Below are positions 1-32,014 of a stretch of DNA of 32,014 nucleotides, in pieces. The position numbers and the translations under genes were made by a program. How positions within the stretch are numbered: position 1 is the stretch's first letter; each line of letters opens with the position of its first letter. The stretch is from Oscillospiraceae bacterium (GTDB lineage: Bacteria > Bacillota > Clostridia > Oscillospirales > Ruminococcaceae). The notes beneath the pieces were generated by a model. It saw only the letters and a list, made by a program, of their open reading frames with translations. It was not told where the DNA came from and ran no database searches. The DNA is taken from NCBI GenBank assembly GCA_016281125.1, contig JAEEIA010000093.1, forward strand, positions 1 to 32,014. The letters run 5' to 3'.

Positions 1-269
1 ATTGATAGCTCTTTCAGGCTTGCTGCCAATTCGCTCTTATCGGCTTCGATAGGAGCGTTATTTTTTTCTCTTCCTATGATCACATCAACCGAGCACCCGA
101 AGTAATCTGCAACAGCGGCGACTTTGTCAACGGATGGCATCGAGCCCTTTTTCAGGTTGTCCATGAAGCTCTTGCTGAGACCGCAATCAGAAAGGAACTG
201 CCTTTGTGAGATCCCTCTCACGATTCGCATAGTTTCGATATTGTTGTAAATCTGCATAGTCGTGAACAT
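1..269 (-). CDS. cI-like XRE-family phage repressor, C-terminus cut by window edge
   Basis: Reading the minus strand from the ATG at 267-269 gives an open frame of 89 codons that runs off the left edge without a stop. Residues about 8-65 are a classic helix-turn-helix: an ISQRQF first helix, a GLSKSFMDNL recognition helix and a PSVDKVAAVADYFGCSVD closing helix. A GAAAGGGG ribosome binding site lies about nine bases before the ATG. The gene diverges from the early operon across an intergenic region with two symmetrical operators, as expected for the lysogeny repressor that silences the lytic promoter. The missing C-terminus prevents deciding whether it is a short repressor or one with a peptidase domain. 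Its start could also be the ATG at 257, but that one lacks a good ribosome binding site. Confidence 0.85.
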   Translation of the reverse strand, partial: MFTTMQIYNNIETMRIVRGISQRQFLSDCGLSKSFMDNLKKGSMPSVDKVAAVADYFGCSVDVIIGREKNNAPIEADKSELAASLKELS

Positions 270-306
270 GGAATCAGCCCCTTTCTTTGTAATAATTCAC
301 GAAATG

Positions 307-350
307 CCATAAATTTACGGAAACCTATTGACATTGCCGTAAATTTATGG
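307..350. promoter_or_regulatory. Paired repressor operators in the divergent early region
   Basis: Two 14-bp sites, 307-320 (CCATAAATTTACGG) and 337-350 (CCGTAAATTTATGG), are exact reverse complements of one another. Each is itself a near-perfect palindrome of the form CCRTAAATTTAYGG. Their centres are 30 bp apart, close to three helical turns, so two repressor dimers would sit on the same DNA face. The right site lies inside the spacer of the rightward promoter. The likely binder is the HTH protein at 1-269 and/or the HTH protein at 520-726. Binding itself is inferred. Confidence 0.8.
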
Positions 351-361
351 TATCTTATAAT
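328..361 (+). promoter_or_regulatory. Rightward early (lytic) promoter
   Basis: A consensus -35 TTGACA at 328-333 is followed after 17 bp by TATCTT (351-356). A perfect TATAAT at 356-361 could pair instead with a weaker TTGCCG at 334-339 (16-bp spacer). Either choice starts RNA near 363-368 and places operator 337-350 between the -35 and -10, which suits direct repression. No equally good leftward promoter for the repressor gene was found. Confidence 0.75.
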
Positions 362-364
362 CAC

Positions 365-497
365 AGCTTATGGAACAAGCAACACCAAAAGCCCCCACAG
401 AAAAACCTAGTTCCCCATAAGCTGCGTGATATATTCGGTTTGCTTCTCACTACCAGTATATCACATTTTATTCCGCTTGTCAATAAGTGGGGCTTAT
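365..497 (+). promoter_or_regulatory. Early mRNA leader with consecutive and competing hairpins
   Basis: The ~150-base untranslated leader before the gene at 520 holds three inverted repeats. AGCTTATGGAAC (365-376) pairs with GTTCCCCATAAGCT (410-423) with a two-base bulge. GTGATATA (426-433) pairs perfectly with TATATCAC (457-464). ATAAG (483-487) pairs with CTTAT (493-497), ending just before the ribosome binding site at 503-509. The segment around GTGGGGCTTAT (487-497) can instead pair with AGCCCCCAC (390-398) or with ATAAGC (417-422). An attenuator or translational switch is possible, but so are additional protein operators. Function is not shown by the sequence. Confidence 0.45.
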
Positions 498-519
498 AAA
501 TAAAGGAGGTGGTGATTGA

Positions 520-726
520 ATGGCAAAGTTCGCAGAAAACCTCGCGACCTATCGCATGCAGCGCAAGCTCTCGCAGGAAGAGCTTGCGAAGCGTGTCGGC
601 GTATCTCAGCCGGCGATTGCACAGTACGAAGCCGGCACGGCTGTGCCGAAGCTGTATGTCACGATCAAGCTGGCAGATGCGCTCGGCGTGAAGATCGACG
701 ATCTTGTCTCAAACAAGGAGGTGTGA
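520..726 (+). CDS. XRE-family HTH regulator (Cro-like)
   Basis: This 68-residue protein is essentially one Cro/C1-type helix-turn-helix domain: residues about 5-60 contain QRKLSQEELAKRVGVSQPAI, an AQYEAGT recognition segment and an LADALGVKIDDL final helix. It is the first gene of the rightward early operon, the usual position of Cro. An AAAGGAGGTGG ribosome binding site ends about ten bases before the ATG at 520. It probably competes with the repressor at the operators at 307-350. Its own C-terminal codons supply the ribosome binding site of the next gene, so the two are likely translated together. Confidence 0.85.
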   Translation: MAKFAENLATYRMQRKLSQEELAKRVGVSQPAIAQYEAGTAVPKLYVTIKLADALGVKIDDLVSNKEV

Positions 727-729
727 AAC

Positions 730-1005
730 ATGGCAAAGAAAGCAACCGGCAAGCGCACACCGTCAAGAATCCTGTGGGAGGTCATTGACGCTGAACGGAC
801 ACGGCAGGGGATGACATGCGAGAAGCTGTCTGACATCGCAGGTTTTTCCCGCTCGACTGTCATCACAGACAAGCAGGATCCCGACAAGATCACGCTTTAC
901 CGCCTGTGGTGCTACCTTGCAGCGCTGGGCATCTCTGCCGACGAAGTGCTCCGTCCGATTGCGATGGAGCATGCAGAAAACATGATAAGGAGGGAACCGC
1001 AGTGA
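730..1005 (+). CDS. Small HTH-like early regulator
   Basis: The 91-residue product has a basic N-terminus and a region (about residues 12-75) shaped like an XRE-type HTH: a predicted helix around RTRQGMTCEKLSDIAG, a turn, FSRSTVIT, and an LWCYLAALGISADEVL closing helix. An AAGGAGG site (716-722) overlaps the end of the preceding gene and precedes the ATG by seven bases. It may be a second DNA-binding early regulator or an excisionase-like protein. The HTH call rests on helix pattern only and no target is visible. Its TGA overlaps the GTG start of the next gene. Confidence 0.65.
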   Translation: MAKKATGKRTPSRILWEVIDAERTRQGMTCEKLSDIAGFSRSTVITDKQDPDKITLYRLWCYLAALGISADEVLRPIAMEHAENMIRREPQ

Positions 1006-1229
1006 TCCGCATCAATTCCGTCCCGGGCGATGAAACCAGCATCGAGCTGACGGGCAATCCGTGTGACCTCTGCGTTGAGATGGCGATCCTGATCGAGCAT
1101 TTCACGCAGCGGATCCTTGAACGTGCCGTCGATCCGTATGAAGCAGCGCCGGAGATCCGGGATCTGTTCAGCGGCGCGATCGAGAGTGCGCTTGCATCAG
1201 TAAAGGGGGAGACAGCATGGCAGCGATGA
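1002..1229 (+). CDS. Hypothetical early phage protein (75 aa)
   Basis: I chose the GTG at 1002 because AAGGAGGG (988-994) lies seven bases upstream and the GTG overlaps the previous stop codon as GTGA, a typical coupled start. The frame is open further upstream, but without another ribosome binding site. The acidic product has a short N-terminal strand-rich part and a long helix around residues 26-60 (LCVEMAILIEHFTQRILER). It resembles small phage proteins of unknown function. I recognise no family. The downstream gene starts inside it. Confidence 0.6.
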   Translation: MIRINSVPGDETSIELTGNPCDLCVEMAILIEHFTQRILERAVDPYEAAPEIRDLFSGAIESALASVKGETAWQR

Positions 1230-1657
1230 TCTATACGCTTGCAGCGTTCCTCTACGCGGCAACAGTCGCAGCGATCGCGCTGATCTGGGTGCTCTCGATG
1301 AAGCACACCTACGAAGACAGCGCCCACGAGGACGCGGAGCGCATCGCAGAGGAGATGTTCCGGGAGATGTGCGAAACCGCTGAGTATCACATCCACAGCG
1401 ATCAGTACATCCTATGCGGCAAAGGCTACAAATCACAGGAGGACAATATCACAATGACCAGGGCGACCACACTGAGACCGGGCGGGCTCTATGTCCATCT
1501 GTCCGGCGATGTCTACAAGTGTCTGCGCACCACAGCGGACGGCTGTGCCGTGCTCATGGACATCAACAGCGGCACGCTGCTCACCGTGACGGGCTGCCGC
1601 ACATATCAGGACGGGAAGATCACATTCGCAGTCAAGGAGGCGCGCGCGGTATGCTGA
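1217..1657 (+). CDS. Small single-pass membrane protein, early region
   Basis: The 146-residue product starts with an uncharged hydrophobic stretch at residues about 3-27, a probable signal anchor. An acidic helix follows (EDSAHEDAERIAEEMFREM) and then a compact strand-rich C-terminal domain (about 80-146). AAAGGGGGA precedes the ATG at 1217 by six bases, and the gene overlaps its neighbour by 13 bases. Early phage membrane proteins often act in superinfection exclusion, but nothing in this sequence proves such a role. The C-terminal half might be a separate soluble domain. Function unknown. Confidence 0.6.
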   Translation: MAAMIYTLAAFLYAATVAAIALIWVLSMKHTYEDSAHEDAERIAEEMFREMCETAEYHIHSDQYILCGKGYKSQEDNITMTRATTLRPGGLYVHLSGDVYKCLRTTADGCAVLMDINSGTLLTVTGCRTYQDGKITFAVKEARAVC

Positions 1658-1893
1658 AACGATGCAGAACATGCGGCGGCACAGTCGCGATCGTGCGCTC
1701 TGTGGATGATCGGAACCGCATGCGCTGGGTGATTGTCGGACATGGCATGATGCCCTGCCGCTGCGATAAGGTTGTGAAGATGCAGAGCGCTGTCTGCACA
1801 ACGCTCGCCGCTTCCGAGACGGCCTATGACGCGCTTGGGCAGCGCTGGAATCAGGAACGGGGGATGCCCGGTGAGCACATGGACGCCGATTGA
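1651..1893 (+). CDS. Zinc-ribbon-like small phage protein
   Basis: The ATG at 1651 has AAGGAGG (1634-1640) ten bases upstream and overlaps the previous gene by seven bases. The 80-residue product begins MLKRCRTCGG and later has CRC, giving a C-x2-C ... C-x-C pattern that could bind one zinc ion. The spacing recalls Lar/restriction-alleviation-type zinc ribbons and other small phage zinc proteins, but the similarity is too weak to name it. The C-terminal half is helical. The next gene begins inside its last codons. Confidence 0.55.
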   Translation: MLKRCRTCGGTVAIVRSVDDRNRMRWVIVGHGMMPCRCDKVVKMQSAVCTTLAASETAYDALGQRWNQERGMPGEHMDAD

Positions 1894-2503
1894 TCCGCTG
1901 CCGCAGGCGCTGAGTGCAAATGAGCAGCGCGTGAAAGCCCTGCTTGATCAGGGCAGGAACCAGTTTCAGATCGCAAAGCAGCTGCATATCAGCTTTGAAG
2001 CGGTCCGCGAAATGATATACGAAATCAGAAAGAAGGAATGCTTAATGGCTGGAAAGCCGAGACTTTCACAGGAAGAACGCGCAGAGATCTTCCGCCTGTA
2101 CCGCGAGGAGCACATGACGCAGCGGGATCTTGCAGCGCGATTCGGCGTGTCTCACGGCACGATCGGGAACATCATCAACAGCTTCGGCAGCGTGCAGGAG
2201 ATGTGCGACACGCTCGCAGCGGCGGACAAGCCGCAGAAGAAAACGCAGATCAATGAAGACTTCGAGCAGGCAGTCGATACCATGATCGCAGAGCGCGAGG
2301 CAGCGGATGCAGAGCAGAAGTCTGCGAACGCAGAGCCGGAGAAGCTGCCGGGTGTCGTGCGGAGGGCGCTTGAAGTCGGATACCGTGATCTTGCTGAAAA
2401 GATTGAAGAGTGCCGCAGCGTAATTGAAGAACAAGAAGCCTTGATCGCAGAATATGAAAAGGATATCGAGGCATTGAAAAAGTGGGCGAGGGAAAGAGCA
2501 TGA
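1871..2503 (+). CDS. Tandem-HTH protein with C-terminal coiled coil
   Basis: From the GTG at 1871 (GGGGGA about eight bases upstream) the 210-residue product contains two helix-turn-helix units. The first is at residues about 14-52 (RVKALLDQGRNQFQIAKQLH) and the second at about 60-105 (RAEIFRLYREEHMTQRDLAA followed by RFGVSHGTIGNII). The last 40 residues form a charged coiled coil. An internal ATG at 2045 with its own AGAAGGA site would give a 153-residue protein holding only the second HTH. Either both starts are used or the gene is a fusion. The second HTH resembles resolvase/transposase-type domains, so it may be a phage DNA-binding regulator. Confidence 0.65.
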   Translation: MSTWTPIDPLPQALSANEQRVKALLDQGRNQFQIAKQLHISFEAVREMIYEIRKKECLMAGKPRLSQEERAEIFRLYREEHMTQRDLAARFGVSHGTIGNIINSFGSVQEMCDTLAAADKPQKKTQINEDFEQAVDTMIAEREAADAEQKSANAEPEKLPGVVRRALEVGYRDLAEKIEECRSVIEEQEALIAEYEKDIEALKKWARERA

Positions 2504-2796
2504 AAGCACTGAAAATCACCGGCATCGTGCAGCCTGTGGAGATTGCCAACGATCTGAGAGCACTCCAGCTCGCCGTTGACGGCTACATCGAAACCATCGG
2601 CCTGCGCGACGGCGGCGTGATGATCGTGGACGAAGAGGGGATGCTCAAGGGCAAGCCGCAGAATCCGCTTGCAGGTCTGGTCGCCGGCACGATGATCTAC
2701 GGCACAGCACTGATCGTCGGCGCCGACGAGGATGAGTTCGACGATGTGCCGGAGAACTACATGGAGCTGCTCCGCCTGAACGACGAGCTGGCATAA
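2500..2796 (+). CDS. DUF3846 family phage protein
   Basis: The 98-residue product shows the layout I recognise as DUF3846: an N-terminal MKAL strand, LRALQLAVDGYIETI, a central VMIVDEEGMLKGKPQN segment, then a G-T-x-L-I-V-G stretch and an acidic tail. The function of the family is unknown; it is common in Firmicutes phage early regions. I chose the ATG at 2500, which overlaps the previous stop as ATGA and follows GAGGGAAAG, over the GTG at 2482. The gene ends the first early block; an 86-bp gap without an evident promoter or terminator follows. Confidence 0.8.
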   Translation: MKALKITGIVQPVEIANDLRALQLAVDGYIETIGLRDGGVMIVDEEGMLKGKPQNPLAGLVAGTMIYGTALIVGADEDEFDDVPENYMELLRLNDELA

Positions 2797-2882
2797 GAAA
2801 AGCCGCATCCGATCTGGTACATCGGACACGGCGCAAACCTAAGTTTACAAGTGCATTATAGCACGGAAAGGATGTTTTGTCA

Positions 2883-4160
2883 ATGGTAAAAATCAGCACG
2901 CTTGAACTTGAAAATATCAAGCGCATCAAGGCGGTGCAGCTTAAGCCGACTGCAAACGGTCTGACCCTGATCGGCGGCAACAACCGGCAGGGCAAGACCA
3001 GCGTTCTCGACGCGATCGCGTGGGCGCTTGGCGGCGACAAGTTCAAGCCGACACAGCCTGCGCGGGAAGGCTCCGAGATTCCTCCGCACCTTCGGATCAC
3101 GCTCTCGAACGGTCTGATCGTGGAGCGCTCCGGCAAGAACAGCGCGCTCAAGGTCATTGACCCGGAAGGGCGCAAAGGCGGCCAGCAGCTTCTCAATGAG
3201 TTCGTGGAGCAGTTTGCGCTTGATCTCCCCGCATTCATGGCGATGACCGACAAGAAGAAAGCGGATGTCCTGCTGCGTATCATCGGCATCGGCGAGCAGC
3301 TATATGAGATGGAGCAGAACGAGGCTCAGCTCTACAACCGCCGCACTGAGATCGGTCGCATTGCGGATCAGAAAAAGAAGTTCTCGCAGGAGATGCCGCT
3401 CTATACGGATGTGCCGAAAGAGCCGGTCAGCGCGGCTGAGCTGATCGAGCAGCACCAGGAGATCCTCGCGCGCAACGGTCAGCGGCAGCAGTGGCAGCGC
3501 GAGATGCAGAGCATTGATATCGCTGTCGAACGGGTCACTGCGGAGATTATGCGCACTGCGCAGCAGCTCGATGATCTCAAGCAGCAGCTCGCGGTATGGC
3601 AGGAAAAAGCCAATGCCGCGAAAAAGTCCCCGGAAGAACTCGAAATGGAATCCACCGCAGAGCTGGAAGAACAGCTCCGCGCCGTTGAGACAATCAATGC
3701 AAAAGTCCGCGCGAACTGTGACCGAGAGAAGGCGGAGCTCGATGCAGATGATTTCAGAAGACAGTATGACGCTCTGACCGAAGAGCTTGAAACTGCCCGA
3801 TCTGAACGGTACAAGCTCCTGAACGGCGCACAGATGCCGCTTGATGGGCTGTCTGTCGAGAACGGCGCTCTGATCTACAACGGTCAGGCGTGGGATAACA
3901 TGTCAGGCGCGGATCAGATGATCGTTGCAGCGTCCATTGTCCGCAAGCTCAATCCGAACTGCGGTTTCGTGCTGCTGGACAAGCTCGAACAGATGGATAT
4001 GCAGACTTTGACCGATTTCGGAAAGTGGCTCGAAGCGCAAGGCTTGCAGGCGATCGCGACCAGAGTGAGCACCGGCGACGAGTGCAGCGTCATCATTGAG
4101 GATGGGTATTCCGTTGCGCCGAAAGCGGAGCCGAAAACTTGGAAAGCAGGTGAATTCTAA
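2883..4160 (+). CDS. SMC/Rad50-like AAA ATPase
   Basis: The 425-residue protein is built like a short Rad50/RecF-type ATPase. It has Walker A GGNNRQGKTS at residues 31-40, a long charged coiled coil (about 150-310), an ABC-type signature-like NMSGADQM near 339, and a Walker B-like FVLLDKLEQMD near 361. The usual catalytic Glu after the Walker B Asp appears to be Lys. Such proteins accompany phage recombinases and probably act on DNA ends. The ATG at 2883 has AAAGGA ten bases upstream; a TTG two codons earlier is too close to that site. The stop overlaps the next ATG. An essential role in replication/recombination is inferred from context. Confidence 0.8.
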   Translation: MVKISTLELENIKRIKAVQLKPTANGLTLIGGNNRQGKTSVLDAIAWALGGDKFKPTQPAREGSEIPPHLRITLSNGLIVERSGKNSALKVIDPEGRKGGQQLLNEFVEQFALDLPAFMAMTDKKKADVLLRIIGIGEQLYEMEQNEAQLYNRRTEIGRIADQKKKFSQEMPLYTDVPKEPVSAAELIEQHQEILARNGQRQQWQREMQSIDIAVERVTAEIMRTAQQLDDLKQQLAVWQEKANAAKKSPEELEMESTAELEEQLRAVETINAKVRANCDREKAELDADDFRRQYDALTEELETARSERYKLLNGAQMPLDGLSVENGALIYNGQAWDNMSGADQMIVAASIVRKLNPNCGFVLLDKLEQMDMQTLTDFGKWLEAQGLQAIATRVSTGDECSVIIEDGYSVAPKAEPKTWKAGEF

Positions 4161-4402
4161 TGAAGGATCCCGAAATCTGTGTTATTCAGTGTAAGCCGAA
4201 GAAATCCCGTGACTGTGGTTTCACCAAAGTTATCATTTCTCCGGACAAGCACATGAAGCTCGTGTTTGCATCGAGCATCACCGGCAAAACCATTCAGGAT
4301 ATCGCCGACGAACTGCTTGAATTCGCGCTGAGCCGTGCGAAGATCGAGATGGACGACGGCAGGTATATTACACTCTCGGAAGCAGGAGGTATCACAGAAT
4401 GA
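4160..4402 (+). CDS. Hypothetical protein in the recombination operon (80 aa)
   Basis: The ATG at 4160 shares its A with the preceding TAA stop, and the 3' end overlaps the next gene by four bases, so translation is coupled on both sides. The product has a strand-rich first half with two cysteines (ICVIQC, DCGF) and a helix around residues 45-62 (IQDIADELLEFALSRAKIEM). I recognise no family. Its fixed place between the SMC-like ATPase and the RecA-fold ATPase suggests a helper of one of them, which is inference only. Confidence 0.6.
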   Translation: MKDPEICVIQCKPKKSRDCGFTKVIISPDKHMKLVFASSITGKTIQDIADELLEFALSRAKIEMDDGRYITLSEAGGITE

Positions 4403-5520
4403 ACATTACAAGAGGAATCCAGCAGAGACCGCTTAAGGTGGTCATTTACGGACCTGAGGGCATCGGAAAGAGCACCTTTGCAAGTCTGTTCCCTGATCCG
4501 CTGTTCATCGACACAGAGGGCAGCACCGTCCGCATGGATGTCGCGCGAACCGATACACCGACAAGCCTTGCAATGCTGACGCAGCTGCTCACAGAGATCC
4601 GCGACAATCCGCCCGGCTGCAAGACTCTGGTCATTGACACGATCGACTGGGCAGAGCGGCTCTGCATCACAGCAGTCTGCGCAAAGAACCAGAAGGTCGG
4701 CATTGAGGATTTCGGCTATGGCAAGGGATACAGCTATGTTTTCGAGGAAATGGGCCGCATCCTGAATCTGTTGAACGACATCTGGGAGCGCGGAATGCAC
4801 ATTGTCATCACGGCGCATGCTGCGATCCGCAAGTTCGAGCAGCCTGATGAAATGGGTGCATACGACCGCTGGGAGCTGAAGCTGATCAATTCCCCGAAGT
4901 GCAACTCCTGCGCGATGGTCAAGGAATGGGCAGACATGGTCCTGTTCGCAAACTACAAGACCTACGCAGTCGCAGCAGATAAGGACGGCAAGAAGATGAA
5001 GGCACGCGGCGGCGAGCGTGTCATGTATACCGCGCACAATCCGTGCTGGGACGCCAAGAACCGGTTCGGCCTCGCCCCTGAGCTGCCGTTTGACTTCGGG
5101 CAGATCGCGCATCTCTTCTCCGGCGAGAGCACTGCGGCCAGAGTCATGAGCAAGCTCGCACAGCAGAACACTGCTCCTCCCCAACAGCCGGCAGCACCTC
5201 CGCCCGCACCTCCGGCAGCTCCGCCGAAGCCCGCGCCTGTATCTGATGTCCCGCCGACAGCTGCTGATCTGGATGACTTCCAGCCGATTGCCGAACCTGT
5301 TGTGATCCCGGACGGAATTCCGCCTGCGCTCGCCGATCTTATGCGGCAGAACAATGTCACCGAGAGCGAGATCCAGCTTGCGGTCGGATTGCGCGGTTAC
5401 TTCCCGGAGAATATGCCGATCGCGAATTATCCGCCGGATTTCGTGCAGGGCGTACTGATCGGCGCATGGGCGCAGGTATTCGGACTGATTCAGGAAAATC
5501 GGAAACTTCCGTTTGAATAA
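4399..5520 (+). CDS. Sak4-like RecA-fold ATPase (AAA_24), phage recombinase
   Basis: The 373-residue protein carries Walker A GPEGIGKST at residues 18-26, Walker B LVIDTID near 77-83, and a VITAHA sensor-like segment near 137. This matches the AAA_24/phage P-loop family that includes Sak4-type single-strand annealing recombinases. A proline/alanine-rich linker (about 258-290) leads to a small helical C-terminal domain ending in an acidic/hydrophobic tail. It is followed by an SSB-like gene, and Sak4 proteins are known to work with a cognate SSB. The start overlaps the previous gene as ATGA with AGGAGG ahead. Annealing activity is inferred from family and context. Confidence 0.8.
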   Translation: MNITRGIQQRPLKVVIYGPEGIGKSTFASLFPDPLFIDTEGSTVRMDVARTDTPTSLAMLTQLLTEIRDNPPGCKTLVIDTIDWAERLCITAVCAKNQKVGIEDFGYGKGYSYVFEEMGRILNLLNDIWERGMHIVITAHAAIRKFEQPDEMGAYDRWELKLINSPKCNSCAMVKEWADMVLFANYKTYAVAADKDGKKMKARGGERVMYTAHNPCWDAKNRFGLAPELPFDFGQIAHLFSGESTAARVMSKLAQQNTAPPQQPAAPPPAPPAAPPKPAPVSDVPPTAADLDDFQPIAEPVVIPDGIPPALADLMRQNNVTESEIQLAVGLRGYFPENMPIANYPPDFVQGVLIGAWAQVFGLIQENRKLPFE

Positions 5521-5536
5521 TGAAAGGAGATTGACT

Positions 5537-6124
5537 ATGGCACAATTCGGAGCAGAATACGAAGAGATCGGCTATGAGGGCACGATCGAAGAGGAATCCG
5601 GCGGCTTTACTTTGCTGCCGGAAGGTGACTATGATTTCACCGTCAATAAAGTCACACGCACGCGCTATGAGGGCAGCGACAAGATGCCTGCCTGCAACAG
5701 CGTTACCGTCGAACTGACGGTCTGGGGTCCGCAGGACAAGGCCACGATCTCGGAGCGCTTCTTCCTGGTCAAGAAATTTGAGTGGAAGCTCTCGCAGTTC
5801 TTCCTGTCGATCGGCGTGAAGAAGCACGGTGAACCGCTCGTGATGCGCTGGAACATCGAAGGCAGCCGCGGCAAGTGCAAGGTCTACATCGACAAGTACA
5901 AGAAGAATGACGGCAGTGACGGGCAGTCGAACAAGATCAAGAAGTTCTATGCCTATGATGAGCAGGTGCAGACCACTTCCCCGCAGCCTACAGCAATGCA
6001 TCAACCTCAGCAGTATCAGACACCGCCGCAGCAGTACCAGCAGAATTATCAGCAGCCCACGCAGCAGGCCTCATGGCAGCAGCCCCCGCAGTCGTCCGGC
6101 GGGTGGACACCCGGTAACTTCTGA
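5537..6124 (+). CDS. DUF669-type single-strand DNA-binding-like protein
   Basis: The 195-residue protein has a strand-rich N-terminal domain (residues about 1-140) of the DUF669 type. It includes a GFTLLPEGDYDFTVNKV start and a core around LTVWGPQDKATISERFFL. A disordered Gln/Pro-rich tail follows (about 145-195), ending NF, which recalls the flexible tails of SSB proteins. DUF669 genes regularly sit beside phage recombinases and helicases. AAAGGAGA precedes the ATG at 5537, which I prefer to an upstream start inside the previous gene. Its TGA overlaps the helicase ATG. It is likely the replication SSB partner of the Sak4-like protein. Confidence 0.75.
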   Translation: MAQFGAEYEEIGYEGTIEEESGGFTLLPEGDYDFTVNKVTRTRYEGSDKMPACNSVTVELTVWGPQDKATISERFFLVKKFEWKLSQFFLSIGVKKHGEPLVMRWNIEGSRGKCKVYIDKYKKNDGSDGQSNKIKKFYAYDEQVQTTSPQPTAMHQPQQYQTPPQQYQQNYQQPTQQASWQQPPQSSGGWTPGNF

Positions 6125-7770
6125 TGGAGCTGCGGCCGTATCAACAGGAAGCACGGACGGCAGTGGAAAGCGAGTGGGAGGCGGGCAATTCCCGCACCCT
6201 GCTCGTGCTGCCGACCGGCTGCGGCAAGACGATTGTGTTCGCGAAGATCGCGGAGGACAGCGTGCGGCAGGGCGACCGCGTGCTGATCCTCGCGCACCGG
6301 GGCGAGCTGCTCGATCAGGCGGCGGACAAGATCAAGACCGCGACCGGGCTGATCTGCTCGACCGAAAAGGCGGAGCAATCCTGCCTTGACAGCGAATCAC
6401 GCTGGTATCGTGTGACCGTCGGATCTGTGCAGTCTCTGATGCGGGAATCACGGCTCGCACGCTTTCCGCAGGACTATTTCAGCACCATTATCATCGACGA
6501 AGCACATCATGCGGTATCGGACAGTTATCAGCGTGTTCTGCAATACTTCGACGGTGCACGGGTGCTTGGTGTCACAGCAACGCCGGACAGAGGCGACATG
6601 CGCGAGCTGGGCAATGTGTTCGACAGCCTGGCATACGAGTACACGCTGCCGAGAGCGATAAAAGAGGGATATCTCTCGCCGATCAAGGCGGTCACGATCC
6701 CGCTGAAGCTCGATCTCTCCGGCGTCGGGATACAGTCCGGCGACTTCAAGCCCGGCGATCTGGATTCCGCGCTTGACCCGTACCTCTGGCAGATTGCCGA
6801 AGAGATGAAGAAATACTGCGCCGACCGGAAGACGGTTGTTTTTTTGCCGCTCATCAAGACCTCGCAGAAGTTCCGGGATATTCTCAACGATTCCGGCTTT
6901 CGCGCCGCGGAAGTCAACGGAGAATCTGATGACCGTGCAGAGATCCTCGCGGATTTCGATGCAGGCAAGTACAATGTGCTTTGCAACTCCATGCTTTTGA
7001 CCGAAGGCTGGGACTGTCCGTCGGTTGACTGCGTGATCGTGCTCAGACCGACAAAGGTGCGGTCGCTGTACTGTCAGATGGTCGGGCGCGGGACGCGGCT
7101 ATGCGATGGTAAGGATCACTTATTGCTGCTGGATTTCCTCTGGCACACTGAACGCCATGAGCTGTGCAGGCCGGCGCACCTGATCTGCGACAACCAAGAG
7201 GTCGCGGAGAAGATGACCGAGGATCTGGCAGAGCAGGCAGGCTGCGAAATGGACATCGAGGAAGCGGCTGAAACGGCTTCGGATGAAGTCCAGCAGCAGA
7301 GAGAAGAAGCACTCGCGAATAAGCTTGCAGAGTGCAAGAAGCGCAAGCGTAAGCTCGTAGATCCATTGCAGTACGAAATGTCGATCTGTGCGGAGGATCT
7401 GAGCGGGTATGTCCCTGCGTTCGGCTGGGAATGCGCACCGCCGACCGACAAGCAGAAGGCAGCGCTCGAAAAGCGCGGCATCTTCCCGGACGAGATCGAG
7501 AACGCAGGCAAGGCGAAGCTGCTCCTTGATCGCCTGGAAAAGCGGCAGAGTGCCGGTCTGACCACACCGAAACAGATCCGATTCCTGGAATCGAGGGGCT
7601 TTCAGCATGTCGGCACATGGCAGTTTGAAGCGGCATCGAGCATGATTTCCCGCATCAGCGCAAACGGCTGGCAGATCCCGCGCGGGGTGACACCGCAAAC
7701 ATACACACCAGCTCAGGAGGTGAACGCATTTGAACCTTTTGGAGATCCTTTCGCATATTCCGCCGTCTGA
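6124..7770 (+). CDS. DEAD/DEAH-box (SF2) helicase
   Basis: The 548-residue protein has the full set of SF2 motifs: motif I LPTGCGKT (29-36), motif II DEAH (125-128), motif III TATP (151-154), an LLTEGWDCPSVD segment near 292 and motif VI QMVGRGTR near 318. Past residue about 430 are two related short repeats with the pattern TxKQ-x3-L-x2-RG (around 438 and 479), a C-terminal extension known in phage helicases. It probably unwinds DNA during replication or recombination. No clear ribosome binding site precedes the ATG, so translation probably depends on the stop of the previous gene, which it overlaps. The 3' end overlaps the primase-helicase gene by 41 bases. Confidence 0.9.
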   Translation: MELRPYQQEARTAVESEWEAGNSRTLLVLPTGCGKTIVFAKIAEDSVRQGDRVLILAHRGELLDQAADKIKTATGLICSTEKAEQSCLDSESRWYRVTVGSVQSLMRESRLARFPQDYFSTIIIDEAHHAVSDSYQRVLQYFDGARVLGVTATPDRGDMRELGNVFDSLAYEYTLPRAIKEGYLSPIKAVTIPLKLDLSGVGIQSGDFKPGDLDSALDPYLWQIAEEMKKYCADRKTVVFLPLIKTSQKFRDILNDSGFRAAEVNGESDDRAEILADFDAGKYNVLCNSMLLTEGWDCPSVDCVIVLRPTKVRSLYCQMVGRGTRLCDGKDHLLLLDFLWHTERHELCRPAHLICDNQEVAEKMTEDLAEQAGCEMDIEEAAETASDEVQQQREEALANKLAECKKRKRKLVDPLQYEMSICAEDLSGYVPAFGWECAPPTDKQKAALEKRGIFPDEIENAGKAKLLLDRLEKRQSAGLTTPKQIRFLESRGFQHVGTWQFEAASSMISRISANGWQIPRGVTPQTYTPAQEVNAFEPFGDPFAYSAV

Positions 7771-9928
7771 CCTGACATATGACGAGTGGACGCAGGTCGG
7801 CATGGCTTTGAAGCATGAGGGCTTCACCGTTGCCGACTGGGACGAGTGGAGCCGTGCAGACAGCCGGTATGAAGCCGGCGTATGTGAGAAAAAGTGGCGC
7901 ACATTCAAGGGCAATGCAGAGCCGGTCACGGCAGGCACCATCGTGCAGATGGCCAAGGAGCACGGGCTGTCATTCGGCAGCGGCGGACATTATGACGGAA
8001 ACGAGCTGCTTGATTTTGAGGGCGTGATCGCATACGAGGGCGAAGCGGAGCCGGTTGCAAGACCGGCATCCCGCGACCCCGTGCAGGAGATCATCACATA
8101 TCTGCGAGCTCGGTTCGAGCCGTCGGAGTATGTCGGATATGTTACATCTGTCTATGAAGACAGCGAGACCGGCAAGCTCTCGCCGACCAGAGGCAATTAC
8201 GACCGCACCGCAGGACAGCTCATTGAGCTGCTTGAGCATTGCAATGGCGACATCGGCAGCGTGCTCGGTGATGCAGACCCGCGAGCCGGTGCGTGGATCC
8301 GCGTGAATCCGCTGGACGGGCGCGGCATCAAGGACGAGAATGTCACCGATTACCGCTATGTGCTGGTGGAATCGGATTCCCTGCCGATCGAGCAGCAGAA
8401 CGCGCTCATGCACGATCTGGAGCTTCCGATCGTCACGCTCACGCACACCGGCGGCAAATCGCTGCACGCGATCGTCAGAGTCGATGCATCGAACCGCGAA
8501 GAATACCGGCAGCGTGTCGCGTACCTGTTCGATGTCTGCGATAAGAACGGTCTGCGCATCGACAGGAGCTGCAAGAATCCTTCCCGTCTGACCAGACTGC
8601 CGGGCTTCCAGCGCGGCGACAAGTGGCAGTACCTCATCGAGACCAATACCGGCAAGGCGTCTTTTGATGAGTGGAAAGACTACATCGAGGAGATCACCGA
8701 TGACCTGCCGGATGCGGAGAACACAGCGGAATTCTGGGACAGCATCCCGCCGCTGCGCCCCGCTCTGATCGAGGGCGTGCTCCGGCAGGGACACAAGATG
8801 TTGCTCGCTGGGCCGTCGAAAGCGGGCAAGTCCTTTGCGCTGATCGCGCTGGCAATCGCGATCGCAGAGGGCAAGCCGTGGATGGGCTTTCCGTGCGCGC
8901 AAGGCAAGGTCTGGTATGTGAATCTGGAGTTGGACGACATCTCCTGCAAGCACCGCATCCGCGATGTGTATGAAGCGCTCGGCATCGAGCCGAAGAACAC
9001 CGCAAACCTCGACATCTGGAATCTGCGCGGACGCTCGCTCCCGATGGATAAGCTCGCGCCGTCGATGATCCGGCGGGCAAAGCAGCGCGGCTATGCGGCG
9101 ATCATCATTGATCCGATCTACAAGGTCATCACCGGCGACGAGAATTCAGCCGAGCAGATGGCGCATTTCTGCAATCAGTTTGACCGCGTGTGCGCCGGAG
9201 CCGGGTGCGCGGTGATCTACTGCCACCACCACAGCAAAGGCTCACAGGGCGGCAAGCGCAGCATGGACAGAGCATCCGGCAGCGGCGTTTTTGCGCGAGA
9301 TCCGGACGCGCTGCTCGACATGATCGAGCTGCCGATCTCGGAACAGCTCCGCAAGACCGAGGAGGACAAGGCTATCTGCGCAGTCTGCAAGGATTGGCTG
9401 CGGCGCTTCCTGCCAGATTACGGCAGCGAGGTTTCGCAGGATGACGAACAGAGCCGCTCCCGCATGATGGAGCATTGCAGCAATCACCTGAAGCGCAACA
9501 GCATCGACCTGATGCAGAAGGACATTGCAGCAGCAATCAGTCAGGTGCAGACGCGCACAGCATGGCGGCTGGACGGCACGCTCAGAGAGTTCCCGAAATT
9601 CCACACGGTTAATGTGTGGTTCGATTATCCGATTCACCGCGCCGACAGTCTGGGTGTGCTGAAAGACATCGACCCGGATGAGACATGGCAGAAGAATTTT
9701 CCGAAGCGGAAGACAAATGAGGAGCGAGCTGATGAACGAAAAGCATCTATCGACACCGCGTTCAGTGCGGCTGCCAATGAAAAGGGGCAAGCCTTGATTT
9801 CGGACATAGCTGAGTACATGGCGGTATCAGAAAAGACCGTCAGACGACGCCTGAAAGAGCACGGCGGATACTGGATTGATGACAGCTTCACAGGCAAGAA
9901 GCATACTGAAGGACAGGGACAAACTTGA
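7730..9928 (+). CDS. Primase-helicase replication protein (PriCT-2 / AEP-like / AAA_25)
   Basis: This 732-residue protein looks like a complete replication initiator. Residues about 5-75 resemble PriCT-2. The middle part has a primase-polymerase-like set: VESD (near 212), TGGKSLH (near 240) and RIDRS (near 276). A RepA-like SF4 helicase follows, with Walker A AGPSKAGKS near 361, Walker B IIIDPIY near 455 and an HHHSKG motif near 497. The last ~60 residues contain a probable winged helix (LISDIAEYMAVSEKTVRRRL). The start is a TTG at 7730, chosen because AGGAGGTG (7715-7722) lies seven bases before it and no ATG fits. The first palindrome of the repeat array overlaps its stop codon. Helicase assignment is firm; the AEP call is moderate. 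Confidence 0.85.
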   Translation: MNLLEILSHIPPSDLTYDEWTQVGMALKHEGFTVADWDEWSRADSRYEAGVCEKKWRTFKGNAEPVTAGTIVQMAKEHGLSFGSGGHYDGNELLDFEGVIAYEGEAEPVARPASRDPVQEIITYLRARFEPSEYVGYVTSVYEDSETGKLSPTRGNYDRTAGQLIELLEHCNGDIGSVLGDADPRAGAWIRVNPLDGRGIKDENVTDYRYVLVESDSLPIEQQNALMHDLELPIVTLTHTGGKSLHAIVRVDASNREEYRQRVAYLFDVCDKNGLRIDRSCKNPSRLTRLPGFQRGDKWQYLIETNTGKASFDEWKDYIEEITDDLPDAENTAEFWDSIPPLRPALIEGVLRQGHKMLLAGPSKAGKSFALIALAIAIAEGKPWMGFPCAQGKVWYVNLELDDISCKHRIRDVYEALGIEPKNTANLDIWNLRGRSLPMDKLAPSMIRRAKQRGYAAIIIDPIYKVITGDENSAEQMAHFCNQFDRVCAGAGCAVIYCHHHSKGSQGGKRSMDRASGSGVFARDPDALLDMIELPISEQLRKTEEDKAICAVCKDWLRRFLPDYGSEVSQDDEQSRSRMMEHCSNHLKRNSIDLMQKDIAAAISQVQTRTAWRLDGTLREFPKFHTVNVWFDYPIHRADSLGVLKDIDPDETWQKNFPKRKTNEERADERKASIDTAFSAAANEKGQALISDIAEYMAVSEKTVRRRLKEHGGYWIDDSFTGKKHTEGQGQT

Positions 9929-10074
9929 TTTTGTCCGTTGTCTCTGTGAGGGACAAAAAGGGAGAAACCCCGATTTTGTCCGTGAGGGACAAAACAGGGA
10001 CAAAAAGGGCGTTTTGCCGATATTGTCCGTCAGAGGGACAAAAAGGGAGAAATCCCGATTTTGTCCGAGGGACA
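9911..10074. repeat. Tandem palindrome array, candidate replication origin
   Basis: Four interrupted palindromes follow each other with arms GGACAAAA and TTTTGTCC. Arm pairs are 9917-9923/9930-9936, 9951-9958/9974-9981, 9987-9994 or 9998-10005 with an imperfect partner 10021-10028, and 10036-10043/10059-10066. The second and fourth units are identical over 32 bases except for one C/T change. In both, an inner GGG/CCC can extend the stem. In total GGGACA occurs six times and TTGTCC four times. Units are spaced about 35-50 bp. The array abuts the primase-helicase gene and an AT-rich palindrome, the arrangement expected of an iteron-type origin. An alternative is a nested set of protein operators or mRNA hairpins. 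Confidence 0.7.
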
Positions 10075-10081
10075 GACAACC

Positions 10082-10102
10082 TATATTTATTTCATAAATA
10101 TA
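10082..10102. repeat. AT-rich palindrome beside the array (possible unwinding element)
   Basis: TATATTTAT (10082-10090) and ATAAATATA (10094-10102) are perfect 9-base arms around a TTC loop. The 21-bp element is made almost only of A and T in an otherwise GC-rich genome and lies 16 bp from the last GGACAAAA/TTTTGTCC palindrome. It could serve as the melting region of an origin. Confidence 0.6.
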
Positions 10103-10129
10103 CAAGGGGCTTGAAGCCGCCCCTTGTAT
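10100..10129 (+). terminator. Strong 11-bp hairpin without a T-run
   Basis: ATACAAGGGGC (10100-10110) pairs perfectly with GCCCCTTGTAT (10119-10129) around an eight-base loop. No run of T follows on either strand, so it may be a weak terminator, an mRNA-stabilising hairpin before rusA, or part of the origin. A further 13-bp GC palindrome, CGCGCC-C-GGCGCG, sits at 10146-10158. Nothing else was seen up to the rusA ribosome binding site. Confidence 0.4.
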
Positions 10130-10181
10130 CTATCCAAAAATAAATCGCGCCCGGCGCGGCGCACAACAGAGGAGTGAGAAG

Positions 10182-10592
10182 ATGACTGAATTCTTCATGC
10201 CGATGATCAAGCTGCCGACCAGCACGAAGCAGGAGCGCGGCTGGAGCAAGACCAAGTCCGGGAGGGTCTGCACATACGACCGAGACAACAAGGACGCCGA
10301 GGCGAAGCTCAAGGCTTTCCTTGCACAGCATGTCCCGCAAAAGCCGTACACCGGAGCGCTCCGACTGGTTGTTAAATGGCTGTTCCCGCTCAAGGGCAAT
10401 CACAAGGACGGCGAGTGGTATACGAACAAGCCGGACTATGACAACCTTCCGAAGGCGATGAACGACATCATGACGAAACTCGGATACTGGAAGGATGACT
10501 GCATCATCGCTTCCGGCGTCACGGAGAAGATCTGGTCTGCGATCCCTGGCATCTATGTCAGGATCGAGGAGCTGCACGATGGAGATCGGTGA
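10182..10592 (+). CDS. rusA: RusA-type Holliday junction resolvase
   Basis: The 136-residue protein matches the RusA family in length and motif. The acidic cluster KPDYDNLPKAMND (residues 83-95) and a later KDD (104-106) place Asp85, Asp87, Lys91 and Asp106 with the same spacing (2, 4 and 19 residues from the Asp pair) as the catalytic Asp70/Asp72/Lys76/Asp91 set of E. coli RusA. It would resolve branched DNA before packaging or during recombination by the Sak4-like system. GAGGAGTGAGAAG precedes the ATG. The next gene starts inside its 3' end. Confidence 0.92.
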   Translation: MTEFFMPMIKLPTSTKQERGWSKTKSGRVCTYDRDNKDAEAKLKAFLAQHVPQKPYTGALRLVVKWLFPLKGNHKDGEWYTNKPDYDNLPKAMNDIMTKLGYWKDDCIIASGVTEKIWSAIPGIYVRIEELHDGDR

Positions 10593-10797
10593 GGTGAAGG
10601 CCGCGCTCGGCAAGCGGGTGCGGTTCCGCGATGACCGGCTGTTCTGTGACGGTGACTACATCCTCACCGGCTGCATCATTCGTCTGTCTGAGCGCGGGAA
10701 ATATTACTATCAGGCGGAGATCAGAGATCTGAAACAGCAGAATTCTGTGAGCATCGTGGATCTCGACAAGTTGACACGGAAGGAGGAAAAATCATGA
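10579..10797 (+). CDS. Hypothetical small protein after rusA (72 aa)
   Basis: The ATG at 10579 follows GAGGAG with seven bases between, inside the end of rusA. The 72-residue product is basic and strand-rich (KRVRFRDDRLFCDGDYILTG, then ISERGKYYYQAEIRDL-like strands), suggestive of a small beta-barrel fold of the kind seen in many phage accessory proteins. I recognise no family. Its stop overlaps the next start as ATGA. Confidence 0.6.
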   Translation: MEIGEVKAALGKRVRFRDDRLFCDGDYILTGCIIRLSERGKYYYQAEIRDLKQQNSVSIVDLDKLTRKEEKS

Positions 10798-11021
10798 AGC
10801 GATTAACATACAAGACGGTCGGCGACTGCACACATCCGCAGCATTACTGCCACGGACCCGGTGTCAAAAAGGACGATCTCTTGCAGCGGCTCGGCAAGCT
10901 GGAGGATGCAATCGAGAAGATGGCAGGAATCATTCGGAGGGAAAGCCAGTATGTGACAGCACTGCGCATGGTCGGGGATGTGATTGCGGATCTTGACCGT
11001 GAGAAAAGGAGCAAGACATGA
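10794..11021 (+). CDS. Hypothetical small phage protein (75 aa)
   Basis: The product starts MKRLTYKTVGDCTHPQHYCH and continues with a long helix (DDLLQRLGKLEDAIEKMAGI). This layout, a short N-terminal strand with Cys/His then a helix, is frequent in small Firmicutes phage proteins of unknown role. GGAAGGAGG precedes the ATG, and both ends overlap neighbours by four bases. The Cys/His residues at 12, 15, 18-20 could bind metal but do not form a standard motif. Confidence 0.6.
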   Translation: MKRLTYKTVGDCTHPQHYCHGPGVKKDDLLQRLGKLEDAIEKMAGIIRRESQYVTALRMVGDVIADLDREKRSKT

Positions 11022-11251
11022 AATGCGAACACTTCTGCAACGCGCGATGTTCCTTTGACTGCCCGAATGCCGCGATTGAAGCATGGGAAGACCGTTTTGA
11101 TCTGGACGCAAAGCGGGAATTAGGTATTGAGCGCGTCAAGTGCAGGGATTGTCGGTACAATGACAAACGCTGCACCTGCGATGACTGCTATTTCAAGGGC
11201 AGCGCGGAATGCCCGGAGAACGGAGGGAACGGAAGTGAAAACAATTCCTGA
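11018..11251 (+). CDS. Cysteine-rich small phage protein
   Basis: This 77-residue protein contains eleven cysteines. They are arranged as C-x3-C-x3-C-x3-C in the first 15 residues and C-x2-C-x6-C-x-C-x2-C-x7-C later (KCRDCRYNDKRCTCDDCYF). Two zinc-binding sites are likely. The first block resembles a module seen in other small phage proteins. It overlaps both neighbours, and the GTG start of the next gene lies inside its last codons. Function unknown. Confidence 0.6.
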   Translation: MKCEHFCNARCSFDCPNAAIEAWEDRFDLDAKRELGIERVKCRDCRYNDKRCTCDDCYFKGSAECPENGGNGSENNS

Positions 11252-11363
11252 TTTATACGCATTGATGTTCGCAGCATTTCTGGACGCGATGACGACCGGC
11301 ACGGTCACAGGCGTGGACATGACGGTGCTGTCCGTAATGATGCTTTATGAAGGGAGGTGCTGA
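11235..11363 (+). CDS. Small hypothetical protein (42 aa)
   Basis: I take the GTG at 11235 as the start because GGAGGG (11222-11227) lies seven bases upstream. The 42-residue product is hydrophobic and threonine/methionine-rich (LYALMFAAFLDAMTTGTVTG), perhaps a small membrane-associated peptide. It is short, so its reality rests mainly on the ribosome binding site and on its neat fit between two genes. Confidence 0.45.
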   Translation: MKTIPDLYALMFAAFLDAMTTGTVTGVDMTVLSVMMLYEGRC

Positions 11364-11365
11364 GG

Positions 11366-11602
11366 ATGACCAAGGATGAATGCGCTATCGTTTCGGCATA
11401 CACAGGTATCTCAATGCTGCAAGGTGCCGACCTCGGTTATTTATACCGCTATCTGTCGAAATTCATAGGGCGTCCCGCATACACGCATGAACTTCCTGCT
11501 ATAGCAGATCGTTACAAGGAAGAAATCAAAGAAGATTTCCTCACTTTGTGCAGAAACGCCGTAGATACTCAACTGAAGGGCGGTGAGCCTGATGCCGGAT
11601 AA
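11366..11602 (+). CDS. DUF7736-like phage protein
   Basis: The 78-residue product has the pattern I associate with DUF7736: MTKDECAIVSAYTGIS, then a short helix, GRPAYTHELP and an EEIKEDFLTLC end. The function of the family is unknown. The ATG at 11366 is eight bases after GGGAGG, which favours it over the GTG at 11357. Base composition is a little more AT-rich than in neighbouring genes. Confidence 0.65.
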   Translation: MTKDECAIVSAYTGISMLQGADLGYLYRYLSKFIGRPAYTHELPAIADRYKEEIKEDFLTLCRNAVDTQLKGGEPDAG

Positions 11603-11861
11603 CACCTGCGCCTGCTGCGGCGCGATCATCCCAGAAGGACGGCACATCTGCCTTCTGTGTGAAGGCGAGAACGAAGTGCAGCATTTTCATCCACAGATAC
11701 CGCCGATCAGAACGAACGGCGACAAGATCAGGGCTATGAGCAATGATGAGCTGGTAGAACTGCTAATAGGAAGTTATCCGTGCGACTGTCAACACGGCTG
11801 CCCGAATGACTGTGAGAACTGTATTCGTGAATGGCTCGAAAGTGAGGCGCGGAATGAATGA
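11592..11861 (+). CDS. Zinc-finger-like small phage protein
   Basis: The 89-residue product starts MPDNTCACCGAIIPEGRHIC and has C-x2-C ... C-x2-C spacing (Cys6/8/9, Cys20/23), a zinc-ribbon pattern common in phage proteins. A second cysteine cluster follows near the C-terminus (CDCQHGCPNDCENC). The start is either this ATG or the GTG at 11583; ATG was preferred by comparison with similar short zinc proteins. It overlaps both neighbours. Confidence 0.6.
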   Translation: MPDNTCACCGAIIPEGRHICLLCEGENEVQHFHPQIPPIRTNGDKIRAMSNDELVELLIGSYPCDCQHGCPNDCENCIREWLESEARNE

Positions 11862-12252
11862 AGTAACCGAATGGAGCTGCTCCGAATGGATCATGTCAGA
11901 CGATCTGTTTTTTCACATCGGGCGCTATTGGTATCCGCTGCATATCACTCAGATCGTTGAATGTGTCGGTGAAGCGGTCAAGATCATTGTGGATATATTT
12001 TCAAAACTCGCAGAAGCAATCGGACAGAGTATTCAGAACTTTATGGATACTTTACCCAATATCTGTATTGCACGGGCCGATGACGACTCCGAGCAATACG
12101 AGATGCAGCTACGCACACGCTGGAAGCCGGTTCGTTACATCCGCGCTGCCGACCGCCGGACAGATCGCAGGCCGCCGGTGCACTGTGTCCGAAGTGCATT
12201 ATCACCGAACAGAAAGAAAGATCGACGAACAGGAAGGAAGGCAATCACATGA
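11854..12252 (+). CDS. Hypothetical protein with Arg-rich tail (132 aa)
   Basis: The ATG at 11854 lies about eight bases after GTGAGG inside the end of the previous gene. Residues about 25-65 form an amphipathic to hydrophobic helical region (ITQIVECVGEAVKIIVDIF). The last 40 residues are strongly basic (RRTDRRPP, NRKKDRRTGRK), so the protein may bind nucleic acid or membrane lipid. No family recognised. Its 3' end overlaps the DUF1492-like gene as ATGA. Confidence 0.55.
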   Translation: MNEVTEWSCSEWIMSDDLFFHIGRYWYPLHITQIVECVGEAVKIIVDIFSKLAEAIGQSIQNFMDTLPNICIARADDDSEQYEMQLRTRWKPVRYIRAADRRTDRRPPVHCVRSALSPNRKKDRRTGRKAIT

Positions 12253-12641
12253 CGGCGAAAGAGTATCTGATGCAGTACCGCGAGAGCATGGCGCGCACGC
12301 ACGAGATCACAGATCATCTGGCGGAGCTGAAGGAGGAAGCGATCCGGCTGAAGGATCACGAAGGACATTCCGCTGCGCTGGACGCAGCCGTGGCGCGGTA
12401 TGTGGATGCATGCAATGCTGCGGCCGGAGAGCTTGACCGGCTCGAAACGCTGCGGGAAGAGATCGCGGCAGCGGTCAAAGCTGTGCCGGATGCGCGCCTC
12501 AGAGAGCTGCTCCGGGAGATCTACATCGGCGGAAAGAAGATCGTGCGCATTGCCGCAGACCGCGATCAGGCCTATGAGCATGTCTGCCGTCTGCACGGGA
12601 AGGCGCTGCTGGAGCTCAGCGCCTGCATGCCGGGAAAGTAA
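12249..12641 (+). CDS. DUF1492/ArpU-like late-gene regulator
   Basis: The 130-residue protein starts MTAKEYLMQYR and ends with an EHVCRLHGKALLEL helix. The two ends match the phage DUF1492 type, whose C-terminus is a sigma-70 region 4-like HTH. In Firmicutes phages, ArpU/RinA-like regulators sit just before the terminase genes and switch on the late operon. Here it is the last gene of the left block, 0.8 kb before a late-type promoter (13453-13460), with only hicAB between. The region 4-like helices are less clear than in the best examples, so the regulatory role is inferred. Confidence 0.7.
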   Translation: MTAKEYLMQYRESMARTHEITDHLAELKEEAIRLKDHEGHSAALDAAVARYVDACNAAAGELDRLETLREEIAAAVKAVPDARLRELLREIYIGGKKIVRIAADRDQAYEHVCRLHGKALLELSACMPGK

Positions 12642-12651
12642 CAGGCAGAGA

Positions 12652-12696
12652 GAAGCCCCTCTCAAATCGCATTCTGAGCGAAATGAGAGGGGCTTC
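12652..12696. terminator. Bidirectional terminator between convergent operons
   Basis: GAAGCCCCTCTCA (12652-12664) pairs perfectly with TGAGAGGGGCTTC (12684-12696). Inside the loop TCGC (12667-12670) can pair with GCGA (12678-12681) after a two-by-two A/A internal loop. It lies between the stop of the rightward gene (12641) and the stop of leftward hicB (12700), so it can end both transcripts. No long T-run follows on either side. Confidence 0.75.
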
Positions 12697-12699
12697 CGC

Positions 12700-13104
12700 T
12701 TACGGGTTCAGGTGCAGACGCTCCTGCAATGCAGTTTGCAGAATCTGCGAGAAATTCAGATTTGCTTTTTCAGCAGCCGTGTTCAGCCATGCAGGAATGG
12801 TGCAGTTTTTGCGCACAGCTTTGCTTCCGTATTTTTCTGCATAGGCGTCAATGTCAAGCATGATGACACTGACCATCCCGTTTTCATACTCATCTGCTTT
12901 CACATTCTCAGGAGCAGAGGCTTTCGGTGCCTGTTTTCCTTCTTCGAGTTCATCGAGCACCCAGCCGGAAGCAGCATCGACTGCCTGTTCAAGGGCGTCT
13001 GCGATTGTTTCGCCTTCGGTCACACATCCGGGCAGATCGGGAACAATCACCGTATAGCCGCCCAGATCGCCGGGGTAAATGCAGACAGGATAAATATATT
13101 TCAT
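12700..13104 (-). CDS. hicB: HicB-family antitoxin
   Basis: The 134-residue product has the HicB layout: an N-terminal RNase H-like fold with YTVIVPDLPGCVTEGETIAD (about 17-36) and a C-terminal ribbon-helix-helix region (TIPAWLNTAAEKANLNFSQI, about 101-120). HicB neutralises HicA and represses the operon. I chose the ATG at 13104, eight bases after AAAGGAG, over a GTG that overlaps that site. It lies downstream of hicA, 23 bases after its stop, and is followed by the shared terminator at 12652-12696. Confidence 0.92.
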   Translation of the reverse strand: MKYIYPVCIYPGDLGGYTVIVPDLPGCVTEGETIADALEQAVDAASGWVLDELEEGKQAPKASAPENVKADEYENGMVSVIMLDIDAYAEKYGSKAVRKNCTIPAWLNTAAEKANLNFSQILQTALQERLHLNP

Positions 13105-13120
13105 ATAATACACTCCTTTC

Positions 13121-13142
13121 GCGGGGCTTATTTCAGCCCCGC
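13121..13142 (-). promoter_or_regulatory. Intercistronic hairpin between hicA and hicB
   Basis: Perfect 8-base arms (13121-13128 and 13135-13142, GCGGGGCT/AGCCCCGC) enclose a six-base loop. The hairpin covers the hicA stop codon and ends next to the hicB ribosome binding site (13112-13118). No T-run follows, so it is more likely to affect hicB translation or mRNA stability than to terminate transcription. Confidence 0.5.
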
Positions 13143-13313
13143 TTGTTTTAGGATTGAGTTTGCGGTTTTGGGATCGAGGTCTTTGCCGGTATGCATCGGA
13201 ACTGTAACTTTGCCAGGTTTGTGAGGATGTATCAGTTGAAGATGTGATCCTCTTTGTGTTTTCTCTATCCAGCCATCGGCTTTCAAGATCCTGAGCATTT
13301 CCTTTGCTGTCAT
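13128..13313 (-). CDS. hicA: HicA-family mRNA interferase toxin
   Basis: The 61-residue protein shows the HicA double-stranded-RNA-binding-like fold: MTAKEMLRILKADGW, then the active-site segment RGSHLQLIHP with catalytic His24, KVTVPMHTGKDLDPKT and a final helix. HicA cleaves mRNA when freed from HicB. The start ATG at 13313 follows AGGAGGTGAGGA; the longer open frame upstream contains the promoter and is not translated. It is the first gene of the leftward hicAB operon. The pair may stabilise lysogeny or act in phage exclusion. Confidence 0.93.
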   Translation of the reverse strand: MTAKEMLRILKADGWIEKTQRGSHLQLIHPHKPGKVTVPMHTGKDLDPKTANSILKQAGLK

Positions 13314-13332
13314 TTCCTCACCTCCTGTATAT

Positions 13333-13361
13333 ATTATAACACGCATTATGCGCATTGTCAA
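13333..13361 (-). promoter_or_regulatory. Consensus hicAB promoter with embedded palindrome
   Basis: On the minus strand, TTGACA (13356-13361) and TATAAT (13333-13338) are perfect matches with a 17-bp spacer. The spacer holds CGCAT-A-ATGCG, an 11-bp palindrome that is a likely HicB (or HicAB complex) operator. This is the strongest promoter in the window by consensus match. Confidence 0.9.
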
Positions 13362-13381
13362 GCGTTTGCATGAAAAAAACA

Positions 13382-13411
13382 TGCACAAAGATTCTGCGCC
13401 AAATTTGTGCA
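13382..13411. promoter_or_regulatory. Dyad upstream of the late promoter, possible activator site
   Basis: TGCACAAA (13382-13389) and TTTGTGCA (13404-13411) are perfect inverted 8-mers with a 14-base spacer. The centre lies about 70 bp before the predicted start of the late leader RNA, a classical distance for an activator that contacts RNA polymerase. A second, partly overlapping dyad, TGCATG-N7-CATGCA, covers 13367-13385. The DUF1492-like regulator is a plausible binder. This is inference. Confidence 0.45.
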
Positions 13412-13451
13412 GTATTTTTTGAAAATATCATGGTATATCATATTGCACCTG

Positions 13452-13460
13452 TGCTATACT
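13452..13460 (+). promoter_or_regulatory. Extended -10 promoter for the late operon
   Basis: TGCTATACT (13452-13460) is an extended -10 element (TGnTATAnT type). No good -35 is found 16-18 bp upstream, which fits a promoter that needs an activator. RNA would begin near 13467, two bases before the first helix of the structured leader. Confidence 0.65.
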
Positions 13461-13466
13461 GTAACA

Positions 13467-13581
13467 TAGGAAAAGCGACGGAGCGAGCAATGCTTTTCCG
13501 GCCGGTGCACCGGCTCTTTTTCAGCTCCGTCGGATTTGAATACCGCGAAAGCACCTGAGTGAATGGCTCGGGTGCTTTTTT
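13467..13581 (+). ncRNA. Structured late-leader RNA, possibly pseudoknotted
   Basis: Three helices can be drawn after the promoter. P1 is GGAAAAGC (13469-13476) with GCTTTTCC (13492-13499). P2 is GACGGAGC (13477-13484), lying in the loop of P1, with GCTCCGTC (13524-13531). P3 is GCCGG-TGCA-CCGGC (13501-13514). P1 and P2 interleave, so together they form an H-type pseudoknot with P3 inside, or else two alternative folds. The RNA ends in the intrinsic terminator at 13548-13581. The whole unit, about 115 bases, has no coding frame with a ribosome binding site. It could be a regulatory leader controlling read-through into the late genes, or a free small RNA. Confidence 0.6.
13548..13581 (+). terminator. 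Intrinsic terminator directly before the late operon
   Basis: AAAGCACCTGAG (13548-13559) pairs with CTCGGGTGCTTT (13567-13578) with one T-G wobble, and six T residues run from 13576 to 13581. It lies between the late promoter and the HNH gene, so late transcription must pass it. This is the same order as a lambda pR'-tR' unit. Confidence 0.8.
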
Positions 13582-13600
13582 GTCTGCCGGGGTGATTCTG

Positions 13601-13933
13601 ATGCGCAGCGTTTCGTTCCCATTCTACAAGACCAAAGCCTGGCTTGATTGCCGTGCGGCGTATCTGCGCAAGGTCAACGGGCTGTGCGAGCTGTGCCTTT
13701 CGCACGGTATTCTAAAGCCAGCCGACATTGTGCATCACAAGATTCATTTGGACGACAGGACGGCGCGCGATCCGGCAGTCGCGCTCAATTTCGATAACCT
13801 GCAAGCACTCTGCATCGAGTGCCACAATTCTGTTCACTATGGCGACGGCTCAGGCGCCAAGCAAAAACGCTATCAATATGTTGACGGAAAGCTCGTTATT
13901 CTGGGCGATACCCCCCTATCTTGCGATGTTTGA
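13601..13933 (+). CDS. HNH endonuclease of the packaging module
   Basis: The 110-residue protein has the phage HNH layout: CELC (29-32), DIVHHKIHL (42-50), an NFDNLQALCIECHNSVH block (63-79), with Cys29/32 and Cys71/74 as zinc ligands and His45/46, Asn67 and His79 in the catalytic region. HNH proteins next to terminase genes are known to assist cos cleavage. The ATG at 13601 follows GGGGTGA; a GTG at 13559 lies within the terminator and is rejected. It starts the late operon. Confidence 0.9.
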   Translation: MRSVSFPFYKTKAWLDCRAAYLRKVNGLCELCLSHGILKPADIVHHKIHLDDRTARDPAVALNFDNLQALCIECHNSVHYGDGSGAKQKRYQYVDGKLVILGDTPLSCDV

Positions 13934-13962
13934 GATACTTCCGCGGGAACGGGCTGGGGTAT
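13907..13962. other. Candidate cos region
   Basis: The 3' end of the HNH gene and the gap before terS hold several small dyads. ATACCCC (13908-13914) pairs with GGGGTAT (13956-13962), TATCT (13917-13921) with AGATA (13933-13937), and TTCC-GCG-GGAA covers 13939-13949. The six-C run at 13911-13916 is unusual for a coding end. Phages with HNH next to terminase usually have cos ends near this place. No cut position can be read from the sequence. Confidence 0.35.
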
Positions 13963-14020
13963 TGTCTTCCTCTCGCAGTCGCACGTAGACCCCTACCCAA
14001 AATGAAAGGAGGCAGCACTG

Positions 14021-14350
14021 ATGCGAAAAATTACGGAAAAATCCGAGATTGCTCGGCTGACCCGCATCTACAAGGGACTGCCGCCGAATCAGATGAAGGT
14101 GGTCGAGGGCCTGATCGTCGAGGCGGCTCGCCTGCGTGTCCGGCTGGATTATCTCTGGCAGGATTTGCAGGAGAACGGCGAGACCGAGCTGTTCACGCAG
14201 TCTGAAAAGACAGCACCCTATGAACGCGAGCGTCCGCAGAGCCGCACTTACACGGCAACAGACAAAAGCTATCAGGCGATCATCAAGCAGCTGTCTGATC
14301 TTTGCCCGCCGTCTGACAGCGGCGAGGATCCTCTTGCGGAATTCAACTGA
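14021..14350 (+). CDS. terS: Terminase small subunit
   Basis: The 109-residue protein stands directly before terL and shares its TGA with the terL ATG. It has a helical N-terminal half (LPPNQMKVVEGLIVEAARLR, a possible HTH) and a C-terminal ERPQSRTYTATDKSYQAIIK segment typical of P27-like small terminase proteins. GAAAGGAGG precedes the ATG. It would recognise the packaging site and load TerL. Identification rests on position and the C-terminal motif. Confidence 0.8.
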   Translation: MRKITEKSEIARLTRIYKGLPPNQMKVVEGLIVEAARLRVRLDYLWQDLQENGETELFTQSEKTAPYERERPQSRTYTATDKSYQAIIKQLSDLCPPSDSGEDPLAEFN

Positions 14351-16005
14351 TGGATAATTACATCTACACTTATTACCAGCGCATCTGTGACGGCTCGGAG
14401 GTTGTCGGAAAGTGGATTCGGATGCTGTATGAGCTGATCGTTCACGGCATCGAGGACGGCACCTACATCTTCGACCAGAACAAGGCGAACAAGGTGATTC
14501 GGTTCTTCGAGAAGTTTGTCCGGCACAACAAGGGCAAGCTCGCGCCGGCAGTCATCGTGCTCTCACTCTGGCAGAAAGCAATGCTGTCCGTGATTTTCGG
14601 CATTGTCGATGAAAACGGGCTGCGCGTATTCCGTGAGGTGTTCATCGTGGTCGGGCGCAAGTGCGGCAAGACACTGCTCGCATCCGGCGTGATGAGCTAT
14701 GAGGCATACGTTGACGGAGAATTCGGAAGCGAGATTTACTGCGTCGCGCCCAAGCTCGATCAGAGCGACCTTGTCTACTCGGCGTTTGAGTTTACCAAAG
14801 ACAAAACACCGGTCTTTGCGCAGATGACGAAAAAGCGCAAGACTGATCTGTATATTTCCAAGACAAACACCACGATCAAGAAGATCGCGTTTAACGAAAA
14901 GAAAGCCGACGGCTACAATCCGCAGCTGACTGTCGGGGATGAGATGTCATCATGGCCAGCAGCGCGCGGTCTGAAACAGTATGAAGTCATGGTTTCCGGC
15001 ACCGGTGCCCGCGAGGAGCCGCTGACACTCTCGATCAGCTCTGCCGGCTATGTCAACGACGGCATTTTCGATGAGCTGTTCAAGCGAGCGACAAAGTTCC
15101 TGCTCGGCAGCAGCCATGAAAAGCGGCTATTGCCGTTCATCTACATGATCGACGATGCCGACAAGTGGGACGACATCAACGAGCTGCGGAAATCCCTGCC
15201 GGGTCTTGGTGTATCGGTATCTGTGGACTTTATCCTGTCCGAGATTCAGACCGCATACGAATCTCCATCCAAAAAAGCGGAATTCCTGACGAAATACTGC
15301 AATGTCAAGCAGAATTCCGTGCAGGCGTGGCTTAAATCCGAATATGTCGCCAAAGCGATTACGGTGCCGCGCGATCTGGAGCAGTTCCGCAGCAGTTATG
15401 CGGTGCTCGGCATCGACCTGTCACAGACGACAGACCTCACGGCTGCCGTCCTGGTGATAGAGAAAAACGAAAAGCTGTATGTAATTTCGCAGTTCTGGAT
15501 GCCGACAGCGAAGATCGACGAGGCAGAACAGCGAGACGGCATCCCGTATCGGCTGTATGTCGAAAAGGGATGGCTGCGGCTTTCCGGTGATCACTTTGTT
15601 GACTACCACGATGTCTATGCGTGGTGCTGTCAGCTTGTGGAGCAGTACGAGATTCTGCCGCTGATGACCGGCTATGACCGGTACAGTTCGCAGTATCTGA
15701 TTCAGGATATGGAGCGGTACGGATTCCACACAGATGATGTCTTCCAGGGCTTTAACCTGCATCCTGCGATCCAGCAGGTAGAGGGGATGCTCGGTGATGG
15801 CAAGATCGACATCGGCGACAACGATCTGATGAAGATGCACCTGCTTGATACAGCGCTCAAGTCGGAGGGCGAGAGTCGGCGCACACGGATCGTGAAAACC
15901 GATCAGAGAAGTCACATCGACGGAACAGCAGCGCTTCTCTGCGCGATGATCGTCCGCGAGAAATACTATGATGAAATCGGCGAACAGTTAAGAAATGCGG
16001 GGTGA
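14350..16005 (+). CDS. terL: Terminase large subunit
   Basis: The 551-residue protein has an N-terminal ATPase with Walker A VGRKCGKT (101-108) and a Walker B-like LTVGDEMSSW. The C-terminal RNase H-like nuclease has acidic residues in LGIDLSQTTDLTA (near 356) and HIDGTAALL (near 524). It drives DNA into the prohead and makes the terminal cuts. Length and motifs are those of a complete TerL. Its 3' end overlaps the portal gene by 11 bases. Confidence 0.95.
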   Translation: MDNYIYTYYQRICDGSEVVGKWIRMLYELIVHGIEDGTYIFDQNKANKVIRFFEKFVRHNKGKLAPAVIVLSLWQKAMLSVIFGIVDENGLRVFREVFIVVGRKCGKTLLASGVMSYEAYVDGEFGSEIYCVAPKLDQSDLVYSAFEFTKDKTPVFAQMTKKRKTDLYISKTNTTIKKIAFNEKKADGYNPQLTVGDEMSSWPAARGLKQYEVMVSGTGAREEPLTLSISSAGYVNDGIFDELFKRATKFLLGSSHEKRLLPFIYMIDDADKWDDINELRKSLPGLGVSVSVDFILSEIQTAYESPSKKAEFLTKYCNVKQNSVQAWLKSEYVAKAITVPRDLEQFRSSYAVLGIDLSQTTDLTAAVLVIEKNEKLYVISQFWMPTAKIDEAEQRDGIPYRLYVEKGWLRLSGDHFVDYHDVYAWCCQLVEQYEILPLMTGYDRYSSQYLIQDMERYGFHTDDVFQGFNLHPAIQQVEGMLGDGKIDIGDNDLMKMHLLDTALKSEGESRRTRIVKTDQRSHIDGTAALLCAMIVREKYYDEIGEQLRNAG

Positions 16006-17194
16006 TATTACGGGACTGTTTGAGAAAATCTTTAGACCGAAAGCAGCAGCGGTGACACAGGATGGCTTTTGGAAAACCTTTACAGCATATCAGCCGCAGT
16101 TCTACACTGTCGAGGGGCAGGTTTATGAGATTCTGCTTGTCCGGGCTGCGATAGACTTCCGGGCCCGGCAGAACACAAAGCTGAAGGTGCAGATCAGAGG
16201 GTCAGCAAACGACCGCCTGCGGACTTTGGTGCAGCATAAGCCGTCGGAATGGCAGACATGGTACAAGTTCCTCTATCGGGTGAGTACAATCCTTGATGTT
16301 CAGAACAACTGTATCATCGTGCCGATTCTCGACGACCTCGGGCGCGTGTGCGGCTACTATCCGATTCTGCCGTCATCGACCTCGATTGTCAACGTAGACG
16401 GTGAGCCGTTCCTGAAATGGACTTTCAGCGACGGAAGGCAGGCTGCAATAGAGCTGAAGCGCTGCGGAATTCTGAATAAATATCAGTATCTGTCGGACTT
16501 TTTCGGATCCGACAATAAAGCGCTTGACAGCACGATGAACCTGATCTCGATCAACGAGCAAAACATTGCCGAAGCGGTGAAACAGTCGGCGACATTCCGC
16601 TTTATGGCGCGTGTCAGCAACTTCACGAAGGCGGAGGATCTGAAAAAGGAATCGCAGCGGTTCTCCGCAGAGAATTTTTCCAGCGAAAATGGCAACGGCG
16701 GCATGCTGCTGTTCCCGTCTACGTTCACGGACATCAAGCAGGTAACTGCGGCGGCGTATAACGTGGACAAGGCACAGCTGGAACTGATCCAGTCTAATGT
16801 GTTCAGCTACTTCGGTGTCAATGAAAAGCTGCTGCAATCCCTTGCGACTGCCGATGAGCTTGACGGATTTTTCAACTGCTGCGTCGAGCCGTTTGAGATT
16901 CAGCTGAGTGAAACACTGACGGATATGACATTCAGCGCCAGAGAGCAATCGGCAGGCAATCGTGTCGATGTGACCGCTAACCGGCTGCAATACGCAAGTC
17001 TCTCACAGCGCATCGAAATGGCACGCGAGCTCGGAGACCGCGGCATGATCCTGCGCGATGAGATCCGCGAGCTTTTCAACCTGGCTCCTTTGCCGGACGG
17101 GATTGGTCAGACCGCTCCCGTCCGCGGCGAGTATTACAATGTCGGCGATGCACGACCGACAGGAGAGGAGGATTACGATGGCAACGAACAATGA
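15995..17194 (+). CDS. HK97-family portal protein
   Basis: The 399-residue product, between TerL and the prohead protease, has the usual portal features: a YEILLVRAAIDFRARQNTKL-like helical segment near residues 44-65, SEWQTWYKFLYR, and the core VFSYFGVNEKLLQSLATADE near 267. The acidic glycine-rich tail (RPTGEEDYDG) is typical. Twelve copies form the DNA channel. The ATG at 15995 has only a weak ribosome binding site, so coupling with terL is likely. Confidence 0.92.
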   Translation: MRGDITGLFEKIFRPKAAAVTQDGFWKTFTAYQPQFYTVEGQVYEILLVRAAIDFRARQNTKLKVQIRGSANDRLRTLVQHKPSEWQTWYKFLYRVSTILDVQNNCIIVPILDDLGRVCGYYPILPSSTSIVNVDGEPFLKWTFSDGRQAAIELKRCGILNKYQYLSDFFGSDNKALDSTMNLISINEQNIAEAVKQSATFRFMARVSNFTKAEDLKKESQRFSAENFSSENGNGGMLLFPSTFTDIKQVTAAAYNVDKAQLELIQSNVFSYFGVNEKLLQSLATADELDGFFNCCVEPFEIQLSETLTDMTFSAREQSAGNRVDVTANRLQYASLSQRIEMARELGDRGMILRDEIRELFNLAPLPDGIGQTAPVRGEYYNVGDARPTGEEDYDGNEQ

Positions 17195-17795
17195 AAGAGA
17201 ATTCCGGCGCTGCGCAGAGTTTCGTGCGCTTGACAGTGACGAGAATTCGTATGTGGTCGAGGGCTACGCAACGACGTTTGATCAGCCTTACATGCTCTAC
17301 GATGACGGGAACTACGAAATCCGTGAAGTCATTGACAAGGCGGCATTCGAGAAATGCGATACCTCCGATGTTATTATGCAGTACGATCATCAGGGTCACG
17401 TGTTTGCAAGAAACCGCAACGGCACTCTGACGCTCGCTGCTGACGATACCGGCTTGAAGATCACAGCTCGGCTCGGCGGCACAGAGATCGGTCGGCAGCT
17501 TTACGAGGAAATCAAGGGCGGCTATACAGATCGCATGAGCTTCGCATTCGTCGTTTCCGATCAGAAGCGCGAGAGCGAAATGATCAACGGAAAGACCGTC
17601 GTGACACGACGGATCACGGGCATTCGGAAGCTCTACGATGTTTCCGCAGTTTCGATGCCCGCAAACGATTCCACATCAATCAGCGCACGGAGCTGGTGCG
17701 ACGGAGAGATTGCCCGGCTGGAAGCGGAGAGACTGAGTGCGTTGGAATACAGCCGGCGTAAGCTGGCACTCAAAATCAAACTGATGGAGGTATGA
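17178..17795 (+). CDS. HK97-family prohead protease (S78)
   Basis: The 205-residue protein contains the family's active-site segments: MQYDHQ with His71, RMSFAF with Ser121, and DVSAVSMPANDSTSISAR near 155. It matures the capsid by cutting the scaffold-like delta domain of the major capsid protein, whose gene follows four bases later. GGAGAGGAGG precedes the ATG at 17178, which lies inside the end of the portal gene. The charged C-terminal helix may act in assembly. Confidence 0.95.
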   Translation: MATNNEREFRRCAEFRALDSDENSYVVEGYATTFDQPYMLYDDGNYEIREVIDKAAFEKCDTSDVIMQYDHQGHVFARNRNGTLTLAADDTGLKITARLGGTEIGRQLYEEIKGGYTDRMSFAFVVSDQKRESEMINGKTVVTRRITGIRKLYDVSAVSMPANDSTSISARSWCDGEIARLEAERLSALEYSRRKLALKIKLMEV

Positions 17796-17798
17796 TCT

Positions 17799-19232
17799 AT
17801 GAAACCCGAAAATATGACCATTGATCAGGTCGAAGCACGGCTCAAGGAGATTCGTGCCCTGCTTGACGGCAATGAGCAGTGCGATGTCGATGCTCTGAAC
17901 GCTGAGGTGGATGCACTCCAGGCACGCGCGGCAGAGCTGCGCAATGAAGAGACAAAGCGCCGCGAGCTCCGCACCCGCGTCGCAACCGGTGAGATCGGCG
18001 GCACGCCGCAGCCGGTTGTCAAGACGGACGCACCGAAGGCACGCAAGTACACCGCGGATTCTGAGGAATACCGCTCTGCATGGCTGAAGAACATGGCATC
18101 TTTCAGCGATAAGAACGGCACAGTGATTCGCCTGCTCGGTGATTTGAACGAAGAGGAACGCACAGCGTTCACCTATACGACCGGCAACACCGGCTCTGTC
18201 GTCCCGACGGCAGTCCTGAACCGCATTGTCGAGCTTGTGGAAAGCATGTCCCCGCTTTACGATGATTCGACACAGTCCGGGATGACGCAGGGCTTCGGCG
18301 TTCCGCGCCACAAGTCCATCGAACAGGGTGACGCAGCAGTCACGAACGAGGGCGTCGCGAACGAGGACGAAGAGGATACCTTCGATCTGCTCGCGCTGAC
18401 CGGCGTGGAGATCAAGAAACATGTCAAGATCACTCGCAAGATGAGCTGGCAGAGCATCCCTGCGTTTGAGGATTGGCTTGTCAAGCACATTTCCGAGCGC
18501 ATTGCCGTTGCCAAGGAGACCCGCATCCTCGCACAGCTGAGTGATGCCACTTACGGCATCGCTGCGGCGAATGTTCTGACCGGTCAGGCATACACAGATG
18601 CCAATATCCGCGGCATTCTCGCGCTGATTCATGGTCAGGGCGCCAAGGTCTGGTATGCAAACCGCAAGACCATTTTCAACGGGCTCGCAGGTATCACGGA
18701 TAAGAACGGCAGACCGCTGTTCCTGGAAGACACAACCGGCTCGGACCCCACTGTCGCCGGTCGTATCTACGGCGGAATCGTCAAGCTCGATGAGAATATC
18801 CCGGATAATGTCGTCTATGTCGGCATTCCGCGTCTTCTGCTCACCAATGACTTTGAGGCACTGTTCATCGGCAGAGATACTGACATGACCACGTTCGTGA
18901 CGACAATCGGCGGTTACAGCCTGTTCGACGCAGGTCTGGAGAATCCGCTCGCATTCGTCAAGGCAACATTCGCGGATACCACAACTCCGTTTGTCAGCAT
19001 TCCGAGCACCGCGACTGTTGCAAAGGACGACACAGTGACGATTCCGGTTCAGGCGGTCAATCCGGTCGGTACTTCCGTCACCTTTACATCCGGTACACCC
19101 GCAAAGGCGACTGTTGACAGTACAACCGGCGTTGTCACCGGTGTCGCAGCGGGCACATCCGTGATCACCGCAACGATTACTGTCGGCGGTCAGACCTACA
19201 CGGATACCTGCACGGTCACTGTTACCGCATAA
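17799..19232 (+). CDS. HK97-fold major capsid protein with C-terminal Ig-like (BIG2) domain
   Basis: Residues about 1-60 form the coiled-coil delta domain, removed by the protease. Residues about 95-390 are the HK97 capsid fold (TGNTGSVVPTAVLNRIVELV near 126, ITRKMSWQSIPAFEDWLVKH near 209). From about 395 to 477 a bacterial Ig-like group 2 domain is added, with a TSGTPAKATVDSTTG segment and the VVTGVAAGTSVITATI signature, ending TDTCTVTVTA. Capsids with such domains can bind surface polysaccharides or mucus. A very similar domain ends the major tail protein. GGAGGTATGATCT precedes the ATG. Confidence 0.95.
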   Translation: MKPENMTIDQVEARLKEIRALLDGNEQCDVDALNAEVDALQARAAELRNEETKRRELRTRVATGEIGGTPQPVVKTDAPKARKYTADSEEYRSAWLKNMASFSDKNGTVIRLLGDLNEEERTAFTYTTGNTGSVVPTAVLNRIVELVESMSPLYDDSTQSGMTQGFGVPRHKSIEQGDAAVTNEGVANEDEEDTFDLLALTGVEIKKHVKITRKMSWQSIPAFEDWLVKHISERIAVAKETRILAQLSDATYGIAAANVLTGQAYTDANIRGILALIHGQGAKVWYANRKTIFNGLAGITDKNGRPLFLEDTTGSDPTVAGRIYGGIVKLDENIPDNVVYVGIPRLLLTNDFEALFIGRDTDMTTFVTTIGGYSLFDAGLENPLAFVKATFADTTTPFVSIPSTATVAKDDTVTIPVQAVNPVGTSVTFTSGTPAKATVDSTTGVVTGVAAGTSVITATITVGGQTYTDTCTVTVTA

Positions 19233-19256
19233 TTTTGAAGTGAGGAGGTGAGCTTT

Positions 19257-19568
19257 GTGGCTCTGCTTGATGAAGTAAAAACCGCGCTGCGTGTATCGAC
19301 AACGGATCCGAACATCACGGCGCAGATTTCGCGTCTGATCGAGGAGGCAAAGCTCGACCTCTGCCGGACTGCCGACATAGCAGAAGATAAGGTCATAACA
19401 GAGGCACCCGATGTCCTGATCAAGGGCGCGATCATCTGCTATGTTGGCTATGTCTGGTCAGCAGATCCGACGGAGAAAGACCGCCTGAAAGCCTGCTATG
19501 ATGACTACAAGGCGAAGCTCTCTATGTCTTCCGATTACAGTACATACGGCGGTGACGGCAATGACTAA
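19257..19568 (+). CDS. Head-tail connector protein (gp6-like)
   Basis: The 103-residue helical protein starts LLDEVKTALRVSTTDPNITA and has a LIEEAKLDLCRTADI helix, the typical pattern of gp6-like DNA-packaging/connector proteins that form a ring under the portal. The GTG at 19257 is eight bases after GAGGAGG; the GTG at 19248 overlaps that site. Position directly after the capsid gene supports the call. Confidence 0.88.
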   Translation: MALLDEVKTALRVSTTDPNITAQISRLIEEAKLDLCRTADIAEDKVITEAPDVLIKGAIICYVGYVWSADPTEKDRLKACYDDYKAKLSMSSDYSTYGGDGND

Positions 19569-19860
19569 AGTTGATGTGCTCTCCTTGATCTCGACCACGG
19601 AAACGCGGGACAAGATCAATCAGCCGGTAAGCGTCGAGACCGCACGGCAGGTATATTGCACCATCGCATCTGTCACCCGTGCGGAATGGGTCGCAGCAAA
19701 ACAGAAGTCACTGACCCCCTCATACGTTGTCAAAGTGTTTTTCGCGGACTATGCCGGTGAAACGATAGCCGAGCTTGGCGGAAAGCGGTATGAAATTTAC
19801 CGCACATTTGGCACCGGAGACTATGTTGAGCTGTACCTGGGCACGAAGGTAGGTGTGTGA
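19561..19860 (+). CDS. Head closure protein
   Basis: The 99-residue strand-rich protein has the ETARQVYCTIASVTRAEW and SYVVKVFFADYAGE segments and a KRYEIYRTF-x-TGDYVELYL end typical of phage head closure (head-tail adaptor) proteins. It would plug the connector and join it to the tail. The ATG at 19561 overlaps the previous gene; GGTGACGG is a weak ribosome binding site. Confidence 0.85.
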   Translation: MTKVDVLSLISTTETRDKINQPVSVETARQVYCTIASVTRAEWVAAKQKSLTPSYVVKVFFADYAGETIAELGGKRYEIYRTFGTGDYVELYLGTKVGV

Positions 19861-19861
19861 T

Positions 19862-20251
19862 GTGGCAAGGAAGAAAGTCACGCCCGAGGAAGTCGTAGCA
19901 GAAATCTCGAAATCCATGAGCGAATACGCAAAGGTCACACTTGAACAGGTTGAGGAAATCTGCGAGTATGTCGGCGACGAGGCAAAAGCGCTTGCACAGA
20001 GTGACAGCCCGCGCCGCACCGGAAAGTATAAGCGAGGCTGGACGAAGAAAACGGAATTCAGCCGGCACGGCGTAAAGGTGACCGTCCACAACAGGCGGTA
20101 TCGCTTGACACACCTGCTTGAATACGGGCATAAGACCGGGCGTAAACGCCAGGGAAAAGCGAGAACTGATGCACATGCTCACATCGCGTATGCGAATGAC
20201 TATGCGCAGCAGGAGCTCGAAAGACGGATCAGAAAGGCGTTGGGAGGTTGA
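19862..20251 (+). CDS. HK97 gp10-family tail component
   Basis: The 129-residue protein has the gp10 pattern: a long N-terminal helix, SPRRTGKYKRGWT (near 52), a strand pair and a HLLEYGHKTG motif (near 83). These proteins act at the head-tail joint. The GTG at 19862 follows AAGGTAGG by eight bases; an upstream GTG at 19853 overlaps that site. Its stop overlaps the next region's ribosome binding site. Confidence 0.9.
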   Translation: MARKKVTPEEVVAEISKSMSEYAKVTLEQVEEICEYVGDEAKALAQSDSPRRTGKYKRGWTKKTEFSRHGVKVTVHNRRYRLTHLLEYGHKTGRKRQGKARTDAHAHIAYANDYAQQELERRIRKALGG

Positions 20252-20256
20252 TCACC

Positions 20257-20577
20257 ATGTCGCTTGCAGAGCTGAAAGCACTGATGGATACGCTGAATAT
20301 GGATACTGTCTACGGATATTTCCCCGAAGAAAAGAATCCTCCGTATATCGCGTATCAGGCAGAAACGGCACAGTCAATCAATGCGGACGGCATTGTAGTG
20401 CTGCTGCTCGCCAACATCACGCTCACACTCGTGACGGCGCGGCGTGATCCAAGCACCGAATCTCAGATTGCGGATCTGCTGACAGATGCCGGTGTGGATT
20501 TCGGCGAGCCGGATTACGAATTCGACGAAACGCAGAAAATCCACAAAACATCATTTTATTTCCAGACTATTGACTGA
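20257..20577 (+). CDS. Tail terminator/completion protein
   Basis: The 106-residue product (SLAELKALMDTLNMDTVYGY, PPYIAYQAE, strands ITLTLVTARRDPSTE and a KTSFYFQTID end) matches the small tail-completion proteins that cap the tail tube in siphophages. GGGAGG precedes the ATG at 20257 by nine bases. Its place, directly before the major tail protein gene, is the usual one. Confidence 0.82.
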   Translation: MSLAELKALMDTLNMDTVYGYFPEEKNPPYIAYQAETAQSINADGIVVLLLANITLTLVTARRDPSTESQIADLLTDAGVDFGEPDYEFDETQKIHKTSFYFQTID

Positions 20578-20591
20578 AAGGAGCTATACCT

Positions 20592-21422
20592 ATGGCTGCA
20601 AAAGCAAAGCTGCCGCGTTCAATCAAGAATGTCGGCTATGCAATGATTACCAGCGTTGACAATAACACCGGCAAGCCGACATACGGCGATGTGAACTGGC
20701 TTGTCCACAACGAGGCAGGCGGCAGAGAATACACCGCAGAGCCGAAGGGCGAGGTTTCGTCCATCTACGCAGACGGCGTGGAGGTGTACTCTGAGGAGGA
20801 GAACACCGGCTATGACATCACGCTGACGCTGCTTGCCTGCATCGACGATACCGATGAGGACTGGCTGAACCGTGTTGTCGATCCTGACGGCGAGTATTCC
20901 GAAGAGTACGCCAATACCGGCGAATATCCGCACTTCGCTCTGCTGATTATCGAGGACACCACGGACGGTGTCGGTCAGACGAGAGTGTTCTACGACTGCC
21001 ATGTGACGCAGCGCCCGTCTCAGAGCGGCAAGACCTCCGAGGGCGGCGCTCTGGATCCGATGTTCCCGGAGTATGCGATCAGCGCTGTGCCGCGTGAGGA
21101 CTGCGGCTGTGTCGAGCGCAAGATCAAGGCAAAGGCGAAGATCAGCTCCGTGCCGGAGCCGTCTCTTGCAGGCAATCACATCCGCATCCAGAAGACGATG
21201 ACCGTCACGGTTGGCTCTGTGCTGAATGTCCCGATCATCAGCAAGAATCCGTCTAATGCGGCAGTCACATGGACTTCCGGCACCACCGCGAAGGCAACTG
21301 TGTCCACGGCCGGTGCTGTGACTGGTGTTGCTGCCGGCGAATCTGTCATCACAGCTTCCATCACCGCAGACGGTGCGACATACACGGACACCTGTACGGT
21401 GACTGTTGTCGCGGCATCGTAA
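20592..21422 (+). CDS. Major tail (tube) protein with C-terminal Ig-like (BIG2) domain
   Basis: Residues about 1-185 are the tail-tube domain of the phi13-like type (KNVGYAMITSVDNNTG near the start, GYDITLTLLACID near 76, TRVFYDCHVTQRPSQSG near 132). Residues about 190-276 add a BIG2 domain with TGVAAGESVITASI and a TDTCTVTVVAAS end. By eye, 38 of 52 aligned positions of this domain are identical to that of the capsid protein. Ig-like additions on tail tubes probably help bind the cell surface. AAAGGAG precedes the ATG. Confidence 0.9.
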   Translation: MAAKAKLPRSIKNVGYAMITSVDNNTGKPTYGDVNWLVHNEAGGREYTAEPKGEVSSIYADGVEVYSEEENTGYDITLTLLACIDDTDEDWLNRVVDPDGEYSEEYANTGEYPHFALLIIEDTTDGVGQTRVFYDCHVTQRPSQSGKTSEGGALDPMFPEYAISAVPREDCGCVERKIKAKAKISSVPEPSLAGNHIRIQKTMTVTVGSVLNVPIISKNPSNAAVTWTSGTTAKATVSTAGAVTGVAAGESVITASITADGATYTDTCTVTVVAAS

Positions 21423-21434
21423 GGAGGCTGCCGT

Positions 21435-21911
21435 ATGGAAATTACCGTAACAATCGCAGGTCGCGAAACGACATTCAAGAAAACCGGCGGTACAATGCGC
21501 CGGTTCAAGTCCAAATTCGGGCGCGAATGGTTTGCGGAGCTTGACAAGATCGCAAGAATGCAGCGCAAGGCTGCGGAAACCGCGAAAGCCGAGGGGCTTG
21601 ACATCGAAAAGGCAGCCGACACTAAGAAGAAGCGCGGCAAGAAAGCTGCTGAGGAAGAAATCAGCGAGGAGCAGATTTATGCGTTGTCCGCAGCGATCGC
21701 GCAGTATGATTCTGATCCGTACTACGACATGCTCTACATCATGGCGAAGGAAGCTGATCCGGATATTCCTGACACTGTTGAGGACTGGCTCGACACCTTC
21801 GACGACTTCCCGTTCCTCGATGTGTGGATGCAGGTATCTCCGATGCTCTCGCGGGAAATGTCGATTGATCCAAAAAACGGCTCAGCGGCAGCGGCGAAGC
21901 CGGCGAACTGA
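21435..21911 (+). CDS. Tail assembly chaperone, short form (gpG-like)
   Basis: The 158-residue product begins with a strand segment (MEITVTIAGRETTFKKTGGT), then a charged, lysine-rich helical middle, and an acidic end (PDTVEDWLDTFDDFPFLDVW). It lies between the tail-tube and tape-measure genes, the place of gpG/gpGT chaperones. A canonical slippery site in its last codons (21872-21878) allows a longer fused product. The protein holds the tape measure soluble during tail assembly. Confidence 0.85.
   Translation: MEITVTIAGRETTFKKTGGTMRRFKSKFGREWFAELDKIARMQRKAAETAKAEGLDIEKAADTKKKRGKKAAEEEISEEQIYALSAAIAQYDSDPYYDMLYIMAKEADPDIPDTVEDWLDTFDDFPFLDVWMQVSPMLSREMSIDPKNGSAAAAKPAN
21872..21878 (+). promoter_or_regulatory. 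-1 ribosomal frameshift slippery site
   Basis: A AAA AAC lies in the zero frame (CCA AAA AAC) ten codons before the short-form stop. This is a canonical X XXY YYZ heptamer. A CGGC-GAA-GCCG hairpin begins about 16 bases downstream. The -1 frame is open from here to 22201. Confidence 0.85.
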
Positions 21912-22201
21912 TCGGTACAGAGGAATTTTACCTGCACCTGATGCGCCGCGGATTCCCGCTGCCGGAGGTTGACACATGGGACACCGGAATGCTGCTGAAT
22001 TACTGCTACGAGCACGATGCGATGATTCGGCGGCAGAACGGCGAGGTAGTACACGACAATATGCAGCGGTATCGTGTCTTGAAGGAGATGGAGCCGGAAA
22101 TGGATCGGCGCTTTGCCGCCGGCGAAATCAAAGAGTACAAGTACCGCGAATACAAAGCAGCGCTCAGGCGCTGCGAAGAAGTGCTGGAGGTGACTGAATG
22201 A
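21878..22201 (+). CDS. Tail assembly chaperone T-part, made by -1 frameshift (gpT-like)
   Basis: After slippage at 21872-21878 the -1 frame adds 107 residues to the first 148 of the short form, giving a 255-residue fusion. The T part contains MRRGFPLPEVDTWDTGMLL, YCYEHDAMIRRQNGE and a charged helical end. No ribosome binding site stands before its internal ATG at 21941, which supports frameshifting over separate initiation. Its stop overlaps the tape-measure ATG as ATGA. Confidence 0.82.
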   Translation, partial: RLSGSGEAGELIGTEEFYLHLMRRGFPLPEVDTWDTGMLLNYCYEHDAMIRRQNGEVVHDNMQRYRVLKEMEPEMDRRFAAGEIKEYKYREYKAALRRCEEVLEVTE

Positions 22202-25200
22202 GCGGAAACATCAAGGGCATCACGATCGAGCTTGGTGGTGATACCAAAGGATTGGATGCCGCGCTGAAATCAGTCACCTCTCAGTCTGCCACGCTGGGAA
22301 AAGACCTCAAGACTGTCAACCAGCTCCTGAAGCTCGACCCGGGCAATGCGGAGCTGGTTGCTCAGAAACAGCAGATTCTTGCGCAGTCTATCGAGGCGAC
22401 AGCTGAAAAGCTGGAGATTCTTCGGGCTGCACAGGAGCAGGTCAAAGCGCAGTTTGATGCCGGCGAAATAAGCCGGGAGCAGTACATCGCGTTTCAGGAC
22501 GAGCTTGTTCGCACTGAAAAGCGCATGGAGCAGCTGACAGATGCGCAGTCTGATCTGCAATCCGGCATGGACGGAACAGCTGACAGCACGAAGTCACTGT
22601 CTGAAACTGTTTCCGACCAGAAACGGGAACTTTCCGATCTGAAATCGAAGTATGTCGAAACAGCAGCTGCAAAGGGCGAGGATTCCGAAGAATCCAGAGC
22701 CCTTGCGGATCAGATCAGAGCACTTTCCGACGATCTGAAAGAAAATGAGGACAGGCTGAATGAACTGCGTGAGCAGGCTGATCAGCTCGGCGAAACAGAA
22801 GATGAGCTCGGTGACGACACCGATGAGCTCGGCGATGAAGAAGAAGAAACCACCGAAAAGACGCACAAGCTCGGTGAAGCATTGAAAAATGGTCTGGCTG
22901 TCGCTGCAAAGGCGGCTGCTGCGGCTGTTGTTGCGGCGACTGCTGCCGTTGCCGGCTGTGTCACCGGCATGGTAAAAGCCACTGCCGAAACAGGCGACAA
23001 CATCGACAAGATGTCGCAAAAGCTCGGAATGTCTGCGGAAGCATACCAGGAATGGGATTTCATTATGCAGCATTCCGGCAGCAGTATCGACGGCATGACC
23101 ACATCCATGAAAAAGCTGTCCGATGCCGTTGTCAATCAGTCTGACAAGTCGGTTGCCGCGTTCGCAAAGCTCGGCATTTCCATGGAGGATGCCGCGAATA
23201 TGTCGCAGGAGGAACTTTTCTCCGCGACGATCACAGCATTGCAGGGTATGGAGTCAGGCGCAGAGCGCACTGCTCTTGCGACTGATCTGCTTGGTAAGTC
23301 TGCTATGGAGCTCGGTCCGCTGCTGAATACCAGCGCGGAGGAAACCGAGGCGATGCGGCAGCAGGTACACGAGCTGGGCGGCGTCATGTCCGACGATGCG
23401 GTCAAGGCATCCGCACGGTATCAGGACAGCTTGCAGAACATGCAGACAGCCGTCAGCGGCGTGACACGGTCAATTACCTCTCAGCTCATGCCGTCGATGT
23501 CCGACATGATGGACGGCATCGCGGCTCTGGTCAGCGGTGACAGCAACGGCATCGAGCTGATCACGAACGGGCTGCGCGACTTTACGGAGCAGATCGGCGA
23601 TATTCTTCCGCAGGTAACGGCGGCAGCGGAACAGCTGCTCCCGGTCATCGTGGATGCAGTTACAGCCAATCTCCCGATGATTCTCGGCGCGGCTGCGTCG
23701 ATTGCTACGACACTGATGCAGGGCCTGCTCGATAACCTCCCGCAAATCTTAGCCGTTGCCGGTGACGTCATCATGCAGCTTGCAGACGCAATCCTTGGAA
23801 TGCTGCCGCAGCTGACATCTGTCGGCTTGCAGATCATCATGCAGCTCGCCGCGGGCATTGCAAAGGCACTGCCGAAGCTGGCAGCGGCTGTTGTGAAGAT
23901 CATCCCTGAGATTGTCAAAACGCTTGCAGGCACATTCCCGACGCTGATCCAGACGATTGTCGGCATTGTCCCGGAGATTGCCAAGACGCTGACGGAATCA
24001 CTCCCGACAATGATTCCGATGCTGGTCGATTCCGCGCTCGACATCGTTGACACGCTTGTTGACGCGCTGATTGACAATGCAGACCTGCTGCTCGATGCGG
24101 CAATCCAGATCGTCATGTCGCTCGGCAATGGGCTGATCAACGCTCTGCCGCGGCTCCTTGAAAAAGCACCGGTCATCATCAAAAAGCTGGTCGATGCGAT
24201 CATCAAGAATCTGCCGCTGCTGATTGATGCGTCTATCGAGCTAATCGTGATGCTCGTGCAGGGCATCATCGAGAATCTCCCCGCGCTGGTTGACGCAGCC
24301 GTGCAGATCGTCGGTGCTCTGGCAAAGGGCATTGTGCAGGCTGCCGGAATGGTGCTGAAAGCTGTTGGCGGCATCCTCTCGGGCGTCGGTGATCTGATTG
24401 ACGGCTGCATTCAGTCGGCTGTCGATTGGGGCAAGGGCATTATTCTTAGCGTCGCCAATGGCATCGGTGCCATGTTCGGCGCAGTGACATCCAAGCTGGA
24501 ATCGCTCGGAGAGGCAATCTTCGACAGATTTCAGAAAATCAAATCTACTGTTTCTGCAATCATCGGCGCTGTCAAGGCAGTGATCGGTGCGGCGTGGGAT
24601 GCAATCCACGCAAAGATTTCTGCGGTGCTCGGCGCAATCAAAGCGACTGTCACCGCCGTGCTGACAGCGGTTTCGTCTGTTGTATCCAATATCTGGGACA
24701 AGATCAAGACCACCGTGAGCAACGTGATGACGTCGATCAAGGATACTGTTTCCAGAATCTGGGATAATGTGAAATCGTCGGTCAGCGGTGCGATCACAGG
24801 CATCAAGTCAACGATTGTCAACGGCTTTGAGGCAGCCGTTGCCTACATCAAGTCGCTGCCGTCACAGGCTCTGCAATGGGGCAAGGACATCATCGGCAAT
24901 ATTGTATCCGGCATCAAGTCGAAGATCAGCACTGTGACCGATGCCGTTTCCGGTGTCGCCGGCAAGATCAAGTCTTTCCTGCACTTCTCCGTCCCGGACG
25001 AGGGACCGCTGACAGACTTTCCGAATTGGATGCCCGACATGATGCAGGGGCTTGCAAAGGGCATCAAGCAGAACATGCGGTATGTGCAGAACGCAGTCGG
25101 CGATCTGGCATCCGCAATGGTGCCTGGCATCGACCTGTCACCGGCTCTCGCGCAGTACAGCAGCGGGCGTCTGATGATGCCCCAAGCGGCTGCGGCGGCT

Positions 25201-25374
25201 GCTGCATCTGGCAGCGGAGGTGTGACCACATCGACCAGGACATACAACATCAACGTGAATGTGCAGCAGATGAACTCTGACTATGATGCCCGCCGTGCAG
25301 CTGAGATCATGGCAGAGGAGATTGACCGGCTGACGCAGGACAATAATTCTCTGAAAGGAGCGTGGAGCGTTTGA
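22198..25374 (+). CDS. Tape measure protein
   Basis: At 1058 residues this is the largest protein of the window. The N-terminal 225 residues are a long coiled coil opening with a pattern common in Firmicutes tape measures (GDTKGLDAALKSVTSQSATL, then LKLDPGNAELVAQKQQIL). An Ala/Val-rich hydrophobic segment follows (about 235-262). Residues about 475-770 form hydrophobic helical repeats with an NLP-type break about every 35-40 residues. The C-terminus has WGKDIIGNIVSGI and LHFSVPDEGPLTDFPNW motifs. At about 1.5 angstrom per residue the tail would be roughly 160 nm long (inference). GGAGGTGA precedes the ATG. Confidence 0.95.
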   Translation: MSGNIKGITIELGGDTKGLDAALKSVTSQSATLGKDLKTVNQLLKLDPGNAELVAQKQQILAQSIEATAEKLEILRAAQEQVKAQFDAGEISREQYIAFQDELVRTEKRMEQLTDAQSDLQSGMDGTADSTKSLSETVSDQKRELSDLKSKYVETAAAKGEDSEESRALADQIRALSDDLKENEDRLNELREQADQLGETEDELGDDTDELGDEEEETTEKTHKLGEALKNGLAVAAKAAAAAVVAATAAVAGCVTGMVKATAETGDNIDKMSQKLGMSAEAYQEWDFIMQHSGSSIDGMTTSMKKLSDAVVNQSDKSVAAFAKLGISMEDAANMSQEELFSATITALQGMESGAERTALATDLLGKSAMELGPLLNTSAEETEAMRQQVHELGGVMSDDAVKASARYQDSLQNMQTAVSGVTRSITSQLMPSMSDMMDGIAALVSGDSNGIELITNGLRDFTEQIGDILPQVTAAAEQLLPVIVDAVTANLPMILGAAASIATTLMQGLLDNLPQILAVAGDVIMQLADAILGMLPQLTSVGLQIIMQLAAGIAKALPKLAAAVVKIIPEIVKTLAGTFPTLIQTIVGIVPEIAKTLTESLPTMIPMLVDSALDIVDTLVDALIDNADLLLDAAIQIVMSLGNGLINALPRLLEKAPVIIKKLVDAIIKNLPLLIDASIELIVMLVQGIIENLPALVDAAVQIVGALAKGIVQAAGMVLKAVGGILSGVGDLIDGCIQSAVDWGKGIILSVANGIGAMFGAVTSKLESLGEAIFDRFQKIKSTVSAIIGAVKAVIGAAWDAIHAKISAVLGAIKATVTAVLTAVSSVVSNIWDKIKTTVSNVMTSIKDTVSRIWDNVKSSVSGAITGIKSTIVNGFEAAVAYIKSLPSQALQWGKDIIGNIVSGIKSKISTVTDAVSGVAGKIKSFLHFSVPDEGPLTDFPNWMPDMMQGLAKGIKQNMRYVQNAVGDLASAMVPGIDLSPALAQYSSGRLMMPQAAAAAAASGSGGVTTSTRTYNINVNVQQMNSDYDARRAAEIMAEEIDRLTQDNNSLKGAWSV

Positions 25375-26105
25375 GGAATTGGATCGAGATTGACGGCAAA
25401 ACCAGCAGGAATTTCGGGCTTGCAATGGCTCGGCTCCCGCTGTGGACAGCCGCAGCCGAAACTGTCGAAAACATCACGCTCCCCGGTGTGGCGGTTGAAA
25501 TGGACCGCCATACCGGACAGTATCAGGACTTTAACCTGACGCTCACCGGCTATCTAACTCGCCCGCCGATGTGCGGGGATTTCCCGAAGCTGATCGACTG
25601 GCTCCAGAACGGCAAGCAGCTCGTGATGAGCACGCAGCCGCAGATTTACGGCGTCATCCGCAAGGTCGGACAGATCACGCCTAAGCGCATCGGCACACGG
25701 GCAAATGAGATTCAGATCCCGTTTACGTTCAAGCCGTTCAAGTATACGCGCGAAAATATCCCGGAGACATTCGACACTTCCCCCGCGTATATCCATGTAT
25801 GGGGCAATGTCTATTGCGAGCCGGTTTATCGGCTGACTGTAGACCCTGAGCTGACCGGAGCAGCGCTCTTCACCGTCAACGGGGAAACAATCACGATTCT
25901 GAATCCCGCGATCCAGACCGGCACTGTCGTCATCGACATTCCGCGCAGAAAAATCTACATGGAAGAAAACGGTGTGCTGACAATCGTGCAGACGTACACG
26001 ACGGGCGATTTCTGGAAGCTGGTGCTTGTCCCCGGGTCAAACACGATCAGCTGGAACAGCCATGTCACAGCTGTGAGCGTAACGGTGAATGAGAGGTGGC
26101 TCTGA
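25371..26105 (+). CDS. Distal tail protein (Dit-like)
   Basis: The 244-residue product starts at a TTG (25371) ten bases after AAAGGAG and overlapping the tape-measure stop as TTGA; the GTG at 25362 is too close to that site. It has the ITLPGVAVEMDRHTGQYQDF pattern near 39, FPKLIDWLQNGKQLV near 70, and a beta-sandwich C-terminal part, typical of Dit/phage tail component proteins. It forms the hub joining the tail tube and tail-tip proteins. Confidence 0.85.
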   Translation: MRNWIEIDGKTSRNFGLAMARLPLWTAAAETVENITLPGVAVEMDRHTGQYQDFNLTLTGYLTRPPMCGDFPKLIDWLQNGKQLVMSTQPQIYGVIRKVGQITPKRIGTRANEIQIPFTFKPFKYTRENIPETFDTSPAYIHVWGNVYCEPVYRLTVDPELTGAALFTVNGETITILNPAIQTGTVVIDIPRRKIYMEENGVLTIVQTYTTGDFWKLVLVPGSNTISWNSHVTAVSVTVNERWL

Positions 26106-27370
26106 TGCTGACGGTGCGCGATCCCCTCAAGGTTTATTCCCCGACGGAAAAGCTGTTTCAGAGCAACGGGCTGCGGCTGCTTTCGCCGACAGTCGCCGAG
26201 CATACGCTTGAAATCCAGACCGCCGGCAGCATCCACATCGAGCATCCGCTTGACCCCGACGGTGATTGGAAAACGCTGATTCCCGGGTATATCATCTATG
26301 CGCCGGTTCCATACCGCAACACGGTTCATTGGCAGCCGTTCCGCATCTACCGCCGCACGAAGAAACGCGCAGGCGGCGCACCGGTTGTGTCTGTAGACGC
26401 ACTGCACATGCTGTATGATTTGAACTACGTGCTGCTCGAAGACGTCAGACCGACGAATCTCGGCTGTCAGGCAGCGATTCAGTGGCTGTTTGATCATCCA
26501 TACGACCCGTATGGGCAGGCAGCGACAAAGCTGCCGCTTGGCAATTTCACATTCGCGTCAAACATCACGGCGCAGTCCTCGGCAGAGTACCAGTGGAAAA
26601 CGCTCACCGGCGCGCTGATCGGCGAGGACAACTGTGTGCTGACACGCTGGGGCGGCGAGCTGTATGTCAACGGCACATACTTCTCGATCAGCTCTCCGAT
26701 GGAGGGGAGCATGCAAAATGCTTTCCACATCGCGTATGGCAACAACCTGATTGAGGTCGAGGAAACGCTTGACTATACCAACACGTTCTCGCAGCTTGTC
26801 GCGTCTGACAACTACGGGAACAGCGCACACGCCTCAATCCCGCTGAGCTACAACGGGCTACCGTTTGAAAAGACACTGCATGCCGTTTTCTCATACTCCG
26901 ACGATCTGACCGCGCAGGAGCGCGGAGCACGTTTCGGATCGGATTTCAGCAAGTACATGTCTACGATCCAGGAGGTTGAGGCAAGCTACTCCGTCAATCA
27001 CCGCGATCTGCCGGCAGACGATCCGTTCCAGCAGCTAGCAAGCTATGAGGTCGGCGACACCGGCATCATCGAGGACAGCGAGCTGGAGATCAGCACGACG
27101 CAGCGCATCACCAAAGCAGTGACAGACCTGCTGACCGGTCAGCGCATCAGCACGGAAACAGGCAATGTCAGGCGCAGCATCGCGCGAAAACAGCCGTTCA
27201 GCAATACCGTTACGACTACAGAAAGTGCTTCGCAAAAGCAGCTTGACGCAATCGCAGTGCAGGTCAGTGATCTCGACCGCAGCCGTCTTGCCACATGGGG
27301 CAGTGCACGCGGCATGACATGGGGAACTGCGAAAAAATATCATTGGGGCGATGGAGGTGCTACAACATGA
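26105..27370 (+). CDS. Tail-tip protein (Tal / prophage endopeptidase-tail family)
   Basis: The 421-residue protein follows Dit, and its ATG shares the A of the dit stop. It has the Tal fold pattern: an N-terminal beta domain (LEIQTAGSIHIEHPL, WKTLIPGYIIYAP) and TNLGCQAAIQWLFDHPYDPY. The later ASYEVGDTGIIEDSELEIST and RITKAVTDLLTGQRI segments mark the end of the Prophage_tail-type domain. A WGSARGMTWGTAKKYHWGDG tail closes it. It forms the tip that contacts the cell wall. No clear peptidase site was seen. Confidence 0.82.
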   Translation: MLTVRDPLKVYSPTEKLFQSNGLRLLSPTVAEHTLEIQTAGSIHIEHPLDPDGDWKTLIPGYIIYAPVPYRNTVHWQPFRIYRRTKKRAGGAPVVSVDALHMLYDLNYVLLEDVRPTNLGCQAAIQWLFDHPYDPYGQAATKLPLGNFTFASNITAQSSAEYQWKTLTGALIGEDNCVLTRWGGELYVNGTYFSISSPMEGSMQNAFHIAYGNNLIEVEETLDYTNTFSQLVASDNYGNSAHASIPLSYNGLPFEKTLHAVFSYSDDLTAQERGARFGSDFSKYMSTIQEVEASYSVNHRDLPADDPFQQLASYEVGDTGIIEDSELEISTTQRITKAVTDLLTGQRISTETGNVRRSIARKQPFSNTVTTTESASQKQLDAIAVQVSDLDRSRLATWGSARGMTWGTAKKYHWGDGGATT

Positions 27371-28053
27371 CGACAACATCATTTCTGGGCCTGAAAAAGC
27401 CCGCAGACAGTGATGCGATCAATATCGGCGATCTGAACTTCAACGCGGACACGCTCGATGCGTTTGCCGGTGAGACAGCAGCTGCGCAGCAGCGGCAGGA
27501 TGATGCGATCGACGCGCTGGCAAACGTCGGCGCAAAGAATGCGCTGCATGTTATAGATTTTCGCAGCGGAACAAGTCACATCCCCGGGCCCGTCACAAAT
27601 CGCGGCGTGACGTACACGATTAACGCTGACGGTACAGTCACGGCAGACGGCACGAGTGACCCGGAAGATTCATCCGCGTCAAGCTGTCAGATCTGGTGCG
27701 AGGTTGCACGATCAGGCAACTACACTTTTACCTGCGGGGCAAACTCTGCGACCGTTTCTGTTGACCCGGACAGCCTGTATGACTGCTTTCTCGGTACGCA
27801 GGTGGGGAGCGCGTACACCACGCTGATCCGCGATTTCTACAGCGACGAAGAACAGGTCAAAAACACGGCGTACCTCGAAGCAGGGGTGCCATATCGCCTG
27901 AATATTCGCGTTCATGTCGGTAAGACGGTTGACAACGAAGTTTTCAAGCCAATGCTCAGACCGGCTGCGCTGAAGGACACGGAGTATGTGCCTTATGCGC
28001 CGTCGAACCGGGAGCTGTACGAGATGATTCTTGCGATGCAAAATCAGAGCTGA
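27367..28053 (+). CDS. Tail fibre-like protein
   Basis: The 228-residue product opens MTTTSFLGLKKPADSDAINI, a start typical of clostridial phage tail proteins that attach to the tail tip. A helix (FAGETAAAQQRQDDAIDALA) leads into a beta-rich domain (about 60-215) with NADGTVTADGTSDP and FKPMLRPAALKDTEYVPYAP, a carbohydrate-binding-like sandwich often found in phage adhesion proteins. GGAGGTGCTACAAC precedes the ATG at 27367. It probably takes part in receptor binding. Confidence 0.78.
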   Translation: MTTTSFLGLKKPADSDAINIGDLNFNADTLDAFAGETAAAQQRQDDAIDALANVGAKNALHVIDFRSGTSHIPGPVTNRGVTYTINADGTVTADGTSDPEDSSASSCQIWCEVARSGNYTFTCGANSATVSVDPDSLYDCFLGTQVGSAYTTLIRDFYSDEEQVKNTAYLEAGVPYRLNIRVHVGKTVDNEVFKPMLRPAALKDTEYVPYAPSNRELYEMILAMQNQS

Positions 28054-28067
28054 AAGGAGAAACGTGC

Positions 28068-28901
28068 ATGCCTGAAATCAGCATTACGGTAAGAGAAAAA
28101 ACAGCATCGCTCAGCGGTCCTGTTGCGATTGTCTGCGGCAACAGCGATTATACTGTCGTATTCGCGTTTGATTCCGAATGGGATGCCTACATTGCGAAGA
28201 CAGCAGAGTTCCGCTTCTGGCGGGACGGCGAGCGCAAAAGAGTAGAAGTCTTCTTTGAGGGCGACACCGTCAGCGTTCCGATCCTGCGGGATATCGACGA
28301 AGTCGAGATCGGCGTCTATGCCGGCGACCTGCACACCTCGACCGGTGCGCGCATTCCATGCGCCCGCTGCATCACGGACGGCACTGCGGTGCATGATCCG
28401 CCCGCGCCGGATATCTACAATCAGCTCATGGAGTATCTTGCGGGATTGCAGGGCGGGGGCGTTCCTGCGGGAGCGGCAATGATTATGGTAGGCGGCGGTG
28501 TGTCTGACATTGGTGGTGATACAAGAGCAGTTACCAAGCTGCTGAGTGGCGAAATTCCGCTGATAAACGCTGTGCGGTACCCGGTGAATAATGCAGTTGG
28601 AAACGCCATGATCTGTGATGCACGAGAAATGCGGTGTACGACGAAAGACATCTACGAAATACCCGCTGGGAAGACCGCAACGGTATCATGTGCCGTATCA
28701 CGAATGCAGATAACAGGCTGGCAGATGAATGACAGATTTATCTGCACAGGAAATAGCTTCTCGACGTGGCAGGACTTCCCGCTTGTGATTGACAACACAA
28801 GCGGCAGCGAAAGCATGTTGGTTGCGCTGAACTTTAGGCGTTCTGATAATTCAAATGTTGCACCATCCGATTTTGGGACCATTATAGCTACACTGGAATA
28901 A
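28068..28901 (+). CDS. Baseplate/tail protein (BppU-like N-terminus)
   Basis: The 277-residue protein has an N-terminal beta-domain (about 1-115) recognisable from many clostridial phages: YTVVFAFDSEWDAYIAKTAE, RVEVFFEGDTVSVPILRDID and EIGVYAGDLHTSTGARIPC, followed by a PPAPDIYNQLMEYLAGL helix. The rest (about 135-277) looks unrelated to it and is coded by visibly more AT-rich DNA. A fixed attachment domain followed by a variable binding domain is a usual design for host-range proteins. AAAGGAG precedes the ATG. Confidence 0.75.
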   Translation: MPEISITVREKTASLSGPVAIVCGNSDYTVVFAFDSEWDAYIAKTAEFRFWRDGERKRVEVFFEGDTVSVPILRDIDEVEIGVYAGDLHTSTGARIPCARCITDGTAVHDPPAPDIYNQLMEYLAGLQGGGVPAGAAMIMVGGGVSDIGGDTRAVTKLLSGEIPLINAVRYPVNNAVGNAMICDAREMRCTTKDIYEIPAGKTATVSCAVSRMQITGWQMNDRFICTGNSFSTWQDFPLVIDNTSGSESMLVALNFRRSDNSNVAPSDFGTIIATLE

Positions 28902-28915
28902 AGGAGGGAATCGAA

Positions 28916-29554
28916 ATGGCAAAAATAGCAGTATATCCACTCGCAAAGTATGCAGATGCACTCAGCAGGGCGCAGGAAGCACTCGATGAATCAGGCTTTT
29001 TCGACAGCGTGACGCTGGACTCGGGGACTGTGACGTGTGAAAAAGACGGGGAATCAATCGCGACAGTAAGACTCGGTGGTGCTGGTGGCAGCTGGTTTAC
29101 AGTGACATTCAAAGGAATCACCATCGCGAATGAAACAAATATTGCGTCATTCATTATCGCATCAACGAGCAAAGCTGTTTTTATCTCGTTCTTGTCTAGC
29201 AGTGGCGGGGCGTCTGGCGTTACTTTTTCTGTGGTTTTCACGAAGTCGAAGACTGGCAAACTGATGTGCGGCTACAGTAACGGACTTGCTAGAACGCTCC
29301 TTATGTACGCAGAGGATACAACAAACACGCAAAGTACTAGATCGATCAACGCCGTTATGGCTAGTTCGTATCATTCAACGCTTTGTCCAGTATGCGTGGA
29401 AACTGGCTCAGAAGATCTGGTATCGACGACCGCTGATTTCTTCCTGTTCCATTACCGACTCAGCAGCATCCCACGCGGGTCATTTTCATCCTTTATGATC
29501 GACGACAAGAAATACCTTACAGACGGCGACGTCTGTGTCACTGATGACGAATGA
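28916..29554 (+). CDS. Putative tail/host-range protein (212 aa)
   Basis: The product lies between the baseplate gene and the holin. It begins with a helix (AKYADALSRAQEALDESGFF) and a VTLDSGTVTCEKDGESIATV strand pair, followed by a serine-rich beta domain without a recognised family. Codon use is more AT-rich than in the head genes, which points to separate origin. AAAGGAGGGAATCGAA precedes the ATG. A structural role at the tail tip is inferred from position only. Confidence 0.6.
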   Translation: MAKIAVYPLAKYADALSRAQEALDESGFFDSVTLDSGTVTCEKDGESIATVRLGGAGGSWFTVTFKGITIANETNIASFIIASTSKAVFISFLSSSGGASGVTFSVVFTKSKTGKLMCGYSNGLARTLLMYAEDTTNTQSTRSINAVMASSYHSTLCPVCVETGSEDLVSTTADFFLFHYRLSSIPRGSFSSFMIDDKKYLTDGDVCVTDDE

Positions 29555-29564
29555 GGTGACTGCC

Positions 29565-29945
29565 GTGAAATACATCATCATGCTCACCATCGTGATCGGC
29601 CTCGCCGTGTCCGACTTTCTGACCGGCATCATCAAGGCGTATGTGAAAAACGATCTCTCCAGCTCAAAGATGCGCAAGGGCGGGCTCAATAAGCTCGCGG
29701 AGATCATCGTCATGGCGACATCCTGCGGTGTGGAGATCGGGCTCGGCATGCTTGGGACCTACTATCAGGCGGAGCAGCTGGCGCGGATCTCCGGCACGGT
29801 TGCCTCGGGTGTCGTGCTCGGCTATATCGTCATCATGGAGCTGATTTCGATCCTTGAAAACTATGCCGAGATCAACCCGGAAGCTGCCTGGGCGGGGAAA
29901 ATTATCAAGCGGCTCAGAAATATCAAAAAGGAGGACGAAACATGA
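29565..29945 (+). CDS. Phage holin (phage_holin_4 / toxin-secretion holin type)
   Basis: The 126-residue protein has a hydrophobic N-terminal segment (residues about 3-20, with VSDFLTGIIKAY), SSSKMRKGGLNKLAEIIVMA, a second hydrophobic stretch and a third (GTVASGVVLGYIVIMELISI), and a basic C-terminus. This is the common Clostridium/Bacillus phage holin pattern. It permeabilises the membrane at lysis. The GTG at 29565 follows GAGGTG by six bases; ATG at 29544 lies inside the previous gene. The end overlaps the endolysin ATG. Confidence 0.9.
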   Translation: MKYIIMLTIVIGLAVSDFLTGIIKAYVKNDLSSSKMRKGGLNKLAEIIVMATSCGVEIGLGMLGTYYQAEQLARISGTVASGVVLGYIVIMELISILENYAEINPEAAWAGKIIKRLRNIKKEDET

Positions 29946-30469
29946 ACGCACCGTATATCGGCAGATTCCGCGTATCGCAGCAGTACAGCGCATCACACAC
30001 AGGTCTGGATCTGGTCGGCGTGGACAGCAAGGAGATCCACAGCACCGTCACCGGCACCGTCTTGCGTGCCGGCTGGGAGAACGACAACAATCACGCACAG
30101 GGCTTCGGACAGCGGGTCGTGATCAAGCGCGACGGCACCGATGAGTACTACTATTTCGGGCATCTGAGCGAGATCCGCTGCAAGGCAGGCGACAAGGTGA
30201 AAATCACCGACATCATCGGCATCGAAGGCAGCACCGGCTACAGTACCGGATCGCACTGCCACTACGAGTGCAGGCTCTCCGATCAGAAAGCGAAGCATCG
30301 GAACATCAGCACCATCTCCGGCATCCCGAACGCAATCGGCACATACGACGACGGCTACCGTCCGAGCTCGACACCTGCTCAGACGACGCCGACACCCGCA
30401 GCCGAGACGAAGGAAATCACGTTGAAGATCGGCAGCGAGACATGGAAGGGCACACTTACAAAACAGTAA
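29942..30469 (+). CDS. Endolysin, M23 (LytM-type) peptidase
   Basis: The 175-residue protein is an M23 metallopeptidase: His19 and Asp23 in HTGLD and His107 in GSHCHYE as zinc ligands, with His105 and probably His74 (YFGHL) in catalysis. It cleaves peptide cross-links of peptidoglycan. A Thr/Pro-rich linker (about 143-157) leads to a short KEITLKIGSETWKGTLTK end, too short for a known cell-wall-binding domain. GGAGGACGAA precedes the ATG, and the gene overlaps holin by four bases. It is the last gene of the late operon. Confidence 0.9.
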   Translation: MNAPYIGRFRVSQQYSASHTGLDLVGVDSKEIHSTVTGTVLRAGWENDNNHAQGFGQRVVIKRDGTDEYYYFGHLSEIRCKAGDKVKITDIIGIEGSTGYSTGSHCHYECRLSDQKAKHRNISTISGIPNAIGTYDDGYRPSSTPAQTTPTPAAETKEITLKIGSETWKGTLTKQ

Positions 30470-30474
30470 AAACG

Positions 30475-30518
30475 AACCGGCAGGGGACATTGATTCCTCT
30501 GCCGGTTTTCTGCTTTTT
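30475..30518 (+). terminator. Late operon terminator
   Basis: The 13-base arm AACCGGCAGGGGA (30475-30487) pairs with TCCTCTGCCGGTT (30495-30507) with one G-T wobble around a seven-base loop. TTTT at 30506-30509 and TTTTTT at 30513-30518 follow. It stands five bases after the endolysin stop. Confidence 0.9.
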
Positions 30519-30519
30519 T

Positions 30520-30564
30520 CGTGTCACATTTCGTGTCATATTTATGTGCGGAATGTCATACTTT
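30520..30564 (+). repeat. Tandem direct repeats, possible integrase arm-type sites
   Basis: CGTGTCACATTT (30520-30531) and CGTGTCATATTT (30532-30543) are adjacent direct repeats with one difference. A partial copy, TGTCATACTTT, is at 30554-30564. Another, TGTGTCATATTC, is at 30718-30729 on the other side of the att core, inside the 3' end of int. Such repeats flanking the core resemble arm-type sites bound by the N-terminal domain of tyrosine integrases. Confidence 0.6.
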
Positions 30565-30657
30565 CGGGCTGATATGGCATTCTTTTGCTGTGCTTTGGTT
30601 GATGCAAAACCGCTGTACATGCGCAGAAAACACGCATATACGGCGATTTGCGAAAAA

Positions 30658-30682
30658 TGCGCCTGACAGGACTTGAACCTGC
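30658..30682 (-). other. attP: attP core: 3' end of a tRNA-Arg-like gene
   Basis: On the minus strand, 30682 to 30658 reads GCAGG-TTCAAGT-CCTGT followed by CAGGCGC and A: a T-stem, T-loop, T-stem, acceptor strand and discriminator base. The pattern resembles the 3' end of argU-type tRNA-Arg (T-arm GCAGG/CCTGC with a GC-rich GGGCGC acceptor). No anticodon arm precedes it, so this is a fragment, as carried by phages that integrate into tRNA genes. It lies 20 bases after the int stop. The remaining sequence in 30565-30657 shows no gene. Confidence 0.75.
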
Positions 30683-30702
30683 TATAGTATCACGTAGATG
30701 CG

Positions 30703-31761
30703 TTATTTTTCGTGCTCTGTGTCATATTCCGTGGTGTATTGCTCGTGAGATTGCTCAAAGCGAGCGACTATATCATCTTCTACCTGACGGCGCTTTTCCG
30801 ACATTGTATGCTGATAGATATTGTGGAGCGTGCTTGCGGTTTTCCAGCCGCCGCGCTCCATGATGTACTTGTCCGGCACGCCCATCGCATGGAGGATAGA
30901 CGCCTGATAGTGTCTGAGGTCGTGGAAACGAAAGTGCGGAAGGTTGTGCCTCGCCCTGGCATCGTCGAAGTAGCCTGTGATCGTGACCGGCATCAGATCG
31001 ACGATGCGGTCGGTTCCGGCGCGAGGCGTCAGACGCTCGATCACGAACTTCGGCAGCTTGATGTCCCGATAGCCGGCTGAGCTTTTCGGCTGCTTCAGCA
31101 CCCATTGCTTGGCATCATCGCGCACCATCGCCTTGCGGACATGCACGATGTCGCCTTCGATGTCCGATGCCGTCAGTGCGGCGCACTCAGATCTGCGCAG
31201 ACTGCCGAATGCTGCGAGCAGCACCGCCTTTTCCAGCTCTGTGCCGCGGATCGCTCGGATAAGGTTTTCGACTTCCTGCTCCGTCGGCACATAGATGTCA
31301 GCGCGCTTCGGCTGCGGGAGCCGGGTGTTGAGCGTGATCTCCGGCGCGAACATGCGAAGGACGGCACTCAGGAGCCCGTGAGCGTTGCGCACAGACTTCG
31401 GGCTGACCGATGCCGCCATGACATTGACGGCGCTCTGGACGCGCTCCTGCGTGATCCTGGACAGCTTCAGCGGCATCAGCTCGGGGAAGTCGTGCGCGGC
31501 AGCCCGGCGATACTCGCGGACGGTGGAAGGCGACAAGGTGTTGCTTTTGATATTGATATATGTGATGTAGGCATCCGCAAGCGTTCGATCGCTTGACCTG
31601 GATGCCGCTTTTTTCTTTGCGGAGTGCTCGGCGGCGAGGAACTCCGCTTCTTTTTTCGTCGGCGCGGTGAAACTGAGATAGACCGGCTTCCCGTCAGCTT
31701 TCCGGCCGTCGAACACTCTGACCCGCCAGCTCCCGGACGGCAGCTTCTTTGCTTTGGCCAT
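30703..31761 (-). CDS. int: Tyrosine integrase
   Basis: The 352-residue protein has an N-terminal arm-binding-like AP2 domain (SGSWRVRVFDGRKADGKPVY, about 9-28), a SAM-like core-binding domain (about 58-140) and a catalytic domain with Arg189 (GSLRRSE), Lys226 (QPKSSAG), His280 and Arg283 (HDLRH), Trp306 in place of the usual His (GGW), and Tyr316 (NIYQH). It catalyses recombination between attP and the bacterial site. AAAGG lies about 13 bases before the ATG. No strong promoter was recognised upstream. It ends next to the att core. Confidence 0.95.
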   Translation of the reverse strand: MAKAKKLPSGSWRVRVFDGRKADGKPVYLSFTAPTKKEAEFLAAEHSAKKKAASRSSDRTLADAYITYINIKSNTLSPSTVREYRRAAAHDFPELMPLKLSRITQERVQSAVNVMAASVSPKSVRNAHGLLSAVLRMFAPEITLNTRLPQPKRADIYVPTEQEVENLIRAIRGTELEKAVLLAAFGSLRRSECAALTASDIEGDIVHVRKAMVRDDAKQWVLKQPKSSAGYRDIKLPKFVIERLTPRAGTDRIVDLMPVTITGYFDDARARHNLPHFRFHDLRHYQASILHAMGVPDKYIMERGGWKTASTLHNIYQHTMSEKRRQVEDDIVARFEQSHEQYTTEYDTEHEK

Positions 31762-31822
31762 GAGATCGCCAACCTTTCACAGATTGAGATGCGCACAAAC
31801 TTGCACATCTGAAAAATCCCTC

Positions 31823-31851
31823 TTGACAAGTGCGCAGAAATCCGCTACAAT
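31823..31851 (+). promoter_or_regulatory. Consensus promoter at the right end
   Basis: TTGACA (31823-31828) and TACAAT (31846-31851) are 17 bp apart. GTGCGCA (31830-31836) in the spacer is the reverse complement of TGCGCAC at 31790-31796, so a dimeric or looping repressor could act here. It diverges from int and drives the small gene at 31921. Confidence 0.85.
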
Positions 31852-31863
31852 GGAATTATAGGA

Positions 31864-31904
31864 GATGTGAAGTATAAAGCACATCGAAGGAGATAAACTT
31901 CACA
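31864..31904 (+). promoter_or_regulatory. Leader with two mutually exclusive hairpins
   Basis: GATGTG (31864-31869) can pair with CACATC (31880-31885), or TGTGAAGT (31866-31873) can pair with ACTTCACA (31897-31904). Both use bases 31866-31869, so only one can form. The second ends just before the ribosome binding site GGAGGG (31908-31913). A translational switch is possible. Confidence 0.4.
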
Positions 31905-31920
31905 CACGGAGGGCATGCAC

Positions 31921-32013
31921 ATGACTAAAGATGAACTCATCAAAGAATTGATTGAGCTGTGGATTGATGCCGGGATCATCGCTGCGCCCGAAGAAACTTT
32001 GCAAAATCAATAA
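31921..32013 (+). CDS. Small protein (30 aa) behind a strong promoter
   Basis: The ATG at 31921 is seven bases after GGAGGG and 70 bases after a consensus promoter. The frame ends at TAA 32011-32013. The product starts MTKDELIKELIELWIDAGII and is one acidic amphipathic helix with a short tail. I recognise no family. The promoter, leader and ribosome binding site argue that it is expressed. It lies between int and, if the genome is circular, the repressor, a place for lysogeny-related or excision-related genes. Confidence 0.6.
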   Translation: MTKDELIKELIELWIDAGIIAAPEETLQNQ

Positions 32014-32014
32014 G

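Follow-up and report, generated by a model that had tools for sequence, protein, structure and literature searches.

The window, as we call the whole stretch of 32,014 nucleotides that was analysed, contains on its + strand a gene for a late-regulator-like protein of 130 amino acids (positions 12249 to 12641), the product of which matches PHROG 36 ("transcriptional regulator") with an E value of 8e-10 and PHROG 248 ("transcriptional activator") with an E value of 0.007. No Pfam family was matched by this copy of the regulator. The hicAB genes lie behind it on the - strand: a HicB-like antitoxin gene at 12700 to 13113, convergent to the regulator gene, and a HicA toxin open reading frame at 13128 to 13388, whose domain covers residues 28 to 85 and whose true start is probably further in. 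The long hairpin between the regulator gene and hicAB (12652 to 12696) is a candidate for the end of the early transcript, and a promoter scan found a consensus -35/-10 pair on the - strand in the region of the HicA open reading frame (13361 to 13333). At 13382 to 13411, the inverted repeat TGCACAAA-N14-TTTGTGCA, followed by a T-run, may be an operator or a terminator; repeats resembling it were seen by eye in loci L093 to L096. The sequence ATATCATGGTATATCATATTG at 13425 to 13445, which holds ATATCAT twice and is conserved in the same four loci, is a candidate site for the regulator. The first late gene, for an HNH endonuclease, is located at 13601 to 13933 on the + strand (its start is inferred, and in-frame GTG codons are present upstream), and it is followed on the same strand by a small gene at the position of the terminase small subunit (14021 to 14350; PHROG 1066, function unknown) and by the gene of the terminase large subunit (14350 to 16005). 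The host genome has at least 150 dockerin matches, and the host is suggested to be a cellulosome-forming bacterium, presumably a Ruminococcus.

The leader lies on the + strand between hicAB and the HNH gene. The extended -10 of the presumed late promoter, TGCTATACT, was read directly at 13452 to 13460, and the promoter scan found no -35/-10 pair on the + strand at this position. Helix P1, which starts 8 nt past the -10, is formed by 8 bp between GGAAAAGC (13469 to 13476) and GCTTTTCC (13492 to 13499). Helix P2, also of 8 bp, pairs GACGGAGC (13477 to 13484) with GCTCCGTC (13524 to 13531), which closes the pseudoknot; the two helices are interleaved, with 0 nt between their 5' strands. Loop L2 (7 nt in the window) occupies 13485 to 13491, hairpin P3, placed by the terminator scan and by comparison, occupies 13500 to 13515, and the U-rich loop L3, CTTTTTCA, at 13516 to 13523, is at the same time the U-tract 3' of P3. 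An intrinsic-terminator-like hairpin with 12 scored pairs and a T-run was found at 13548 to 13581 by folding and by a separate hairpin scan, 19 nt before the likely ATG of the HNH gene (13601). The original prediction had described an extended -10 without a -35, interleaved helices P1 (8 bp) and P2 (8 to 9 bp) within 10 bases of it, a third hairpin, and a terminator just before the HNH-terminase operon, and each of these parts was recovered.

The nested fold of 13467 to 13585, calculated with the pseudoknot left out, was outscored by 1 of 200 dinucleotide shuffles (z of -3.8). The terminator scan of 12500 to 14700, which included P3 and missed the 13548 hairpin, gave 6 sites against 2.5 ± 1.5 in shuffles and is weak when taken alone. 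The leader of the window is real and not a chance arrangement, and it is conservation and compensation, not the terminator scan, that carry the case. Comparison supports a three-helix pseudoknot as the predicted fold of the first 70 nt or so of the leader RNA.

A DNA search with positions 13420 to 13940 gave some match in 9 of 30 genomes of the genus, and a covariance model made from 11 sequences found 13 copies, 12 of them above 70 bits, in 8 of these 30 genomes. Strong matches to the covariance model were confined to the window's own genus among 396 genomes of the family, and only the window's own copy was obtained from 394 genomes of the order under stricter filters. The 30 genus genomes contain 20 regulator loci at an E value of 1e-20 or lower, of which 12 have a pseudoknot of the AAAAGCGAC type and two more (L553 and L557) one of a divergent type. 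A pattern made of the promoter and P1 was matched in 6 of the 396 family genomes, four of the matches being real (G000, G004, G008, and G333) and two doubtful (G348 and G392), and in 4 of 391 genomes of the class, where none was convincing except the window's own. A first loose pattern and a contig-wide pattern were rejected; among the matches listed, chance hairpins made up most. R1 matches of 24 to 34 bits were present in other genera, and a topology search over those loci singled out only L443 (28.4 bits). Viral contigs supplied further copies of the pseudoknot, while a DNA search of the named phages with positions 13300 to 13960 gave no match. Alignment A3 comprises 20 distinct sequences with an E value of 0.001 or lower, which together with L474 make up 21 members that we call close. 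Among the 30 distinct sequences of the parsed set, the P2 strand takes 18 forms, and one of the sequences (L601) is doubtful, its P2 partner falling inside the P3 loop. Genomes of the host genus supplied 15 of the sequences and another genus 1, and the remaining 14 lie on viral contigs with no host assigned.

The analysis of A3 showed that 93.1% of the cells were paired (83.2% in shuffles), that 40 cells were altered on both sides (14.4 in shuffles), and that the covariation score was 0.299 (0.114 in shuffles); none of 500 shuffles reached any of these values, in a comparison that is inflated by the relatedness of the sequences. The number of pairs with a double change (6 versus 4.6, reached by 59 of 500 shuffles) and the number of further pair types (16 versus 14.4, reached by 82 of 500) were not significant. 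When the partners were shifted by one to three columns, pairing fell to 42 to 56%. Double changes were present at two pairs of P2 (GC in 12 sequences and AU in 8; AU in 16, GC in 3, and GU in 1) and at four of the five pairs of P3, counts that lean towards these two helices, to which A3 was fitted; P1 was not fitted. P1 has no double changes in A3 because its core is invariant, and its seventh pair, aligned from the loop end, is G-C in 11 and A-U in 5 of the 20 sequences and does not form in the other 4.

Divergent members extended this comparison. A search by topology only, in which the helix sequences were left free, was run behind 4422 extended -10 sites of the collected loci and gave 44 distinct matches, made up of most of the known members, an unconvincing background, and new members. 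In L553, the P1 strands are GAAGCAC and GTGCTTC, so that three of seven pairs are replaced and pairing is retained. New P2 sequences were contributed by L557, by L443 (from another genus of the family), and by L148, L183, and L204, and the pattern of promoter and P1 added L577, L581, L606, and L608 and, doubtfully, L601. An extra short hairpin is present within L2, which is inside the P1 loop, in L269 and L474, which lengthens the spacer to about 30 nt from the usual 15 nt or so; such an insertion would be tolerable to an RNA and not to a DNA operator of fixed spacing. P2 of at least 7 bp was formed by 25 of the 30 sequences when each was paired with its own strand; with swapped strands the share was 36%, and in shuffles 11%, values that are this high because the P2 strands share a CGGA core and the test was lenient. 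The U-run 3' of P3 is common and not constant: L093 and L094 have a weak one, as do the divergent members L443, L577, and L581.

The original prediction made its case depend on conservation of this segment and on covariation of its helices, and its author knew of no described family with such a layout. The segment proved to be conserved in genus genomes and viral contigs, P2 and P3 compensate, and the near-invariant P1 exchanges three of its seven pairs in L553. Rfam, searched at its gathering score, has no match to the window or to any of five divergent loci; under permissive thresholds, 8 far sub-threshold matches fell in 13340 to 13700, and of three alignments that were inspected none tracked P1 or P2.

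The place of the element is as constant as its predicted structure. All of the 21 close members have an extended -10 that lies 15 to 16 nt ahead of the point where the P1 5' strand ends, and P1 starts about 8 to 10 nt past the -10 across members. A regulator gene is found upstream in 20 of the 21 close members, L260 being cut off by the contig end, and in 8 of the 9 divergent members, that is, in L553 and L557, which were fetched through it, and in six loci with a PHROG 36 match (L577, L601, L606, L608, L148, and, weakly, L443). L581 has an open reading frame at the regulator position that gave no match. Homologues of the regulator match sigma-70 region 4, where one of them exceeds the Pfam cut-off, and DUF1492, where those of L606 and L608 exceed it. 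Among solved structures, SigF matches the family best (E value of 0.024), and one homologue faintly touches a Q-like PHROG (E value of 0.07). By these matches, the regulator looks like a sigma-region-4-like late regulator of the RinA/ArpU/Ltr type.

The genes on either side of the promoter vary. The hicAB genes lie on the opposite strand between the regulator gene and the promoter in the window, L094, and L269; tblastn placed them behind the regulator in L094, L269, and L575 and detected none in L458, L459, L292 (= L460), and L290 (= L466). Sequence other than hicAB was noted behind the regulator in L290, L292, L293, L554 to L556, L567, and L569. Downstream of the pseudoknot, we found an HNH gene and then terminase (window and L288), fused terminase genes (L194), a terminase small subunit gene of either of two other families (L148, L601, and L606; L094), or a portal gene (L216 and L315). 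No pseudoknot was found in 89 viral loci related through TerL or HNH; 45 of these (36 of the 80 TerL loci and 9 of 9 HNH loci) extend upstream by 1.1 kb or more and were thus able to reveal one. TerL and HNH relatives were rejected as carriers of the RNA; among the 91 sources, the window alone was matched at an E value below 0.01, with 44 of the 80 TerL loci too short upstream. Since the downstream operons differ and the RNA was not seen in the TerL and HNH relatives, the element appears to belong to the promoter module and not to the downstream genes. Repeats near the promoter include the two ATATCAT copies of the window and clear TTGGCACAC repeats in L148. Tandem TTGGCACACT direct repeats, which resemble reported Ltr binding sites, were seen directly before the promoter in L148, L183, and L204.

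The order of promoter and terminator was compared in 59 viral loci, the non-redundant ones with enough downstream sequence among the best 80 of 92 loci with regulator relatives; 14 of the 80 have the pseudoknot. The fixed test asked for an extended -10 within -25 to +60 of the stop codon and for a terminator starting 10 to 120 nt after the -10, the promoters being sequence matches and not mapped starts, and its controls were shuffles and the other gene ends of the same loci (open reading frames of at least 70 amino acids, called mechanically). Of the 59 regulator 3' ends, 27 passed the test; among the other gene ends 2 of 328 passed, and among the shuffles 0 of 1180 (Fisher P value of 6e-23). 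When the pseudoknot loci and L458 were removed, the counts were 18 of 45 against 0 of 240 gene ends and 1 of 900 shuffles (Fisher P value of 1e-16; both P values ignore the remaining relatedness). L458, which fails the test, was omitted under an assumed hicAB label, and its inclusion gives 18 of 46. The strict test was failed by 32 of the 59 regulator loci, and a looser one, run without a control, was passed by 36 of the 59. Five of eight named phages, among them phi11 (rinA) and phi13 (ltr), passed the terminator threshold with a preceding -10-like site, which is not always extended, and in one of the five, TPDSL, the hairpin and the HNH start of the annotation overlap; phiRM10, phi1605, and Javan191 were below the threshold. 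The gaps between rinA and terS of phi11 and between ltr and the next gene of phi13 (L544 and L545) have a -10-like site and then a terminator-like hairpin. As judged by these matches, a lambda-like order is common behind such regulators, with or without the pseudoknot, and since many phages have the layout without it, the pseudoknot is not essential to the arrangement. The original prediction had seen in the order of promoter, structured RNA, terminator, and late genes, just before the HNH-terminase operon, a match to an antitermination checkpoint; the order is real, and the tie to HNH and TerL did not hold.

The late switch pR'-tR' of phage lambda, which works with Q, has the order regulator gene, late promoter, terminator, and late genes. 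Our loci are like it in having a regulator gene upstream, a promoter without a clear -35, and a terminator ahead of the late operon. They are unlike it in that no sequence link to Q was established, the regulator matching PHROG 36/248 and sigma region 4, and in that a pseudoknot occupies the leader in the window's group. The distance from promoter to terminator at our loci is mostly far shorter than that at lambda tR'. The EAR element of Bacillus exopolysaccharide operons is a structured Firmicute leader RNA that acts in cis on elongation; it is not a phage element, and no Rfam family reached the gathering score in the window or the five divergent loci. The put RNA of phage HK022 is described as about 70 nt long, folded into helices, containing an RNA triplex, and acting without protein, with putL directly downstream of its promoter (PMC9378689). 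The window leader is like put in being about 70 nt long, promoter-proximal, and predicted to fold into helices, whereas put consists of two stem-loops and the leader of a P1/P2 pseudoknot with P3 inside. In addition, put, which binds the beta' zinc-binding domain of the polymerase, serves the early genes of an Escherichia coli phage and its action on the polymerase is proven, whereas the leader is known from sequence comparison. As at RinA/ArpU/Ltr late promoters, a small late-regulator gene lies directly upstream of the packaging promoter here, with hicAB in between in the window; such a gene was not seen for L581. Initiation at RinA/ArpU/LtrC promoters is described as activated through upstream repeats (PMC13123087), and the passages of that paper on these promoters have neither a leader RNA nor antitermination, the string "antitermin" being absent from the paper. 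The cabRNA of staphylococcal phages, which lies within terS/terL and is sensed by CBASS (PMC10686824), is also a structured RNA of the terminase region, but unlike it our element is a promoter-proximal leader.

The reading that we favour, tentatively and at a little short of an even chance, is that the leader is a cis-acting RNA at the late promoter which gates elongation into the packaging operon. Transcription would start from the extended -10 at 13452 with the aid of the upstream sigma-4-like regulator, and the first 70 nt or so of the nascent RNA would fold into the three-helix pseudoknot. The polymerase would have to pass P3 and its U-run and then the terminator at 13548 to 13581, and most likely the folded RNA, alone in the manner of put or with the regulator or another factor, would alter the elongation complex and lead to read-through. 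The pseudoknot may act on RNA polymerase as put does, or the regulator may antiterminate. Another promoter would not fit into the 19 nt between the terminator and the HNH start, so that the late transcript has to cross the terminator. Given the convergent hicAB genes and the hairpins at 12652 to 12696 and 13382 to 13411, the early module of the window apparently stops short of the late promoter, so the terminator would mainly meet the late transcript, which favours an elongation checkpoint. P2 closes only once the polymerase is past P3, so the pseudoknot comes too late to stop termination at P3 itself, but it could influence the polymerase ahead of the next terminator, as put RNA does.

Some results fit this reading less well. 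A scored second hairpin is absent in 5 of the 21 close members (L265, L099, L294, L269, and L474), and several of the second hairpins of close members have poor U-tracts. In the P23 reporter of phi13, the Ltr regulator activates its promoter, and both Ltr and the upstream repeats are required (PMC13123087). This Ltr-dependent reporter ended 50 bp past the predicted start (PMC13123087) and, by our own estimate of the start, cut the U-tract of the terminator. Since it still needed Ltr and the repeats, control of initiation may suffice.

The strongest of the rival explanations, which we consider rather unlikely, is that the regulator is a plain activator, that the pseudoknot protects the 5' end of the late mRNA against an RNase J-type 5' exonuclease and pyrophosphohydrolase, and that the terminator merely attenuates. 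The position of P1, about 8 to 10 nt past the -10 and so only a few nt from wherever transcription starts, suits such protection, as do the retention of the pseudoknot in members without a scored second hairpin and the activation of initiation by Ltr in phi13 (PMC13123087). However, this explanation does not account for the frequent U-run after P3, nor for the terminator that phages lacking the pseudoknot repeatedly have between the promoter and the late genes.

The terminator could also act as an insulator that halts stray transcription, such as early read-through or transcription across hicAB, and be overrun by a strong late promoter, the pseudoknot having another role. Terminators are common at the borders of modules, and phages with the layout and without the pseudoknot exist, but an insulator should lie ahead of the late promoter rather than separate this promoter from its first gene, and the window already has hairpins before the promoter (12652 to 12696 and 13382 to 13411); we regard this explanation as quite unlikely. 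It is improbable that the terminated RNA of about 60 to 115 nt, with its pseudoknot, is itself the product and acts in trans as a small RNA or decoy. The short pR' transcript of lambda is a discrete RNA, and our RNA would be compact and stable, with a P1 conserved in sequence and terminator-like sites at both possible ends; yet it heads packaging or portal genes in the members whose surroundings were examined, and the sequences of P2 and P3 are free to change. That AAAAGC-N-GCTTTT is an operator palindrome in DNA, with incidental pairing of the RNA, is hardly credible, for although the P1 core is near-invariant, the spacer doubles by hairpin insertion in L269 and L474, P2 and P3 compensate, and L553 changes P1 pairs and retains the pairing.

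To return to gated elongation, a wider form of it is possible and on balance doubtful: late control of the RinA/ArpU/Ltr type in many Firmicute phages would be an antitermination checkpoint and not only activation, and in the window's lineage a protein-assisted or autonomous pseudoknot, perhaps with added stability from a triplex between the A-run of P1 and the U-run that follows P3, would carry the read-through signal as a put-like RNA at a late promoter of Gram-positive phages. The U-run, its length read by eye and compared with no correction for relatedness, had a mean of 5.2 in members whose P1 has five A-U pairs and of 4.3 in the others (Mann-Whitney P value of 0.055), and L553 is without the P1 A-run; the triplex is speculation and not established. 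In the open-access literature that was searched, we found no description of the leader or of antitermination with RinA/Ltr regulators. In these prophages of rumen bacteria, to judge from sequence, the packaging transcript looks as if it starts with a conserved knotted RNA set between promoter and stop signal like a control gate, a phage RNA absent from Rfam whose predicted structure and place are precisely defined. The lambda order of regulator, promoter, terminator, and packaging genes appears to recur behind the sigma-4-like late regulators of Firmicute phages, and the picture is similar in the phi11 and phi13 gaps, so far studied as simple activation. Should control indeed lie in read-through, a further layer has to be added to the accepted view of how packaging genes are switched on in these phages.

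Several minor observations were made around the leader. The motif TATCATA is present between the -10 and P1 in L148, L443, L577, L581, L601, and L608, where it may be a DNA-level signal within the first transcribed bases. A GGGGGAGGG..CCCC stretch lies between the pseudoknot region and the first gene in L265, L097, L105, L110, L315, and L294, and in several of these loci a CTCATTGCTC..TCTCTGAG stretch is found there as well. Finally, genome G000 has a second, more distant late-regulator gene (contig C76, 42444 to 42872; L568), behind which an extended -10 and a different leader were seen.
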